The position numbers and the translations under genes are program-made. DNA of 64,000 bases from Geothrix sp. 21YS21S-4 (GTDB taxonomy: Bacteria > Acidobacteriota > Holophagae > Holophagales > Holophagaceae): contig NZ_CP132719.1 of NCBI RefSeq assembly GCF_030845995.1, positions 1,550,001-1,614,000 on the forward strand. The letters are read 5' to 3'. The notes beneath the pieces were generated by a model. It searched no databases, was not told where the DNA came from, and saw nothing but the letters and a program-made list of their open reading frames with translations. How positions within the stretch are numbered: the stretch's first letter is position 1; each line of letters opens with the position of its first letter. Below, one piece after another: positions 1 to 64,000 of the stretch.

Positions 1-2895
1 AGCACCACCACGGCCCCCGCGGGCACCCTTCCGGCCACGTCCGAAGCCCTCACCTGGACCGCCGCCTACGGCAGCAGCAACGACCTGCCCGCCACTGTGG
101 CCGCCGTGGGCGGGAGCCTCGCCACCGGCGCCCTCTACGACGACCTGGGGCGGATGAAGCAGGCGTGGACCACGCCGGGGCAGGCCGCCACCCAGACCGC
201 GTGGACCTACGATCCCTCGGGGAGGATCGTCAAGGAGAACGGGACCAGCTACCTGCTGGATGCGGAAGGCCTGAGGTTCAGACGGTCGAAGGTGGATGGA
301 TCGGTCAATTACACGGTCTATGGCTTCAACCGGGAACCACTCATCACATTCTCAAATGCATTCCCTGGTGATTCAGGAAGCGCGCAGATAATCAATCAAT
401 CGGGGGCTGCGGGGGGCCCCACCTTTACAACGCATGGGGGAAGCAAGGCCCTTCGCATTTGGCATAAGCAGGGAACCAACTGCAGCCTTGGGAGGTCCCT
501 TGGAACCTTTTCAGCCGGCGATGTGGTTACCGCGACGGTTTGGTTTATGGCCCCTCCAGGCGTGCATGGCCAGGTGTTTCTGGGGGATGATGACGGGAAC
601 GACCGCTACGACAACTTTGAACAAACAGCAGTGATGGGGAATGGCCAGTGGCAGTGCATCACCCTCACTCACACCATGACCCATCCGGACGTGATGGCGA
701 TCTACCTCTATGGAGATCGTGACGGCACGACCAGCGACTCTGTCAGCGTGATTTACGACGACGTGTCTGTATCCAGTGCCCTCCAGGGTCTTGTTATGAA
801 CGACAGTTTCGAATCCGGATTGGGCTCCTGGCCAAACGGAGCTGGACAGCTTTGTGAGCTGGTCACGGCTTCCACGGCCACAACCTACAATGGAAGCAAG
901 GCCCTTCGGATTTGGCACAAGCAGGGAACCAATTGCAGCCTTGGGAGACCTCTGGGGACCTTTGCAGCCGGGGATGTCGTCACCGCGGCGGTTTGGTTTA
1001 TGGCCCCTCCAGGCGTACATGGCCAGGTGTTTCTGGGGGATGATGACGGGAACGACCGCTACGACAACTTTGAACAAACAGCGGTAATGGGGAATGGCCA
1101 GTGGCAGCGCATCACGCTCACCCACACCATGACCCATGCGGATCTGATGGCGATCTACCTCTATGGAGATCGTGACGGCACGACCAGCGACTCTGTCAGC
1201 GTGATTTACGACGACGTGTCTGTATCCAGTGCCCTCCAGGGTCTTGTTATGAACGACAGTTTCGAATCCGGATTGGGCTCCTGGCCAAACGGAGCTGGAC
1301 AGCTTTGTGAGCTGGTCACGGCTTCCACGGCCACAACCTACAATGGAAGCAAGGCCCTTCGGATTTGGCACAAGCAGGGAACCAATTGCAGCCTTGGGAG
1401 ACCTCTGGGGACCTTTGCAGCCGGGGATGTCGTCACCGCGGCGGTTTGGTTTATGGCCCCTCCAGGCGTACATGGCCAGGTGTTTCTGGGGGATGATGAC
1501 GGGAACGACCGCTACGACAACTTTGAACAAACAGCGGTAATGGGGAATGGCCAGTGGCAGCGCATCACGCTCACCCACACCATGACCCATGCGGATCTGA
1601 TGGCGATCTACCTCTATGGAGACCGTGACGGGACAACCAGCGACTCCGTCAGCGTGATTTACGATGACGTGTCCGTATCCAGTGCGCTGCAGGGTCTTGT
1701 TATGAATGACAGTTTCGAATCCGGATTGGGCTCCTGGCCCAATACAGCAGGTCAGCTCAATGAAATTGTTCAAGCAACCAATCTCCTTTGGCAGCGATCC
1801 ATGATCTACGGCTTCGGTCAGCTCCTCAGCGAGAGCCGGCCGGATGGGGTGATCTACATCCAGGGGGATCAGGTGGGGAGTCCCAACGTGATCACGAATG
1901 CCAGCGGGGTTCTCGTGAACCGGACGAAGAACCTGCCCTTCGGGGAACGACTGGTGGACGGGTTGCCCAACGCGCCCAAGAGCCTGCGGCGGTTCACCAA
2001 CCACGAGGAGGACCCGGATTCCAACGCGATCTACATGCAGGCAAGGACCTACCTCGCAGGCTACGGGAAGTTCGCCCAGGTCGATCCCGCCTACGACCAG
2101 ACCAAGGAGGATCCCGAGACCTGGAACCTCTACAATTACGTTACGAACAACCCCGTCACCAAGACTGATCCCGATGGCCGAATGACCTCCCAAGGCGCCA
2201 TGCTCGCTTCGACAGGTTCTTACATGGACAACGACGGGCATGTGCATTTCGCGGAGGACATGCTGAGTGGGGCTGCGCAGCAGGCAACCATAGCCACCGA
2301 GCCTCCACAGCAACGCACGACCACAACGGCAGGGGGGAATCAGGGAACCTCAGCGGGAACGACGGGAGGAACCGCTACTCCTGTGGAGGCTCAGGGACCA
2401 GTGGCTCGGACAAGAACCGATGCCTTGGTGAGTTCGATTCCAGTTGAAGTAAAACGAGCGATTCAGAAATCTCTAGATGCCAGTAACTCACCCACAGCCG
2501 ATGACAAAACTGGACGGTTTCACGAAGAAGGGGGGCAATGGGGCAAAGGCGTTGATGGCAATGTCCTCATTTACCCAGCCGTTCCAGGGAAGGTCAGTAA
2601 GCCGGGCGATAAGGAAGCCAATGTTGACTCTGGTCAAGCTGTTGATCAGGAAGGAAAAAATAACAATTTAGCTACGACAGATGGTAAGTGGCACATTCAT
2701 CCGGCAGGAGATGGCTTAAACGGGAAGCGAGGTTTTTTTCAAGGACCCAGTTCAGGAGATTTGAATAGACCTGCCGATGAGTTCTTGCCCACGAATATTG
2801 TTGTGGGTGCCGCGAGCCGTAGAGTCTACTTCTATGATGCTAAGGGCGTAATAGCAGACGTAAGCTTGAGTGACTTCATGAAGGGGGTGAACTGA
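1..2895 (+). CDS. RHS-repeat polymorphic toxin, 3' part, with C-terminal JAB-like domain
   Basis: The frame is open from base 1 with no start, so the gene enters from the left. Order of parts: YD-repeat-like sequence (bases 1-340), three copies of a ~151-residue beta-rich, carbohydrate-binding-like module (to about 1700), the RHS core (about 1800-2180, motif NLYNYVTNNPVTKTDPDG), a Thr/Gly-rich linker, and a variable C-terminal domain (about 2440-2890). That last domain has FHEEGGQWG, then HIHP (2692-2703) and SSGD (2749-2760), which resembles the Glu/HxH/SxxD zinc site of JAB/MPN peptidases. RHS proteins are large secreted shells that release a C-terminal toxin. The peptidase assignment is from motifs only. 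The C-terminal part is more AT-rich than the core, as is usual for exchanged toxin tips. Confidence 0.85.
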   Translation, partial: STTTAPAGTLPATSEALTWTAAYGSSNDLPATVAAVGGSLATGALYDDLGRMKQAWTTPGQAATQTAWTYDPSGRIVKENGTSYLLDAEGLRFRRSKVDGSVNYTVYGFNREPLITFSNAFPGDSGSAQIINQSGAAGGPTFTTHGGSKALRIWHKQGTNCSLGRSLGTFSAGDVVTATVWFMAPPGVHGQVFLGDDDGNDRYDNFEQTAVMGNGQWQCITLTHTMTHPDVMAIYLYGDRDGTTSDSVSVIYDDVSVSSALQGLVMNDSFESGLGSWPNGAGQLCELVTASTATTYNGSKALRIWHKQGTNCSLGRPLGTFAAGDVVTAAVWFMAPPGVHGQVFLGDDDGNDRYDNFEQTAVMGNGQWQRITLTHTMTHADLMAIYLYGDRDGTTSDSVSVIYDDVSVSSALQGLVMNDSFESGLGSWPNGAGQLCELVTASTATTYNGSKALRIWHKQGTNCSLGRPLGTFAAGDVVTAAVWFMAPPGVHGQVFLGDDDGNDRYDNFEQTAVMGNGQWQRITLTHTMTHADLMAIYLYGDRDGTTSDSVSVIYDDVSVSSALQGLVMNDSFESGLGSWPNTAGQLNEIVQATNLLWQRSMIYGFGQLLSESRPDGVIYIQGDQVGSPNVITNASGVLVNRTKNLPFGERLVDGLPNAPKSLRRFTNHEEDPDSNAIYMQARTYLAGYGKFAQVDPAYDQTKEDPETWNLYNYVTNNPVTKTDPDGRMTSQGAMLASTGSYMDNDGHVHFAEDMLSGAAQQATIATEPPQQRTTTTAGGNQGTSAGTTGGTATPVEAQGPVARTRTDALVSSIPVEVKRAIQKSLDASNSPTADDKTGRFHEEGGQWGKGVDGNVLIYPAVPGKVSKPGDKEANVDSGQAVDQEGKNNNLATTDGKWHIHPAGDGLNGKRGFFQGPSSGDLNRPADEFLPTNIVVGAASRRVYFYDAKGVIADVSLSDFMKGVN
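343..1701 (+). repeat. Three tandem 453-bp units inside the RHS gene
   Basis: The unit beginning ATGAACGACAGTTTCGAATC recurs at 796 and 1249, and the next unit boundary is at 1702, giving an exact 453-bp (151-codon) period. Units 796-1248 and 1249-1701 are almost identical in DNA and differ mainly at synonymous sites near their 3' ends. The first unit (about 343-795) matches only from about 435 onward. A diverged relative of the module reappears at about 5202-5530. Near-identity of adjacent copies points to recent duplication or gene conversion. Confidence 0.9.
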
Positions 2896-3302
2896 TGAAA
2901 GCTCGAATCACGATTTTGATAGCCCTATGTATCCTATCTCCAACTCGCTCACTCTGGGGAGTGGAGAAGAAAGGAATGGACCATATTCCAATTATTTCTT
3001 CTGCCAAACTACCCATTTATCCTGCTAATGCTCGAATCGCGAATATTAGTGGCATCGTTAAGGTGAGGGTCTCTACTGATGGCATTTCTGTGGCGAAGGT
3101 CACCTCGCTTGAGGGCCCGCCAATGCTTGTAGGTGCTGTAAAAGATATGATTTCTGAATGGAAATTCCTTCAACACGAACCTGCGGAGTTCACCGTTACG
3201 ATCCAGTATCTTCTAACGACATGTCCGGTTCGCGTTAGTGATGTCGTTGTCTTCGATTTAGAAAAGAAGATTGTAATTAAGGGAGTTCGAACGAAAGCCT
3301 AG
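2895..3302 (+). CDS. Small secreted TonB-C-terminal-domain-like protein, candidate immunity protein
   Basis: A 135-residue protein whose ATG overlaps the RHS stop (TGATG), so the two are probably translationally coupled. It starts with a signal-peptide-like segment (MKARITILIALCILSPTRS). Residues about 35-110 (YPANARIANISGIVKVRVS ... MISEWKFLQ) resemble the TonB C-terminal fold, in which a Y-P-x-A-R motif, a G-x-V-x-V-x-V strand and a late W-x-F are typical. There is no membrane anchor long enough for a true TonB energy transducer. Its position directly after a toxin tip suggests a periplasmic immunity role; this is inferred from context. Base composition is AT-rich compared with the RHS core. 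Confidence 0.65.
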   Translation: MKARITILIALCILSPTRSLWGVEKKGMDHIPIISSAKLPIYPANARIANISGIVKVRVSTDGISVAKVTSLEGPPMLVGAVKDMISEWKFLQHEPAEFTVTIQYLLTTCPVRVSDVVVFDLEKKIVIKGVRTKA

Positions 3303-3350
3303 GTGGATTGAAGATTTCTTCTCTATCCAACCTCTCAGAGGACGGAATAA

Positions 3351-4631
3351 ACCTACATCCTGACGGCCTACAACGATACGGGCTCCTCCACGGCGCAGGT
3401 GACGGTCACCGTGGACGAGGGAACCCTACCGCCGGGAAACCCCTCCACGGGGCATAACCTGATCTACGGGTTCGACCAACTCATCAGCGAAAACCGTTCG
3501 GATGGGGTGATCTACATCCAGGGGGATCAGGTGGGCAGCCCCAACCTGATCACGAATGCCAGCGGGGTTCTCGTGAACCGGACCAAGAACCTGCCCTTCG
3601 GGGAACGGCTGGTGGACGGGTTGCCCGGCGCGCCCAAGAGCCTGCGGCGGTTCACCAACCACGAGGAGGACCCCGATTCCAACGCGATCTACATGCAGGC
3701 AAGGACCTACCTCGCAGGCTACGGCAAGTTCGCCCAAGTGGATCCCGCTTACGACCAGACCAAGGACGATCCTGAAACGTGGAACCTCTACAATTACGTC
3801 ACGAACAATCCTGTCACCAAGACTGATCCCGATGGGCGAATGACCTCCCAAGGCGCCATGCTCCTTTCCACGGGTTCCTACATGGACAAGGATGGCCACG
3901 TGCATTTCGCGGAGGACATGGTTAGTGGAGCTGCACAGCAATCGAAGGCGGCCACCGAGCCTCCCGAGCAACGCACGACCGTGACGGCGGAGGGGAATCA
4001 AGGAACTGCCGGCGGAGCGCAAGGAGGGGGTGGTACTCCCATAGAAGCGCAGAGGCCGTCAGTGGAAACGGGCGGAATCCCAGCCCTGACATCTGAACAA
4101 CAGAATGGGACGAAAGATGTCCTTAGCGGTTCCGGGGCCCTGATGAAGAACGGGACCCCTCCACTCCAGCCGAGCCCAGATCAGGACGTGGTGACTCTCG
4201 TGAGTCGCCCGGTTGATACAACTGGAATGGGGGGAGTGAAGGGTTTAGTTGTGGGGATGTTCGAGCACTCCGGGACGGTGATTCAGACAAAAACCGGAGA
4301 TTACGTGGTGCAATCGGGGCCTGCTCAGGATGGATCGGGGCAGAATCTGGCCAATGTACAGCGTTTTGATTCAGGCAAGGGAGTATCTACCTTTGCGCAG
4401 GGTGGGCAGGTGACAATTGTTGCCAAATGGTTTGTCTCATCGGGTAGCATTACGCCTGCAATGGTGAATGGGTTGGTTAAACAATGGAACGGAATGAACC
4501 ACCCCTATAACGCTCAAAATGGGAGTACCACCTGCAATACATTCTCCAGGTGGTTTGAGGGGAGGCTTGGGCTTCAAGTCCCCTCTAACACTTCCTTCTG
4601 GATGCGTGGGTGGAATACGGTGATTCCATGA
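3351..4631 (+). pseudogene. Displaced RHS 3' cassette (orphan tip) with a cysteine-hydrolase-like C-terminus
   Basis: The reading frame opens right after an in-frame TAA (3348-3350) and starts mid-protein (TYILTAYNDTGSSTAQV), matching the segment at about 5841. It has no plausible start codon or signal. It carries the RHS core copy (about 3440-3840) and a different tip. The tip contains EHSGTVIQTKTGDYVV and, about 90 residues later, STTCNTFSRWF. A His-bearing strand followed by a Cys-Asn-x-Phe helix is what permuted NlpC/P60-like or LRAT-like cysteine hydrolases look like; this is tentative. Such orphan tips are known in RHS loci as a silent store that can recombine onto the main gene. The GTG at 3399 could serve as a start but has no good ribosome site. 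Confidence 0.7.
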
Positions 4632-4642
4632 GAGGAGCGGTC

Positions 4643-5167
4643 ATGCACTTGAAGTTGATAGCTGCGATAGTTTTTGCGGCAAGTGGAGTTGAGATGAATG
4701 CACAACAGGCTCTATTGCTAGATAGTTGGAGTGCTATTGCGTACAAAAACTTCAAAATCTCGTCCATAGAATTAAAGGTATCTAATGATGAGAAGACATT
4801 TCTATATGACGGACAAACCTACCCTTATAGTGGGCAGGCTTACTGGGCCATGGTGGAGAACAATCGGAAGAAATTCAATGTTCTCGACCACATCAGGGTG
4901 GAGAAGGGAAAGCTCTTTTTCGATGGGGTTGTGATGGATGTGGGAGGTCCCGTCGAACAGATCTATCAAGCCTTGAGTTGGGGAGACTCCATCGCTTGTT
5001 TGGGATACATTCCACATACCCCGAAGGCATGGTGGGAGCCTAAAAAGGCGCATGCGATCTTCGTGTTCTCTCCAACGGAAAAGCAGGGGAGTTACTTGGG
5101 ACTGACACTTGCAGGCAAGGTCAATTACCAACTCACATTGATTGACCCTGTTGAAAAAGGGGAATGA
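4643..5167 (+). CDS. Secreted hypothetical protein, candidate immunity to the orphan RHS tip
   Basis: A 174-residue protein starting at the ATG at 4643, chosen because GAGGAG (4632-4637) sits 5 bases upstream. The RHS cassette stop is at 4629-4631. The N-terminus MHLKLIAAIVFAASGVEMNA looks like a signal peptide. The rest is soluble and rich in aromatic residues, with no family I recognise. The codon and base composition is AT-rich like the preceding toxin tip. Position immediately after a toxin-like C-terminus suggests immunity. An ATG at 4628 that overlaps the RHS stop is an alternative start. Confidence 0.6.
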   Translation: MHLKLIAAIVFAASGVEMNAQQALLLDSWSAIAYKNFKISSIELKVSNDEKTFLYDGQTYPYSGQAYWAMVENNRKKFNVLDHIRVEKGKLFFDGVVMDVGGPVEQIYQALSWGDSIACLGYIPHTPKAWWEPKKAHAIFVFSPTEKQGSYLGLTLAGKVNYQLTLIDPVEKGE

Positions 5168-5201
5168 TCCCACTTGAAAGAAGTAACCATTGACCCTCTA
5201 G

Positions 5202-6335
5202 CTTTCCCCCGGCACCTACGTAGCCATGTTCCTGGGCAACGACAGCGGCCCGAACACCTATGACAACGCCACTTGGATCGCGGTCCGAGGCAACGGGGAA
5301 TGGCAGCAGATCACGCTCAGCCAGCGGATGACCCACGCGGACAATATGGTGGTGGCCGTCTACGCGGAGACCTCGTGGATGCCCTCCAGCGGCACGGCCA
5401 CGGAGGCGGACAGCGTCCTCTACGAGGATGTCGTGGCGGCCAGCATCCAGCGAGGCGTGGTGCTGCAGGAAGGTTTCAAGAACGGGATCGAGGCCTGGGG
5501 AACGGCCGGGCAGCCTGTGGAGGTGGCGACCGCCTCCATCGGAGGCTCCATCCTGATGGCCGCCGAAAGCACGGCCACCAGCAAGGGCGTCGCCGTTGTC
5601 GCGGGAGGGAAGACGGATCTCTCGAAGAAGCCCGGGGAGGGCATCGAGATGGCGCTGGGGCACTCGACGCCGTGGATTTCTCTCACGGCAGAGCCTTCCA
5701 CGATCCGGCCCGCAGGAAGCGCGGTCCTCACCTGCGACGTGATCAACGCGACCTATTCCGAGCTGTCGGAGTATGGCGCCTTGGGCTATTCCGACGACGA
5801 GCTGATCGAATACGTCACGGTGAGGCCCAGCACCACGACCACCTACATCCTGACGGCCTACAACGACGCGGGGTCCTCGACGGCGCAGGTGACGGTCACC
5901 GTGGACGACGGAACCCCGCCGCCGGGAACTCCCTCCACGGGGCACAACCTGATCTACGGGTTCGGCCAGCTCATCAGCGAGAGCCGTCCGGATGGGGTGA
6001 TCTACATTCAGGGAGACCAAGTCGGGAGCCCCAACCTGATCACGAATGCCAGCGGGGTTCTCGTGAACCGGACGAAGAACCTGCCCTTCGGGGAACGACT
6101 GATGGACGGGCTGCCCGGCGCGCCCAAGAGCCTGCGGCGGTTCACCAACCACGAGGAGGACCCGGATTCCAACGCGATCTACATGCAGGCGAGAACCTAT
6201 CTGGCCGGCTACGGCAAGTTCGCCCAGGTGGATCCCGCCTACGACCAGACCAAGGATGATCCTGAAACGTGGAACCTCTACAATTATCAACGAGGCCCGC
6301 AAAAGCGGGCCTCGTTGATTGGTGAGCGGCATTGA
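5202..6335 (+). pseudogene. Second displaced RHS cassette, truncated inside the core
   Basis: The frame opens just after an in-frame TAG (5199-5201) in the middle of the carbohydrate-binding-like module (FLGNDSGPNTYDN..., related to the 453-bp repeats). It runs through an Ig-like segment and the RHS core, and loses homology right after NLYNY. The other two copies continue VTNNPVTKTDPDG. Here the reading frame runs into a perfect hairpin and stops at 6333-6335 after 15 unrelated residues. There is no start codon context, no toxin tip and no immunity gene, so it looks like a dead remnant at the edge of the locus. Confidence 0.75.
6286..6319. terminator. Perfect 15-bp hairpin between RHS remnant and icd
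   Basis: Arms 6286-6300 and 6305-6319 are perfect complements around an AAAA loop. There is no clear T-run on either side. It lies 26 bases beyond the icd stop and is also read as the last codons of the RHS remnant, so it probably insulates the two convergent units. Confidence 0.7.
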
Positions 6336-6344
6336 AACCTCGAA

Positions 6345-8645
<2,301 letters not shown>

Positions 8646-8733
8646 TCAAGGCAGGCTCCCACGGCCAAAGCCTTGCCGCAAGCGGGTTTCAGCGGGACAA
8701 CGGAGATTTGGGACTTCGGTCACGGAGCGGATT

Positions 8734-9663
8734 TCAGCCCGCCACCGCCAGGGCCGAGCCGGAAGCGGCCTTCACGGCGCCGCGGGCCACGGTGAAATCC
8801 ATTCGGCCGAGGTTCACCCCGCCGAAGCCCACCTGGAAGATCAGGGTCTCCCCCTGGGCCTGGGGCAGCCGCTTGGGCTCGTCCATGAAGGTGTGGCTGT
8901 GGCCGCCGATGACCACGTCCACGCCCGGCACCGCGGCCGGCAGGCGCAGGTCGTCGTGGGCGGCGTCCTTCAGGTCGAGGCCGAGGTGGGAGAGGACCAC
9001 CACCAGGTCCACCTTCTCCCGCTCGCGGAGGCGCTTCACGATCGGCTTCAGGCTTTCGTAGGGATCCTTCCATACGACGCCCTCGTGGTTCTTGGGCGCC
9101 ACCAGGCCGGTGAAGGCCACGCCCACGCCCGTGATCCCCACCTTCACGCCCGGAAACTGGCGGATCACGTAGGGCTGCAGCCGCTTCTGGAGGGCCAGAG
9201 CCCCCGTGCAGTCGAAGTTGCAGTTCACGAACTGCACCGGCGGGTGGGCGTGCTTGAGCTTCTCCATGGATTCCATGGCTTCCACCAGCAGCGGGACGCC
9301 GTTGTCGAAATCGTGGTTCCCCAGCGTGCCCGCGTCGTAGCCCACCATGCGCATCAGCTGGTAGTCCAGGCGGCCCTTGTAGCGGTTGAAGTAGGGCGTT
9401 CCCTGGAAGGTGTCGCCCGCGTCCAGCAGCAGGACCGGCCCGAGCTGGGCGCGGAGCTGCTTCACCAGCGTGGCGCGGCGGGCCACGCCGCCCTTGCCGC
9501 TGATGGCGCCGTTGCCGGGACCGAAGGGCTCGATCCGGGAGTGGGTGTCGTTGGTGTGCAGGAGGGTGATCCGCCCGGCGGCCGGGCCTTCCGACGCCCG
9601 CAGGGGCACCCGGGAGGCGAGAGCGGCGGCGCCGAGGGAAGCGAGGAAATCGCGGCGGTCCAT
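8734..9663 (-). CDS. 5'-nucleotidase N-terminal metallophosphatase domain, Tat-type signal
   Basis: A 309-residue exported phosphoesterase. The N-terminus MDRRDFLASLGAAALASRVP has the twin-arginine motif. Metal-site motifs of calcineurin-like 5'-nucleotidases (UshA/YfkN family) are visible: LLHTNDTHS, LLDAGDTFQGTP, LGNHDFDNG and IGGHSHTF. It contains only the catalytic domain; the substrate-binding C-terminal domain is encoded by the gene just upstream on the same strand, 8 bases away. The ATG at 9663 was chosen because it gives the Tat signal and follows the upstream stop. Likely hydrolyses nucleotides or other phosphate esters in the periplasm. Confidence 0.85.
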   Translation of the reverse strand: MDRRDFLASLGAAALASRVPLRASEGPAAGRITLLHTNDTHSRIEPFGPGNGAISGKGGVARRATLVKQLRAQLGPVLLLDAGDTFQGTPYFNRYKGRLDYQLMRMVGYDAGTLGNHDFDNGVPLLVEAMESMEKLKHAHPPVQFVNCNFDCTGALALQKRLQPYVIRQFPGVKVGITGVGVAFTGLVAPKNHEGVVWKDPYESLKPIVKRLREREKVDLVVVLSHLGLDLKDAAHDDLRLPAAVPGVDVVIGGHSHTFMDEPKRLPQAQGETLIFQVGFGGVNLGRMDFTVARGAVKAASGSALAVAG

Positions 9664-9671
9664 GGGAGCCT

Positions 9672-10475
9672 CTACCGGAGCTGAAGGGTCTTGTCGCGGA
9701 TGGCGTCCTGGATGGGCGCCGGCACGTCGTAGCGGCCCGGGGCGGGAGCCTGGAGCGGCTGCTTCGCCTTGTCCAGCTCCGCGCACCGGTCCAGGAGGAG
9801 CTGCCGGAGGGTGAGGCCGGTGGTGAAGGGCTTGCGCCCCTTCCGCAGGGTGGGAATGGTGTCGCCCCCGCCGTACAGGTAGTCGCTGGTGGCCACCTTC
9901 ACCACCGCGGCGGGATCGATGGGCCGCCCGTCCTCCCAGGTGACTGTCAGCACCGCCTTGTCGGCGGGGCCTTCGAACTTCGCCTTGACCCCGGAGGAGG
10001 GCTCGCCCCCGCGCCGCAGCAGGCCTTCCTTCACCACCTGGACCACCTCGGCGCCCGTGAGCTCGACCACCACCAGCTCGTTCTCGAAGGGCATCACCTC
10101 GAAGATGTCGCCCACCTTGAGCTTGCCCGGTCGGAGGTTGGCCCGGAGCCCGCCGGAATTGGTGATGGCGAAGGCCACCGGGGCCCCCACCGCGGTTTCC
10201 GCCGCGCGCCGCATCACGTCCGCCACCCAGTAGCCCAGCAGGTTCTCCTCGCCGCGGCGCCCGCGGGCGAGGCCATCCGGCGCCTGGACCAGGGGCTGGT
10301 CGAAGCTGGCCTTGATCTCCGCCGCCAGCGGCGCGATGACCTTTCCGATCTCGGGATCGTCGGGAATGGCTTCGGTGACGGGAAGCACCTCCGCCTTGGC
10401 GGGCTTCACCCCCTGGGCCGCCAGCGGAAGGGAAAGGAGGGAGACGAACAGGGCGCTAAAGAATTTGGACGTCAC
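9672..10475 (-). CDS. 5'-nucleotidase C-terminal domain protein, secreted
   Basis: A 267-residue protein with signal peptide MTSKFFSALFVSLLSLPLAAQ, then the 5_nucleotid_C fold (AITNSGGLRANLRPGKLKVGDIFEVMPFEN, DYLYGGGDTIPTL). In UshA-type enzymes this domain binds the nucleotide base and follows the metallophosphatase domain in one chain. Here it is a separate gene placed before the catalytic one. Its GTG start overlaps the 3' end of the upstream membrane-protein gene by 20 bases. The two halves use different export signals (Sec here, Tat for the partner). Confidence 0.85.
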   Translation of the reverse strand: MTSKFFSALFVSLLSLPLAAQGVKPAKAEVLPVTEAIPDDPEIGKVIAPLAAEIKASFDQPLVQAPDGLARGRRGEENLLGYWVADVMRRAAETAVGAPVAFAITNSGGLRANLRPGKLKVGDIFEVMPFENELVVVELTGAEVVQVVKEGLLRRGGEPSSGVKAKFEGPADKAVLTVTWEDGRPIDPAAVVKVATSDYLYGGGDTIPTLRKGRKPFTTGLTLRQLLLDRCAELDKAKQPLQAPAPGRYDVPAPIQDAIRDKTLQLR

Positions 10476-11406
10476 GGGACTCTTCTTTCAGGGTGGCGCG
10501 GGCGGTTCGCACGGCGGCGTCGTGGACCCAGAACAGGGCGGAAGCGCGGAGCAGCCAGCCCATCAGCCAGGCGTTGAGGACCGTGGCCAGGAGCTGCAGG
10601 CCCAGCAGCGCCGTCACGCGGAGCGTCGTTCCGCCACCCAGCCGCCAGGCCAGCAGCAGGACCAGGAAGGGAAGAAGGGAGCGCACGGCCGCGCCGCCCA
10701 CGCACACGGCGCCCCACTGGATGGGGTGCGTCCACAGACGGAGGAAACTGTCCTTCAGATGGGCGCGGTAGCCTCGCGAAAGGCCCGCGGCCCGGCCCAG
10801 GCGGCAGAACCACCACTGGAGGTTGAGGGCCGCCGCGGCGCCCATCGCGAACAGGGGTACGCCAATGAGGGCGCTCCAGCCCAGCCCGTCGATGCCCATC
10901 TCCCCCAGCCAGCGCAGGGCCGCGATGCCGCCCCAGGCCACGAGTCCCAGGGGCAGGAGGCCGACGAGCAGGGTGTCCAGCGCTCCGAGGAGCCACGCGC
11001 GGAGGGTCGCCTTGCCGCCCGCGGTCTCCGCCTGCATCCGCCAGCCGCACCACAGGACGATGACGATGCCGAGTCCCAGGAGATGGACCGTGGGCGAACT
11101 CGCCGCGCGGTGGCGCAGCCCGCCGTTCTCCCAGAGTTCCCAGATGTCCCGGGCGCTGATCCCCTCGCCCCAGTGGCTGGGCAGGGCGCTCCACCGGACG
11201 GCATGGCGCAGGTGGCCGGCCCAGCCCAGGGTGGGTCCCAGGAGGACCAGCACCCACCCGGCGATCAGGCCCCACCCCCAGCGGGTGAACCCGCCGGGCA
11301 GGGCGGCCCGGAGGAAAGACCAGGGCGCCCGAGGGGTCAGGGCCTCCTCGGCGTGAATGGTGGTCGGGCGTTCCTCGATCATCTGCGTCCGCAAGCAACC
11401 CTTCAT
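10456..11406 (-). CDS. Polytopic membrane protein of unknown function
   Basis: About 316 residues with some six hydrophobic segments (near residues 45-65, 105-125, 140-165, 180-200, 250-275 and 285-305), rich in Leu, Trp and Gly. I recognise no family motif. It is the first gene of a minus-strand run into the split 5'-nucleotidase and is divergent from the trp operon, with about 50 bases between the two starts. The start is uncertain: ATG at 11406, a TTG one codon earlier, or an ATG nine codons later are all possible and none has a strong ribosome site. Confidence 0.6.
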   Translation of the reverse strand: MKGCLRTQMIEERPTTIHAEEALTPRAPWSFLRAALPGGFTRWGWGLIAGWVLVLLGPTLGWAGHLRHAVRWSALPSHWGEGISARDIWELWENGGLRHRAASSPTVHLLGLGIVIVLWCGWRMQAETAGGKATLRAWLLGALDTLLVGLLPLGLVAWGGIAALRWLGEMGIDGLGWSALIGVPLFAMGAAAALNLQWWFCRLGRAAGLSRGYRAHLKDSFLRLWTHPIQWGAVCVGGAAVRSLLPFLVLLLAWRLGGGTTLRVTALLGLQLLATVLNAWLMGWLLRASALFWVHDAAVRTARATLKEESRDVQIL

Positions 11407-11416
11407 CAAACCACAC

Positions 11417-11446
11417 TTGACAGGCCCCGCGCCGGTGGGGTTTCAT
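11417..11446 (+). promoter_or_regulatory. Candidate trp promoter
   Basis: A consensus TTGACA (11417-11422) is followed after 18 bases by TTTCAT (11441-11446), a 4/6 match to the -10 box. If used, transcription would begin at about 11453, next to the leader-peptide ATG at 11454, so the leader might be translated from a leaderless end. Motif-based only. Confidence 0.4.
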
Positions 11447-11453
11447 CGCTTCC

Positions 11454-11546
11454 ATGCCGCTGTCCCTCCCGTTCCCCAGCCGGGGCCTCCGTTCCGAGGT
11501 CTGGTTCTGGCGCATGGGCTCGGACGGCTCCTCCGGCGAGGCCTGA
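11454..11546 (+). CDS. trpL: trp leader peptide
   Basis: A 30-codon ORF encoding a peptide with Trp-Phe-Trp at codons 17-19 (11502-11510), placed between the candidate promoter and an attenuator terminator, upstream of trpE. Two Trp codons separated by one residue are rare by chance in so short a frame. Ribosome stalling on them when charged tRNA-Trp is scarce would be the sensing step. The start is the only ATG in frame upstream of the Trp codons. A G-rich stretch (GGTGGGG) lies about 15 bases upstream as a weak ribosome site. Confidence 0.8.
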   Translation: MPLSLPFPSRGLRSEVWFWRMGSDGSSGEA

Positions 11547-11599
11547 CGGCCCATCGCCCTTCCGGACCCTCCGAGCCCGACCCCCTGGTCGGGCTTTTT
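11489..11599 (+). promoter_or_regulatory. trp operon transcription attenuator
   Basis: Classical alternative hairpins can be drawn. Segment 1 (11489-11498, CCGTTCCGAG) pairs with segment 2 (11519-11527, CTCGGACGG), with one bulged T, enclosing the Trp codons. Segment 2 extended left (11516-11524, GGGCTCGGA) is a perfect 9-base complement of segment 3 (11570-11578, TCCGAGCCC). Segment 3 overlaps the left arm of the terminator (11574-11581). A ribosome stalled at the Trp codons would block 1:2, favour 2:3 and prevent termination. Confidence 0.85.
11574..11599 (+). terminator. Attenuator terminator upstream of trpE
   Basis: AGCCCGAC (11574-11581) pairs with GTCGGGCT (11588-11595) around a 6-base loop and is followed by TTTTT, an intrinsic terminator 17 bases before the trpE ATG. 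Confidence 0.9.
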
Positions 11600-11615
11600 C
11601 GTATCTGGACGCCCC

Positions 11616-13004
11616 ATGTTCCTGCTCCGCCACCCGCTTCCCGCGGACCTGCTCACCCCCTTAGGGGCCTATCTGGCCCTGCGGCCCGCGGGCGCCAGCC
11701 TCCTGCTGGAGTCCTGCGACCAGGGCGAGCGGGTGGGACGGCACAGCTTCGTCCTGCTGGAAGGGGCCGGAGAATGCCGCCTGGAGCCGCCCGCCCGGGG
11801 TTGGGTCGAAACGCTGCGGTCCCTGGCGGAGGTGGCGGTCCTGGACGCGCGCCACGATCCCCTCGCTCCGCTGCCCGCGCTCCGGAACCCGCTGCCCGTG
11901 GGCGTGGGCTGCGCCGGCTACCTGGGCTTCGAATCCGTCGGCGCCCTGGAACCCTCCCTCTCCCTGCCCACTCGCGACAGCCTGGGCCTTCCCGGCCTGT
12001 GGGTGAAGCGCTTCGGCGCGGCGCTGGTCTTCGACCACCTCCATCAGGTGGCGGAATTGCAGGCGCTGGCCGCTGATCCGGAGGAGGGCTTCGCCCGGCT
12101 GAGAGAGCTTGCGGACCGGCTGCGGGCGGGCGTGGGAGACCCCCCGGCCGCCTCCCCCGCCGATCCCCGGGCCCAGGCGCTGAGCACCCGGGCGGCCTTC
12201 GAAGGCGCTGTGGTCCAGGCCCAGGCGCGGATTCTGGACGGGGATGTCTACCAGCTCGTGCCGAGCCAGCGGTTCCGCGTGGACAATCCGCCGCCGCCCC
12301 TGGCCGCCTACCGGCGCCTCCGGCGCCTCAACCCCAGCCCCTACGGGTTCCTGCTGGAATGGGACGGCTTTGCCCTGGTGGGCGCGTCGCCGGAGATGCT
12401 GGTGCGGGTGCAGGACGGCGAAGCCGAGACCCTGCCCATCGCGGGCACCGTCCGCCGGGGCGCTGACGTGGAAGAGGACGCCGCCCGGTTCGAGGCCCTG
12501 AAGCGGGATCCCAAGGAACTGGCCGAGCACCAGATGCTGGTGGACCTCGCCCGCAACGATCTGGGGCGCGTGGCAGTTCCGGGCGGCGTGCGGGTGGAGA
12601 AGCCCCTGGCGCTCCAGCGGACCAGCCACGTCCTGCACCTCACCACCACGGTGAAGGCGCGGCTGCGGCCCGGGGTGGATGCCCTGGATGTGCTGGCGGC
12701 GGCCTTCCCGGCGGGAACCGTGAGCGGCGCCCCCAAGCTGCGCGCCTGCCAGCGCATCGCCGAGTTGGAAGGGGAGGTGCGCGGTCCCTACGGCGGCGTG
12801 CTCCTGCGGTGGGGGGCGGACGGCGCCCTGGACACGGCCCTCATCCTGCGGACGGCGGTCTACGCGGGCGGCGCGGCCTACCTCCAGGCCGGCGCCGGCG
12901 TGGTGCGCGCCTCCCGGCCGGACGCGGAGTACTTCGAGACCCTGCACAAGCTCGGCGCCGTGGCCGAAGCCCTGGGCGTGCGGCTGGAAGGGAGCGCGGA
13001 ATGA
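11616..13004 (+). CDS. trpE: Anthranilate synthase component I
   Basis: Converts chorismate plus ammonia from TrpG to anthranilate, the first committed step to tryptophan. At 462 residues it has the N-terminal regulatory region with LLLES, the Leu-Leu-Glu-Ser motif that binds feedback Trp in this family. The chorismate-binding domain carries DVYQLVPSQRF, SPYGFLLEWDGFALVGASPEM, LPIAGTVRRG, DLARNDLGRV and FPAGTVSGAPKLRA. First structural gene after the attenuator. Its TGA overlaps the trpG ATG. Confidence 0.97.
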   Translation: MFLLRHPLPADLLTPLGAYLALRPAGASLLLESCDQGERVGRHSFVLLEGAGECRLEPPARGWVETLRSLAEVAVLDARHDPLAPLPALRNPLPVGVGCAGYLGFESVGALEPSLSLPTRDSLGLPGLWVKRFGAALVFDHLHQVAELQALAADPEEGFARLRELADRLRAGVGDPPAASPADPRAQALSTRAAFEGAVVQAQARILDGDVYQLVPSQRFRVDNPPPPLAAYRRLRRLNPSPYGFLLEWDGFALVGASPEMLVRVQDGEAETLPIAGTVRRGADVEEDAARFEALKRDPKELAEHQMLVDLARNDLGRVAVPGGVRVEKPLALQRTSHVLHLTTTVKARLRPGVDALDVLAAAFPAGTVSGAPKLRACQRIAELEGEVRGPYGGVLLRWGADGALDTALILRTAVYAGGAAYLQAGAGVVRASRPDAEYFETLHKLGAVAEALGVRLEGSAE

Positions 13005-13576
13005 TCCTCCTGATCGACGCCCTGGATTCCTTCACCTACAACCTCGTGCAGGCCTTCGAAACGCTGGGCGCCGCCGTGCGCGTTGTCCGCCACGACGCCA
13101 TCGATCTGGACGGCGCGCAGGCTCTGGCGCCCGACGCGGTGGTGCTGTCCCCCGGGCCTGGCCATCCCACGGAAAGTCCCGCCCACATGGCCCTGGCAGG
13201 CTCCGATTGGAGGGTTCCCCTCCTGGGCGTGTGCCTGGGCCACCAGGCGCTGGCGGCCGCCGGCGGCGGCCGGGTGACGCGCGCGCTGGAGCCGCTGCAC
13301 GGCGAGGCCACGCCCCTGGACCACGACGGGACGGGCCTGTTCCAGGGGCTGCCCCCGGGCTTTCCCGTGGGCCGCTACCACAGCCTCATCGCCGATCCGG
13401 CGACCCTGCCGGCCTGCTGGCGGGTGACGGGGCGCAGTCCCGGCGGCGAAATCATGGCCATGGCCCACCGGACCCTGCCGCGCTGGGGGGTGCAGTTCCA
13501 CCCCGAGAGCATCCTCACGCCGGACGGCCCGGCCATCCTCGCCAACTTCCTCCGACTGGCCCGGGAGGCCCGATGA
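13001..13576 (+). CDS. trpG: Anthranilate synthase component II (glutamine amidotransferase)
   Basis: Supplies ammonia from glutamine to TrpE. 191 residues, class I amidotransferase: oxyanion-hole motif LSPGPGHP, nucleophile in GVCLGHQAL, and the catalytic His-Glu in QFHPES. The ATG at 13001 overlaps the trpE TGA. The same subunit could also serve aminodeoxychorismate synthase, as in some bacteria; no separate pabA is in this window. Confidence 0.96.
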   Translation: MILLIDALDSFTYNLVQAFETLGAAVRVVRHDAIDLDGAQALAPDAVVLSPGPGHPTESPAHMALAGSDWRVPLLGVCLGHQALAAAGGGRVTRALEPLHGEATPLDHDGTGLFQGLPPGFPVGRYHSLIADPATLPACWRVTGRSPGGEIMAMAHRTLPRWGVQFHPESILTPDGPAILANFLRLAREAR

Positions 13577-14607
13577 CCCTGCTCACCACCCACAACCCGA
13601 TCCGCCCGCTGCCCGAAGCCACGGCCGCGGAGCTCATGCGGATCTTCGTGGACCAGGACACGGACGCCCTGCTGGTGGGCGCCTGCCTGGCCCTCCTGGC
13701 CCAGCGGGTGCCCGAGGCCCACGAGCTGGCGGCCTTCGCGGGGACCCTGGCCGAGGCGGCGGTGCCGTTCCCGGCGGTTCCAGAAGGGACCCTGGACACC
13801 TGCGGAACCGGCGGCGACGGCGCCTCCACCGCCAACCTCAGCACCCTGGCGGCCCTCCTCCTGCCCCGGCTGGGCGTCCCCGTGGTCAAGCACGGCAACC
13901 GGGCGGCCACCAGCGTCTGCGGGAGCGCCGACCTCCTGGAGGCCCTGGGCTACGACCTGGCCCGCGCCGGCGTGGACCTGGCCGGGGACCTGGAGGCCCG
14001 CCGCTTCGCCTTCCTGTTCGCGCCCGCCTACCATCCGCTGCTGGGCCGCCTCCGGGAGATCCGCCGCCGCCTCGGGATCCCCACCATCTTCAACCTGCTG
14101 GGGCCGCTGCTCAACCCGGCCCAGCCGCCCCTCCAGCTCCTGGGCGTGGCGCGGGAGGAGCTGCTGGCGCCCATGGCCGGAGCCCTGGCCCGGCGCGGAA
14201 CCCTGCGGCGGGCCTTCGTCGTCCACGGCAAGGACGCGGAAGGGAAGGGCCTGGACGAGGCCTCCATCGAAGGTCCCACCGTCGTCCTGACCGTCACGGA
14301 CGGGCGGGTGGAAGGTTCTCAGGTGCTGGTGCCCCGAGAACTGGGGCTAACGCCTCCCCCGCGCCACGCCCTGCGGGTGGCGGACCGCGCCGAGGCCCTG
14401 GCGGTGGCCCGGGGCCTGGCCGCCGGCGCCGACCATCCGGATTTCCGCCCCGCCGTCGCCGACGCGGTCGCTCTCCAGGCCGGGCTGGGACTCCTCCTCC
14501 ATCGGGACCTCCGGCTGGAAGCGCTGCCCGCAGCCTTCGGGGAAGCCCGCGGCGCCCTGGACCACGGTTTCGCCTGGCCCTTTCCCCCCTCGGAGGCGCG
14601 GCCATGA
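13573..14607 (+). CDS. trpD: Anthranilate phosphoribosyltransferase
   Basis: Transfers phosphoribose from PRPP to anthranilate. 344 residues, the usual family length. Motifs DTCGTGGDGASTANLST, KHGNRAATSVCGSADLLEALG (split over PRPP and anthranilate sites) and NLLGPLLNPAQ are intact. The start overlaps the trpG stop (ATGA). Stand-alone, not fused to trpG as in enterics. Confidence 0.97.
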   Translation: MTLLTTHNPIRPLPEATAAELMRIFVDQDTDALLVGACLALLAQRVPEAHELAAFAGTLAEAAVPFPAVPEGTLDTCGTGGDGASTANLSTLAALLLPRLGVPVVKHGNRAATSVCGSADLLEALGYDLARAGVDLAGDLEARRFAFLFAPAYHPLLGRLREIRRRLGIPTIFNLLGPLLNPAQPPLQLLGVAREELLAPMAGALARRGTLRRAFVVHGKDAEGKGLDEASIEGPTVVLTVTDGRVEGSQVLVPRELGLTPPPRHALRVADRAEALAVARGLAAGADHPDFRPAVADAVALQAGLGLLLHRDLRLEALPAAFGEARGALDHGFAWPFPPSEARP

Positions 14608-15437
14608 CGCTTCTTCCCGATCCCGCGGACCTCGTCCGCAGCGCCGGCCTGCCCGCCCGCTCCCACCTCCAGCGGGTGCTGGCCTCCGAGCTGGTCCGCC
14701 TGGCGGAACTGCCGGCCGCGCCCTCCTCACGCGCTTTCCTCCGCGAACCGGGTTCTTTCGAGTCGGCCCTGCGGCGCGATGCCGAGACCCGCGGCGGAGC
14801 GGTCATCGCGGAGTACAAGCAGGCCTCGCCTTCGCTGGGGCCCTTCGCCGCCGGGACTCCGATGCTGCCCCAGCTCCAGGCCTACCGCGACGGCGGCGCC
14901 TCGGCGTTCTCGATCCTCGCGGAGCCCGTCCACTTCCGGGGCGATGCGGCGCATCTGACCGCGGCGGCGCCCCTGGCGATGCCCCGCCTGTACAAGGGGT
15001 TCGTGATCGCCGAGGCGCAGCTGGCGGAAGCGGAGGCCTGCGGCGCCGAAGCGGTCCTGCTGATCGCCCGGGTGCTGAGAAACCACACGGCCGCCTTCGC
15101 GGACGCCGCGCGACGCCGGGGGCTGGAGCCGCTGGTGGAGCTGCACGACCTTACGGAAGTCCCCTTCGCCCAGGCCGCCGAGGCCCGGCTGGTGGGCATC
15201 AACGCCCGCGACCTCTCCACCTTCACGCTAGGCGTCCCCACCGCCGCGCCCCTCCGGAAAGCCTTCCCCGAGGCCGTCCTGATCCGCGAATCGGGCCTGG
15301 CCACCCCCGAGGACGCCCGGGCCGCGCTGCGGGCCGGATTCGACGCGCTCCTCATCGGCGAGGCGCTCATGCGGAGCGCCGATCCCCGGGGCTTTCTGGA
15401 GCGGATCTTCGCGGACCTGCGGCAGGAGAGCCGATGA
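14604..15437 (+). CDS. trpC: Indole-3-glycerol-phosphate synthase
   Basis: Ring-closing decarboxylation of CdRP to indole-3-glycerol phosphate. 277 residues, TIM-barrel. Catalytic and phosphate-site motifs: AEYKQASPSLG (Lys), YKGFVIAEAQ, LVELHDLTEV (Glu), GINARDLSTF and IRESGLATPEDA. ATGA overlap with trpD on the left and trpF on the right. Confidence 0.96.
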   Translation: MTLLPDPADLVRSAGLPARSHLQRVLASELVRLAELPAAPSSRAFLREPGSFESALRRDAETRGGAVIAEYKQASPSLGPFAAGTPMLPQLQAYRDGGASAFSILAEPVHFRGDAAHLTAAAPLAMPRLYKGFVIAEAQLAEAEACGAEAVLLIARVLRNHTAAFADAARRRGLEPLVELHDLTEVPFAQAAEARLVGINARDLSTFTLGVPTAAPLRKAFPEAVLIRESGLATPEDARAALRAGFDALLIGEALMRSADPRGFLERIFADLRQESR

Positions 15438-16054
15438 CCCTTCTGGCCAAGGTCTGCGGACTGGTCCGCGCCGAGGACGCCGCATTCGCCGCGGCGGAAG
15501 GGGCGGATCTGCTGGGCTTCGTAGTCCACCCCCCCAGCCCCCGCCACTGCGCCGACCTGACCGTTGCCGCGCCCTTCCTCGACCGCGCCGTCCTGGTGAT
15601 GGTGGCCGACCGGGCGGAAGCGGTGCTCAACCTCGCGCGAGCCCACGGGTTCCGCCGCGTCCAGCCCCATCTGCCCCCCGCGGAGCGGGAACGGGGCGCT
15701 CGGCTGCTGCGGGAGGCGGGTCTCTTCCTCCTCCAGCCCTGGGCGGATGAACCGGATCAGGAACCCGTCCCCGCGGACCTCTACCTGTGGGAGCCCAGTC
15801 CCACGGCGACGGGCGTGCCGGGCGGATCGGGACGAGGGCATTCCCTGGCCTTTCCGCCTCCGGGGCCTTTCCTGCTGGCGGGGGGAATCCATGGCGGGAA
15901 CGTCGCGGAGCGCATGGCGGTCCTTCCGGCGGAGGCCCGTTCCCAATTCAGGGGCTTCGACGCCGCCAGCCGCCTGGAAGCCGCTCCGGGTCGCAAGGAT
16001 CCTGCGCGGGTCGCCGACTTTCTTTCCGCTGTTCGTTCGTTGGAGTGCCCATGA
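15434..16054 (+). CDS. trpF: Phosphoribosylanthranilate isomerase
   Basis: Amadori isomerisation of PRA to CdRP. 206 residues. The catalytic Cys lies in the N-terminal AKVCGLVR, and the C-terminal phosphate-binding region is LLAGGIHGGNV and FDAASRLE, where the Asp is the expected general acid. It is rather diverged in the middle (strand regions around residues 60-120), but position between trpC and trpB makes the call secure. ATGA overlaps on both sides. Confidence 0.92.
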   Translation: MTLLAKVCGLVRAEDAAFAAAEGADLLGFVVHPPSPRHCADLTVAAPFLDRAVLVMVADRAEAVLNLARAHGFRRVQPHLPPAERERGARLLREAGLFLLQPWADEPDQEPVPADLYLWEPSPTATGVPGGSGRGHSLAFPPPGPFLLAGGIHGGNVAERMAVLPAEARSQFRGFDAASRLEAAPGRKDPARVADFLSAVRSLECP

Positions 16055-17235
16055 CGACCGCCTTTCATTTGCCCTCGCGATTTGGTGCCCCGGGCCTGGG
16101 CGGCTGCTACGCGCCGGAGACGCTCATGCAGCCGCTCCTGGATCTGGAGGCGGCCTTCCGGGCCGCGGTGGAGGATCTCGCCTTCCAGCGCGACCTGAAG
16201 GAGGAGCTGCGCCATTTCGTGGGCCGGCCGACGCCCCTGACGCCCGCGCCCCGGCTGGCCGCGCGGCTGGGGCTGAAGGGCGTCTTCCTCAAGCGGGAGG
16301 ACCTCGCCCACACCGGCGCCCACAAGATCAACAACGCCCTGGCCCAGGCCCTGCTGGCGAGGCGGATGGGCAAGGGGGAGATCATCGCCGAGACCGGGGC
16401 GGGCCAGCACGGCGTGGCCACCGCCGCCGCCTGCGCGCGGCTGGGGCTGACCTGCACCGTCTACATGGGCGTCGCCGACATGGCCCGCCAGGCGCCGAAC
16501 GTGGCCCGGATGCGGCTCTTCGGAGCTCGGGTCGAGCCCGTGGCGGCGGGGCAGGGCACCCTCAAGGAGGCCGTGAACGAAGCGCTGCGGGCCTGGGCAG
16601 GCCGCTGCGACCGGGCCCACTACATCCTGGGCTCGGCCCTGGGTCCCCATCCTTTTCCCACGCTGGTGCGGAGCTTCCAGACGGTCATCGGCGAGGAGGC
16701 CCGGGCGCAGGTTCTGGACCAGGCCGGCGCGCTGCCGGACGTCGTCCTGGCCTGCGCGGGCGGCGGCAGCAACGGCCTGGGCCTGCTGGTTCCCTTTCTG
16801 GGGGATGCCCTGGAGCGGGTCGCCGTCGAAGCCGGCGGCCACGGCAAGGCCCTCGGGGAACACGCCGCGCGGCTGGAGGGTGGAAGGTTGGGCGTGCTGC
16901 ACGGATGCAAGACCCTTCTGCTCCAGGACGGCCACGGCCATACGGCGGAGACCGCCAGCATCAGCGCGGGGCTGGACTATCCCGCCCTCGGCCCCGAACT
17001 GGCGGCCCTCGCGCTGGACGGGAAGGTGGCGGTGCGCCGGGCCTCCGACGACGAGGCCCTGGCCGGAGCGCGGCTGCTGTGCGAAACCGAAGGCATCCTC
17101 CCCGCCCTGGAGAGCAGCCACGCCCTGGCCGTTCTCCCCGCCCTCGCCGCCGCAGGGGCGGCCACGGTCCTCCTGGGCCTCAGCGGCCGCGGGGACAAGG
17201 ACCTGTCCACCTACCAGTCGCGGCTGGGGATCTAG
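16051..17235 (+). CDS. trpB: Tryptophan synthase beta chain
   Basis: PLP-dependent condensation of indole with serine. 394 residues. PLP lysine in HTGAHKINNAL, the GAGQHGVA loop, the phosphate-binding GGGSNGLG, and C-terminal LSGRGDKDL. This is the TrpB1 type that works with TrpA. Start at the ATG overlapping the trpF stop. The trpA gene follows after 90 bases that contain an inverted repeat, the only gap in an otherwise overlapping operon. Confidence 0.97.
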   Translation: MTTAFHLPSRFGAPGLGGCYAPETLMQPLLDLEAAFRAAVEDLAFQRDLKEELRHFVGRPTPLTPAPRLAARLGLKGVFLKREDLAHTGAHKINNALAQALLARRMGKGEIIAETGAGQHGVATAAACARLGLTCTVYMGVADMARQAPNVARMRLFGARVEPVAAGQGTLKEAVNEALRAWAGRCDRAHYILGSALGPHPFPTLVRSFQTVIGEEARAQVLDQAGALPDVVLACAGGGSNGLGLLVPFLGDALERVAVEAGGHGKALGEHAARLEGGRLGVLHGCKTLLLQDGHGHTAETASISAGLDYPALGPELAALALDGKVAVRRASDDEALAGARLLCETEGILPALESSHALAVLPALAAAGAATVLLGLSGRGDKDLSTYQSRLGI

Positions 17236-17242
17236 GGGTTTT

Positions 17243-17307
17243 AACCGCAGATGTCGCAGAGGGCCGCGGATGAAAAGAAAAACGGACGAGTTCCTTCATC
17301 TGCGGTT
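17243..17307. repeat. REP-like inverted repeat between trpB and trpA
   Basis: AACCGCAGATG (17243-17253) and its exact complement CATCTGCGGTT (17297-17307) flank a 43-base spacer with an internal near-repeat of the left arm (CCGCGGATGAA). The layout is like the interspersed palindromic elements common in GC-rich genomes. It interrupts an operon whose other genes all overlap. Confidence 0.65.
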
Positions 17308-17325
17308 CCCAACCAAAGGACTTCC

Positions 17326-18072
17326 ATGAATCGCCTCCTTCCCTTCCTGATGGCCGGCGACCCAAGCCTGGAGGCGCTGCCCGGCCTGCTTTCCCAGGCC
17401 AAGTCCTTGGGCCTCGAAGCCCTCGAATTGGGCCTCCCGCACTCGGATCCCATCGCGGACGGCCCCGTCCTCCAGGCTGCGGCGCATCGGGCGATCGGGA
17501 GCGGCGCCACGCCCCGGCGCGTCCTGGAAGCGCTCGCGGGGATCCGCGACAGCCCTGATCTCATCCTCTTCACCTACCTGAACCCGCTGCTCCAGATCGG
17601 CGCCGGGCCACTGAAGAACCTCCTGGCGTCCACCCCGGTGAAGGCGCTGCTGGTGGTGGATCTCCCCTTCGGGGAGGAACCCGGATTCGAGGCGGAGCTG
17701 CGCGATGCGGGCTACCCCTTCGTTCCGCTGCTGGCGCCGACGACTTCCCAGGCCCGGGCGGAGCGCCTGCTCGCAGAGCGTCCGGATCCCGGCGCGGGAG
17801 CCCCCTTCGCCCAGCGTTTCGCCTACGTGGTGGCGCGCCTCGGCGTCACCGGGACCGCGACGAACATCGACCTGGCGCCCGTCGCGGGCCGAGTGGCCGC
17901 CCTGCGCGCCCTGTCGGATCGCCCGCTGGCCGTGGGTTTCGGCCTGTCCGATGCGGCGAGCCTGGCGGAGGTCAGGTCGCTGGGCGCGACGCCGATCGTA
18001 GGATCGGCGCTGGTTCGCGCGTTGGACGAGGGTCGTACATTGAAGGAGTCCCTGCTCCCCCTGCTGGGTTGA
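17326..18072 (+). CDS. trpA: Tryptophan synthase alpha chain
   Basis: Cleaves indole-3-glycerol phosphate to indole and G3P and passes indole to TrpB. 248 residues, slightly shorter than the ~268 of E. coli, with a shorter N-terminus (MNRLLPFLMAGDP). Catalytic Glu in ALELGLPHSDPIADGP. C-terminal phosphate-site motifs AVGFGLSD and GSALVRALDEG are present. Start at ATG 17326, with AAAGGA 6 bases upstream. Confidence 0.96.
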   Translation: MNRLLPFLMAGDPSLEALPGLLSQAKSLGLEALELGLPHSDPIADGPVLQAAAHRAIGSGATPRRVLEALAGIRDSPDLILFTYLNPLLQIGAGPLKNLLASTPVKALLVVDLPFGEEPGFEAELRDAGYPFVPLLAPTTSQARAERLLAERPDPGAGAPFAQRFAYVVARLGVTGTATNIDLAPVAGRVAALRALSDRPLAVGFGLSDAASLAEVRSLGATPIVGSALVRALDEGRTLKESLLPLLG

Positions 18073-18119
18073 CGATCGCAGGATCGTGAATTGGCGCGGC
18101 TTGGGGGGTCCCGGGAAGG

Positions 18120-18147
18120 TTGCAAGGGCGTAACGATTTGGTATCGT
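18120..18147 (+). promoter_or_regulatory. Candidate promoter of the FadL-like porin
   Basis: TTGCAA (18120-18125), a 16-base spacer and TATCGT (18142-18147), 75 bases before the porin ATG in the gap after trpA. Motif match only. Confidence 0.35.
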
Positions 18148-18222
18148 GGTCCATCTTGCCCTTCGGAAACGGCTGGCAACAGCCCCCCACCCCGGGGAAC
18201 CGGGACTAGGAGCCATGCCCCC

Positions 18223-19722
18223 ATGACCCACCGCTCACGCCTCACCCTCACGGCCCTGACCCTCATCGCCGCTGGCGCCTTCGCCCCCGTGGCTCAGGCC
18301 TCCGGCTTCCAGCTTCGCGAGCAGAGCCCGAGCGCCCAGGGCAATGCTTTCGCGGGCATCAGCGCGGGAGGCAACGACATCAGCGCGCTGTTCTTCAACC
18401 CCGCGGTGATGACCCAGTACGACGGCCTCCAGTTCTCGGTGGGCGGCACGTACATCGGCCTCAGCGCCAAGTTCTCGGAGGGCTCCGCCAACCGCACGCC
18501 GGCCCTGGCGGGTCTCGGGTTCAACGTGGCTCCGGCCACCGGCGCCAGCCTGAGCCCCATCTCCGGCCCCGCCTCGCACGGGAACGCAGCCATCTCCGCC
18601 GTCCTGCCCGAATTCAACATCATGTACAGCGTCAGCAAGGACCTGAAGGTCGGCCTGTCCGTGAACGTGCCCTTTGGGCTTACCACTGAATACGACGCCA
18701 ACTGGATCGGCCGCTACCACGCCCTCAAGTCCGACCTGATGACCATCGACATCGCCCCCAGCCTGGCCTACCGCGTGAACGACCAGTTCTCCTTCGGCGT
18801 GGCCTTCGTGGCCCGCCGGGCCGACGCCGAGCTGACCAATGGCGTGGACTACGGGACGGCGCTGGCCCTGAAGGTGGGGCAGGGCCTGGCGGCAGCCGGC
18901 CTCTCCCCGGTCGCCCCCTCGCCCACCCAGAACAGCCCCGTGGCCAATGTCGCCATGGGGGCACCCAACGCCACCCTCGGCACCCCCGGGTACGCCATTC
19001 CCGGCGCCTGGGACGGAAAGGCGGGCCTGAAGGGCGACGGCTGGGGCTACGGCTGGAAGGCCGGCGCCACCTGGCAGCCCAACGCCGACTTCCGCCTGGG
19101 TGTCGCGTACAGCGCCGCAATGACCATGACCCTGAAGGGCGACGCCTCCTTCGAGTTTCCCTCGAACATTCCCCCCACGGACCTGGCTGCCCTGAACGCT
19201 GCGGGCCTCCACAACGGCCGGGGCGAGGCCGACCTGGCGCTTCCCGCCACGGCCTCCATCGGCGTCGACTGGAAGGTCACGCCCACCTTCTCGCTTCAGG
19301 GCGAGGTGGCCCAGAGCACCTGGTCCCGGTTCAAGGAACTGCGCGTGAAGTTCAATACGGGCGCGCCGGATTCCATCACCGACGAGAACTGGAAGGACAC
19401 CTGGTTCTACTCCCTGGGCGGCACCTGGAAGGTGAACCAGACCTGGACGCTCCGTGCCGGCGTGGCCTTCGACCAGGGCGCCGTGGATGAGACCCACCGC
19501 ACGCCCCGCATCCCCGACAACGACCGCAAGTGGGTCTCCGTGGGCGCCAGCTATACGCTCTCCAAGCGGACCGCCTTCGACGTGGGCTTCACGCACATCT
19601 TCGTGAGCGACGGCCGGGTCAACCTCTCCGCGGCGGGGGACAACACCACCCGCGGCAGCCTGAGCGGCATGATGAAGGCCGAGATCAACATCCTGGGCTT
19701 CCAGGTGCGCCACAGCTTCTGA
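18223..19722 (+). CDS. OmpP1/FadL/TodX-family outer-membrane transport protein
   Basis: A 499-residue outer-membrane beta-barrel expected to let long-chain fatty acids or other hydrophobic compounds cross. Signal peptide of about 25 residues ending VAQA-SGFQLREQSP. The mature N-terminus with the NAFAGISAGGNDISALFFNPA block is the FadL hatch region (the NPA motif is diagnostic), and it ends in a C-terminal Phe (QVRHSF), typical of barrel insertion signals. Start at ATG 18223, with AGGAG about 10 bases upstream; the ATG at 18214 meets a stop after two codons. A thiolase gene lies convergent just downstream. Confidence 0.92.
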   Translation: MTHRSRLTLTALTLIAAGAFAPVAQASGFQLREQSPSAQGNAFAGISAGGNDISALFFNPAVMTQYDGLQFSVGGTYIGLSAKFSEGSANRTPALAGLGFNVAPATGASLSPISGPASHGNAAISAVLPEFNIMYSVSKDLKVGLSVNVPFGLTTEYDANWIGRYHALKSDLMTIDIAPSLAYRVNDQFSFGVAFVARRADAELTNGVDYGTALALKVGQGLAAAGLSPVAPSPTQNSPVANVAMGAPNATLGTPGYAIPGAWDGKAGLKGDGWGYGWKAGATWQPNADFRLGVAYSAAMTMTLKGDASFEFPSNIPPTDLAALNAAGLHNGRGEADLALPATASIGVDWKVTPTFSLQGEVAQSTWSRFKELRVKFNTGAPDSITDENWKDTWFYSLGGTWKVNQTWTLRAGVAFDQGAVDETHRTPRIPDNDRKWVSVGASYTLSKRTAFDVGFTHIFVSDGRVNLSAAGDNTTRGSLSGMMKAEINILGFQVRHSF

Positions 19723-19740
19723 GTCGGCGCGACAGAAGAA

Positions 19741-19771
19741 AAGAAAGGGCCCGCCAAGCGGGCCCTTTCTT
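19741..19771. terminator. Bidirectional terminator between porin and thiolase
   Basis: A perfect 14-bp stem (19741-19754 with 19758-19771) and a CAA loop. The outer stem ends in AAGAAA/TTTCTT, giving a T-rich tail for both convergent transcripts. Confidence 0.85.
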
Positions 19772-19800
19772 CGTGATGATCCTTTTCTGCAAACGGATCG

Positions 19801-20973
19801 CTAGACCCGCTCCACCGCCATGGCGATGGCGTTTCCGCCGCCGAGGCACAGGGCGGCCACGCCGCGCTGCTTGCCGTGGCGCTCCAGGGCGTGGAGGAGG
19901 GTCGCCATCACCCGGGCGCCGCTCGCGCCGATGGGATGACCCAGCGCCACCGCTCCGCCGTGGACGTTCACCCGGCCCGCGGGCAGGTTCAGCTCCTGGA
20001 GGGTGGCGACCAGCTGCACCGCGAAGGCCTCGTTGATCTCCCACAGGTCCACGCTGTCCGCGGTCCAGCCGACCTTGGCCAGCAGCGTGCGGATGGCCTC
20101 CACGGGCGCCATCAGCACCCACTCCGGGTCGAGCCCGGCGGTGGCGGTGCCCAGGATCCGCGCCTGGATCGGCAGTCCGTGGGCCTTGGCGTAATCCTCG
20201 GTCGTCACCAGGGCCGCCGCCGCGCCGTCGTTGACGCTGGGGGCGTTCCCCGCGGTCACGGTGCCATCCTTCTTGAAGGCGGGGCGCAGCTTCGACAGGG
20301 ATTCCGGCGTGGAATCCGGCCGCGGGCCTTCGTCTTCGGATACCGTCACATCGCCCTTCTTCCCGGGCACGGCAATGGGCACGATCTCGGCCTGGAACGC
20401 GCCGGCGCGCATGGCTTCCACGGCTTTGCGGTGGCTTTCGGCGGCCCAGGCGTCCTGAGCCTCGCGGCCCACGCCGTACTTGGCGGCCACCAGCTCGCCG
20501 GTGTTCCCCATGTGCTGGTCCGTCATGGCGCACCACAGGCCGTCGAGGATCATCGCGTCCTTGGCCTCCGTATGGCCCATGCGGGCGCCCGCGCGCAGCT
20601 TGGGCAGGAGGTAGGGCGCATTGGACATGGATTCCATCCCGCCGGCCAGCACCACGTCGTGATCGCCCAGCCGCACGGCGTTGGCCGCCAGTTGGATGGC
20701 CTTCAGCCCGCTGCCGCAGACCTTGTTCACCGTGAGAGCCGACACGCTGGCGGGAAGCCCGCTGCGGAGGGCCGCCTGGCGGGCCGGAGCCTGGCCCACG
20801 CCCGCGCTGACCACATTCCCGAAGATGGCCTCCGTGGGCGCGGCGCCCGGCACGGCCGCCAACAGGGCCTTCGCCACCTGGGCCGCCAGCTCCGGCGCCG
20901 TCAGCGGGGCGAGGCCGCCCATGAACTTGCCGATGGGGCTGCGCAGGGATTTCAGGATCACGGCCTGGGACAT
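19801..20973 (-). CDS. Acetyl-CoA C-acetyltransferase (thiolase)
   Basis: 390 residues, the length of degradative/biosynthetic thiolases. Nucleophile Cys in [10 protein letters not shown], active-site His in [14 protein letters not shown], and second Cys in [11 protein letters not shown]. Condenses two acetyl-CoA or cleaves acetoacetyl-CoA. Sequence alone does not separate AtoB, PhaA and Thl roles. It is the last gene of a minus run with divIVA and yggT (34-base gap), but that may only be proximity. Start ATG at 20973. Confidence 0.95.
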
Positions 20974-21007
20974 GGGGACTCCGGAAGGGGGCGGCTGGCG
21001 CGTGCGA

Positions 21008-21553
21008 TCACTCGTCGCCCGTGGGACGGCGGGGCGGGGTGGTCTCGTCCAGGGCTCCGAGATCGAGGTGCTCCAGGTTCAGCGTGGGCGCCGGAGCCAC
21101 GTACATGTCGGGCGCCTCCTCCTGGATGTGGCGGCGTGTCCGGTCCATCAGCGCCTCCAGCTCCCGGAAGTAGCGAATGCGCTCCATCTTTAGATTGCGG
21201 AGCTGGACCTCCAATTCCACCACGTGCTGCTGGGCTTCGCGGATGATCTCTTCCGCCTTGAACTGCGCCTCGCGGAGCATCAGTTCCTTTTCGCGGTTCG
21301 CGCCGTCCAGCACGTCCTCGCGGGTGCGCTGCGCCTGCAGCAGAGTCTCGCGGAAGATCCGGTCCTGGTCCTGGTACTGGCGGAGGCGCTCGCGGCTGTC
21401 GAGGATCTCCTCCTTCAGCTTCTGGTTCTCGGCGAGGACCTCTTCCCATTCCCCGGCGATCTCGTGGAGGAAGGTGCGGACTTCCGACTCCTCCAGCCCC
21501 CGGAAGACCTTCTCGAACTCGCGGCGCTGGATGTCGAGGGGAGTGTATTTCAT
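21008..21553 (-). CDS. DivIVA-domain coiled-coil protein
   Basis: 181 residues. The N-terminus ([18 protein letters not shown], then [13 protein letters not shown]) is the DivIVA/GpsB membrane-binding region with its EF-K-x-x-R-G turn. It is followed by a long coiled coil (residues about 40-145) and an acidic, proline-containing tail. DivIVA proteins mark negatively curved membrane and recruit division or pole factors. The partner yggT lies 8 bases upstream in the same operon, an arrangement also seen in Gram-positives. Start at ATG 21553. Confidence 0.9.
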
Positions 21554-21561
21554 GGCGGACC

Positions 21562-21819
21562 TCAGGAGACCACGGCCTGGAGGAGGATCCTCCGGACCAG
21601 GCCCAGCAGCAGCACGGCGATGAGGATGTCGAGACTGAAGCCTCCGATCGGAGGCACGAGGGCGCGGATGGGGTGCAGGATCGGATCGGTGATCGCGTGC
21701 AGCAGGCGCATCCACCTGTTTCGCGGATCGATGGGGAACCACGACAGGATGGCCGCCGCCAACAGCAGGTAGATCAGGGCGTCGAGGGCGTAGTAGGCGA
21801 TGGTGAAGAGAAGGGGCAT
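21562..21819 (-). CDS. yggT: YggT family membrane protein
   Basis: 85 residues with two hydrophobic helices (about 5-25 and 62-82) and the family signature around WFPIDPRNRWMRLLHAITDP-ILHPIR. The exact function is not established; relatives sit in division gene clusters. It precedes the divIVA-like gene by 8 bases and is divergent from bshA. Confidence 0.9.
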   Translation of the reverse strand: MPLLFTIAYYALDALIYLLLAAAILSWFPIDPRNRWMRLLHAITDPILHPIRALVPPIGGFSLDILIAVLLLGLVRRILLQAVVS

Positions 21820-21869
21820 GGGCAGGATCCGGGGAACCCGTTCATGATAGCTGGGAGTGAGGCTCGTTC

Positions 21870-23024
21870 ATGCGCATCGGCATCTCCTGTTACAGCACCT
21901 TCGGCGGTTCCGGCGTCGTGGCCACGGAGGTCGGCAAGGCCCTGGCCGCCCGCGGCCACGAGATCCACTTCTTCAGCCCCAGCGTGCCGCCGCGGCTGGT
22001 GGGCTTCGAGGACCGCATCAATTTCCATGAAGTCCGGGCCAGCCCCTACCCGCTGTTCGAGGACGCGCCCTTTTCCATCGCCCTGGGCTCCAAGATCGCC
22101 GACGTGGCCGAGCACCACGGCCTGGAGATCATCCACGCCCACTACGCGATCCCCCACGCCATGGCCGCCCTGCTGGCCCGGATGGCGCTCGGGAACAACC
22201 TCAAGGTCGTGACCACCCTCCACGGGACGGACATCACGGTGGTGGGCAGCGATCCCAGCTACCTCTCCATGGTGAAGATGGCCATCCGCGAGAGCGACGG
22301 CGTCACCGCGGTCTCGGAGTACCTCCGCCAGGAGACCATCCGCCTGTTCGGCACGGAGCGGGTCATCGACGTCATCGGCAACTTCGTGGAGCCGCCGCGG
22401 AAGGGCTGCCCGGAGTGCCGCGGGTGGCTGGCGCCCAAAGCGGCCTTCGTGCTCACCCACATCTCGAACTTCCGCCCCGTCAAGCGGGTGATGGACGTCC
22501 TCAAAGTGTTCGAGCAGGTCCGGAAGGAAGTCCCCGCCCGCCTCGTGATGGTGGGCGACGGACCCGACCGCCTGGAAGCCGAGGCCTATTGCCGCGAGCG
22601 GGGCTTCGCCGCCGAAGTCCGGTTCACCGGCAAGCAGCTCGACATCGACACCGTCCTCGCCTGCACGGACCTGTTCCTGCTTCCGAGCGCCACCGAGAGC
22701 TTCGGCCTCGCCGCGCTGGAAGCCATGGGCCACGGCGTTCCCGTGGTCGCCAGCCGCGTGGGCGGGCTTCCCGAAGTGGTCCGCCACGGGGTGGACGGCT
22801 ACCTGGAATCCCTCGGCGACGTGGAGGCCATGGCCGCCGACGTCCTCACCCTCCTCCGCGACGAGCCCCTCCGCCGCGCCATGGGCGAGGCCGCCCGGGA
22901 GCGCGCCCTGGGCACCTTCGCCGAAGGTCCGGTCGTGGACCAGTACGAGGCCCTCTACCGGCGGGTGCTGGGATATGACGAAGCGGAGGTAGGCAGACCC
23001 GCAGGCGCGGAGCAGCACGCCTGA
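21870..23024 (+). CDS. bshA: BshA-type glycosyltransferase (bacillithiol synthesis)
   Basis: 384 residues, GT-B fold, GT4 family. The N-terminal [19 protein letters not shown], then HAHYAIPHA and [12 protein letters not shown], are signature blocks of N-acetyl-alpha-D-glucosaminyl L-malate synthase, which joins GlcNAc to L-malate as the first bacillithiol step. The C-terminal donor site has [17 protein letters not shown]. Start ATG at 21870. bshB and bshC are not in the window. Confidence 0.88.
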
Positions 23025-23052
23025 AGCCTCTTTGCATTCAAAAGATTAAGGA

Positions 23053-23127
23053 TCACCACCAAGGCACCAAGAAAAGCTCTACGCACCGTGGATGCGGTTC
23101 TTGGTGCCCCTGGTGTCTTGGTGGTGA
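23053..23127. repeat. Long palindromic element downstream of bshA
   Basis: TCACCACCAAG (23053-23063) pairs exactly with 23117-23127, and GGCACCAAGAA (23064-23074 region) with TTCTTGGTGCC (23098-23108), leaving an 8-base bulge and a loop of about 24 bases. This resembles dispersed accaccaagg/ccttggtggt elements. It sits between the 3' ends of bshA and the araC-type gene and may also act as a terminator. Confidence 0.65.
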
Positions 23128-23179
23128 GAAAAAAACCTCGGCTCTTGGTCGCCCGTTGGAATGAAGCCCCAGGACGACC

Positions 23180-24106
23180 TCAATCCGGCGAATTCTCCCG
23201 GATGGCGGAGCCGCGGACGCGCTTCGGAGCGTGTCCCGTGGCCCGCTTGAAGGCGTGGCTGAACGCGCTTTCCGAGGTGTAGCCCAGGGCGTAGGCGATG
23301 GTCGAGATGGGCGAGTCGCCTTCCAGAAGGGAGCGCTTGGCGAGCCGCATGCGCCACTGGGTCAGGTAGGCGAGGGGGGGAATGCCCGCCGCCGTTTTGA
23401 ATCGCGTGGCGAAAGTCGTGCGGGACATCCCCGCGGCTTTGGCCAGTTCATCCAACTGCCAGGGACGGCCGGGTTCTCCGTGCATGAGCCGGAGGGCGGG
23501 GGCGAGCTGTTTGTCCGTGATCGCTCGGAGCCATCCGGCCGGGAAGCGGTCCGTTTCGGCGAGATGGGCGCGCAGGATGTGGATGAACAGCAGGTGGGCC
23601 AACTGCGCGGATGCGACGCCGGCGCCCGGCAGTTCGGCGGCCCGTTCCTGCACCAGCTGCGCGAGGAGCCAATGGGACATGGCCGCGTGGGTGGATCCGG
23701 CGCGGGCCAGCAGCAGGGGAGGGAGGACCGCCGTCAGCAGGTCGCCGCTGCCGGGGGCCAGCTCCACATGGCCGCCCAGCATCTGGAATTCATCCCCGCT
23801 CCCGAGGCTCGCCACGACACCGGGACAGTCCCGGAACACGGCCACCGCATCCAGGGGCTCCAGCTTCCGCTCGCTCGCCAGGGTGAAGGCGCGGGGCGCG
23901 GCCAGGAGGAAGACGTCCCCCGCTTCCAGGCGCTGATCCGGCTCGCCGTCCACGCACAGCCAGCAGCTTCCCTGCGCGATTCCGAAGAACTTGATCATGT
24001 CCGGCGGCGGGAACTGGATGGCCCAGGTGCCGCCGGCGTGAAGGGCGCCCGTGATGACCGACTGGGCGTTGGCCAGCCCGAGGATGTCCGAGAAGAGGTC
24101 CGCCAT
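23180..24106 (-). CDS. AraC-family regulator with cupin N-terminus
   Basis: 308 residues. The N-terminal half is a cupin-like ligand domain (QGSCWLCVDGEPDQRLEAGDVFLL), and the C-terminal ~100 residues hold two helix-turn-helix motifs (WQLDELAKAAGMSRTTFATRFK and ISTIAYALGYTSESAFSHAFKR). This subfamily often controls a neighbouring SDR or aldo/keto reductase, and both lie divergently here with 105 bases between starts. Likely autoregulated and activating the SDR-AKR pair; the inducer is unknown. Confidence 0.9.
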   Translation of the reverse strand: MADLFSDILGLANAQSVITGALHAGGTWAIQFPPPDMIKFFGIAQGSCWLCVDGEPDQRLEAGDVFLLAAPRAFTLASERKLEPLDAVAVFRDCPGVVASLGSGDEFQMLGGHVELAPGSGDLLTAVLPPLLLARAGSTHAAMSHWLLAQLVQERAAELPGAGVASAQLAHLLFIHILRAHLAETDRFPAGWLRAITDKQLAPALRLMHGEPGRPWQLDELAKAAGMSRTTFATRFKTAAGIPPLAYLTQWRMRLAKRSLLEGDSPISTIAYALGYTSESAFSHAFKRATGHAPKRVRGSAIRENSPD

Positions 24107-24211
24107 GTCCGAACGATCGCGCAGATATTACGCACTTACAAGCATTCGCCGTTCGGACCTCGAACCGTATCTTGGCTGCGGGATCGAGATCATCCCGAGG
24201 GAGCGCGACGC

Positions 24212-25198
24212 ATGCCGACCTTGCAACGACCCGTCGATTCGGGATTCGGAGCCACCACTACCGCGGAAGACCTCGTCCAGGGCCTGGACCTGTCGGGCAA
24301 GACCGTCCTCGTCACGGGCGGGTATTCCGGCATCGGCCTCGAGACCACCCGCGTCCTCAGCGGAGCCGGAGCCACCGTAGTCGTCCCGGCCCGCACGCCC
24401 GCCAAGGCCCGGGAGAACCTCGCGGGCCTGTCGCGGGTCGAGCTCGGCGAACTGGACCTCCAGGATCCGGCCTCCATTGACGCTTTCGCGGCCGGCTTCC
24501 TCGCCACCGGGCGGCCCCTCGACCTGCTGATCCTCAGCGCCGGCGTGATGGCCGCACCCCTCCTCTGGGACGGGCGCGGCTACGAGAGCCAGTTCTCGAC
24601 CAATCACCTGGGCCACTTCCAGCTCACGCTGCGGCTCATGCCCGCGCTGGTCCGGGCCGGCGGCGCCCGGGTGGTCGTCCTGTCCTCCCGCGGGCACCGG
24701 TATTCCGCGGTGGACTTCGAGGATCCCCATTTCGAACGCCGCGCCTACGAACGGTGGCAGGGCTACGGCCAGTCCAAGACCGCCAACGCCCTGTTCGCGC
24801 TGGGCCTGGACCGCCGGACGGCGGAGCGCGGCGTCCGGGCCTTTTCCGTCCACCCGGGCGGGATCCTGACCGACCTGGTGCGCCACCTGACGGACGAGGA
24901 CCTGGACCGTTTCAACTTCATGCGCCGCGCCGACGGCAAGGTGGTGCCCGATCCCGCCAAGCCCGCCTTCCCCCTCAAAACCGTCGGGCAGGGCGCTGCG
25001 ACCACCGTCTGGTGCGCCACCAGTCCCAAGCTGGCGGGCCTGGGCGGCGTCTACTGCGAGGATTGCGAGATCGCCGAGGTGGTTCCCGGGGACGTTTCGA
25101 CGCCCACCGGCGTGGCGCCCTGGGCCTGCGATCCGGATGCGGCCGAACGGCTGTGGGCCCTCAGCGAGCGCCTCACCGGCGCCCGGCTGGACCTGTAA
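24212..25198 (+). CDS. Short-chain dehydrogenase/reductase
   Basis: 328 residues. Rossmann NADP site TGGYSGIGLETTR, NNAG-equivalent LILSAGVMA, catalytic Ser in VLSSRGH, and YGQSK (Tyr-x-x-x-Lys). Length and the C-terminal extension resemble retinol-dehydrogenase/WW-oxidoreductase-like SDRs. The frame is open far upstream because of high GC; the ATG at 24212 gives the expected N-terminus and has GAGGGAG upstream. Substrate unknown. Partner of the downstream AKR under the divergent AraC regulator. Confidence 0.9.
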   Translation: MPTLQRPVDSGFGATTTAEDLVQGLDLSGKTVLVTGGYSGIGLETTRVLSGAGATVVVPARTPAKARENLAGLSRVELGELDLQDPASIDAFAAGFLATGRPLDLLILSAGVMAAPLLWDGRGYESQFSTNHLGHFQLTLRLMPALVRAGGARVVVLSSRGHRYSAVDFEDPHFERRAYERWQGYGQSKTANALFALGLDRRTAERGVRAFSVHPGGILTDLVRHLTDEDLDRFNFMRRADGKVVPDPAKPAFPLKTVGQGAATTVWCATSPKLAGLGGVYCEDCEIAEVVPGDVSTPTGVAPWACDPDAAERLWALSERLTGARLDL

Positions 25199-25247
25199 AC
25201 GCGAGTTTGTCCCGTTCCACTTCACCCCTTTCCCAAGGAGCCATCCC

Positions 25248-26336
25248 ATGCGACTCGACCACTACGTCACGCTCGGCCACTCCGGCCTTCGGGTCAGCCC
25301 GATGTGCCTCGGCGCCATGACCTTCGGCGAAGACCTCGGCTGGGGTTCGAGCGTGGAGGAATCCCAGCAGATCATGGACCGCTTCATCGATCTGGGCGGA
25401 AACTTCATCGACACCGCCAACTTCTACACCCGCAGCCACTCGGAAAAGATCATCGGCGACCACATCGGCCGCCATCCGGCGCGGCGGGATCGGCTGGTGA
25501 TCGCCACCAAGTTCAGCGGCAATCTCTATCCCGGCGATCCCAACGGCGGCGGCTCAGGCCGGAAATCCATCATCTCCGCCTGCGAGAACTCCCTGCGGCG
25601 CCTGCAGACCGGCTACATCGACCTGTACTGGCTGCACAACTGGGACGTGCATACCCCGATGGAAGAGACCATGGCGGCCCTCGACGCCCTGGTGCAGGCC
25701 GGAAAGGTGCGCTACATCGGCGTGTCGGACACCCCGGCGTGGAAGGTCGTCGAGGCCAACATGCTGGCCCGCTTCCGCGGCTGGTCCGCGTTCGTCGGCC
25801 TCCAGATCGAGTACTCGCTCCTGGAGCGGTCCGTGGAGCAGGACCTCGTGCCCATGGCTCTGGAATTCGGACTGGGCATCACCCCCTGGTCACCGCTCAA
25901 GAGCGGCGCCCTCAGCGGAAAGTACCGGCGCGACAAGTCCGGATTCGACACCCGCGACCGCAGCCAATTCCTCGACCCGTTCCTCAATGAGAGGACCTTC
26001 GCGCTCGTGGACGAGCTCGACGCCATCGCGAAGGCGCACGAAAGCACGGTGGCCCGCGTGGCCCTCGCCTGGGTCGTGGGCCGCCCCGGCGTGGCTTCCA
26101 CGATCATCGGCGCGCGGCGGCTTTCCCAGTTGGAAGACAACGTGGGCGCCCTGGATCTGAACCTGACGGCCGAAGAAGTCGCCCGCCTGAATGCGCTGAC
26201 CGCCCCGGCGTTCGGATTCCCCCAGAGCATGCAGCCGATGTTCCCCGCCATCCACAACGGCGGGACGACCGTGAACGGCCTCCACGCCCCGATTCCTGGA
26301 TTCGGCATTCCGGTCAAGGGTGAAGCCCCTTATTGA
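25248..26336 (+). CDS. Aldo/keto reductase
   Basis: 362 residues, TIM-barrel NADPH oxidoreductase. N-terminal YVTLGHSGLRVSPMCLGAMTFG. Catalytic tetrad residues: Asp in NFIDTANFY with Tyr, Lys in ATKFSG, His in WLHNWD. C-terminal cofactor motif SPLKSGALSGKY and STIIGARRLSQLEDN. This is the YajO/Tas-like class. Ribosome site AAGGAG 7 bases before ATG 25248. A stem-loop follows the stop. Confidence 0.93.
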   Translation: MRLDHYVTLGHSGLRVSPMCLGAMTFGEDLGWGSSVEESQQIMDRFIDLGGNFIDTANFYTRSHSEKIIGDHIGRHPARRDRLVIATKFSGNLYPGDPNGGGSGRKSIISACENSLRRLQTGYIDLYWLHNWDVHTPMEETMAALDALVQAGKVRYIGVSDTPAWKVVEANMLARFRGWSAFVGLQIEYSLLERSVEQDLVPMALEFGLGITPWSPLKSGALSGKYRRDKSGFDTRDRSQFLDPFLNERTFALVDELDAIAKAHESTVARVALAWVVGRPGVASTIIGARRLSQLEDNVGALDLNLTAEEVARLNALTAPAFGFPQSMQPMFPAIHNGGTTVNGLHAPIPGFGIPVKGEAPY

Positions 26337-26361
26337 AAAGAGTCCGCTCGTCCGAACCACG

Positions 26362-26389
26362 CCAAGCGCCGCCTCAACGCGGCGCTTGG
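26362..26389. terminator. Terminator after the aldo/keto reductase
   Basis: CCAAGCGCCGC (26362-26372) pairs with GCGGCGCTTGG (26379-26389) around a 6-base loop. It lies between the convergent AKR and the AT-rich island. Confidence 0.75.
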
Positions 26390-26426
26390 TGTTGAAGGCG
26401 CGGTCCGAGCACGAGAAAGATCCCGG

Positions 26427-27098
26427 CTACGATCTCGCAGGACTCTGACCGGAATTCGATAGGTGAGTCGATCTCCCAGGGACACGGCGAGCATCATTAC
26501 CCATCAAGCCATCATCAGATGCGGATGAGATGCGCTGCACGGGACATCGATCCTTTAAAAAGCGATTCCAATGGTCTATGTTGAATACTCTAGCCTCAAA
26601 TGGATTGGACCAACCACGAGGAGGTCCTTTTAGAAATCCGATGGCCTTAAGGCGATCAGACAACGTCGAAAGCAACTGCACATCTAAGGTTGGAATCTCA
26701 AGAAGGGCAAAATAAAAGAGTTTCTTCTGGGAAAGGCGTTCATCCATAACCCAGTAGATCAACGAGTCATGGAACTTTGGATACAGTTCCTCTTGAAAAA
26801 GAGAGTCAGATAGGAGCTTTACTTGAAAAGATGAGAGCTGAGCCTCTCGATGCTGAGATGGAATTTGAGTGGCCGATGGATCCTTGACTTCAATGAACCA
26901 AATTTCATCTTTCCATTCAACTACAAAATCTACCGTGTGAGAGAGGTTCGAAATATTTGGACAATTAGATAGGATCTCAGGGTAACGGGAGGCGGAACCT
27001 TTTCTCCGATCATCGATAGGGACCACACGTAGAGCCTTGGAGAAGTCAAAAAAAAGTTCGTTCTCCTGCCAATCTGGATTCAGAGAAGCAGCACTCAT
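26427..27098 (-). CDS. PD-(D/E)XK nuclease-like protein, partner of the AAA ATPase
   Basis: 223 residues, no family recognised by name. Residues 57-72 form the core of a restriction-endonuclease-like fold: Asp57 in TVDFVVEW, then Glu70-Val-Lys72 in WFIEVKD, that is D-x12-E-x-K on two hydrophobic strands, followed by AQLSSFQVK as the usual helix. The C-terminal ~30 residues are polar and probably disordered. Its ATG overlaps the ATPase TGA (27095-27098), so the two are co-translated. AT-rich compared with the surrounding chromosome and probably acquired. A defence-type effector is the inference. Confidence 0.6.
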   Translation of the reverse strand: MSAASLNPDWQENELFFDFSKALRVVPIDDRRKGSASRYPEILSNCPNISNLSHTVDFVVEWKDEIWFIEVKDPSATQIPSQHREAQLSSFQVKLLSDSLFQEELYPKFHDSLIYWVMDERLSQKKLFYFALLEIPTLDVQLLSTLSDRLKAIGFLKGPPRGWSNPFEARVFNIDHWNRFLKDRCPVQRISSASDDGLMGNDARRVPGRSTHLSNSGQSPARS

Positions 27099-28099
27099 GC
27101 TTTACCGCCCAATGCCCGTTTTAGTTCTTCGTCATAAATTCTTAAATATTCATCAGCGATAGCATTTGGTTGAATTTGGATATATTGATTAAAAGTATTA
27201 ATACTTACTTCTTGAGAGGTTTGCTTTCCTGTAAAGTAGAGAGCATAATAATTAATTTTGGTAGTCTTCTTACGGGCCAGTTCTAATTCTTTAAGAAATG
27301 CATAATTATGAGTAGCTACAAAAATTTGCGTCCCAAGAGCTTGGAGATCTACAAGGATTCTAGCCAGATGAGGCATCATTGAAGGATTCAAATTGGCCTC
27401 AGGTTCATCCCAGAAAAGCACGCTCTTATTGTAGAGTGCACCATTCTGAATGAGCTGCCATACGAGTGCTAACTTACGCATACCTTCTGCAACTAGAGGT
27501 ATTTCTAAACGACTATTTCGTTGTTTCAAAAAAAACTGTTCACCTTTTAGTTCTACAGTTCCCCTTACAGCCGCAGAAATGCTTTCGAGAATCGATTGTA
27601 ATTTTTGTGGCTTGATGCCTCGCGTCGGAGGCAAATACGCCAATTCAAGTATGTCGTAATAGATCTCCTCGAATTCTAGATCATATTTGTTATATAATGA
27701 TCGAAATCCAGGTGCAAAGGAAAGTGACTCCTTTACTGGAATGTAAACAGGCATTCCCTTGAATTGGGGAGGCTGCCCTTCAACTTTCCAATTTCTTTTA
27801 TTGCTAAATTTGATTTCAAATTCAGTTCCGTCCCAACTCGCTTTCACTGAACATTCTGAGCTCCCCTGAATGCGACGTACTAGCCGAGATACTTGTCTTT
27901 CTGAAGGTCGGAATACACTATTCAGTTTGCGTTCAATAGGTGTGCCCTTGTGCCCCGAAGCCATCAGGCAGTAGAGCAGTTTCATCAGATGTGTCTTTCC
28001 TGTGCCATTCACCCCAATAAGGGCGTTGATGCCAGGAGATAAATCCAGGGCAAGCTCATTGAAAACCGTGAAATTTTTCACTTCGAGTCGAGTGAACAT
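27095..28099 (-). CDS. AAA (ABC/SMC-like) ATPase of a candidate defence pair
   Basis: 334 residues. RLEVKNFTVFNELALDLSPGINALIGVNGTGKTHL carries the N-terminal strand and Walker A typical of the RecF/OLD-like AAA_15/AAA_21 ATPases. Walker B is SVLFWDEPEANLNP, and the D-loop/H-switch region is QIFVATHNYAFL. No TOPRIM domain is fused; the effector is the separate downstream gene. RBS AAGGAGG 7 bases before the ATG. Similar ATPases work with toxins or nucleases in PARIS, Septu and retron systems, but this exact pairing is not one I can name. Low GC, next to tRNA-Met. Confidence 0.75.
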   Translation of the reverse strand: MFTRLEVKNFTVFNELALDLSPGINALIGVNGTGKTHLMKLLYCLMASGHKGTPIERKLNSVFRPSERQVSRLVRRIQGSSECSVKASWDGTEFEIKFSNKRNWKVEGQPPQFKGMPVYIPVKESLSFAPGFRSLYNKYDLEFEEIYYDILELAYLPPTRGIKPQKLQSILESISAAVRGTVELKGEQFFLKQRNSRLEIPLVAEGMRKLALVWQLIQNGALYNKSVLFWDEPEANLNPSMMPHLARILVDLQALGTQIFVATHNYAFLKELELARKKTTKINYYALYFTGKQTSQEVSINTFNQYIQIQPNAIADEYLRIYDEELKRALGGKA

Positions 28100-28111
28100 C
28101 CGTCATCCTCC

Positions 28112-28237
28112 TTACCCCACTAATTGTCTTGACCCCTGCGAGCAGGTTTCTAAATTTACCGTAATCATTCGGATGCTGTCATCCCCTCTGAAAGTTTGCC
28201 ACCTCGGAAGTTTAAGAGTCCTTCGTCTTCCACTCAT
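28112..28237 (-). CDS. Possible 41-residue ORF ahead of the ATPase
   Basis: ATG at 28237 with AGAGG 8 bases upstream. It encodes a basic peptide (MSGRRRTLKLPRWQTFRG...) and ends in TAA just before the ATPase ribosome site. The frame is also open for about 30 codons upstream of the ATG, so it may be the tail of a decayed gene instead. No similarity recognised. Confidence 0.25.
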   Translation of the reverse strand: MSGRRRTLKLPRWQTFRGDDSIRMITVNLETCSQGSRQLVG

Positions 28238-28432
28238 CAAGATGACCTCTTGCCCCAGCAGCAGAAGGCTTGCTTGGTCATATGCTACAGCTGGCAGTAT
28301 GAGATTACGCCACAGTCTTAGCAGGTGTGTCTCTCACTCTTGAAGTTCTGCGAGGGACGATCTGCGAACCCACGCTTTCCAGCACCGAACTCCTCCAGGT
28401 CCACTCCAGCAGAGCTCTGAATTCCAGCAATA

Positions 28433-28462
28433 CAAAAAAGCGCCACTCGGGTGAGTGGCGCT
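28433..28462 (-). terminator. Terminator of tRNA-Met
   Basis: A 10-bp stem (28439-28448 with 28453-28462) with a GGGT loop. On the minus strand it is followed by six T, 16 bases beyond the tRNA 3' end. Confidence 0.85.
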
Positions 28463-28477
28463 AATTACTTTGCTTTT

Positions 28478-28554
28478 TGGTGGCTGGAGGCGGACTCGAA
28501 CCGCCGACCTAGGGATTATGAGACCCTCGCTCTAACCACCTGAGCTACCCAGCC
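28478..28554 (-). tRNA. tRNA-Met (CAU), elongator
   Basis: Reads on the minus strand as a full cloverleaf of 77 bases with encoded CCA: acceptor GGCTGGG / TCCAGCC (last pair G-T), D-loop AGCTCAGGTGGTTAGA, anticodon loop CTCATAA, T-loop GGTTCGAGTCC. The anticodon is CAU. The sequence is closer to elongator Met than to Ile2 or initiator (the first acceptor pair is a normal G-C). Confidence 0.9.
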
Positions 28555-28589
28555 GGAAGGAGCAGTGTAGCGTGGGTGTGGGCCTGCGT

Positions 28590-29252
28590 CTACGTCAGAT
28601 CATCCACCAGCACGACGATCAGGCGCTTGGGGCCGTGGACGCCGTACGCGAGGGTCTGCTCGATGTCGGCGGTCTTGCTAGGGCCGGAGATCATCAGGGC
28701 GTTGGGGGGCAGGGCGCGGCCCCAGCCCAGGGCCTTCACGGCGGACCAGAAGGTGTCCTGGATGGTGGAGGCGCGCAGCAGGGCGATGTGGATCGGCGGC
28801 ACGAGGGACATGAGCCGCGGCTCGGCGGGGCCTGGCATCAGCAGCAGGCCGCCGGTTTCGGCGACGCCGCCCACGGTGCTGGTGAAGCCCGCCTCGATCG
28901 AGGTGAACAGCTCCTGCTTGAAGGCCTCCACCGGGCGGTCGTAGGCGAGGAGCTGCGGACCGTCGGGGGCCCAGGCGGCGGCAAGGGCCGCGCCGTCCTC
29001 GCTGGCGGGGCCGTAGAGCAGGTTCTTGAGCCCCTCGCGGTCGCAGAAGGCGCGGACCACCGCGGGCCAGGTATTCGGCGCCGCTTCGAGGAACTCGGTG
29101 TGGACGGCTTCCATGCCCTTGCGAAGGCGAGCCGCGCGCTCGGCGGCCGGCCACTGGCGGCGTTCGAGGACGGCGGTGTCGAGGTCGGGCAGGGGGCCGG
29201 AGGCGTTGTCGACGCGGAGGCGGCCCAGGATGGCGGAACGGGAATCAGGCAT
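28590..29252 (-). CDS. lutC: Lactate utilization protein C (LUD domain)
   Basis: 220 residues, LUD/DUF162 domain: GFTSTVGGVAETGGLLLMPGPAEPR, then LVPPIHIALLRAS and ISGPSKTADIEQTLAYGVHGP, the conserved SGPSxTADIE motif. Part of the LutABC complex that oxidises L-lactate to pyruvate. The start overlaps the end of lutB by 8 bases. Last gene of the lactate operon. Confidence 0.93.
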   Translation of the reverse strand: MPDSRSAILGRLRVDNASGPLPDLDTAVLERRQWPAAERAARLRKGMEAVHTEFLEAAPNTWPAVVRAFCDREGLKNLLYGPASEDGAALAAAWAPDGPQLLAYDRPVEAFKQELFTSIEAGFTSTVGGVAETGGLLLMPGPAEPRLMSLVPPIHIALLRASTIQDTFWSAVKALGWGRALPPNALMISGPSKTADIEQTLAYGVHGPKRLIVVLVDDLT

Positions 29253-30678
29253 GGGGAACTCCCTCGGCGCGGACGCGCTCCTGCAGGGAGCGGCGGGCGG
29301 GCACGGGCTTGGTGCGGGATCGGGTCCAGTTCTTGATCAGGGGGGCGCCGGCGGGAAGGGCCTTCCCGAAGCGCGTGGCGAACCAGGCGGCGAGGCGGTA
29401 AAGCCCCGGGCGCTTGATGACGCCGGCCCACAGGCGCCAGGCCAGATCTTCCGTGCCGGTGCGGCCGGTGCCCTTGCCCATCACCTGGGAGGCGGCATCC
29501 TCGTGGGTGGCTTCCCGACGGAGGCGCACGAGGATCTCGGGGATGGGGATCTGCACGGGGCACACTTCCGCGCAGGCCCCGCAGAGGCTGGAGCCGTGGA
29601 GCAGGTCGTGGCGCACGCCCACGCCCTCCATCTGCGGCGTGAGGATCTTCCCGATGGGACCGGGGTAGACGGCCTCGTAGGCGTGTCCACCCACGCGGGT
29701 GTAGATGGGGCAGTGGTTCATGCAGGCGCCGCAGCGGATGCAGCGCAGGGTCGCGCGGAGCTGGGGATCGCCGTAGATGCGGGACCTGCCGTTGTCCAGG
29801 ATGACCAGGTGGACTTCCTGCGGACCGTCCTTCTCGCCCGTGCCGCGGGGACCTGTGATCATGTTGAAGTAGGTGCTCACGGGCTGGCCGGTGGCCGAGC
29901 GGGTGAGGAGGGCGTAGAGCGGCGCCACGTCCTCAAGCTGCGCGACGACCTTCTCCAGGCCCATGACCGCGATGTGGAGGGGCGGGACGTGGGTGCTCAT
30001 CCGTCCGTTGCCTTCGTTCTCCACGAGGCAGAGGGTTCCCGTTTCGGCCACGGCGAAGTTGACGCCGGACAGGCCCGCGTCCGCCTCCAGGAACTTCTGG
30101 CGCAGGACGCGCCGGGCCATGGCGGTGAGCTCGTCCACGTCCTCGGTGTACTTCGCATCCTTGATCTTCTGGCTGAACTGCCGGGCGATCTGATCCTTGT
30201 TCTTGTGGATGGCGGGCATGATGATGTGGCTCGGCGTCTCGCCGTCGAGCTGGATGATGTACTCGCCCAGGTCGGATTCCAGGGCTTCGATGCCCTTGGA
30301 TTCCAGGAAGGCGTTGAGGTGCATCTCCTCGGAGACCATGCTCTTGCCCTTGACCAGCGTCTTCGCGCCGCGGGCCTTGAGCAGGCCGAGGATCAGCTCG
30401 TTGGCCTGGTCGCAGGTCTCGGCCCAGTGAACCTTGATCCCGTTCTTGGCGCAGTTGGCTTCGAGCTGCTCCAGCAGATCCGGCAGCCGGAGGAGGCTGC
30501 GGGAGCGGATGGCCGTGCCCAGGTCGCGGAGATCCTGCAGGTCGCGGGGATCGGGGAACTGGGCGAGGCGCTTGGCCATGAGCCCGTCCATGGCGCGGCG
30601 GAAATTGGCCCGCAGCTGGGGATCGAGGAGGGCCTTGGAAGCGGATTCGCGGAAGTGGACTTCGGTCTCAGCGTGCAC
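29245..30678 (-). CDS. lutB: Lactate utilization iron-sulfur protein B
   Basis: 477 residues. N-terminal LUD domain (KGKSMVSEEMHLN, ETGTLCLVENEGNGRM) and C-terminal double 4Fe-4S motif (CIRCGACMNHCPIY and CGACAEVCPVQIP), as in LutB/LldF/YkgF. GTG start at 30678, 8 bases after the lutA stop. Electron-carrying subunit of L-lactate dehydrogenase LutABC. Confidence 0.95.
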   Translation of the reverse strand: MHAETEVHFRESASKALLDPQLRANFRRAMDGLMAKRLAQFPDPRDLQDLRDLGTAIRSRSLLRLPDLLEQLEANCAKNGIKVHWAETCDQANELILGLLKARGAKTLVKGKSMVSEEMHLNAFLESKGIEALESDLGEYIIQLDGETPSHIIMPAIHKNKDQIARQFSQKIKDAKYTEDVDELTAMARRVLRQKFLEADAGLSGVNFAVAETGTLCLVENEGNGRMSTHVPPLHIAVMGLEKVVAQLEDVAPLYALLTRSATGQPVSTYFNMITGPRGTGEKDGPQEVHLVILDNGRSRIYGDPQLRATLRCIRCGACMNHCPIYTRVGGHAYEAVYPGPIGKILTPQMEGVGVRHDLLHGSSLCGACAEVCPVQIPIPEILVRLRREATHEDAASQVMGKGTGRTGTEDLAWRLWAGVIKRPGLYRLAAWFATRFGKALPAGAPLIKNWTRSRTKPVPARRSLQERVRAEGVPHA

Positions 30679-31414
30679 TGGTGCGCTCCCACAGGAATTC
30701 GGCGATGTGCTGGACGCGGAGCTTGCTGTCCTGGGCCTCCAGCGCGCCGCCCACGTTCATGAGGCAACCGCCGTCCGTCGACAGCACCACGGAGGCGCCG
30801 GTAGCGACGGCGTCCGCGGCCTTGTCGCAGACCATGGCGCCGGACACTTCGGGCTGGCGGACCGCGAAGGTGCCGCCGAATCCGCAGCACTCCTTTTCCC
30901 GGGCCAGGGGCGCCAGTTCCACATTGGAGAGCTGGGCGATGAGGGCCTGCGGCTCACCCTTCAGCCCCAGGTCGCGCACGGCGTGGCAGGAGCTGTGCCA
31001 TGTGACCTTCACCGGCTCGCCCAGATCCTTCAGCTGGACGTCCAGGACGTCCACCAGGAACTGGGTCAGCTCGTACACCCGGGCGCTGAAGGCCCGGACC
31101 TGGGCCTCTTCGGGATGGCCGTGGAACAGCTCGGGGTAATGGACTTTCATCATTCCCGCGCAGCTTCCCGAAGGAAGGATCACGGGCAGATCCTGGGGAA
31201 AGAGGGCGACCTGGCCGCGGGCGACATCCCGCGCCTCCTCCCAGTAGCCGCAGTTGAAGGCCGGCTGGCCGCAGCAGGTCTGGCCTTCGGGGAAGATCAC
31301 CTCCACGCCGGCCCGGCGCAGGAGCTGGATGCCGGCCATGCCGGCATCGGGGAAGAACAGGTCTACGAGGCAGGTGCCGTAGAAGTAGACCTTCTTGGGC
31401 TTGTCGCCGTTCAC
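30668..31414 (-). CDS. lutA: Lactate utilization protein A (CCG-domain)
   Basis: 248 residues with the two cysteine-rich CCG domains of LutA/LldE/GlpC: FYGTCLVDLF, EGQTCCGQPAFN, HSSCHAVRDLG and KECCGFGGTF. The GTG at 31414 was chosen because it overlaps the upstream TGA (GTGA), gives the standard N-terminus (KKVYFYGTC) and has GGAGG upstream. Its 3' end overlaps the lutB start by 11 bases. Confidence 0.94.
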   Translation of the reverse strand: MNGDKPKKVYFYGTCLVDLFFPDAGMAGIQLLRRAGVEVIFPEGQTCCGQPAFNCGYWEEARDVARGQVALFPQDLPVILPSGSCAGMMKVHYPELFHGHPEEAQVRAFSARVYELTQFLVDVLDVQLKDLGEPVKVTWHSSCHAVRDLGLKGEPQALIAQLSNVELAPLAREKECCGFGGTFAVRQPEVSGAMVCDKAADAVATGASVVLSTDGGCLMNVGGALEAQDSKLRVQHIAEFLWERTSAR

Positions 31415-34269
31415 TTGGAGGCCTCCGGGCGGGTAGCGGATTCGAGAAGGTAGAGGAAGCTGCGGTAGACCTGGCCGGTGGAGCGGGTCAGGCCCACTTC
31501 GCAGGTGCGGCTGCTGGAGAAGTAGCCGTCGAAGGACTGGGCTTTCACTTCGCGGGCCTCGTGCTTGGTGGCCGAGGCCGTCAGCTCGGCGTGGGTGAAG
31601 CCCCGGTCGCCCGCGAACCCGCAGCACCCGGCGTCTCGGGGAACCGTTACCTTGTCGGCGCAGGCCTTGGCCACGTTCTCAAGCTGGGGGACGAGGCCCA
31701 GCTTGGTGACGGAGCAGACCGGATGTAGGACAGCCGATCCGATCTTCCGCGTGACCTTGAGGCGGGGCAACAGGATGTCGTTGGCGAACGTGGTGCTGTC
31801 GAGGATCTTCAGCTTGTCGAAGCGGGCCTGGTTTTCGGGCGTCAGGTAGGCGCGGCTGGTGACCACGCCGTAGGTGCAGGGGCTGGTGTCCATCACGATG
31901 GCCAGGCGGCCCTGCTGGCTCCATTCCCAGAACTTCTCGATGGCGTGGTTGATGGTGTAGCGGTGGGCCTCGTCGTAGCCCTTGGAGCTGAAGGGCACGC
32001 CGCAGCAGGTGCCTTCCACGTCGAAGGGGATGTGGACGGGGTAGCCCGCCCGCTCGGACACCTTCACCAGCGCCTCCACGAGGCTCATGTCCTCGGGTTC
32101 GCCGGGCAGGTGGCCCATCATCCGGGAGATGCAGGCGGGGAAATAGATGGCCTGGGCGTTGACGGCGGAGGTGACGGGCAGCGCGGCTTTCGCCGGCTTG
32201 GGCATCTCCGGGCTCCACTGGTGGGAGGCGCCGAAGACCTTCATGGCCCGGGTGATGAGGGGCATGGCCTTGGGACCGAACACGCTCTGGATGATGTGGC
32301 CGGAACGCAGCGCCAGGCGCATGGCCGGCTCCACCGTGGCGAAGTTGCGGGCCACGGCGAGGGCGATCTTCTGGGCCCGGCGGGTGTGGCTGGCGCGGCG
32401 GAAGCGCTTCGTGAGCTGGCCCGTGTCGATGCTCACGGGGCAGGCCGTGGCGCAGAGGCCGTCCGCGGCGCACGTGTCCAGCGCCATGTAGGGGAACGCC
32501 TCCTGCAGGGATTCCAGCAGCGCCGGGTTCTCCCGATTCCCTTCCAGGCGGGCCATCTCGCGGCGGACGACGATGCGCTGGCGGGGCGTGAGGGTCAGTT
32601 CGCGGCTGGGGCACTTGGGCTCGCAGTAGCCGCACTCGATGCACTTGTCGACTTCCTCCTCCACGCCGGGCATGGGCTTGAGGTCGGACAGGTGGCACTT
32701 GGGGTCGGAGTTGATGATCACGCCGGGGTTCAGGAGGCACAGGGGATCCACCAGGGCCTTGAGCTTCTCCATCACGCCCTTGGCCTCGGGGCCCCACTCG
32801 GCTTCCACGAAGGGCGCCATGTTGCGGCCCGTCCCGTGCTCGGCCTTGAGGGCGCCGTCGTACTTGTTCACCACCAGTTCCACCACGTCGTCGATCAGGG
32901 CGGAGTAGCGCTCCACGGCAGCCTGATCGTTGAACGACTGGGTGATCACGAAGTGGAGGTTGCCATCCTTGGCGTGGCCGAACAGGATGGCTTCGTCATA
33001 GCGGTGCTTGGCGAAGAGCTTGGTTAGGTCCACCGCGGCGTCCGCCAGCTTCTCCACCGGGAAGGCCACGTCCTCGATCAGGACGGTGGTGCCGCGCTTG
33101 CGGACGGCGCCCACGGAGGGGAAGGTGCCCGAGCGGATCTTCCACATCAGGGCCTGTTCGACGGGATCGTGGGTGAAGCGGGCGGGCTCCAGCAGGGTGA
33201 GGTCCGCCGCCGCGGCCATGGCCAGGCTCTCCAGGCTGGCGCGGGCGGATTCGTCCTTCCCGTGGAATTCCACCAGCAGCGCGGCAGCGCCCTCGGGGAG
33301 GGTCTTGATGGTGGGCGGGGTGCCGGCCTGGTTCTCCACGGAGCGCAGGGAGGCGCGGTCCAGCAGCTCGAGCGCCGCCGCGCCCGCGTCGCGCAGGGGG
33401 ATGATGGCGGCGCAGGCCGCGTGCAGGTCGGGGAAGATCAGGAAGCCGGTCACCTTCACGGGAAGGTCGGGCACGGACTTCAGGACGGCTTCCGCGATGA
33501 AGGCGAGGGTCCCTTCGGAACCCACCAGGACGTTCCGGAAGATGTCCACCGCCCGCTCGAAGTCGATGAAGGCGTTGAGGGAGTAGCCGGTGGTGTTCTT
33601 CATCCGGTACTTGGCGCGGATGCGCTCGGCCAGGGGACGGTTGGCCTCGATGTCGGCCTTCAGCTTGAGCAGGCCCTCGGCGAGGGCGGGCTCCGCCTGG
33701 CGGAACTTGGCGTCCGCGTCCGGGGCGGCGGTGTCGATCACCGTGCCGGAAGGGAGGACGAAGGTCAGGGATTCGAGCGTGTGGTAGGCGTTCTGGCTGA
33801 CGCCGCAGCACATGCCGCTGGAATTGTTGGATAGGATTCCGCCCACGGTGCAGGTGTTGATGGACGCCGGATCGGGGCCCATCTTGGCGCGGTAGGGGCG
33901 GAGGGCGTAGTTCACGTGGGCGCCGATGACGCCCGGCTGCACCTTGACCTTCGCGCCGCCGTCCAGCACCTGGATGCCGCGCCAGTTGCGCGCCACTTCC
34001 ACCAGGATGCCGTCGGAGACCGACTGGCCGGACAGGCTGGTGCCCGCGGCGCGGAAGGTCATGGGGACGCCGATCTCGCGGCTGAGCTTGAACAGGGCCC
34101 GGACCTCCTCCACGCTGCCGGCGAAGACCACGGCTTTGGGGATGAGGCGGTAGAAGCTGGCGTCGGAGGCGAAGGCGATCAGATCCACCGGCCGGTCGAG
34201 CACGCGGTCGGGACCCACGATGGAGACGAGGGAGTCCCTCAGGGATGCGGAGATGGCGGCGGTGGTCAT
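31411..34269 (-). CDS. FAD- and Fe-S-containing D-lactate dehydrogenase-like oxidase (GlcD-GlcF type fusion)
   Basis: 952 residues. Part 1 (about 1-480) is a PCMH-type FAD domain: FRAAGTSLSGQSVSDGIL, GGILSNNSSGMCCG, NVLVGSEGTLAFI, and the C-terminal HGTGRNMAPFVE and LLNPGVIIN. Part 2 carries two 4Fe-4S motifs (CIECGYCEPKCPS, CAADGLCATACPV). Part 3 has CCG cysteine-rich domains (GTCCGVPFSS, GCCGFAGD). This architecture matches the respiratory D-lactate dehydrogenases of the Dld-II type. The substrate is inferred from lutABC and the lactate permease beside it; other 2-hydroxyacids are possible. Confidence 0.9.
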   Translation of the reverse strand: MTTAAISASLRDSLVSIVGPDRVLDRPVDLIAFASDASFYRLIPKAVVFAGSVEEVRALFKLSREIGVPMTFRAAGTSLSGQSVSDGILVEVARNWRGIQVLDGGAKVKVQPGVIGAHVNYALRPYRAKMGPDPASINTCTVGGILSNNSSGMCCGVSQNAYHTLESLTFVLPSGTVIDTAAPDADAKFRQAEPALAEGLLKLKADIEANRPLAERIRAKYRMKNTTGYSLNAFIDFERAVDIFRNVLVGSEGTLAFIAEAVLKSVPDLPVKVTGFLIFPDLHAACAAIIPLRDAGAAALELLDRASLRSVENQAGTPPTIKTLPEGAAALLVEFHGKDESARASLESLAMAAAADLTLLEPARFTHDPVEQALMWKIRSGTFPSVGAVRKRGTTVLIEDVAFPVEKLADAAVDLTKLFAKHRYDEAILFGHAKDGNLHFVITQSFNDQAAVERYSALIDDVVELVVNKYDGALKAEHGTGRNMAPFVEAEWGPEAKGVMEKLKALVDPLCLLNPGVIINSDPKCHLSDLKPMPGVEEEVDKCIECGYCEPKCPSRELTLTPRQRIVVRREMARLEGNRENPALLESLQEAFPYMALDTCAADGLCATACPVSIDTGQLTKRFRRASHTRRAQKIALAVARNFATVEPAMRLALRSGHIIQSVFGPKAMPLITRAMKVFGASHQWSPEMPKPAKAALPVTSAVNAQAIYFPACISRMMGHLPGEPEDMSLVEALVKVSERAGYPVHIPFDVEGTCCGVPFSSKGYDEAHRYTINHAIEKFWEWSQQGRLAIVMDTSPCTYGVVTSRAYLTPENQARFDKLKILDSTTFANDILLPRLKVTRKIGSAVLHPVCSVTKLGLVPQLENVAKACADKVTVPRDAGCCGFAGDRGFTHAELTASATKHEAREVKAQSFDGYFSSSRTCEVGLTRSTGQVYRSFLYLLESATRPEASK

Positions 34270-34303
34270 AAAGACGTCCTCTCCCCCTTGCGGGGCGGCA
34301 AAA

Positions 34304-34335
34304 GGTCCCGCCGACGGGGGGTAGTCGGCGGGACC
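34304..34335. terminator. Hairpin between permease and dehydrogenase genes
   Basis: GGTCCCGCCGAC (34304-34315) pairs with 34324-34335 around an 8-base loop in the 93-base gap. With no strong T-run it may attenuate rather than stop transcription, or act as an mRNA-stabilising processing site that makes permease message more abundant than that of the downstream genes. Confidence 0.6.
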
Positions 34336-34362
34336 CAGATTATGCGTCGAAAGTCCGCCGGG

Positions 34363-36129
34363 CTACTTGGCCGGAGCGGGGGCGGGCAGGGCGGTCGCCG
34401 GAGCGCCGGGGACGGCGGGAGCGGGAACCGTGGCCACCGCGGGGGCGGCGGGCGGAAGCTGGGGCATCCAGTGGGCGGGGAGGACCTTCGCGTAGAGGAA
34501 GACCACCACGCCGACCATGGCGGCCAGCGACAGGCTGTGGAAGAACACGTAGCGCAGGATGGTGCCTTCCTCGCCCTGCTGGTTGGTGGCCACGGAAGCC
34601 ACCACGAGGCTCTGGGCGTCGATCATCTTGCCCATGACGCCGCCGGTGGTGTTGGCCGCGGCGGTGATGATGGGGTTCAGGCCCAGCTGCTGGGCGGTGA
34701 TCTTCTGGAGGCCGCCGAACAGCACGTTCGCGGAGGTGTCGCTGCCCGTCAGGGCCACGCCCAGCCAGCCCAGCATGGCGCTGAAGAAGGGGAACAGGGC
34801 GCCGGTGCTGGCGAACGCGAGGCCCATGGTGGCGTCCAGGCCGGCGGACTTGGACACGAAGCCCAGGGCCAGCATGGCGGCGATGGTGAGCAGGGAGATC
34901 TTCACGCGCTTGACGGTGTTGCCAAAGATCTTGAGCAGTTCCATGGGGCCGAAGCCGACGAGGAGGCCGCTGCAGATGCCGGCCAGCAGGAGGCTGGTGC
35001 CGGTGAGGGAGAGCCAGTTGAAGGTCCACACGGCGGCTTCAGCGGAGGGCTTGGCGACGACGGGGGGAGCCTTGATGACGTTCTTGTGGAGGATGGGGAT
35101 CTCGAAGTTCTTGACGGTGTAGCCGTAGAGGAAGTTCGGCTTGTCCTTGGTGCCGCCGTTCAGGAAGGTCTTGACCTGAGGGGTGCCCCAGGCGAACACG
35201 AAGAGGGACAGGAACACCCAGGGCATCCAGGCCTTCACGACCTTGCCGGTGGGCTGCTCGACCTTGACCACCTTCACGTCTTCCTCGCGCTCGTGCTCAT
35301 AGCGCCAGAGGGTCTTGGGCTGCCAGATCTTCAGGAAGAAGACCAGGGCCAGCATGGAGACGATGGCGCCGATGATGTCCACGAGCCAGGGGCCGTGGAA
35401 GTTGCTCACCAGGAACTGGGTGATGGCGAAGCTGCCACCGGCCACGAGGCAGGCAGGCCAGACTTCCATCATCGCCTTGCGGCCGGCCATGGTCCAAATG
35501 ATCCAGAAGGGCACGATCAGGGAGAAGATGGGCAGGATGCGGCCGGCAGCGGCGCTCAGCATGTCCAGGGGCAGGCCGGTGACGCCGGCGAGGGCGATCA
35601 GCGGGCTGCCGAGAGCGCCGTAGGCCACGGGGGCGGTGTTGCCGATGAGGGCCAGACCGGCGGCCTGGAGGGGACGGAAACCGAGGCCGATCAGCATGGC
35701 CGCGGAGATCGCCACGGGGGTGCCGAATCCGGCGGCGCCCTCGATGAAGGCGCCGAAGCTGAAGGCGATCAGCAGGGCCTGGATGCGGCGGTCACCGGCG
35801 AGCCCGGCGATGGAGTGCTTCACCACCTCGAAATCGCCCGACTTCACGGTGATGTCGTAGATGAAGATCGCGTTCAGCACGATCCAGCCGATGGGCAGCA
35901 GGCCGAACAGAGCGCCGTGGACGGCGGCCATGCCCACCATGGGAACGGGCATGCGGTAGACCAGGATCGCCACCAGGGCGCAGGTGATGAGGCCCAGGAT
36001 CGCGGAGTAGTGCGCCTTCACGTGCTTCGCCAGGAATCCCAACAAGACGAAGACCGGTAACGCGGCGACCAATGCCGATAGGAAAATATTCCCCATCACG
36101 GGGGAATAGACTTGGGTCCACGGGGTCAT
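34363..36129 (-). CDS. lldP: L-lactate permease (LctP family)
   Basis: 588 residues with about 13 hydrophobic segments. Family blocks: IGWIVLNAIFIYDITVKSG, FGAFIEGAAGFGTPVAIS, and a C-terminal block around NTTGGVMGKMID. Imports lactate (also glycolate) with protons across the inner membrane. Unusual is the last ~30 residues, an Ala/Pro/Val tail after the final membrane segment. First gene of the lactate cluster, divergent from its probable regulator. Confidence 0.94.
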   Translation of the reverse strand: MTPWTQVYSPVMGNIFLSALVAALPVFVLLGFLAKHVKAHYSAILGLITCALVAILVYRMPVPMVGMAAVHGALFGLLPIGWIVLNAIFIYDITVKSGDFEVVKHSIAGLAGDRRIQALLIAFSFGAFIEGAAGFGTPVAISAAMLIGLGFRPLQAAGLALIGNTAPVAYGALGSPLIALAGVTGLPLDMLSAAAGRILPIFSLIVPFWIIWTMAGRKAMMEVWPACLVAGGSFAITQFLVSNFHGPWLVDIIGAIVSMLALVFFLKIWQPKTLWRYEHEREEDVKVVKVEQPTGKVVKAWMPWVFLSLFVFAWGTPQVKTFLNGGTKDKPNFLYGYTVKNFEIPILHKNVIKAPPVVAKPSAEAAVWTFNWLSLTGTSLLLAGICSGLLVGFGPMELLKIFGNTVKRVKISLLTIAAMLALGFVSKSAGLDATMGLAFASTGALFPFFSAMLGWLGVALTGSDTSANVLFGGLQKITAQQLGLNPIITAAANTTGGVMGKMIDAQSLVVASVATNQQGEEGTILRYVFFHSLSLAAMVGVVVFLYAKVLPAHWMPQLPPAAPAVATVPAPAVPGAPATALPAPAPAK

Positions 36130-36210
36130 GAGGCCTCCAGATGGGTGGTAGGAAGGTGATGAAGAGGTGGTTTGGGAAAAGAACCTGGGGGAAGATTACA
36201 ATGGGTCTAG

Positions 36211-36246
36211 TGGTCAGACCATATGCTGACCAGACGCATTTGGTCA
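36211..36246. promoter_or_regulatory. Operator with three TGGTCA half-sites for the FadR-type regulator
   Basis: TGGTCAG (36211-36217) and CTGACCA (36226-36232) form a perfect 7-bp inverted repeat. The first arm is also part of TGGTCAGACCA (36211-36221), the TGGT-N3-ACCA core bound by FadR/LldR/PdhR regulators. A third TGGTCA (36241-36246) lies 30 bases, about three helical turns, from the first. The site is central in the 160-base divergent gap between lldP and the regulator gene. Confidence 0.75.
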
Positions 36247-36289
36247 CATCTTTCATATCTCAGTTATTTCATCAGTTAGAGTGTGATGC

Positions 36290-37006
36290 ATGGAGTTCGC
36301 ACCCATCAAAACCAGGCGCCTCTACGAGGAAATCGTGGAGCAGATCAAGCAGCTCATCACCGACGGCAAGTTGAAGCCCGGTGACAAGTTGCTCGCCGAG
36401 AGAGATTTGGCGGAACAGTTTCAAGTGAGTCGCGCCTCCGTGCGGGAGGCGATCCGCACGCTGGAGATGCTGGGCGTCATCGACATCCGCCCCGGCGAAG
36501 GCACCTTCGTGCGCGGCACCGAGACCGACGACATCATCCGTCCGCTGGCCATGTTCCTTGCGGTGGAGCGGAACTCGCTCCTCGACATGTTCGAGATGCG
36601 CCGCATCTTCGAGACCGCCACCGCCCGCCTTGCCGCCGAACGCGGCACCGAGGAGGAGCTGGACCAGATCAAAGCCATGCTGGAGAACATGCAGGACCGG
36701 CTGAACGTGCAGGATCCGGAAAAGGGCGAGGAATTCGACGCCGCCTTCCATTACGCCGTTGCGGAAGCCACCCACAACAGCCTGCTCATCAAGCTGTTCA
36801 AGACCGTCTCCGAGGAGTTCGCCAAAGCCAACTCCGTCGCCCGGCGCCAGCTGTACCACGACAACGTCGAGAACGCCCAGCTGATCATCGACCAGCATTC
36901 CGAGATCTTCGAAGCCATCCGCTCCCGCTCGTCCGAAGCCGCGTCCCAGGCCATGCTGGCGCACCTGATCTTCGCGGAGAACGAGCTGAGGAAGTGGATC
37001 GTTTAG
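36290..37006 (+). CDS. lldR: GntR/FadR-family regulator of lactate genes
   Basis: 238 residues. Winged helix at the N-terminus (GKLKPGDKLLAERDLAEQFQVSRASVREAI, then GTFVRG) and an all-helical FCD ligand domain (residues about 85-230) with its metal-site pattern (Asp/His residues in FHYAVAEATHN and DQHSEIFEAI). Close in type to LldR/PdhR, which release DNA on binding lactate or pyruvate. Divergent from the permease and next to the operator, so autoregulation and lactate control are likely. Start at ATG 36290; the ATG at 36286 is out of frame. Confidence 0.85.
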   Translation: MEFAPIKTRRLYEEIVEQIKQLITDGKLKPGDKLLAERDLAEQFQVSRASVREAIRTLEMLGVIDIRPGEGTFVRGTETDDIIRPLAMFLAVERNSLLDMFEMRRIFETATARLAAERGTEEELDQIKAMLENMQDRLNVQDPEKGEEFDAAFHYAVAEATHNSLLIKLFKTVSEEFAKANSVARRQLYHDNVENAQLIIDQHSEIFEAIRSRSSEAASQAMLAHLIFAENELRKWIV

Positions 37007-37010
37007 TGCG

Positions 37011-37041
37011 ACTGCCGAGCGTGTTTCCCACGCCCGGCAGT
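37011..37041. terminator. Stem-loop after the FadR-type regulator
   Basis: ACTGCCG-A-GCGTG (37011-37023) pairs with CACGC-C-CGGCAGT (37029-37041), 12 pairs with one A/C mismatch and a 5-base loop. It begins 5 bases after the stop. No T-run. Confidence 0.5.
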
Positions 37042-37504
37042 GGCCCGGTGGCTACTAAATAGCAAATTCAAAGTAGTGTAGATAAATAAGTTAAATCAAT
37101 ACATGATGGCGTGTTGCCCCCAAATCTGCCCCCGTCGCTACAGGTTAGCCATCGCCCATCTCCAAAAACGGGACCGAGCCGCCCTACCGTGGATGAAGAA
37201 CGGGTCCCAGTCGACGAAGCGGTGGACGCTGCCTGCACCGTGGTGGTACGGGGTGGGAATCTTATGATCGAGAGCGCTCTGGTCTGCGTGCCCTCGCCCA
37301 GCTATTCGGGGGATCCGGTGCCTGTGCCTAGCCGCCCACCCACCGTCCTGCCCTCCTCCTACCATGCAGACATCACAACTTCCCCACAAAGATCCTCTCC
37401 GGGAAGGCATACGCAACCCTCCGAATTGCGCGTAATGGGGACAAGGCCGAGAATCGTGAAGAGAGTCCTACCGGATTGCGGGCTGGAAAGGTAGAGGAGA
37501 CCGG
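37042..37504. other. Gene-poor stretch at the island edge
   Basis: It begins with an AT-rich pocket (about 37055-37105) and then turns into G/C-rich sequence. The only long frame (37111-37494, plus) gives a Pro/Ser-rich peptide with no recognisable domain or ribosome site, and I do not call it. AGAGGAG near 37493 belongs to the next gene. It may be the scar of an integrated element; I find no duplicated attachment site. Confidence 0.5.
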
Positions 37505-38209
37505 ATGGCTACAAACGGCGATTCACCACTACCCCACGGCCTGAAGAAGCTCGATCTGGGTGGTGCAGTCCTGGCCTTCCTGGGCGACAAGATTACCTTC
37601 AACCCCAAGAAATCCCACTACCACTACACCTTCCACTTTGGCCAGGTGACTAAGGTCATGGATGTCCATCGCACCCGACGGGTGAAAGGCGAACCAGAAG
37701 TCCATGAGACCCTTTTGAAGATCCCCTACGAGCGTCTGCCGACCTTCATCGAAGGTATGGGGCAGGAAATTCTGGACGCTTATTGGTCTGTGCTTCGCCC
37801 CCTACGTATCGGATGGATGGCGCGGAACCGAATTGGCGCGGAACCGGCCCTCTTTCCTTCTGAAACGGGATGGCCAGAGGTCACGTCTGCTCGAAAGGGG
37901 CGCCTACATATTGATGAAGAAAAGGTCGCCGCCCGAATGGGACAGCTGGAGTTCTTGGATGATCTGTACGACCTTCCCATGGGCCAATGCTTTTCGCTGA
38001 TCAGTTGCAGGAATCCTTACCGGTGGAAGACCTTCGGCTTCGGCATCCGGCTGGTAGGAAGACACGGGCAACCAAAGCTCTTCTGGTGTCCCTATCGGGC
38101 AATCAGTCGTCGGTTAAACCAGCTGGGCTCGAAGATGGAGGCCTTTATCTTGGCTCTACAGAAGTCTGGACCGGCCGACAACGATCACCCAGCATCTGTT
38201 ACGGTGTGA
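37505..38209 (+). CDS. Hypothetical protein of the island
   Basis: 234 residues, soluble, no signal peptide or membrane segment. It is rich in aromatic and basic residues (HYHYTFHFGQVTKVMDVHRT, WMARNRIG). Good ribosome site (AGAGGAG) before ATG 37505. I recognise no family. It stands alone on the plus strand between an AT-rich pocket and the IS3 element, so it is probably accessory. GC content is intermediate. Confidence 0.6.
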   Translation: MATNGDSPLPHGLKKLDLGGAVLAFLGDKITFNPKKSHYHYTFHFGQVTKVMDVHRTRRVKGEPEVHETLLKIPYERLPTFIEGMGQEILDAYWSVLRPLRIGWMARNRIGAEPALFPSETGWPEVTSARKGRLHIDEEKVAARMGQLEFLDDLYDLPMGQCFSLISCRNPYRWKTFGFGIRLVGRHGQPKLFWCPYRAISRRLNQLGSKMEAFILALQKSGPADNDHPASVTV

Positions 38210-38345
38210 CTCCGGTTAGCCCTGAATTTCTTTCGGGACACGCTTAATTCGCTCACCCCCGGTGGGGAATCGCCTGAAAGTATTTGAAACTCTGCTGTGA
38301 TGAATTACGCCCCCATTGGTAGTGTAATGACCCATCGAAAGCTGC

Positions 38346-39204
38346 TCAGGATGGGTTGTTAAGCAGGTAGGTCTGACGGGGGGTGTTCATGCCGAGGGCC
38401 TGGTGGGGCCTTTGGTGATTGTAGAAATGAATCCAGTCGCCGACGACGCGGGAGGCGTTCTGGAGGGTTTCGAATCGGTGGCGGTGGACGCACTGCTCCT
38501 TGAGGGTGCGGATGACGCGCTCGCAGAGGCCATTCTGCTCGGGGGTGTGGGGGGTGATGAATTCCTGGCGCAGGCCGTAACTGCGGACCAGGGCGGTGTA
38601 GCTGCGGGAGGTGAACACGAGGCCGTTGTCCGAGCGCAGGAGGAAGGGGTCAGCGACTCGGCCCAGGGTGCCGTATCGGGTGAGGAGGGCCTGCTCCAGG
38701 GCGGCCTCGGCGGTCCTGGACTTGCCGGAGCGGGAGAGGTGCCAGCCCAACAGCTCCCGGGTGCAGCAGTCGATGACGAGGGCGAGGACGGCCCATCCGT
38801 CCGGTCCAGATCCGGCAGAGGTCCGTGGCCCAGCGCTGGTCGGGCGCGGCGGCAATGGAGGGCTTGACCTCCACGCGAGGCCGGAATCCCACGGCGCGTT
38901 TCCGGACCTGCCATCCCATTTGCTGGAACACCCGCTGGACGGTGTTCTTGTTGAAGCCCAGGAGGTGGGCCACGGTGCGGTAGCCGTAGGAGGGCTCCCG
39001 CTCGATGAGCGCCTTGATCGGCTGGACGAATCGGTCCTGAAGGACGGGTGGCTTCCTCCGGGGCCGGTAGTACATCGTCCGCCGCGGCACCTCGAACCAT
39101 TCGCACAGGCGGCTGAGCGGGACGGAGAGCCCCTCGTCTTTCAGTCCCTGCCGGACCGAGGCGATCACCTCTCGTCCGCGCCCAGCAGGGACGCTGCTTT
39201 TTTT
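38346..39204 (-). pseudogene. IS3 transposase OrfB, interrupted by a frameshift
   Basis: The DDE integrase-core transposase is read from the slippery site (A7 at 39198-39204) through VIASVRQGLKDEGLSVPLSRLC, SYGYRTVAHLLGFNKNTVQRVF and DQRWATDLCRIWTG, then must change frame at about 38802 to continue DGWAVLALVIDCCTREL, LRSDNGLVF and NGLCERVIRTLK. The three catalytic acids (D in WATDL, D in RSDNG, E in LCERV) are all present but in two frames. One extra base, or two lost, explains it. Confidence 0.85.
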
Positions 39205-39479
39205 CGGGCGCGCAGCTCCAGCATCGCCTCGCCATAAGCCTCCTGGAGGCCCTTGAGCTGCCGCTCGTACTGCTCCTTCACGTCCAGGGGCTTGGCCCGG
39301 AGGGCGTTCTCCATCCCGCGCTTGCCATCCTCGATCCAGCCCTCGATCTCCGAGGGCGGAAGGTCGAAGGCCCGGCTGGTTTCCGCCACCGTCGTCTTCC
39401 CCTGGATGATCTCCATCACCAGCGCCGCCTTCCGGCGTGCCGTCCATCGTTTGATCTCGTCTTCCATTGCTCCACTCAT
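39165..39479 (-). CDS. IS3 transposase OrfA
   Basis: 104 residues with a helix-turn-helix (RRKAALVMEIIQGKTTVAET, FDLPPSEIEGWI) and a C-terminal leucine-zipper-like helix. It ends with ARKKAASLLGADER-stop just past the A7G slippery run (39198-39204). A -1 slip there would join it to OrfB as ...ARKK-SSVPAGRGREV. ATG 39479 with AAAGGAG upstream. Confidence 0.85.
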   Translation of the reverse strand: MSGAMEDEIKRWTARRKAALVMEIIQGKTTVAETSRAFDLPPSEIEGWIEDGKRGMENALRAKPLDVKEQYERQLKGLQEAYGEAMLELRARKKAASLLGADER

Positions 39480-39705
39480 GGGGTCTCCTTTGGAGTATCT
39501 CCTGAGCAGCTTTTCAGTGGGTCATTACATGACAGGCGAAACCGAGAAGCGAGAGGTGAGAAGGAAGGTATGCCATACATGCATGGGGAGAGTCGAACAG
39601 AGGTTGGGCAGTCGGGTTGAGAACTCGTGATGGCCGACGGAGAGAGGACGCAGTAATGTCTGAAATCAACTCGATTTTGTAATAATCTTCATGCAGGAGG
39701 AACGC

Positions 39706-39867
39706 ATGCCGGAAATTATGACCTGTGGTGCTTGCAGTGCAAAGTATGAAGTCGTAAAAAAGGATCTTCCATTCCGTGATCGCGACAGCATCGAGTGCGA
39801 TTGTGGAGAGGAGCTTCTTTCTTGGAATGGCGGTGTCTGCTACATCGCCATTCGTCTGAAAGATTGA
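39706..39867 (+). CDS. 53-residue zinc-ribbon-like protein
   Basis: A short gene with a strong ribosome site (GGAGGAACGC before ATG 39706). Cys7-x2-Cys10 in MTCGACSAKY and Cys31-x-Cys33 in IECDCGEELLSW form two knuckles of a zinc ribbon. Similar tiny ribbon proteins are found scattered in accessory DNA. Followed by a strong bidirectional hairpin. Function unknown; a nucleic-acid or protein adaptor is possible. Confidence 0.65.
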   Translation: MPEIMTCGACSAKYEVVKKDLPFRDRDSIECDCGEELLSWNGGVCYIAIRLKD

Positions 39868-39915
39868 TTGCCCAATAAATTAACGACTTACAAGGTTACC
39901 TGGGCTCCTCCTTGA

Positions 39916-39954
39916 GAAGGGCCACCCACTCATATTTTGAGTGGGTGGCCCTTC
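39916..39954. terminator. Bidirectional terminator, 17-bp perfect stem
   Basis: 39916-39932 pairs with 39938-39954 around TATTT. It lies between the convergent zinc-ribbon gene and the DUF4238-like gene. Confidence 0.85.
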
Positions 39955-39957
39955 GTT

Positions 39958-40929
39958 TCATTTAGGTGCAATTGGACAAACCTGTAGATCACGGCCTAAA
40001 TAATAGCGGTGACATGAAGAGTGAAGGTGTTTGTTGATTTTTCCGAGGGCTATCTTGGAAATTTTTGATAATTTTGAATTGCCAACTAATGCAATCTGCG
40101 GGTTCAGTGGGATAAATGGTTCTTCTGGTGGTGAATCAGGCACAATGAATTCACCGGCATCAGCCCGAACAATCATCCATTGATAACTTTCTAGATGGTC
40201 ACAAATACGATCAATGTGAGTTTGAATTTGAATTCCTGTCATTTGTCGCCCTGCGATCGTTAAATTCGACCTTGCGAAGACATAGCCATTCTTCTCCAAA
40301 CATTCTTCCTCATCTTTGGTCAATTCCCTTTCAACTCCTAGTGCATTCAATTTCACGTCTGGTAAAGGGTCCTTCTTAAAATGGGCTCGGCATTTCCACA
40401 GGGCAAAAAATCGAGTTGCCACCAAAGACGTATTCTCATCAAGGGAGCCCTGACGCGAAAAGATCACTTCACGAGCTAAGTCCTGAAATTCGTCTTCAAT
40501 CCCTCTCATATACCCTTTTTCTGCGCGTTCATCCCAAGCCCGTTCTGCACAAAAAAGAGAGTGACTTGACTCTAGATGTAAATATTTTTTTGAAGTAATT
40601 AATCGCACATGAAGCCTGCCATCTTTATTTGAAAAGCGATCGAGGCTAGCAACCGGAAATACATGCTGTCGTACTACCAGATGATGTGGATTTCCCTTTT
40701 GGGTCGGCTCGGGTTTCACGAAAGTCCTAACGAAGGAATCAACCCGGCCCCGCCAGCACCGAGGTGATAAGCGCAGTCGATAAGGCAAAACGTTAAGAGA
40801 GCGGAAAGTGATGAAGTCGGGGTTCGCGTTGAGCGGGGTGTAAGGCCCTGAATGCAGATCCAAGGGACTTTGTTCATCGCCATAGCTGTGCCCATGGATG
40901 GGAGACCTTCGGCAATTGAAGATTACCAA
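39958..40929 (-). CDS. DUF4238-like protein, partner of the HNH protein
   Basis: About 323 residues. HHLVVRQHVFPVASLDRFSNKDGRLHV, followed by SHSLFCAERAWDERAEKGYMRGIEDEF, resembles the start of DUF4238 proteins (a his-rich motif, a P-x-x-x-L-x-x-F block, then a helical part), which are common in defence islands; the match is tentative. The N-terminus is uncertain: the frame begins at a TTG (40929) and overlaps the end of the HNH gene by 56 bases, so a later TTG or GTG may be used. AT-rich relative to the chromosome. Confidence 0.5.
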   Translation of the reverse strand: MVIFNCRRSPIHGHSYGDEQSPLDLHSGPYTPLNANPDFITFRSLNVLPYRLRLSPRCWRGRVDSFVRTFVKPEPTQKGNPHHLVVRQHVFPVASLDRFSNKDGRLHVRLITSKKYLHLESSHSLFCAERAWDERAEKGYMRGIEDEFQDLAREVIFSRQGSLDENTSLVATRFFALWKCRAHFKKDPLPDVKLNALGVERELTKDEEECLEKNGYVFARSNLTIAGRQMTGIQIQTHIDRICDHLESYQWMIVRADAGEFIVPDSPPEEPFIPLNPQIALVGNSKLSKISKIALGKINKHLHSSCHRYYLGRDLQVCPIAPK

Positions 40930-41569
40930 TCCGAGAAATCAGTCGAAGCTGAGCAAAAATGCGGTGGTGAGATTGCCAGGAGGAGAGGATGGATTGGTCT
41001 TCGATTACTGCAACTGTGCCACCTTGTGAGCCGATTCGAACATTCAAAGGATTGATCTGGTTATTTAGGCAGAAATCAAAGAGGAGTCTATCAAAGGTCT
41101 GCGGGGGAGTGTGGTCTACTGCGTAATTTTGGCGAGTGATGATTTCATTAGTGTACGGGCAGATCAGGGGCTGCCGAAGCTCTCGGTCACGGAACTCATA
41201 AATCTGAGGATTAACTGCCTCGCGCGCGGCATTACGAAAATCGCGCAACGCTTGCGGGAGAAGGGCCATTGTTGTCGAGTTAGGAACAAGACGAATTGCA
41301 TGAGCAAAGGAAATATCGATCCGATCACCAGTCGATTTCTGAAGAACAAAGCAGCGAGTCCCTTGAATCGTTGTCTGAGTGGAAATCCCTGTTACACCTC
41401 CGCTTGATTTTTCCAGCCATTCATCATGGTATTGGAATAGTGTCATGAGAAATGGAACAGGGTCATCTGCAACGAACGTTGCATCAGGTGTTGCTCTAAG
41501 GATCTCTCGGCATCGTGCTGTAATGGCCTCTTTGGTTGCGAAAAGTTCCTCTGCGACCAGATACGGCAT
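40874..41569 (-). CDS. DUF3223-HNH protein, putative nuclease
   Basis: 231 residues from ATG 41569, chosen because GACAAGGAG lies 9 bases upstream. Residues 10-95 (KEAITARCREIL, PVPFLMTLFQYHDEWLEK, GTRCFVLQKSTGDRIDISF) fit DUF3223, a small domain found in putative restriction-type proteins. Residues 136-170 (LICPYTNEII, YAVDHTPPQTFDRLL) form an HNH-like site with D-H and a following Pro-Pro, close to other DUF3223-HNH proteins. Probably a DNA endonuclease with the downstream gene as partner. AT-rich island, tRNA-Ile2 upstream on the same strand. Confidence 0.6.
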   Translation of the reverse strand: MPYLVAEELFATKEAITARCREILRATPDATFVADDPVPFLMTLFQYHDEWLEKSSGGVTGISTQTTIQGTRCFVLQKSTGDRIDISFAHAIRLVPNSTTMALLPQALRDFRNAAREAVNPQIYEFRDRELRQPLICPYTNEIITRQNYAVDHTPPQTFDRLLFDFCLNNQINPLNVRIGSQGGTVAVIEDQSILSSWQSHHRIFAQLRLISRIGNLQLPKVSHPWAQLWR

Positions 41570-41591
41570 TGGATTGGTGCTCCTTGTCGGT

Positions 41592-41750
41592 CTAACTCTG
41601 TTCAAGTGGTACGTGGGGGCCTGAGGTCGCCTTCAGGCTTACATCCAGGACATGGACCATCAGCCTATGACGTATTTCGGAGGGGATCTGAGCCTCAAGG
41701 CGTGCTTTAAGCTCTCCTGGAGTAGCGGGCTTCTTCCGATCGGACCCCAT
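41592..41750 (-). CDS. Possible 52-residue ORF between tRNA-Ile2 and the HNH gene
   Basis: ATG 41750 to TAG at 41592, ending 22 bases before the HNH start. The product is basic at the N-terminus (MGSDRKKPATPGELKARLEA) and has the look of a small regulator or antitoxin-sized protein, but there is no clear ribosome site and no known motif. Proximity to the HNH gene suggests one operon if real. Confidence 0.35.
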   Translation of the reverse strand: MGSDRKKPATPGELKARLEAQIPSEIRHRLMVHVLDVSLKATSGPHVPLEQS

Positions 41751-41826
41751 GGGATCATCAATCGGGTCACACTTCAGTGTTTTCTAGGCTTTTTGGATGT
41801 TGTCGGATGTCACGGGATGTTGACTT

Positions 41827-41902
41827 GGTGGCCCCGGTGGGGTTCGAACCCACGACCAAGCGGTTATGAGCCGCCAGCTCTGACCGCTGAGCTACAGGGC
41901 CG
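41827..41902 (-). tRNA. tRNA-Ile2 (CAU anticodon, lysidine type)
   Basis: A 76-base cloverleaf with encoded CCA. Acceptor GGCCCTG / CGGGGCC, anticodon stem-loop GGCGG-CTCATAA-CCGCT, T-arm GTGGGTTCGAACCCCAC. The anticodon arm and GCTTGGTCG variable region match E. coli ileX-type tRNA-Ile2 rather than elongator Met. A TilS-type enzyme is needed to modify C34; none is in the window. Confidence 0.85.
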
Positions 41903-41998
41903 GGGCCAGTTTAGCCACATGCCGCGGCGCTCCGGATCACACCGGATCCGTCCTTAAAGGGAAAGGCCCACTATCCCTTGAGAATCCGAAGACAGGGA

Positions 41999-42619
41999 CT
42001 AGCTGCGAAGGGAGCGGCCGCCTTGCGCGAAATCGAGGAGCTGGATCATGCGCTCCGCGAGGGAAGGCAGGTCGGGCGCCTCCAGCAGGAATTGGCGTTC
42101 CGTCGGTTCGAAATCGAGGGCCATGGCCAGGGTGTTCAGGCGCGCGGCATCCTCCAGGGGAAGATCCAAAAGCTCCTTGAGCTGGGCCTCAATCCCCTCC
42201 GACGCCGCGTAGGCGTGAAGGGAATCCATCAACCGGCGGCGGTGCGGCCCCGGCCACAGCACGGAGGGATCGAAAGTCAACCGCTCCGTCCGGGCCTGGC
42301 GGAAGCTCTTGCCGGGGGCTTCATCCAGGATCCTCACTGTTTCCTTACCTTGCACGAGAAGGTTCCAGCGCCCACCCGTGAGTGGCTCGGCTTTCACCAC
42401 CTCCGCGAGACAGCCCACGTCGAAGGTGGAAGCCCTTTCTCCGAAGGGTCCCGCGTCCGGGGTTTCCCGCATGAGCACCAGGACGAAGTGGTGGTGCCCA
42501 TTCAGCACTTCCACCGTCATCTCCTGATAGCGCGGCTCGAAGATGTGCAGGGGAAGGTAAGTCTGAGGGAACAGCACCACATGGGGCAGGGGAAAGAGAG
42601 GAAGAATGGCTGGTAGCAT
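41999..42619 (-). CDS. LON substrate-binding-domain protein
   Basis: 206 residues made of a Lon N-terminal (PUA-like) domain without ATPase or protease parts: LPLFPLPHVVLFPQTYLPLHIFEPRY is the signature, with GRWNLLVQGKETVRI in the middle. Stand-alone versions are widespread, with unknown function. Start at ATG 42619 (AAGGTG 5 bases upstream); the ATG at 42637 would add six residues. Divergent from kdsD by about 36 bases. Confidence 0.88.
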   Translation of the reverse strand: MLPAILPLFPLPHVVLFPQTYLPLHIFEPRYQEMTVEVLNGHHHFVLVLMRETPDAGPFGERASTFDVGCLAEVVKAEPLTGGRWNLLVQGKETVRILDEAPGKSFRQARTERLTFDPSVLWPGPHRRRLMDSLHAYAASEGIEAQLKELLDLPLEDAARLNTLAMALDFEPTERQFLLEAPDLPSLAERMIQLLDFAQGGRSLRS

Positions 42620-42655
42620 GAACACCTTGCTGGCCATCGCATCGGAGTCGGAACC

Positions 42656-43642
42656 GTGAAGGATGAGAACGAGGCCGCTGGAGCGGGAAGGGCCGGAGAG
42701 GCCGTGCTGGACGCCGCGCGCGAAGGGCTCGCGGATCTGCGGGAGACCTGGGATCCCCTCCAGGTCGATGCGTGGTGCGCCGCGATCATGGGGCGCCCCG
42801 GCCGGGTGGTGCTCACCGGCATGGGGAAGTCGGGCCTCGTCGCCCAGAAAGTGGCGGCGACCCTCGCCTCCACGGGCTGCCCCAGCTTCTTCCTGCATCC
42901 GGCCGAAGCCCTCCACGGCGACGTGGGCATGGTCACGCGGGAGGACTCGGTCCTGGCGCTCTCCAACAGCGGGGAAAGCGAAGAGGTCGTCCGGTTGCTG
43001 CCGAGTCTCCTCCGCCTGGGAATCCCCCTCGCGGCCATCACCTCGAAGCCCGAGAGCAGCCTGGGGCAGGCAGCTCAATGGACCTTCGCCTACCGCCTCC
43101 CCTTGGGCGAGGGATGTCCCTTGGACTTGGCACCCATGGCCAGCACGACCCTGCAACTGGTGTGGGGAGATCTCCTCGCCGCCAACCTGATGGCGCGCCG
43201 GGGCTTCACTCGGGACCACTTCGCGCTCAATCATCCCGCTGGAAGTCTCGGTGCAAAACTAATGAAAGTAAAAGATTTGATGCACAAATCGTGGCCGATG
43301 GTCGCTCCTTCCGCCAGCCTCACCGTCGTCCTCAAAGCCATGACGGGAGGCCGGCTGGGGATGACGAGCGTAATGGAGGGGCCTGAGTTGCACGGTCTCA
43401 TCACCGACGGCGATATCCGCCGCGCTCTGGAGGCCGCGGAGTGGGAAGGTCGGAACCCCCTGGAGCTCCGGGCGGGCCAGATCATGACTCGCCGCCCGAT
43501 CCAGATCAGCGATCGCGCCCTCGCCATCGAGGCTGCCGCCGACATGGAGGCCCGGAAGATCACCTTTCTGATGGTGGAGCGGGAGGGCCGTCCATGCGGC
43601 GTGATCCACATCCACGATCTGTTGGCAGCAAAGGTCTTGTAA
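42656..43642 (+). CDS. kdsD: Arabinose-5-phosphate isomerase (KdsD/KpsF)
   Basis: 328 residues. SIS domain (VVLTGMGKSGLVAQKVAATLASTG, GDVGMVTREDSVLALSNSGESEEV) followed by two CBS domains (about 205-265 and 275-328). Makes D-arabinose 5-phosphate, the precursor of KDO in lipopolysaccharide. The GTG at 42656 is the start. The LPS-export fusion gene lies 74 bases downstream, which fits an LPS role. Confidence 0.94.
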   Translation: MKDENEAAGAGRAGEAVLDAAREGLADLRETWDPLQVDAWCAAIMGRPGRVVLTGMGKSGLVAQKVAATLASTGCPSFFLHPAEALHGDVGMVTREDSVLALSNSGESEEVVRLLPSLLRLGIPLAAITSKPESSLGQAAQWTFAYRLPLGEGCPLDLAPMASTTLQLVWGDLLAANLMARRGFTRDHFALNHPAGSLGAKLMKVKDLMHKSWPMVAPSASLTVVLKAMTGGRLGMTSVMEGPELHGLITDGDIRRALEAAEWEGRNPLELRAGQIMTRRPIQISDRALAIEAAADMEARKITFLMVEREGRPCGVIHIHDLLAAKVL

Positions 43643-43663
43643 GATCCTTTCTTTGTTCGAGGC

Positions 43664-43692
43664 TTGTTTTTGATGTTACATAATATACATTA
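43664..43692 (+). promoter_or_regulatory. AT-rich promoter-like region before lptFG
   Basis: TTGTTT (43664-43669) followed by the AT run TAATATACATTAT (43681-43693), unusual in this GC-rich stretch. TACATT (43686-43691) would be a -10 with a 16-base spacer. Motif match only. Confidence 0.35.
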
Positions 43693-43716
43693 TCGAAAGT
43701 TAAATTTGGACCTCTC

Positions 43717-45948
43717 GTGCCTTCAGTTCTGACCCGCTACGTCCTCCGCCGATGGAGCTTTCCCCTCCTGGGAGCCCTCCTCTTCTACGGCCTTCTTCTC
43801 CTGGCCAACGAGATGGTGGCCATCGCCAAGGAGATCTTTTCCGAGGGGGCGCCGCTCCGCTGGCTACTGCCGCTGCTGCTGACCTCCTTGCCGGAAATCC
43901 TGGGGATGGTCCTTCCCATGGCCGCGGTGCTCGGGGGGCTGATGGGCACCCAGCAGTTGATGGAAGGCTCTGAATTGGTGGCGGCCCAGGGGCTTGGCGC
44001 TGGTCGGCGAACCTGGCTGGCCCCTTGGGGCTTCCTCGCCGGAGCCCTCCTGGTCCTGGCCACTTTGAACGCCCACCTGGTGGTGCCGGCTGCGGCGCGA
44101 GTCCAGCAGCACCTCCGGATCCGGATGACGCAAGAGGCGCAGGCCCGCTTCCTTCGGCCGGGCGCCCCACCCTGGTTCCCTCCCAGTGCCCCCCAATCCG
44201 CGTTCTGGGTGTCGCCGGAAGGCCAGATCCACATCATGGAGTCCACCCCTCAGGAGGTGCAGCACCTGACGGCCGCCACCATGACCTACGCGGTGGAAGC
44301 CAAAGCGGACGCCTCCTCGGAGCTGCAACTCCACCTGTCCGGGATCCAGGGGGTTCTCTATCAGACCGCCGGAACGGGCAGCGTGATCCACCTCCATCAG
44401 GAAAAACAGGTTCTGAGGTTCCCGGTTCCTTCGGCCACCCGCCTGTTGCCGCCCACGCCCCTCCGCTACGAGGGGACCTTCGCCCTGTTGAAACAGGCGC
44501 GGGAAGCCCCAGCCGACACACCCGAAGCTCGTGAACGCCAGATCCTCGCCTTGATCGAGGTATGCCGGCGCACCACGCTCCCCATTGCCGCTGTGGCTCT
44601 CCTTCTTCTGGGCATCGGCCTTGGGTTCGGACATCCCCGCTTCTATCGGGGAGGGGCTATTCTGAAGAGCATGCTGGTTATCGTCGTCTACTACTTGATG
44701 ATGAAATACTTTGAAAACATGTGGTTGGCTCAAAAATTGAAAACGGTTGTGCCCCTTCTTCTCGTTCCCTTCCCATTTCTCATCGCCGGATGGCTGGTCC
44801 TTCGTCAGCGGCTGAAACCCCACCATCCCAGTCGCTTCGGACGAAACCTCTCGCCCCTTCTCGGGCCGTTTCGCACGCGCTTTGCCCCGATCTTTGGCGG
44901 AGTAGCAAAAGTGAAGGCCAATTTCCTCTGCTGGATCCACGGCAAGGGGACCCAGCACGGCATTCTCCGCCACTGGTCGAGCCTGGCCTGGTGGCGCAAC
45001 TGGATGTCCACCCTGGGCAGCCTGCTGGTATTGAATCTCCTGGTGGAATACGCCACCCTCGCTGGAGATCTATCTAAGAACGGCGTGCATCTTCATGTCT
45101 TTGTTCGTTATTGGTTCTGGAACCTCCCCCCCTTCCTAGTAGTTGCGCTACCCATGGCCTTCCTGCTGGGAACCCTCCTCTCCCTCTCGGAGGCGGCTCT
45201 CAGCCGGGAATGGCTCGCCATGCGAGCGGGAGGCGTCAGCCTTCTCCGCTGGCTATGGAGCAGCCGCTATGCCTGGGGAGTGGTCACGCTGCTCACGATG
45301 GTGCTTCAGATCTGGGTGGCGCCCATCGCCATGAATCACGCCAACAAGCTTTACCGAAGAATTCTCAATCGGTCTGAAATCCAATCTTCGGCCCATCCCT
45401 GGCTTCACCTGGGCTCCACCGGGGTCCTGTGGCATCTGCAAGCCGATCAGCGGTGGGGGTTTCCACTCAAAGCCGCCGGCGAGGCCCCGATCCTGCTCCA
45501 TTGGCGCCTGGGCGCTCCCTATTCCGAAGCCTTGGCCTGGGGGGGGCTCGGACTGGTCCAGGGGCCCGCGGCGGATCGCCTCTTCCCCGCGGAGGCCCTC
45601 AGGGAATCCGCCTCGGCCGAGGAATCCCGCACCACGGATCTCTTCCATTGGCAGCGGTGGGCGCCCGATCCTCAGCGCGCCTACATGCTGTGGAGCCGAC
45701 TGCTCGGCTGGCTGGCGGGCCCCTGCCTCGTCGTGGCCATGCTTTCCTTCGCCTTTCCCGGCCCGCGGCAGGGACGAGGTCAGGCCCTGGGCGCGGGACT
45801 GGTGGCGGGGTTGGTCTACCTCGGTCTGCAGACCCTGTTCGGGGGCGCGGCCCGAGCCGCCGAGATCCCCGCCTACTGGGGAGCCGCCGCTCCCCTTCTC
45901 TTCCTATTGTCGATCTCTCTGCTGCGCTTGCGCCGCCTGAAGACCTAG
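43717..45948 (+). CDS. LptF-LptG fusion, LPS-export ABC permease
   Basis: 743 residues, about twice the size of LptF or LptG. Two YjgP/YjgQ domains in tandem: the first (about 1-370) starts LTRYVLRRWSFPLLGALLFYG with LPEILGMVLPMAAVLGGLMG, and the second (about 415-743) starts WWRNWMSTLGSLLVLNLLVE with NLPPFLVVALPMAFLLGTLLSLSE. Each has a periplasmic jellyroll between membrane helices. Together they would be both halves of the LptB2FG permease that lifts LPS from the inner membrane. GTG start. lptB is not in the window. Confidence 0.88.
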   Translation: MPSVLTRYVLRRWSFPLLGALLFYGLLLLANEMVAIAKEIFSEGAPLRWLLPLLLTSLPEILGMVLPMAAVLGGLMGTQQLMEGSELVAAQGLGAGRRTWLAPWGFLAGALLVLATLNAHLVVPAAARVQQHLRIRMTQEAQARFLRPGAPPWFPPSAPQSAFWVSPEGQIHIMESTPQEVQHLTAATMTYAVEAKADASSELQLHLSGIQGVLYQTAGTGSVIHLHQEKQVLRFPVPSATRLLPPTPLRYEGTFALLKQAREAPADTPEARERQILALIEVCRRTTLPIAAVALLLLGIGLGFGHPRFYRGGAILKSMLVIVVYYLMMKYFENMWLAQKLKTVVPLLLVPFPFLIAGWLVLRQRLKPHHPSRFGRNLSPLLGPFRTRFAPIFGGVAKVKANFLCWIHGKGTQHGILRHWSSLAWWRNWMSTLGSLLVLNLLVEYATLAGDLSKNGVHLHVFVRYWFWNLPPFLVVALPMAFLLGTLLSLSEAALSREWLAMRAGGVSLLRWLWSSRYAWGVVTLLTMVLQIWVAPIAMNHANKLYRRILNRSEIQSSAHPWLHLGSTGVLWHLQADQRWGFPLKAAGEAPILLHWRLGAPYSEALAWGGLGLVQGPAADRLFPAEALRESASAEESRTTDLFHWQRWAPDPQRAYMLWSRLLGWLAGPCLVVAMLSFAFPGPRQGRGQALGAGLVAGLVYLGLQTLFGGAARAAEIPAYWGAAAPLLFLLSISLLRLRRLKT

Positions 45949-45950
45949 CC

Positions 45951-47093
45951 GTGTGTTCCCTCCTCCTGGAGACCGCCCTCGCCCCCTTGCGGAAACATCC
46001 CACGCTACGCCCGGGGAACCGCGTACTGGCCGCCATGTCCGGCGGCGTGGACAGTTCCGTGATGGCGGCGCTCCTGCAACACGCCGGTTATGAGGTCATC
46101 GGCGTTTCCATGCAGTTGTTCGACAAGAAGACCGTTCAAGCTTCGGATGGCAAGTGCTGCACATTGGATGATTTCCAGGATGCCCGGCGAGTGGCTCATG
46201 AACGTGGGTTCGCCCACTACGTGATGAACTTCGAGGAGCGTTTTCGCGAGACGGTGATTCAAGGCTTCATCCAGGGCTACCTGGATGGGGAAACCCCCAG
46301 TCCTTGCATTCGCTGCAATCAATATCTCAAGTTCTCCGCCGTAATGGAGCGGGCCGAGGCGTTGGAGGCTCCCTTCGTGGCGACGGGCCACTACGCGTCC
46401 ATCCGCCAATCCCAGGGGTATTGGCATCTCCACAAGGCTTCGGATCCCGCCAAGGATCAGAGCTACTTTTTGTTCCACCACACCCAGGCGACCCTGGCCC
46501 GGACGCTCTTTCCCTTGGCCTCTCTCACCAAGCCGGAGGTCCGGCTGCTGGGCGCCGAGTTGGGGCTGCATTTGGCGGAAAAGCCCGAAAGCCAGGAGAT
46601 CTGCTTCGTCACCCAGGATCGCTACGACGCCTTTCTGGAAGAGGAAGGCTGTGCTCCGGCAACTGGAAGCGGCGACATCCGCCACCTGGATGGCCGCATC
46701 CTCGGCCGCCACCGGGGCTACTGGCGGCACACGGTGGGCCAGCGCCGGGGGCTGGGTGTGGCCTATGCGGAACCGCTGTATGTCGTCCGCCTGGACCCCG
46801 CGACCAACACCGTCTGGGTGGGCGTGGAGGCAGATCTGTTCACCCGCGACCTGGTGGCCCGGGAACTGAGCTGGGTGACTGAAGCGCCGGAGGGCCCCCT
46901 CGTCTGCGAGGCGCGGATCCGCAGCCGATCCCCGGAAGCCGAGGCCGTGGTGATTCCCCTGCCGGACGGGCGGGTGAAGGTGGCGTTCGCGGAACCCCAG
47001 CGAGCCATCGCCGCGGGCCAAGCCGTGGTTTTCTACCGGGACGGAGAAGTGTTGGGCGGCGGATGGATCGACGGGCGTTCCGGCTCCCTGTGA
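45951..47093 (+). CDS. mnmA: tRNA-specific 2-thiouridylase MnmA
   Basis: 380 residues. PP-loop AAMSGGVDSSVMAALL for ATP, the catalytic Cys in PCIRCNQ and the second in QEICFVTQD, plus the insertion GKCCTLDDFQDA typical of MnmA. Puts the 2-thio group on U34 of Lys, Glu and Gln tRNAs. Starts with GTG at 45951, two bases after the lptFG stop; the next ATG would lose the N-terminus before the P-loop. Confidence 0.95.
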   Translation: MCSLLLETALAPLRKHPTLRPGNRVLAAMSGGVDSSVMAALLQHAGYEVIGVSMQLFDKKTVQASDGKCCTLDDFQDARRVAHERGFAHYVMNFEERFRETVIQGFIQGYLDGETPSPCIRCNQYLKFSAVMERAEALEAPFVATGHYASIRQSQGYWHLHKASDPAKDQSYFLFHHTQATLARTLFPLASLTKPEVRLLGAELGLHLAEKPESQEICFVTQDRYDAFLEEEGCAPATGSGDIRHLDGRILGRHRGYWRHTVGQRRGLGVAYAEPLYVVRLDPATNTVWVGVEADLFTRDLVARELSWVTEAPEGPLVCEARIRSRSPEAEAVVIPLPDGRVKVAFAEPQRAIAAGQAVVFYRDGEVLGGGWIDGRSGSL

Positions 47094-47128
47094 CCCTCGC
47101 CCGCAACTCGCGCCGATAGCCTTCCAGG

Positions 47129-47656
47129 ATGGACAGCTATCGCCTCTGGGTTCAGGCCCATCCCTTCCTTTCCGCGGCCCTTCAGTTCGCCATCCTCGGG
47201 ACCCTGGGCGAGGCGGTGGCCGCCAGCCTGCGGAACCGCCGGCCCTCCCTGCCCTGCACCTTTCCCCAGCTCCTCGCCAAGGCCATCGCGTGGGCGGTCC
47301 TGGGCTTGGTCATCAAGGCCGGTTTCGTGGGAATGAAGGGGTTCACCCGGGCGCTGGTAGACCATCACGTCCTTCCCGCCTTCCTCGGCGCGGGCTTCGG
47401 CTGGGCGCTGGCGCTCTCCACCCTCACGAATGTGTTTTTCGGTCCGCAGATGATGCTGTTCCACCGCGTGGAGGACAACCTGATCCTCCGGCGGCGGGGC
47501 TTCGACGGGATGGCGCCCGCCCTGTGGACCCTCCTGTGGTTCTGGATCCCGGCGCACACCCTGACCTTCAGCCTGCCCGCGGACTATCAGGTGGGGTTGG
47601 CCGCGCTGTGGTCCTTGGCGCTGGGGATCATCCTCGGCCTCCGCGCCCGGAACTGA
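47129..47656 (+). CDS. Small membrane protein, possibly Mpv17/PMP22-like
   Basis: 175 residues with about four hydrophobic segments (15-32, 48-68, 82-105, 130-172). The C-terminal WTLLWFWIPAHTLTFSLP-(x)-LAALWSLALG resembles the end of Mpv17/PMP22 proteins, whose W-x2-Q/W-x2-N/I-P pattern is similar. That comparison is weak. Convergent and directly abutting the Memo-family gene, with no visible terminator between. Confidence 0.6.
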   Translation: MDSYRLWVQAHPFLSAALQFAILGTLGEAVAASLRNRRPSLPCTFPQLLAKAIAWAVLGLVIKAGFVGMKGFTRALVDHHVLPAFLGAGFGWALALSTLTNVFFGPQMMLFHRVEDNLILRRRGFDGMAPALWTLLWFWIPAHTLTFSLPADYQVGLAALWSLALGIILGLRARN

Positions 47657-48772
47657 TCACGGAAGCGCGTACGCAACGGCCGGATAGCTCACGAAGTGGT
47701 AGAGGTTGGCCTCCGCGGTGACGCCGAGGCCGAGATCTCCGACAGGGAGCTGCGGAAAGCCGATGGACGTTCCGAACGCCACGGGCCGTCCCACCGGCGC
47801 GGGCAGGCCCAGGTTCCGAGCCGCTTCGCCCAGCAGCAGGAGGCCGAACGGAATGGAGAAGCGCCCGCACCAGGGCATCCGGTACTCGTCCGGGCTCTCG
47901 GGGTTGACCACCGCTTCGAAGAATGCCCGGGCCTTGTCGGAGGACACCGGCCCCGCCAGAGGTCCCGTCAACAAGCTCCGGTCCTTCGCCACCGCCGCCG
48001 TGTAGGCCGCGACCCCACCCAGCCCGTGCGGCGTGTACTTGAAGTCCGCGCCGTAGTGGATGCCGTCGGAAGAGATGACCACCGCGACGTCCTTCCCCAG
48101 GCGCCACTTCCGGACGGCCATCGCGTCGGCGAGAGCCTTTCCCAGGTGGGAGGCCATGTCCTGGAACCGGGGGAACGACGCGGAAGGCACCAGGATCGGA
48201 ATGATCTCGACTTCCGGATTCTGATGCTTCAGCCAATAGGCGATGGCTTCCACGGAATGCTCGCTGTCGTACATGGCGGCGCTCCGGAGGACATCCGCGG
48301 GAGGGAGGCGGGCGAGCAACTCCTCTCGAAGGCCCGACACGGGGATCTCCCCATCGGGCGAGCGCCAGGAACGGTAGGGGTCGAACACCAGCGCGTCCTT
48401 CGCCCCGAACTTGCGGTACTTGTGGAAGACGCCCACCAAAACGATGGTTCGGGCCGTCACCAGGGGGAGGATCCGGCGGTAGACCCGACCCGCGTACACG
48501 TAGTCGTCGTGCGGGCAGATCACTCCCGCCACGCCGGGCGATGGCGGAGGGCCGAAGACCTCCGGTTCCGGCGGCAGCGCGGAGAGGTCCCACACCTTGG
48601 CCATCGTTTCGGCACGAGACGCGAATCCCACCGCGTCCCGCTGGCCGCGCACGTCGCCGCGCGAAGGAATCCCCATTCCCTTCCGGACTTCCTCCAGGCT
48701 CGGCGGCGCTTGAGCAGAAGCGCAACACGCGAATAGGAAGCAGGACGCGAGGACAGCCGGGACCAGGGACAT
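47657..48772 (-). CDS. Secreted Memo-family protein (AmmeMemoRadiSam B-like)
   Basis: 371 residues. After a signal peptide (LVPAVLASCFLFACCASAQA) comes a Memo domain: GVAGVICPHDDYVYAGRVY, MYDSEHSVEAIAYWL, PILVPSASFPRFQDMA, VVISSDGIHYGADF, with the His/Asp/His pattern of the aromatic-dioxygenase-like fold. Typical Memo proteins are cytosolic and about 260-300 residues; this one is longer and apparently exported. No AmmeMemoRadiSam partner (radical SAM or AMMECR1) is adjacent. Confidence 0.8.
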   Translation of the reverse strand: MSLVPAVLASCFLFACCASAQAPPSLEEVRKGMGIPSRGDVRGQRDAVGFASRAETMAKVWDLSALPPEPEVFGPPPSPGVAGVICPHDDYVYAGRVYRRILPLVTARTIVLVGVFHKYRKFGAKDALVFDPYRSWRSPDGEIPVSGLREELLARLPPADVLRSAAMYDSEHSVEAIAYWLKHQNPEVEIIPILVPSASFPRFQDMASHLGKALADAMAVRKWRLGKDVAVVISSDGIHYGADFKYTPHGLGGVAAYTAAVAKDRSLLTGPLAGPVSSDKARAFFEAVVNPESPDEYRMPWCGRFSIPFGLLLLGEAARNLGLPAPVGRPVAFGTSIGFPQLPVGDLGLGVTAEANLYHFVSYPAVAYALP

Positions 48773-48870
48773 AGGCGGAGGGCTCCGGCGCCAACGTAGC
48801 ACCTCCAGAAACACGCGGTGCGCCGGACCACCTGCGTGCCTGCCGCGATTCAATTCCGACCGACGCGAAA

Positions 48871-48890
48871 AAGCCCCCTCGCGGGGGCTT
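48871..48890 (-). terminator. Terminator of tRNA-Cys
   Basis: AAGCCCCC pairs with GGGGGCTT (48871-48890) around a short loop, with five T after it on the minus strand. It lies 4 bases beyond the tRNA 3' end. Confidence 0.8.
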
Positions 48891-48894
48891 CGTC

Positions 48895-48969
48895 TGGAGG
48901 CGCCGATCGGAATCGAACCGATGGATACAGGATTTGCAGTCCCGGGCCTTACCACTTGGCTACGGCGCC
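48895..48969 (-). tRNA. tRNA-Cys (GCA)
   Basis: 75 bases with encoded CCA: acceptor GGCGCCG / CGGCGCC, discriminator U73 as expected for Cys, anticodon loop CTGCAAA (GCA), T-arm GGTTCGATTCC. Confidence 0.93.
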
Positions 48970-49000
48970 TTGGTCTTGCGGTGGAGCGTTCAAACAATGC

Positions 49001-49018
49001 GGGCCGCTTTCGCGGCCC
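49001..49018. terminator. Small hairpin between tRNA-Cys and tRNA-Gly
   Basis: GGGCCGC (49001-49007) pairs with GCGGCCC (49012-49018), loop TTTC. It could be a processing signal of a two-tRNA transcript. Confidence 0.45.
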
Positions 49019-49024
49019 GGTGAG

Positions 49025-49099
<75 letters not shown>

Positions 49100-49135
49100 G
49101 TGAGACCTCAAGACTAGCGGTGGTGCGCGATTCGG

Positions 49136-49570
49136 TCAACGGTCTTTTTCGGACCGGCAGGTGGGACACACGCCGAACAGCATGAGTTGATGGCGCGTGA
49201 CGCGGAACCCGGAAAGGCGTTCCAGCTCCGTAAGGGAGGCGTCGATGCCGCAGCCGTCCACCTCGGTGGTGCGGCCGCACCGCTCGCATTGAAGGTGGTG
49301 GTGGTGATGGCGCGAATCGCAGCGGACGAAGCGCATCACCTGGTCGGGACCGACGATGCTCTCGGCCCAACCTTCGCTTACGAAGCGCTCCAGGTTCCGG
49401 TAGACGGTGGGCAACCCCGACCGCCGCTCCGGCATCCGCTCCCAGATCTCCTCCACCGTGAGGGGCCGGTCCGAATCCTTCAGCACGCGAAGGATGCCTT
49501 CCCGCTGGGGAGTCTGCCGCATCCCCGCGGCGCGCAGGGAAGGAGTGGGTGCGGTGGCTTGGTCCGACAT
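49136..49570 (-). CDS. Fur-family metalloregulator
   Basis: 144 residues. N-terminal winged helix (GMRQTPQREGILRVL, GLPTVYRNLERF). The metal and dimer region is HHHHHLQCERCG with Cys-x2-Cys, and FGVCPTCRSEKDR supplies a second Cys pair. The Cys-x2-Cys structural zinc site and His cluster fit Fur, Zur and PerR alike; nothing near it tells the metal. Start at ATG 49570. Divergent from the histidine kinase gene by about 37 bases. Confidence 0.88.
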   Translation of the reverse strand: MSDQATAPTPSLRAAGMRQTPQREGILRVLKDSDRPLTVEEIWERMPERRSGLPTVYRNLERFVSEGWAESIVGPDQVMRFVRCDSRHHHHHLQCERCGRTTEVDGCGIDASLTELERLSGFRVTRHQLMLFGVCPTCRSEKDR

Positions 49571-49606
49571 GGCTTTAGCATGGCAGATTCGGGCATTCTG
49601 GGGCCT

Positions 49607-51292
49607 ATGCTCCAGCGCACATTGGGCCGTCTGGGTGGGCCGGATTCCAGTCCGCCTTTCCTTCCCCTCGCCTTCCGGCTGTTCGCCAGCTTCGGCCTGC
49701 TCATTCTGCATCTAGCCCTGCCCGAAGAGGGCCGCGCCGCGGGGCCGGGAGAGGGCATCTACCTGGCGAGCCTGGGCCTGCTGTTCGCCGAAGCCGCCTG
49801 GGAATGCGGCCGGGGGCTGCGGCAACACGAGGCGCTCTTCCCGACTCCCGCCCTCGTGTGGATCCGCTGGAATCTGGCGCTGGACCTGCTTCTGGTGGCC
49901 CTCGTCCTCGCCTTCCAGGGCGTGATGCAGGAGCGCCTTTCCACGCTGTACATCTTTCCGGTGCTGGCGTCGGCGTTCTACCTGGGCACCGTGGAGATCG
50001 TGTGGGTGGGCGTGTTGTCCTCCTCCTCCCACATCCTCCTGGTGTCGGCCTTTGCGAGCGGCCTTCTCCCCCCCTTCGGCCTGTCGGGGGAGGGCGCCGC
50101 GCCCGAAGGTGCCCGGCTGGCCTTCCTCCTGGGCATCGCCTCGCTCCAGATCTTTGCGACGACGCTCGTGGTGGTGCTCATCCGGCGCAACCTGGAGCGC
50201 CTCCGGACGGATCTCAGCGCCAGCGAAGCCACGGTGGACGAACTGGCGGCGCTCCATCGCCGGGTGGTGGATTCCATGTCCTCGGGCTTGATCACCCTGG
50301 ATCCGGCGGGACGGATCACCTCCGCCAATCCCGCGGCCGAGGCCATTCTGGGGCGGGCCGTCTCCCTGGGCGCGCCCCTCCAGTCCTTCCTGCCAGGGGG
50401 AGATCCCCTGCCCGCCCAGCACGGATGGGAGCACCGCTTCGAGCGGGTGGTGGTCCTGGAGGGCCGCGGCCAGCGCATCCTGGGCGGCCACCTCACCTCG
50501 CTTCGGGGAGCGGATGGGAGGGAATCGGGCCAGCTCCTGCTGTTCCAGGACCTCACGGAACTCAAGGCGCTGGAGGAGCGGACGCGCATCAGCGAACGCC
50601 TCGCCGCCATCGGCCAGCTCACCGCGGGCTTGGCCCACGAGCTGCGGAATCCCCTGGCCTCCATCAGCGGATGCGTCCAGCTCCTCCGTCAGCGGGAGGG
50701 GCCCCCGGACGTCCAGGAGCGGGTTCTCGGCATCCTTGAGCGGGAGACCCACCGGGTAGGGGCCATCGTCTCGGATTTCCTCGATTTCGCCCGCCCCGAG
50801 GCCCCTCCGGGCGTCCGGTTGTCCCTGGCGAAGGTGCTGGAGGAGGCCCGGGCCAGCTGGGAGATGGATCCCCGCGCGGAGGGGCTCTCGTTGGTCATCC
50901 ATCCTCCGCCGAAGGCTTTTCTGTGGGCGGATCCCCTGGGCCTCCACCGGGTGCTGATGAACCTCCTCAGCAATGCCCGAAAAGCCGTGCAGGGACGGAA
51001 GGAGCCCCAGGTCAGCCTGACGGCCAGCTTGAGGGAAGGCGCCCTTCGCATCACCGTGGCCGACAACGGGTGCGGGATGACGCGGGAACAGCTCGACCGC
51101 CTGTTCGTCCCTTTCGCGGGCAGCTTCGAGGAAGGCTCTGGGCTCGGAATGAGCCTGGTCTACAAGTTCACGGAGGCCATGGGCTGGCGCATCGCCGTGG
51201 ACAGCCGGCCGGAAAAGGGCACGCGGGTCCAGATCATCATGCCCGGCGCGATCTCCGAGGAGACCCTGGCGGATCCTAGAGATTCACAGTAA
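49607..51292 (+). CDS. Membrane sensor histidine kinase with PAS domain (PilS/NtrB-like)
   Basis: 561 residues. Six hydrophobic segments (about 20-180), then a PAS domain (about 220-330; SGLITLDPAGRITSANPAAE), the H-box LAHELRNPLASI, N-box NLLSNARKAVQ, DNGCGMT and GSGLGMSL. The layout of polytopic N-terminus plus PAS plus kinase matches PilS-type kinases. No response regulator gene follows; the next gene is hfq. The start is ATG 49607 or ATG 49580 (nine residues longer). Confidence 0.88.
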   Translation: MLQRTLGRLGGPDSSPPFLPLAFRLFASFGLLILHLALPEEGRAAGPGEGIYLASLGLLFAEAAWECGRGLRQHEALFPTPALVWIRWNLALDLLLVALVLAFQGVMQERLSTLYIFPVLASAFYLGTVEIVWVGVLSSSSHILLVSAFASGLLPPFGLSGEGAAPEGARLAFLLGIASLQIFATTLVVVLIRRNLERLRTDLSASEATVDELAALHRRVVDSMSSGLITLDPAGRITSANPAAEAILGRAVSLGAPLQSFLPGGDPLPAQHGWEHRFERVVVLEGRGQRILGGHLTSLRGADGRESGQLLLFQDLTELKALEERTRISERLAAIGQLTAGLAHELRNPLASISGCVQLLRQREGPPDVQERVLGILERETHRVGAIVSDFLDFARPEAPPGVRLSLAKVLEEARASWEMDPRAEGLSLVIHPPPKAFLWADPLGLHRVLMNLLSNARKAVQGRKEPQVSLTASLREGALRITVADNGCGMTREQLDRLFVPFAGSFEEGSGLGMSLVYKFTEAMGWRIAVDSRPEKGTRVQIIMPGAISEETLADPRDSQ

Positions 51293-51489
51293 ACTTCCGG
51301 CAGTCTTCCAGCATCCAATCAGCACACACCCTTGCGGGGTCCGCACGGCACCTGCCACAGTGGTTCATTCCCTTCCCGTCTCTTCGGTTCCAAGCCCTTC
51401 GCGGCAGGCGCTGTCCAGATTTCCGGAATGGAAGGCCCTTCGCCGACGCCTTTGACATCCCCGCGCCGCCTGCCGGTCCAGGATCCGCC

Positions 51490-51972
51490 ATGAACCGTAA
51501 GCTCATTCGACCGAACCTCAGCGAGCTCAAGGATAAGCTCGGGCTGCCCGCCAAAGGAGGGAGCGCGGAGGCGATGACGCCCGTTCCGCCCGCCCTCACC
51601 GCCAGCGGCGAACCGAATCCCGCCACCAATCCAGCGGCGCCCACGGCTCCGCAGGGGCTCGGGAGCCCCCGCCGGAAGATCGCTCCCCCGGAGCAGACGA
51701 ACGCCGAGAGCTTCTACTACCTCAAGCAGATGCAGTCGAAAACGCCGATGGTCATCGTCCTCCAGGACGACGAGAAGGTTCGCGGCGTGATCGAGTGGTA
51801 CGACAAGCACTGCCTGAAGATCAATCGGGTCAAGGAGCCCAACGTCCTCGTGCCCAAGCACAACATCAAATACATCTACAAGCAGGAGGAGGAACCGCGG
51901 ATCCGCCGGAGCCGTGCGGCCAAGAAGGAGGAGCCCGCGCCCGCCGACGTGGAGGTCCCGGTCTTCGACTGA
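51490..51972 (+). CDS. hfq: Hfq with extended N- and C-termini
   Basis: 160 residues. The Sm fold is at about 70-130: FYYLKQMQSKTPMVIVLQDDEKVRGVIEWYDKHCLKI (Sm1-like) and EPNVLVPKHNIKYI (Sm2-like KHxI). Around it are a ~70-residue Pro/Ala-rich N-terminal extension and a basic-to-acidic tail. Hfq in E. coli is 102 residues with the Sm part at the very N-terminus, so the position of the Sm domain here is unusual. Followed directly by pdxA (3 bases). Confidence 0.78.
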   Translation: MNRKLIRPNLSELKDKLGLPAKGGSAEAMTPVPPALTASGEPNPATNPAAPTAPQGLGSPRRKIAPPEQTNAESFYYLKQMQSKTPMVIVLQDDEKVRGVIEWYDKHCLKINRVKEPNVLVPKHNIKYIYKQEEEPRIRRSRAAKKEEPAPADVEVPVFD

Positions 51973-51975
51973 TCC

Positions 51976-53151
51976 ATGGACCGCCGCCCCCGCCTCGCCA
52001 TCACCCTCGGAGATCCTTGCGGGATCGGACCCGAGTTGCTGCTCAAAAGCCTGCTGGCCATCCGCGCCTGGGCCGACGTCGTGGTGGTGGGCGCCCGCGC
52101 GGGACTGGACCTGCTGGAAGGCGTACCGGGAAGCCCCGTCGCGTGGCATTGGCGGACATCCGGATTCGAGGGCGCGACCGGCGAACTGGTCGTGGAAAGC
52201 CCCAACGGATCGGCATCGGCCCAATGGCTGGACCCCACGCCTGAGATTCTTGCGAAGGACCTGAGCCTGGGCGCGGGTTCGGCGGCCTCGGGCCGCGCCA
52301 CGGTGGAGGCCATCCGGCTCGCCGCCGGCATGGCCCAGCGGGGCGAAGTGGATGCGCTCGTCACCCTCCCCATGGCGAAATCCGCCGCCCATCTCGCGGG
52401 GTACGACATCCCCGGCCACACCGAGTATCTCCAGGCCCTCGCAGGGGCGCCCCTGACCCGGATGGCCTTCGTCAGTCCTCGCTTGTCCGTGGTGCTCCAC
52501 ACCGTCCACCAGAGCCTCCGATCCGTCGTGGAGGAACTGGATTCGGACGCGGTGGCCGAAACCCTTATCTTCTCGGCGGACCGCTTCATCCAGCTCACGG
52601 GCAATCCCGCGTTGCGCGTCGCCCTTTGCGCCCTCAACCCCCATGCGGGGGAGAACGGGGCCTTCGGAAACGAGGAAGAGGGCCTGTCCGCGGCCCTCGA
52701 GCGGGCCGCTGGCGCTTTCCAAGAAACAGCAAGCGCCGGACCGTTCGCCGCCCTGCCCTCGCCCTTTCCGCCAGGTCCCCCGCCGGAGGGATGGCGTCTC
52801 CATCCGGACCAAGAGCCTCCCCGACCCACGCCTGAGATGGGACCTGTCTTTTCGGGCCCCCATCCCTCCGACAGCCTCTTCCACCGGGCGGCTTCCGGGG
52901 AGTTCGACCTGGTGGTGGCGCTCTACCACGACCAGGGCCTGATCCCCATTAAGCTGCTGGAGCCCGTCCGCGCGGTGAATCTGACCCTCGGGCTGCCCTA
53001 CATCCGCACCAGCCCCGACCACGGCACGGCCTTCGACAAGGCGGGCCGGTGGATCGCCGATCCCCGGAACTTCCAGGAGGCCGCCGCGCTGGCGGTGCGG
53101 CTGGCGGGAAGGGCCCGCCACCAGCCCTGGTCCGCGCGCGTGGCCCCATGA
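51976..53151 (+). CDS. pdxA: 4-hydroxythreonine-4-phosphate dehydrogenase
   Basis: 391 residues; the usual length is about 330. Oxidises 4-phosphohydroxythreonine in pyridoxal phosphate synthesis. Motifs: ITLGDPCGIGPE, metal His in PGHTEYLQ, ALNPHAGENG, LYHDQGLIPIK and RTSPDHGTAFD. The excess length is a Pro/Ala-rich insert of about 60 residues (bases about 52690-52860) between NEEEGLSAAL and GPVFSGPHPSD. Overlaps the next start (ATGA). Confidence 0.94.
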   Translation: MDRRPRLAITLGDPCGIGPELLLKSLLAIRAWADVVVVGARAGLDLLEGVPGSPVAWHWRTSGFEGATGELVVESPNGSASAQWLDPTPEILAKDLSLGAGSAASGRATVEAIRLAAGMAQRGEVDALVTLPMAKSAAHLAGYDIPGHTEYLQALAGAPLTRMAFVSPRLSVVLHTVHQSLRSVVEELDSDAVAETLIFSADRFIQLTGNPALRVALCALNPHAGENGAFGNEEEGLSAALERAAGAFQETASAGPFAALPSPFPPGPPPEGWRLHPDQEPPRPTPEMGPVFSGPHPSDSLFHRAASGEFDLVVALYHDQGLIPIKLLEPVRAVNLTLGLPYIRTSPDHGTAFDKAGRWIADPRNFQEAAALAVRLAGRARHQPWSARVAP

Positions 53152-53837
53152 ACGCCTCTGCCCGCGCGGTCTTCGGTCCCGGGGCCACCGATGGGATGGG
53201 CGAGTCTCCCCTTTCGCCCCGGCCTCGAACGGCCCTGCCCGTGCGGGAGGGAACCCCGCGTCACCTCGGAGCCCACCTCGCTCGGCTGCGAGCGGGCGCC
53301 CGGGCCCTGGGCGAAGACGTTCCCTGGCTGGAGGCTGCCACGGACGAACTGAGGACTTGGCTCGCCATCCAATCGCCGAAGGAATCGGCGCTCCGGCTGG
53401 TGCTCCATCCCCAAATCCTCGTGGCAACGCTGGAGCCCCTTCCGGTGGCGCCGACGCCCTATCGCCTGGCGCTCCTGCCCCATCCGATGGGCGACCTGCG
53501 TCCGGATCCCTTGGCTCGCCATAAGGGCCTTTCCGGCCCGTGGTCCGCGGCCGCGCTGGAAGAAGCACGGAGGCGGGGGGCCGACGATGCGCTCCTCAGC
53601 TGGCCGGACGGCACGGTGGTGGAGACCGCCATCGCCGCGGTGGCGCAGGAACGGAATGGAAGGCTCCATCTGCCGCCCGCGGAAGGCCGCGTGGCCAGCG
53701 TGGCGGAGCGCCTGGACCTGCCCGCCTGGGCCGCGGCCCGCGGCTGGACCGCGGACACGGGCCGGATCGCGCCGCGGGAAGGCCGCCTGTGGTGCATGAA
53801 TGCGCTCCGCGGGATCTGGCCGGCGGAGCTTCTGTGA
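53148..53837 (+). CDS. Class IV aminotransferase / aminodeoxychorismate lyase-like
   Basis: 229 residues, shorter than the ~270-300 of BCAT or PabC. Fold-type IV signs: ARHKGLSGPWSAAALEEARRRGADDALL gives the PLP lysine (HKG) and the D-D-A-L-L strand, then GTVVETAIAAV, and C-terminal MNALRGIWP. The N-terminal strand with ERP/F-E-T in canonical enzymes is weakly matched. Could be PabC for folate; the neighbour pdxA shares a PLP theme only. The start overlaps the pdxA stop. Confidence 0.7.
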   Translation: MNASARAVFGPGATDGMGESPLSPRPRTALPVREGTPRHLGAHLARLRAGARALGEDVPWLEAATDELRTWLAIQSPKESALRLVLHPQILVATLEPLPVAPTPYRLALLPHPMGDLRPDPLARHKGLSGPWSAAALEEARRRGADDALLSWPDGTVVETAIAAVAQERNGRLHLPPAEGRVASVAERLDLPAWAAARGWTADTGRIAPREGRLWCMNALRGIWPAELL

Positions 53838-53862
53838 GACTCTACCGCCGAGGAGCGCTCCC

Positions 53863-55848
53863 ATGGCCTTCGCGGACCTGATCGCCGCCCTGCTGCTGCC
53901 GTTGCCGCCCCTGCTGGGGTTCTGGACCTTCCGCCGGACGGGCCGGGCGGGCCTCGGCCATGCGTATTTCCTGGGCGGCCTGCTGGCGGTCCTGGCGCTC
54001 CCCTGGGCGCAACTGACGGGCGTGCCCATCCCCGCGCCGCAGGTGGGCGCCGCGCTCCTGGGCTTCACGCTCTTCCTCCAGGCCCAGCGAGAAGGCGTGC
54101 AGGGGGTGCGCTATCTCGCGCTCGGGGTGGGCGGCATCAGCCTCTTCCAGGTGTTCCTGCTCTTCCACCTCAACCTTCCGTGGCAGGAGATCCCCCGCTT
54201 CTGGTTCGGCGCGGCCCTCGAAGGCCTCCTGTGGCTGGTCCTGTCGGACCTCGCCTACCGCTGGACCGGAGGGCGCCAATTGGAGCTGCGGATGCCGCTG
54301 GTGGGCGCCTCGGCTCTGGGTTTGGGCGTCCTGGCCCAGATCCTCCTGCCCGCCGGCCTGCCCCGCCTGTCCTGGCCGGCCGCGCTTCTGGGCGGGCTGC
54401 TTCTGGGCTTGGTGGCCCTCCTCCAACTCAAGTGGCTGCGCGAGCAGGGCGCCTGGGTGGAAGGCCGGGGCCAAGGGCTCCGCGTGGCCCTGGCGCTGCT
54501 GGAGAAGAAGGTCGAAACGCCCGCCTCCTCGGGACTCGCCCTCGGCCTGGACTCCCGGCAGGCCATGTGGATGGTGGACGACCAGGGCCGCGTCCTGGAA
54601 TCCAACGGCTCCTTCAGTCAGCTGGTGGGATTGCCCCGCTACCGCCTGCGGGGCTACGCCCTCGACGCCCTCTTCCAGGGCGGCGAAACGCCGGTGTGGG
54701 AGGCCGTGCGCCAACAACTGCTCCAGTTCGGCTGCGCCACGGTCCACGCCACCCAGGTGAGCGAGAACGGCACCTTCCGGCCCGTGTCCCTGGAGGCTTC
54801 CACCTTCGACCGGGGCATGGCGCTGCTGTGGATCTCCGATTCCTCACCCGGATCGCTCGTACTGCGCGGCGGAGGGGGCGCGCGACGACCGGGGGGCGAT
54901 GACGACGGACGGCGGCTGGAAGCCAATGCCTCCCTGGCTCTGGCCTCGGCCTCGGAGCGCCTCGCCGCCAGTGCGCCCGAAGGACCGCTGCACCGCGCCG
55001 CGGTCCACGCCCAGACCGCTTCGCTGCGGCTGGGCCAATTCCCGCCGCCCGGCGAGACGGTGGACGGGCGGCTGTTCCTGGAATCGCTCCTGCCCAAGTT
55101 GCGGCGCATGGTGCCGCTCCACAGCGAATTGAGCCTGCGGGCCGATCCCCTGGCGCTGGAGACGGATCCGGAGGCCCTGGAGCGCCTCGCCATCCAGCTT
55201 CTGCTCCACGCCGGCGACCGGACGGGCCGCGAAAGCCTGGTCCTGGCCCTGGATGCGGTGGACCTGGGCGGGCGCAGTTTCGCGCTGCTCCACGCCGAAG
55301 CCCGGGGCACGGGGCGGAGCCGCCCGCGGGAATTGTTCGGCCTGGGCTGGCTTCGCCAGTCCGTGCGGGAGGCCGGCGGCATGCTCGAACTGGTGCAGGA
55401 GACGCGGCACGTGCGCCCGCGCATCTACCTTCCCGTCGCCGCTTCGGCGCATTCCCTCGCGGGGCCGCTGCTTCAGGGGCGGGTGCTGTGGATCGTGGAC
55501 CGGGATCCGCTCGTCCAGGAGAGCCTCGTGGACCGCGTGGAGAACCTCGGGGGACAGGCCCTGGCCTTCGGGGATCTGCACGAACTGCTGCGCGGCAGCC
55601 GGGGAGAGGCCCAGCCCGACCTGCTGGTGCTGGAGCGCACCCCGCGCCTGGAGCGCTTCCAGCGGGCCTTGCGCGCCTTTCAGAAGGAGCCGATCCCGAC
55701 GCTGGTCCTGGGGATGGGCCAGCCTCTGTCCCTCGACCCGGCCGCGCTGGGCCTGCGGCGCCTCGGTTTCCTGGAGAAGCCCTTCGAACCCGAGGCCTTC
55801 TCCCGGGCCGCCCTGGCCCTGCTCAACGGGAGCCCTGTTGTAGGCTAA
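53863..55848 (+). CDS. Kinase-like membrane protein with degenerate histidine-kinase and receiver domains
   Basis: 661 residues. About seven hydrophobic segments (1-215), a PAS-like region (about 235-330; MWMVDDQGRVLESNGSFSQLVG), a region in the place of a histidine kinase (about 380-530) and a receiver-like end (about 540-655). The H-box is missing, the N-box residue is replaced (IQLLLHAGD), and no clear G box is present. In the receiver-like part VLWIVDRDP and FLEKPFEP match the acid pocket and conserved Lys, but the phospho-acceptor position reads LLVLERTP, Glu in place of Asp. It looks like a signalling scaffold. ATG 53863 with GAGGAG upstream. Confidence 0.65.
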   Translation: MAFADLIAALLLPLPPLLGFWTFRRTGRAGLGHAYFLGGLLAVLALPWAQLTGVPIPAPQVGAALLGFTLFLQAQREGVQGVRYLALGVGGISLFQVFLLFHLNLPWQEIPRFWFGAALEGLLWLVLSDLAYRWTGGRQLELRMPLVGASALGLGVLAQILLPAGLPRLSWPAALLGGLLLGLVALLQLKWLREQGAWVEGRGQGLRVALALLEKKVETPASSGLALGLDSRQAMWMVDDQGRVLESNGSFSQLVGLPRYRLRGYALDALFQGGETPVWEAVRQQLLQFGCATVHATQVSENGTFRPVSLEASTFDRGMALLWISDSSPGSLVLRGGGGARRPGGDDDGRRLEANASLALASASERLAASAPEGPLHRAAVHAQTASLRLGQFPPPGETVDGRLFLESLLPKLRRMVPLHSELSLRADPLALETDPEALERLAIQLLLHAGDRTGRESLVLALDAVDLGGRSFALLHAEARGTGRSRPRELFGLGWLRQSVREAGGMLELVQETRHVRPRIYLPVAASAHSLAGPLLQGRVLWIVDRDPLVQESLVDRVENLGGQALAFGDLHELLRGSRGEAQPDLLVLERTPRLERFQRALRAFQKEPIPTLVLGMGQPLSLDPAALGLRRLGFLEKPFEPEAFSRAALALLNGSPVVG

Positions 55849-55861
55849 GAAAGGAGGCGAC

Positions 55862-57259
55862 ATGGCGACAGTGGCGGTGATCCTCGCGGCGGGACTGGGA
55901 ACGCGGATGAAATCCCGGCTTCCCAAGGTGCTCCACCCCATCCTCGGCGATCCCTCCCTCCTGTGGGTCCTCCGCACCCTCCCGCCGGACCTCGGCGGCG
56001 CCGTGGTCGTGGTCCACCACGGCAAGGACCAGGTGCTGGCGGCCCTGGACGCCTGGTCGAAGGCCGGCCTTCTGCCCTGCCCCGTGACCGCCGTGGACCA
56101 GGGCGAGCCGCTTGGAACCGGCCACGCCCTCCAGGTTTGCATTCCCGAACTCGACCGCCTGGGCGCGTCCAAGGTGGCGATCCTGTGCGGCGACGTGCCC
56201 CTGACCTCCGCCGCCACGGTATTCCGCCTGTGCGCCGCCGAGGCGGTCCTCCTGGCCATGGACCTGCCGGCTCCCGGTTCCTATGGCCGGGTGCTTCAGC
56301 ACGCGGACGGCCGCCTGGCGGGCGTGGTGGAAGCCAAGGACGCCACGCCGGAGCAACTCGCCGTGCGGCGGGTGAACGGCGGCGCCTACGCCCTGCCCTG
56401 GCCCGCCCTGAAGCGGGCCCTCCAGAACCTCACCAACGCCAACGCCCAAAAGGAGTACTACCTCACCGACGCGGTCGCCGCGGTCGCCGCGGAGCTGCCG
56501 GTGGCGGTGGAGATCTGCGATCCGGAGGAACTCGCCGGGATGAACTCACGCCTGGACCAAGCCGCGCTCCAGGCGGCGGCCCAGACTCGGATCCAGCGCC
56601 ACTGGATGACCGAAGGCGTGACCTTCCTCCACCCCGACAGCACCTTCGTCGGACCGCGGGCCGCCTTGGGCCGGGACGTCGTTCTGGAACCCGGCGTCCG
56701 CCTGGAGGGCTCCGTCTCCGTGGGCGAGGGCTGCCGCATCGGCCAGGGCACCGTGATCCTCGATTCCACCCTCGACGACGGCGCGGAAGTCCGCCCCTAC
56801 TGCGTTCTGGAGCACGCCCGCGTGGGCGCGGGCGCCAAGGTCGGCCCCTTCGCGCGCCTGCGGGAGGGCACGGAACTGGGCGAAGGCGTCCACATCGGGA
56901 ATTTTGTGGAAACCAAGAAAGCCCGGCTCCAGCGGGGCGCCAAAGCCAACCATCTCGCCTACCTCGGCGACACCGAGATCGGCGAGGGCTCCAACATCGG
57001 CGCGGGCGTGATCACCTGCAACTACGACGGCGTGAACAAGCACCGCACCACCATCGGCCGGAACGTGTTCGTGGGATCCGACAGCCAGCTCGTCGCGCCA
57101 TTGACCATCGGTGACGGCGCCCTGATCGGGGCGGGGAGCACCGTCACGCGGGACGTCCCGGCCGACGCCGTGGCCCTCAGCCGCACGCCCCAGACCCAGC
57201 GCGAAGGGGCCGCCTCCCGCCTCCGCGACCGCCAGAAGAAGCAGTCTCGGGTAAGCTAG
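55862..57259 (+). CDS. glmU: Bifunctional GlmU (UDP-GlcNAc pyrophosphorylase / GlcN-1-P acetyltransferase)
   Basis: 465 residues. N-terminal nucleotidyltransferase AVILAAGLGTRMKSRLPKVLHP. C-terminal left-handed beta-helix with acetyl-CoA site GNFVETKKA and LGDTEIGEGSNIGAGVITCNYDG. Makes UDP-GlcNAc for peptidoglycan, LPS and the BshA reaction. A textbook ribosome site (GGAGG) before ATG 55862. Confidence 0.97.
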   Translation: MATVAVILAAGLGTRMKSRLPKVLHPILGDPSLLWVLRTLPPDLGGAVVVVHHGKDQVLAALDAWSKAGLLPCPVTAVDQGEPLGTGHALQVCIPELDRLGASKVAILCGDVPLTSAATVFRLCAAEAVLLAMDLPAPGSYGRVLQHADGRLAGVVEAKDATPEQLAVRRVNGGAYALPWPALKRALQNLTNANAQKEYYLTDAVAAVAAELPVAVEICDPEELAGMNSRLDQAALQAAAQTRIQRHWMTEGVTFLHPDSTFVGPRAALGRDVVLEPGVRLEGSVSVGEGCRIGQGTVILDSTLDDGAEVRPYCVLEHARVGAGAKVGPFARLREGTELGEGVHIGNFVETKKARLQRGAKANHLAYLGDTEIGEGSNIGAGVITCNYDGVNKHRTTIGRNVFVGSDSQLVAPLTIGDGALIGAGSTVTRDVPADAVALSRTPQTQREGAASRLRDRQKKQSRVS

Positions 57260-57280
57260 CCCTTTGCGTCCCGGAGCCCC

Positions 57281-58057
57281 ATGGTCTTGACCTTCTTCGA
57301 CAAGATCGGCGCCCACGTCCTGGGTGCGCTCGAAGTGAGCGGGGATTTCACCGTCCTCGCCGGCCGGACCTTCGCGGCCATCTTCAGGCGTCCTTTCGAC
57401 GGCAAGAACCTGATGCACCAGTTCCAGGCCCTGGGCGTGAATTCCCTCCCGGTGGTGATCCTCACCAGCGTGGCCGTGAGCATGGTCTTCGCGGTCCAGC
57501 TCGCCTTCGGATTCCGCCAGTTCCAGGCCGAGGGGCTGGCCTCCCAGGTGGAGGGCCTCGCCATCGTCCGCGAGCTGGGTCCCGTGATCACGGGCCTGAT
57601 GCTGTCGGGCCGCATCGGCTCGGCCATGGCCGCGGAACTGGGCACCATGCAGGTGACGGAGCAGATCGACGCGCTGGAGTGCCTGGCCACGGATCCCATC
57701 CACTACCTTTTCGTGCCCCGCTTCCTGTCGGCCATCGTGATCGTCCCCCTGCTCACCGTGGTTTCCATCTACGTGGGCTTCTGGGGCGGCTACCTGATCC
57801 TGGTGGGCGTGGAAGGCCAGAGCGCCTACGTCTACAGCGGCGAGTTCTACAAGCTCCTCGCCTTCCGCGATCTCCGGATCGCGCTGATCAAGGCCCTGGT
57901 GTTCGGGATGATCATCGCCCTGGTGGGCTGCTGGAAGGGCTACCGCACCCGCGGCGGCGCCGAGGGCGTGGGTAACGCCCCCACCAGCAGCGTCGTCACG
58001 AGCTCGCTGTGGATCCTCGTTTCCGATTTCTTCCTCACCAAGCTCCTGCTGGTGTGA
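57281..58057 (+). CDS. mlaE: MlaE-family lipid ABC permease
   Basis: 258 residues with five to six membrane helices and the family stretch SRIGSAMAAELGTMQVTEQIDALECLATDP, preceded by ELGPVITGLMLSG. Inner-membrane permease of the MCE lipid transporter that moves phospholipids between inner and outer membranes. Starts an operon with the ATPase 4 bases downstream. Confidence 0.95.
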   Translation: MVLTFFDKIGAHVLGALEVSGDFTVLAGRTFAAIFRRPFDGKNLMHQFQALGVNSLPVVILTSVAVSMVFAVQLAFGFRQFQAEGLASQVEGLAIVRELGPVITGLMLSGRIGSAMAAELGTMQVTEQIDALECLATDPIHYLFVPRFLSAIVIVPLLTVVSIYVGFWGGYLILVGVEGQSAYVYSGEFYKLLAFRDLRIALIKALVFGMIIALVGCWKGYRTRGGAEGVGNAPTSSVVTSSLWILVSDFFLTKLLLV

Positions 58058-58061
58058 CGAC

Positions 58062-58853
58062 ATGGCGCTGATCGACGTCGTCAACCTGTCCAAGGCCTTC
58101 GGGCCCAAGGTGGTGCTGTCCAATGTGAACCTGCAGGTCGAGGAAGGCGAGAGCCTCGTCGTCCTCGGCGGCTCCGGCACCGGCAAGACGGTGCTGCTGC
58201 GCAACATCATGGGCCTGCTCACTCCGGATTCCGGCCACGTGGCCATCGAGGGAAAGATCATCGCCCAGCTCAGCCGGAAGGAGCTGTTCGAGGTCCGGCA
58301 GAGCATCGGCATGTGCTTCCAGATGGCGGCCCTGTTCGATTCCATGACGGTCTTCGAGAACGTCGCCTTCGCCCTGCGCCGCCACACCACCATGACCGAG
58401 GCGGAAGTCACGGGCCGCGTGGAGGAATGCCTCACGCTGGTGGGGATGAAAGAGACCGAGAAGCTGAAGCCGGCGGAGCTTTCCGGCGGGATGAAGCGCC
58501 GGGTGGGGTTCGCCCGCGCCATCGCCCTCAAGCCCAAGATCCTGCTGTTCGACGAGCCCACCACCGGCCTGGACCCCGTGATGACCGACGTGATCGGCCG
58601 CGTGATCCTGGACCTCCAGCACGAACTGGGCGTCACCACCATCACCATCACCCACGACCTCAAGTCCGCGTTCGCAATCGCGGACCGGATCGCCCTGCTC
58701 TTCCGGGGAGAGTGCCTCGCCTGCGAGTCCCCCGAGGACTTCAAAGCCAATCCCCACCCCGTCATCCAGCAGTTCCTGCGCGGCGACGCGGACGGTCCTT
58801 TCCTCCAGGACCCTCCTCCCCCCAAGCGCAGCACCCAGGAGGCCCGCGCATGA
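58062..58853 (+). CDS. mlaF: MlaF-like ABC ATPase
   Basis: 263 residues. Walker A LGGSGTGKTVLLRNI, Q-loop MCFQMAALFDSMTVFENVAF, signature LSGGMKRRVGFARAI, Walker B ILLFDEPTTGLDP, H-loop TITHDL. Energises the MCE transporter. ATGA overlap with the mlaD-like gene. Confidence 0.95.
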   Translation: MALIDVVNLSKAFGPKVVLSNVNLQVEEGESLVVLGGSGTGKTVLLRNIMGLLTPDSGHVAIEGKIIAQLSRKELFEVRQSIGMCFQMAALFDSMTVFENVAFALRRHTTMTEAEVTGRVEECLTLVGMKETEKLKPAELSGGMKRRVGFARAIALKPKILLFDEPTTGLDPVMTDVIGRVILDLQHELGVTTITITHDLKSAFAIADRIALLFRGECLACESPEDFKANPHPVIQQFLRGDADGPFLQDPPPPKRSTQEARA

Positions 58854-60316
58854 AGCTCGAAACCAAGGTCGGCCTCTTCTTCACCGGCGCGGTCCTTCTC
58901 CTCGCCGTGCTCGTCTTCCGCACGGAGAAGCTGGAGATCGGGAGCAAGCGGAACCAGAGCGAGCGCATCACCTACTTCGACCAGGTGGCCGGACTGAACG
59001 TCCAGGGCGCCGTGCGCATCGCTGGCGTGAAGGTGGGCGACGTCCGCGCCATCACCCTGGAGAACGGCAAGGCCAAGGTGATGCTCGGTCTCGGCCCCGA
59101 AGTGCAGGTCTACGGCGACGCCGTGGTATCGCTGGGCTCCATCGGCATCCTGGGCGAGAAGTACGTGGACCTGGATCCGGGTCACAGCGCCAAGGGCACC
59201 CTACCCGAGGGTGCGCCCCTGCCCAGCAAAGCGGGCGTCAGCCTCGACAGCCTGATGGACACCCTGGCCGACATCGGCAAGAACGTGAAGGGCGTCACCC
59301 AGGCCCTGAACGAGTCCATCGGCGGCGAACAGGGCCGCCAGAAGATGGACGAGATCGTGGACAACATCCGCGTCCTGACCGCCGAATTCCGCAGCATGGC
59401 CCAGGAGAACCACGGCGCCATCAACAACACGATGGCCAATGTGGAGGCCATCAGCGTGGACCTGCGCGATCGCCTGCCGAAGCTGGCGCAGCAGTTCGAA
59501 TCCGTCGGCCGGAACCTGAACGCCATGCTGGAGGAGAACCGCCCTGAGCTGAAGGGCGTGATGGGCGACGTGCGCAAGCTGGCCCAGAGCTTCCAGGGCA
59601 CCGCCGACAACCTGAAGGTTCTCACCGACCGCATCAACAAGGGCGAGGGCACCATCGGCAAGCTGCTGAACGACGACACCACCGTGCGCAAGATCAACGA
59701 GGCCGTGGACAACGTGAACGGCCTGCTGGGCGGGTTCAACAAGATGGACCTGCGCCTCGACATGAGCGCCGCCCAGTGGGACAAGCGCAAGGACAGCCGC
59801 GTGGGCCTCGGAATCGAGATCGCGCCGCGCCCCGACTACTGGTATTCCCTGGGCCTCGCCTCCACGCCGGACGGCAAGCTGAGCGAGAGCACCCGCAGCA
59901 TCACCCAGCTCGATCCCATCACCGGCCAGCCGATCACCGTCATCGACCGCACCCAGTCCGTGACCACCGACAAGAGCTTCACCCTGTCGGCGCAGTTCGC
60001 CAAGCGCCTGGGCGCCGCGGTCTTCTCCGCCGGCATCGTGGAGGGCAAGGGCGGCGCCGGGGTGGAGTTCCGAGCCCTGGACGACGACAAGCTCCGGTTG
60101 GGCCTCCTCGCCTACGACTTCAGCAAGCGGGACGACAAGCCCAATCCGCGCTACCGCTTCACCAGCAGCTACCAGTTCTGGAAGGGCGCCTACGTCCAGG
60201 CGGGCGTCCAGGACTTCGGCAACAAGGATCTCCGGACCCTCTTCTTCGGCGCCGGCCTTCGCTGGAAGGACGACGACCTCAAGAAGATGATCGGCTTGGT
60301 CGGAACCTCCAAGTGA
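58850..60316 (+). CDS. mlaD: MlaD-family MCE protein with barrel-like C-terminus
   Basis: 488 residues. N-terminal membrane anchor (VGLFFTGAVLLLAVLVF), MCE domain (about 35-115; VAGLNVQGAVRIAGVKVGDV, GSIGILGEKYVDL), a long alpha-helical, coiled-coil-like stretch (about 135-300), and a C-terminal ~170 residues of amphipathic beta strands (VGLGIEIAPRPDYWYSLGL to FGAGLRWKDDDL). E. coli MlaD is 183 residues and lacks the last two parts, so this protein may bridge the periplasm itself, PqiB/LetB-like. Confidence 0.88.
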   Translation: MKLETKVGLFFTGAVLLLAVLVFRTEKLEIGSKRNQSERITYFDQVAGLNVQGAVRIAGVKVGDVRAITLENGKAKVMLGLGPEVQVYGDAVVSLGSIGILGEKYVDLDPGHSAKGTLPEGAPLPSKAGVSLDSLMDTLADIGKNVKGVTQALNESIGGEQGRQKMDEIVDNIRVLTAEFRSMAQENHGAINNTMANVEAISVDLRDRLPKLAQQFESVGRNLNAMLEENRPELKGVMGDVRKLAQSFQGTADNLKVLTDRINKGEGTIGKLLNDDTTVRKINEAVDNVNGLLGGFNKMDLRLDMSAAQWDKRKDSRVGLGIEIAPRPDYWYSLGLASTPDGKLSESTRSITQLDPITGQPITVIDRTQSVTTDKSFTLSAQFAKRLGAAVFSAGIVEGKGGAGVEFRALDDDKLRLGLLAYDFSKRDDKPNPRYRFTSSYQFWKGAYVQAGVQDFGNKDLRTLFFGAGLRWKDDDLKKMIGLVGTSK

Positions 60317-61098
60317 AGGAACCCCGCGCCCTGCCTGCGCCGGCTCCCCTGCCGGCCGAGCGGGGCGGGCTCTTCCTGGCGGTGCGGCGGGGCCTTCCCC
60401 TGCTCGTATCGGCCGCCGCTTTCACCGGGGCGGCCCTCCACACCGAGGGCCGCGGCTGGTGGCTCCTCGCGGCCACGGCCGCCCTGGCGGCGGCGTGGCC
60501 CAGCTTTCTCCGCGGCGGAGCCTTTCTTCGGAACCGCACGGCGATCATGCGCCAGGACGCCCTGTGGGCGCACGCGGTCCGGCCTCTGGCCCGCTGGCTA
60601 GGCCTCGAGGACGCTTGGATCCTCGCCTTCTGCCGCCACAACAACGGTCGCGTCCGGGAGGCCTTCGCGGAGCGCAAGGCGCGCCGCGCCCTCATCCTCC
60701 TGCCCCACTGCATCCAGATGGCGCGGTGCAAGGCCGGCATCCTGGACGACCTTGCCGCCTGCTACGACTGCGGGCTGTGCCCCGTGGGCGACTACCTGAA
60801 CGCGGTGCTCCTCCACCAGTGGGAGGGCCGGATCACCAACCGCAGCCACAAGGCCTACCGGGAAGCCCGCGAGTACCGGCCTGATCTCATTGTCGCCGTG
60901 AGCTGCACGGACCGCCTCCTCAAGGGGCTGACCAAACTGCCGGAGATCCCCTCCTACGTGATCCCCCTGTCCCTGCCCCACGGGATGTGCGTGGACACGG
61001 ATTTCAGCGTGCCCCACCTCCTGGCGGCCATGGAGGCCCTGGTGGAGCCCCGCCGCCCCGGCGCCATCCAGGTTCTCCGCCACGAGGGCATCGCGTGA
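60313..61098 (+). CDS. DUF116 family protein
   Basis: 261 residues. Two N-terminal hydrophobic segments (about 22-60), then the DUF116 cysteine-rich block LILLPHCIQMARCKAGILDDLAACYDCGLCPVGDY, a likely Fe-S or zinc site, and VAVSCTDRLLKG. Family function is unknown. GTG at 60313 overlaps the mlaD stop, and the gene's own stop overlaps the UbiA start, so it is tightly linked to lipid transport and prenyl transfer. Confidence 0.8.
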   Translation: MKEPRALPAPAPLPAERGGLFLAVRRGLPLLVSAAAFTGAALHTEGRGWWLLAATAALAAAWPSFLRGGAFLRNRTAIMRQDALWAHAVRPLARWLGLEDAWILAFCRHNNGRVREAFAERKARRALILLPHCIQMARCKAGILDDLAACYDCGLCPVGDYLNAVLLHQWEGRITNRSHKAYREAREYRPDLIVAVSCTDRLLKGLTKLPEIPSYVIPLSLPHGMCVDTDFSVPHLLAAMEALVEPRRPGAIQVLRHEGIA

Positions 61099-61997
61099 CC
61101 GGGGAGGCCTCCCGCTTCCCCATCCGGACCTTCCTGCAGCGCCTCATCGGGGCCGAAGCCCTGGCCTACCTGCTGCATCTCCGCCCCCTGGAGTGGCCCA
61201 TCATGACGGCCCACTTCCTCCTGGGAACGCTCCTCGCCGCGGGGTGGCCTCCATCCGTGGAACCGGCCCTGCTGGGCTGGCTGGTGTTCGTGGTCCTGCT
61301 CAACGGGGGCACCCTCGCCATCAACAGCGCCTTCGACCGGGACGAGGGCGACATCGGCTACCTCAAGGCGCCGCCCAAACCGCCGGCGCACCTGTTCGCC
61401 TTCGCGACGGTGCTCCTGGTGGCGTCGGCCCTGGGCGGCTTCCTCCTGCCCCGCGCCTTCGCCCTGCTCAACCTGGCCTGCGTGGCCATGAGCTGGCTCT
61501 ATTCGGTCCCCCCGGCGCGGCTCAAGGCCCGTGCGGGCTGGGATCTTCTCATCAACTGCCTGGGCTTCGGCCTGTTCACACCGTTGGCGGGCTGGGCCCT
61601 GACGGGGCGCCCCTTCGCCGCGGGAATCCTGTGGGCCTCCCTCGGGTTCGCCCTGCTGTTCGCGTCGCTCTATCCCATGACCCAGATCTATCAGGTGGCT
61701 GAGGACACGGCCCGGGGGGACCGGACCCTGGTGATCCGGCTGGGCGTGGGCCACAGCCTCGTACTGGCGCTGGGCGCGGCCCTGGCCGCCCACGGGCTCT
61801 TCGCCTGCGCCGCCTTCAGCCGGAACCGGCATCCTGTGTTCCTCCTGCCCTCCCTCATCGCGTGGCTGGGCGTCCTACTCCCCTGGCTGGCCGGATGGCG
61901 CGAGTGGACCGACCGGCGCCACGAGACGGGCATGTACTGGGGCCTCGCGGCCTGGGCGGTGACGGACATCAGCCTGCTGATCCTCCTTTGGCCGTGA
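61095..61997 (+). CDS. UbiA-family prenyltransferase
   Basis: 300 residues with about eight membrane helices. First aspartate motif NSAFDRDEGD and second QIYQVAEDTARGDRTL, the two Mg-pyrophosphate sites of UbiA/MenA/chlorophyll-synthase enzymes. Acceptor unknown; quinone or prenyl-lipid synthesis is likely. The GTG at 61095 overlaps the DUF116 stop. A rather short, Ser/Phe-poor version. Confidence 0.85.
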   Translation: MTGEASRFPIRTFLQRLIGAEALAYLLHLRPLEWPIMTAHFLLGTLLAAGWPPSVEPALLGWLVFVVLLNGGTLAINSAFDRDEGDIGYLKAPPKPPAHLFAFATVLLVASALGGFLLPRAFALLNLACVAMSWLYSVPPARLKARAGWDLLINCLGFGLFTPLAGWALTGRPFAAGILWASLGFALLFASLYPMTQIYQVAEDTARGDRTLVIRLGVGHSLVLALGAALAAHGLFACAAFSRNRHPVFLLPSLIAWLGVLLPWLAGWREWTDRRHETGMYWGLAAWAVTDISLLILLWP

Positions 61998-62073
61998 GGA
62001 CTTGAGCAAAAGACCCCCGGATCCGATAGACTGGGAAGACGTGACGACAATCGGAATCTTCAAGGGAGCATCC

Positions 62074-62910
62074 ATGGGTTTCAGCCGGGGGAAGGGGTTG
62101 CTGGGCGTTCTTCTGGCCACGGCGGGGCTCGCTTTGGGCGCCGCGTCGTCCCACATCCCGACCGCCCTGGCCCTGAAGTCGGCCTCTGCCCTCGTCCTCG
62201 ATCAGACCACCGGCCAGGCGCTGCTGGAGAAGCAGCCCGGGGCCGTCCAGCCGATCGCCTCCCTCACCAAGCTGATGACCGCCATGGTCGTGCTGGACGC
62301 CCACCTGGACCCGCAGGAGACCCTCACCATCACCCGGGACGACATGGACATGCTGCGCCACAGCCGGTCCCGCCTGCCCGTGGGCACCCGCCTCCCCCGG
62401 GAGCAGGCCATTCTCCTGGCCCTCCTGGCCTCCGAGAACCGGGCGGCGCACGCCCTGGGCCGGACCTTCCCGGGCGGGCTGTCCGCCTTCGTGGGAGCCA
62501 TGAACGCCAAGGCCCGTGAACTGGGGCTGGTGAGCGCCCGCTTCCAGGATCCCGCCGGCCTCTCCAGCGGGAACGTCGCCAACGCCCAGGATCTGGCCCG
62601 GATCGTGGAAGCCGCCTACCGCTATCCCGAGATCCGCGACTTCAGCACCCGCCCCGAGACCACCATCCGCTCCGGCCGCCAGAGCATCCAGTTCCCCAAC
62701 ACCAACGCCCTCGTCCGCAGCCCCAACTGGACCATCGGGCTGTCCAAGACCGGCTACATCCAGGAAGCGGGCCGCTGCCTCGCCATGCAGGCCATGCTCG
62801 CCAACCGGCCCGTCCTGATCATCCTGCTGGATTCCTGGGGCAAGTACACCCGCCTGGGCGACGCCAACCGCATCAAGCAGTGGCTGGAAGCCCGCCTCGC
62901 CAAGAACTGA
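62074..62910 (+). CDS. D-alanyl-D-alanine endopeptidase/carboxypeptidase (peptidase S11)
   Basis: 278 residues from ATG 62074, chosen because AAGGGAG precedes it and a signal peptide follows (GLLGVLLATAGLALGAASS). Active-site motifs: IASLTKLMT (SxxK, Ser63), LLASENRAA (SxN) and SKTGYIQEAGRC (KTG). Small, without the C-terminal domain of PBP5, so PBP7/PbpG-like: cleaves D,D-crosslinks in the periplasm. A longer frame from 62002 lacks a signal at its start. Confidence 0.9.
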   Translation: MGFSRGKGLLGVLLATAGLALGAASSHIPTALALKSASALVLDQTTGQALLEKQPGAVQPIASLTKLMTAMVVLDAHLDPQETLTITRDDMDMLRHSRSRLPVGTRLPREQAILLALLASENRAAHALGRTFPGGLSAFVGAMNAKARELGLVSARFQDPAGLSSGNVANAQDLARIVEAAYRYPEIRDFSTRPETTIRSGRQSIQFPNTNALVRSPNWTIGLSKTGYIQEAGRCLAMQAMLANRPVLIILLDSWGKYTRLGDANRIKQWLEARLAKN

Positions 62911-62917
62911 TCGGCCC

Positions 62918-63577
62918 GTGCTGACGCCCGGCATTCAACCGCCCTTCCCCCTCGACTGGGGATTCTCCACCCGCCTCGATTCTTCCGAGACGCTCCCCCC
63001 GCGGCGGCTGGACCAGGTCCATGGATGCGGCATCGTCGAAGCGTCCGATGCGGTCGTGGAAGGCGACGGGCTGTGGACCACGAAACCGGGGATCCGGATC
63101 GGCGTGCGCGTGGCGGACTGCGTCCCTGTGCTCCTGGCCGGCCCCCTGAACGACGGAACTCCCTGGGTGGCGGCGCTCCACGCGGGCTGGCGCGGCGCCA
63201 CCGGCCATGGCCCTTCCCCGGCGGAAGGCATCCTGCGGCGGGGCGTGGCCTGGTTCCGCAACCTGGGCGGAGAACCCACCTCGCTCGTGTGGGCCTTCGG
63301 ACCAGCGATCCTCGCCTGCCATTTCGAGGTGGGGGAAGAAGTCATCGGCGCCGCCCGCCAGGACCCCGCCTGGCAGGAGGAACTCCGGCATCCCGGCCCG
63401 GCGGGCAAGCCCCACCTGGATCTGCACGGCTTCCTCCGCGCCCAGGCTCTGGACCTTGGGCTGGATGCGGGAAAGGAAGGCAGCGTGGCCCTCTGCACCA
63501 TGTGCCGCGCCGATCTGCTCCACTCCCATCGCCGCGGCGACACCGGCCGGCAGTGGGGCTGGATCGAGATCCGCTAA
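62918..63577 (+). CDS. pgeF: YfiH/PgeF-family purine nucleoside phosphorylase-like (DUF152)
   Basis: 219 residues. RLDQVHG, GVRVADCVPVLLA, ALHAGWRGATGH, and a C-terminal CTMCRADLLHSHRRGDTGRQW, matching the Cys/His zinc site of polyphenol-oxidase/YfiH proteins, recently assigned as purine nucleoside phosphorylases or peptidoglycan editing factors. GTG start 7 bases after the S11 peptidase, an association common in bacteria. Confidence 0.88.
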   Translation: MLTPGIQPPFPLDWGFSTRLDSSETLPPRRLDQVHGCGIVEASDAVVEGDGLWTTKPGIRIGVRVADCVPVLLAGPLNDGTPWVAALHAGWRGATGHGPSPAEGILRRGVAWFRNLGGEPTSLVWAFGPAILACHFEVGEEVIGAARQDPAWQEELRHPGPAGKPHLDLHGFLRAQALDLGLDAGKEGSVALCTMCRADLLHSHRRGDTGRQWGWIEIR

Positions 63578-63635
63578 CCTGGAAGCTGGCTCCGCCCTCG
63601 GCGGAACGCATTCGAGATCCACCCTGGGGAACGCC

Positions 63636-63995
63636 ATGCTCAACATCACCGACATCCGCATCACCAAAGTCGAAGGCGACGACAAGCTCCGCGCCTTCGC
63701 CGCCCTCGTCCTGGAGGACTGCTTCCTCGTGGGCGACCTGCGCGTGGTGGAAGGCGAGGACGGCTACTTCGTCGCCATGCCCAGCCGCCGCAAGCGCGAC
63801 GGCAGTTTCAAGGACATCGCCTATCCCCTGAACAACACCCTGCGCGAGCAGATCGAAGAGCAGGTCCTCCTGGCCTACGAGACCGCCACCGGCCACCGCG
63901 CCCTCAGCCGCATCGAGCGCGGCGAAGCCGCCCAGGTCCGTCCCGACCTGCTGGGCGTCGAGGAATTCGGCTTCACCTCCAAGCCCACCTCCTGA
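63636..63995 (+). CDS. spoVG: SpoVG-family nucleic-acid-binding regulator
   Basis: 119 residues. ITDIRITKVEGDDKLRAFAALVLEDCFLVGDLRVVEGEDGYFVAMPSRRKRDG is the conserved SpoVG core, with a longer C-terminal extension than the ~97-residue Bacillus protein. Binds DNA or RNA and regulates diverse processes; in this non-sporulating setting the target is unknown. ATG 63636 with GGGGA upstream. Confidence 0.95.
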   Translation: MLNITDIRITKVEGDDKLRAFAALVLEDCFLVGDLRVVEGEDGYFVAMPSRRKRDGSFKDIAYPLNNTLREQIEEQVLLAYETATGHRALSRIERGEAAQVRPDLLGVEEFGFTSKPTS

Positions 63996-64000
63996 GGCCG

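Follow-up and report, generated by a model that had tools for sequence, protein, structure and literature searches.

The described systems closest to the locus reported here are a DUF4238 antiphage protein and the Hachiman type II system. DUF4238 proteins are found in P2-like prophage hotspots of E. coli, and a single such gene gives strong resistance to T7 (PMC9122126). DUF3223, in turn, is the HamC component of Hachiman type II (PADLOC; PMC8565338). A third relevant family is EruA, a NACHT antiphage protein represented by NCBIfam model NF058535, for which a literature search returned nothing. In a window of 64,000 nucleotides from Geothrix sp. 21YS21S-4, a DUF4238 gene (gene A), a DUF3223-HNH gene (gene B), and a 52-aa EruA-like remnant (ORF C) lie together in a small, horizontally acquired island. 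We consider it probable that this locus is what remains of a mobile mini defense island at a tRNA insertion hotspot, in which the DUF4238 gene is probably a solo one and the DUF3223-HNH gene an orphan. The most likely reading is an ordinary cluster of leftovers, not a new defense system.

The evidence for an island comes first from comparison with relatives. In three congeneric genomes (L083, L085, and L086), the end of a FadR-like gene (window positions 37002 to 37006) is joined to the tRNA across only ~48 bp, which stand where the island would be; positions 37007 to 41825 are therefore an insertion of 4.8 kb. Its edge is flush with the 3' end of a minus-strand tRNA with a CAT anticodon (41826 to 41901), which ARAGORN labels as Met and which is plausibly Ile2. 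As an earlier reading of the sequence had remarked, the region is AT-rich, with a GC fraction of ~0.42 to 0.51 against ~0.65 around it. Second, a sibling genome (G053; L082, 9465 to 14636) carries genes for a Tn7-like TnsAB fusion, TnsC, and TniQ, ending ~310 bp from the same tRNA, which suggests a tRNA-targeting Tn7-like element. Third, a search of 296 further genomes of the phylum turned up no copy of either A or B. The empty site, the Tn7-like element at the same tRNA, and this absence together argue for the island, although no second copy of a duplicated att site from tRNA integration was found in the window. The hotspot at this tRNA, which holds other elements in relatives, here holds a DUF4238 gene of divergent sequence and an orphan DUF3223-HNH gene. 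Also inside the island are an IS3-type transposase pair (38346 to 39479, minus strand; rve_3, E 2e-22; HTH_Tnp_1, E 6e-6) and a 234-aa ORF on the plus strand (37505 to 38209) with no Pfam or PHROG match.

Reading away from the tRNA on the minus strand, the order is ORF C (41750 to 41592), gene B (41569 to 40874), and gene A (40719 to 39958). Gene A starts at the GTG at 40719, as evidenced by a Shine-Dalgarno site (AGGA) at 40728 to 40725 and by its homologues, which start at the same place, just ahead of a QKGNPH motif. The open frame of B extends to a TTG at 41605, and its start is the ATG at 41569, which has an AAGGAG Shine-Dalgarno site upstream and matches the MP-start of B relatives. With these starts, both genes are intact, A encoding 253 aa and B encoding 231 aa, with no overlap: the gap from C to B is 22 bp, and that from B to A is 154 bp. 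The preliminary description placed both ORFs correctly on one strand, here the minus strand, but reported overlapping genes because the longest possible frames had been taken; the corrected starts rule out an overlapping operon. The spacer from B to A (40720 to 40873) has no significant fold (z of +1.3 versus shuffles). An integron attC site, prompted by the sequence TCTTAAC...GTTAGGA in this spacer, was considered and rejected, its folding being no better than that of shuffled sequences.

ORF C (41592 to 41750, minus strand) matches only the last 37 positions (1282 to 1318) of the 1,318-position EruA model, with an E value of 2.3e-6. It aligns with the C-terminal ends of two proteins, from Agrobacterium and Phaeobacter, whose lengths are 1352 and 1371 aa and whose bit scores with that model are 876 and 1242, and it lacks the upstream segment that carries a nuclease-like LPVEAKRH motif in a Rhizobium relative. 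A whole-genome search with NF058535 returned ORF C as its only match (positions 1281 to 1318), so no other part of EruA was found. By these alignments, ORF C is the severed C-terminal tail of an EruA-type NACHT antiphage protein of ~1,350 residues, a remnant rather than a gene; unlike EruA, it is not full length, has no NACHT ATPase, and is not functional. The 52-residue ORF previously noted in front of the two genes thus exists, but it is not a third partner. In an Agrobacterium locus (L067, 4213 to 5845), an EruA-like gene is followed by a 250-aa gene of no assigned family and then by a Shedu SduA gene.

Gene A (39958 to 40719, minus strand) matches the DUF4238 profile PF14022 with an E value of 2.2e-7 and 31 bits, over the gathering cutoff of 27, which bears out the earlier assignment. 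H19, E75, and R111 of A are invariant residues. Its AlphaFold2 model has a mean pLDDT of 95.4. Comparison with the PDB gave no match (Foldseek, none below an E value of 1; VIA, Z of at most 3.2), which does not imply a new fold, and the model is similar to a protein from Stenotrophomonas phage Smp131 (probability 1.00). For the neighborhoods of A homologues, we compiled 59 homologous loci, of which 38 are in genomes, 12 on viral contigs, and 9 on plasmids; scans of the viral contigs with the single protein and with profile A1 returned nothing, and profile scans A3 and A5 gave matches. The homologues are mostly solitary, often in prophages, and at most 6 of the 59 share any one neighbor family, so that no recurrent partner emerges. 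Like the published DUF4238 solo system, A carries the domain and sits in a mobile island; it differs in belonging to a divergent subfamily and in having an HNH gene upstream. Considering the solitary homologues, the T7 resistance given by a solo DUF4238 gene, and the likeness to the Smp131 protein, A probably works alone, as does the P2-prophage protein against T7. By this analogy, its action would be antiphage, although at 31 bits A is so divergent that transfer of the T7 result to it is weak.

Gene B (40874 to 41569, minus strand) was likewise correctly recognized as a DUF3223 protein, as evidenced by a match to PF11523 (E 8.7e-8; 33 bits, over the cutoff of 21) and by its best match, PADLOC HamC2, along the whole length of B (E 9.4e-24). 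In the AlphaFold2 model (pLDDT of 90), the N-terminal domain matches the DUF3223 nuclear magnetic resonance structure 2K0M with a Z of 14.4 over 98 residues (root mean square deviation of 2.8), and the HNH-like C-terminal half matches the HNH nickase 4H9D weakly (Z of 4.0). The VDHTPPQTF motif reported earlier is present, and its D-H pair is conserved across most relatives; in the numbering of the alignments, which begins at the TTG of position 41605, most of them keep D164, H165, F171, and H214. On these features, B is a putative metal-dependent HNH-type nuclease. Other residues that are near-invariant in the family have changed in B, namely, H162 to A and, as read off the alignment by eye, R90 to K and D92 to T, so nuclease activity is likely but not certain.

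The settings in which DUF3223-HNH genes occur are diverse. They are present on 38 viral contigs; the phage copies are solitary and lie near Prim-Pol, replication, and methyltransferase genes, and they are also solitary in Streptomyces plasmids. On four plasmids (L105, L106, L107, and L109) from Rhizobium, Agrobacterium, and Bartonella, a DUF3223-HNH gene directly follows hamAB, represented by DUF1837 and DEAD/DEAH genes. In three further loci (L102, L103, and L099), it overlaps or lies just after a gene for a Rad50/SMC-like AAA ATPase. The latter arrangement of ATPase and HNH genes is Septu-like, and the plasmid annotation does not use the Septu name.

These settings suggest that DUF3223-HNH is a modular nuclease that phages, Hachiman type II, and ATPase operons have in common, and a HamC match alone consequently does not denote Hachiman. 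B could nevertheless be an orphaned third gene of a Hachiman type II system, given that its best match is HamC2, that it shares with HamC both the 2K0M fold and the same HNH-like C-terminal half, and that DUF3223-HNH genes follow hamAB on the four plasmids. We regard this origin as highly improbable. There is no hamA or hamB among the island ORFs, a whole-genome search with PF08878, in which no positive control matched either, found nothing, and B falls outside the well-supported hamC clade. A phage origin has more in its favor: the nearest relatives of B by identity are viral (L129, 31%; L128, 29%), and in phages the gene has replication and methyltransferase genes around it. B might then be a free-standing HNH gene with no defense role that was caught in the island with A, which is compatible with the island itself and differs only in the role given to B. 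We view this as possible but on the unlikely side, since the neighbors of B here are defense genes and the domain has also been recruited to Hachiman and ATPase operons.

Conserved linkage of the two genes in other genomes, on which the preliminary description had staked its defense pair or trio, was not found. On the A side, a DUF3223 gene lies within ~8 kb of an A homologue in one of the 59 loci (L051; G346, Pseudomonas sp. TH15), where the DUF3223-HNH gene is frameshifted and divergent from the adjoining DUF4238 gene. On the B side, a search for PF14022 in 60 DUF3223-bearing records found it adjacent in two, L051 and L096 (G451). In L096 (1839 to 3465), a DUF4238 gene (PF14022, E 4.5e-23) follows the DUF3223-HNH gene 107 bp downstream on the same strand, the same order as B and A in the window. 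A BrnT-like ORF is nearby, and the L096 contig ends inside the DUF3223 gene. Elsewhere, one Streptomyces plasmid has PF14022 roughly 100 kb from DUF3223, and DUF4238 genes of the L096 type gave six matches on plasmids, none in plasmids listed as carrying DUF3223.

Could A and B nonetheless form a two-gene system, with DUF4238 sensing infection and DUF3223-HNH as the nuclease effector, or the reverse? Among 398 sampled Pseudomonadota genomes, DUF3223 (PDLC00205) occurs in 4 (~1%), DUF4238 in 35 (~9%), and both in 1, against ~0.35 expected from these base rates. Co-occurrence within genomes is thus unremarkable, but adjacency at 107 bp is remarkable, and neighbors within a few hundred base pairs are unlikely under independence with uniform placement; the two genes adjoin in L096, L051, and the window. 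However, placement in defense islands is clustered, which accounts for such adjacency. Moreover, the DUF3223 proteins of L096 and L051 group together in the tree (support of 100/99), apart from window B, whose long branch falls among viral rows, and their DUF4238 partners belong to different subfamilies. These separate positions indicate that the adjacency in the window arose in a separate event, which fits defense-island clustering; convergent pairing is possible. With linkage so rare and the clades so distant, we judge a two-gene system quite improbable and would treat A and B as independent. What stands of the earlier proposal is its defense context: a family with solo anti-T7 activity, a HamC domain, and a NACHT tail.

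A broader form of the pairing would make DUF3223-HNH a plug-in nuclease that was coupled with DUF4238 proteins in two or more independent events to form a two-gene defense system. Such a pair would parallel the use of this nuclease after HamAB and after Rad50-like ATPases and is so far undescribed; we hold it to be distinctly improbable. If the recurrent adjacency proves functional, the DUF4238 defense mechanism gains a nuclease partner to test.

Under the leftover-island reading that we prefer, the island would have delivered at least three defense-type genes, namely, an EruA-like NACHT gene, DUF3223-HNH, and DUF4238, with the IS3 element alongside. The NACHT gene would then have been lost except for its last ~40 codons. 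A would act as a solo DUF4238 defense protein, and B may cut nucleic acid as a metal-dependent HNH-type nuclease, its DUF3223 domain contacting nucleic acid or a partner. B would be an interchangeable module, found elsewhere alone in phages, after hamAB, or after a Rad50-like ATPase.

Some smaller features complete the locus. A 58-aa cysteine-rich ORF of the island with sub-threshold zinc-ribbon matches (39691 to 39867, plus strand) is convergent with A, and between the two genes, downstream of A, lies a perfect 16-bp, terminator-like inverted repeat (39916 to 39954). Beside the 3' end of the tRNA, at 41780 to 41825, three imperfect GGATGT direct repeats may have served the lost element as binding sites for a recombinase or transposase.
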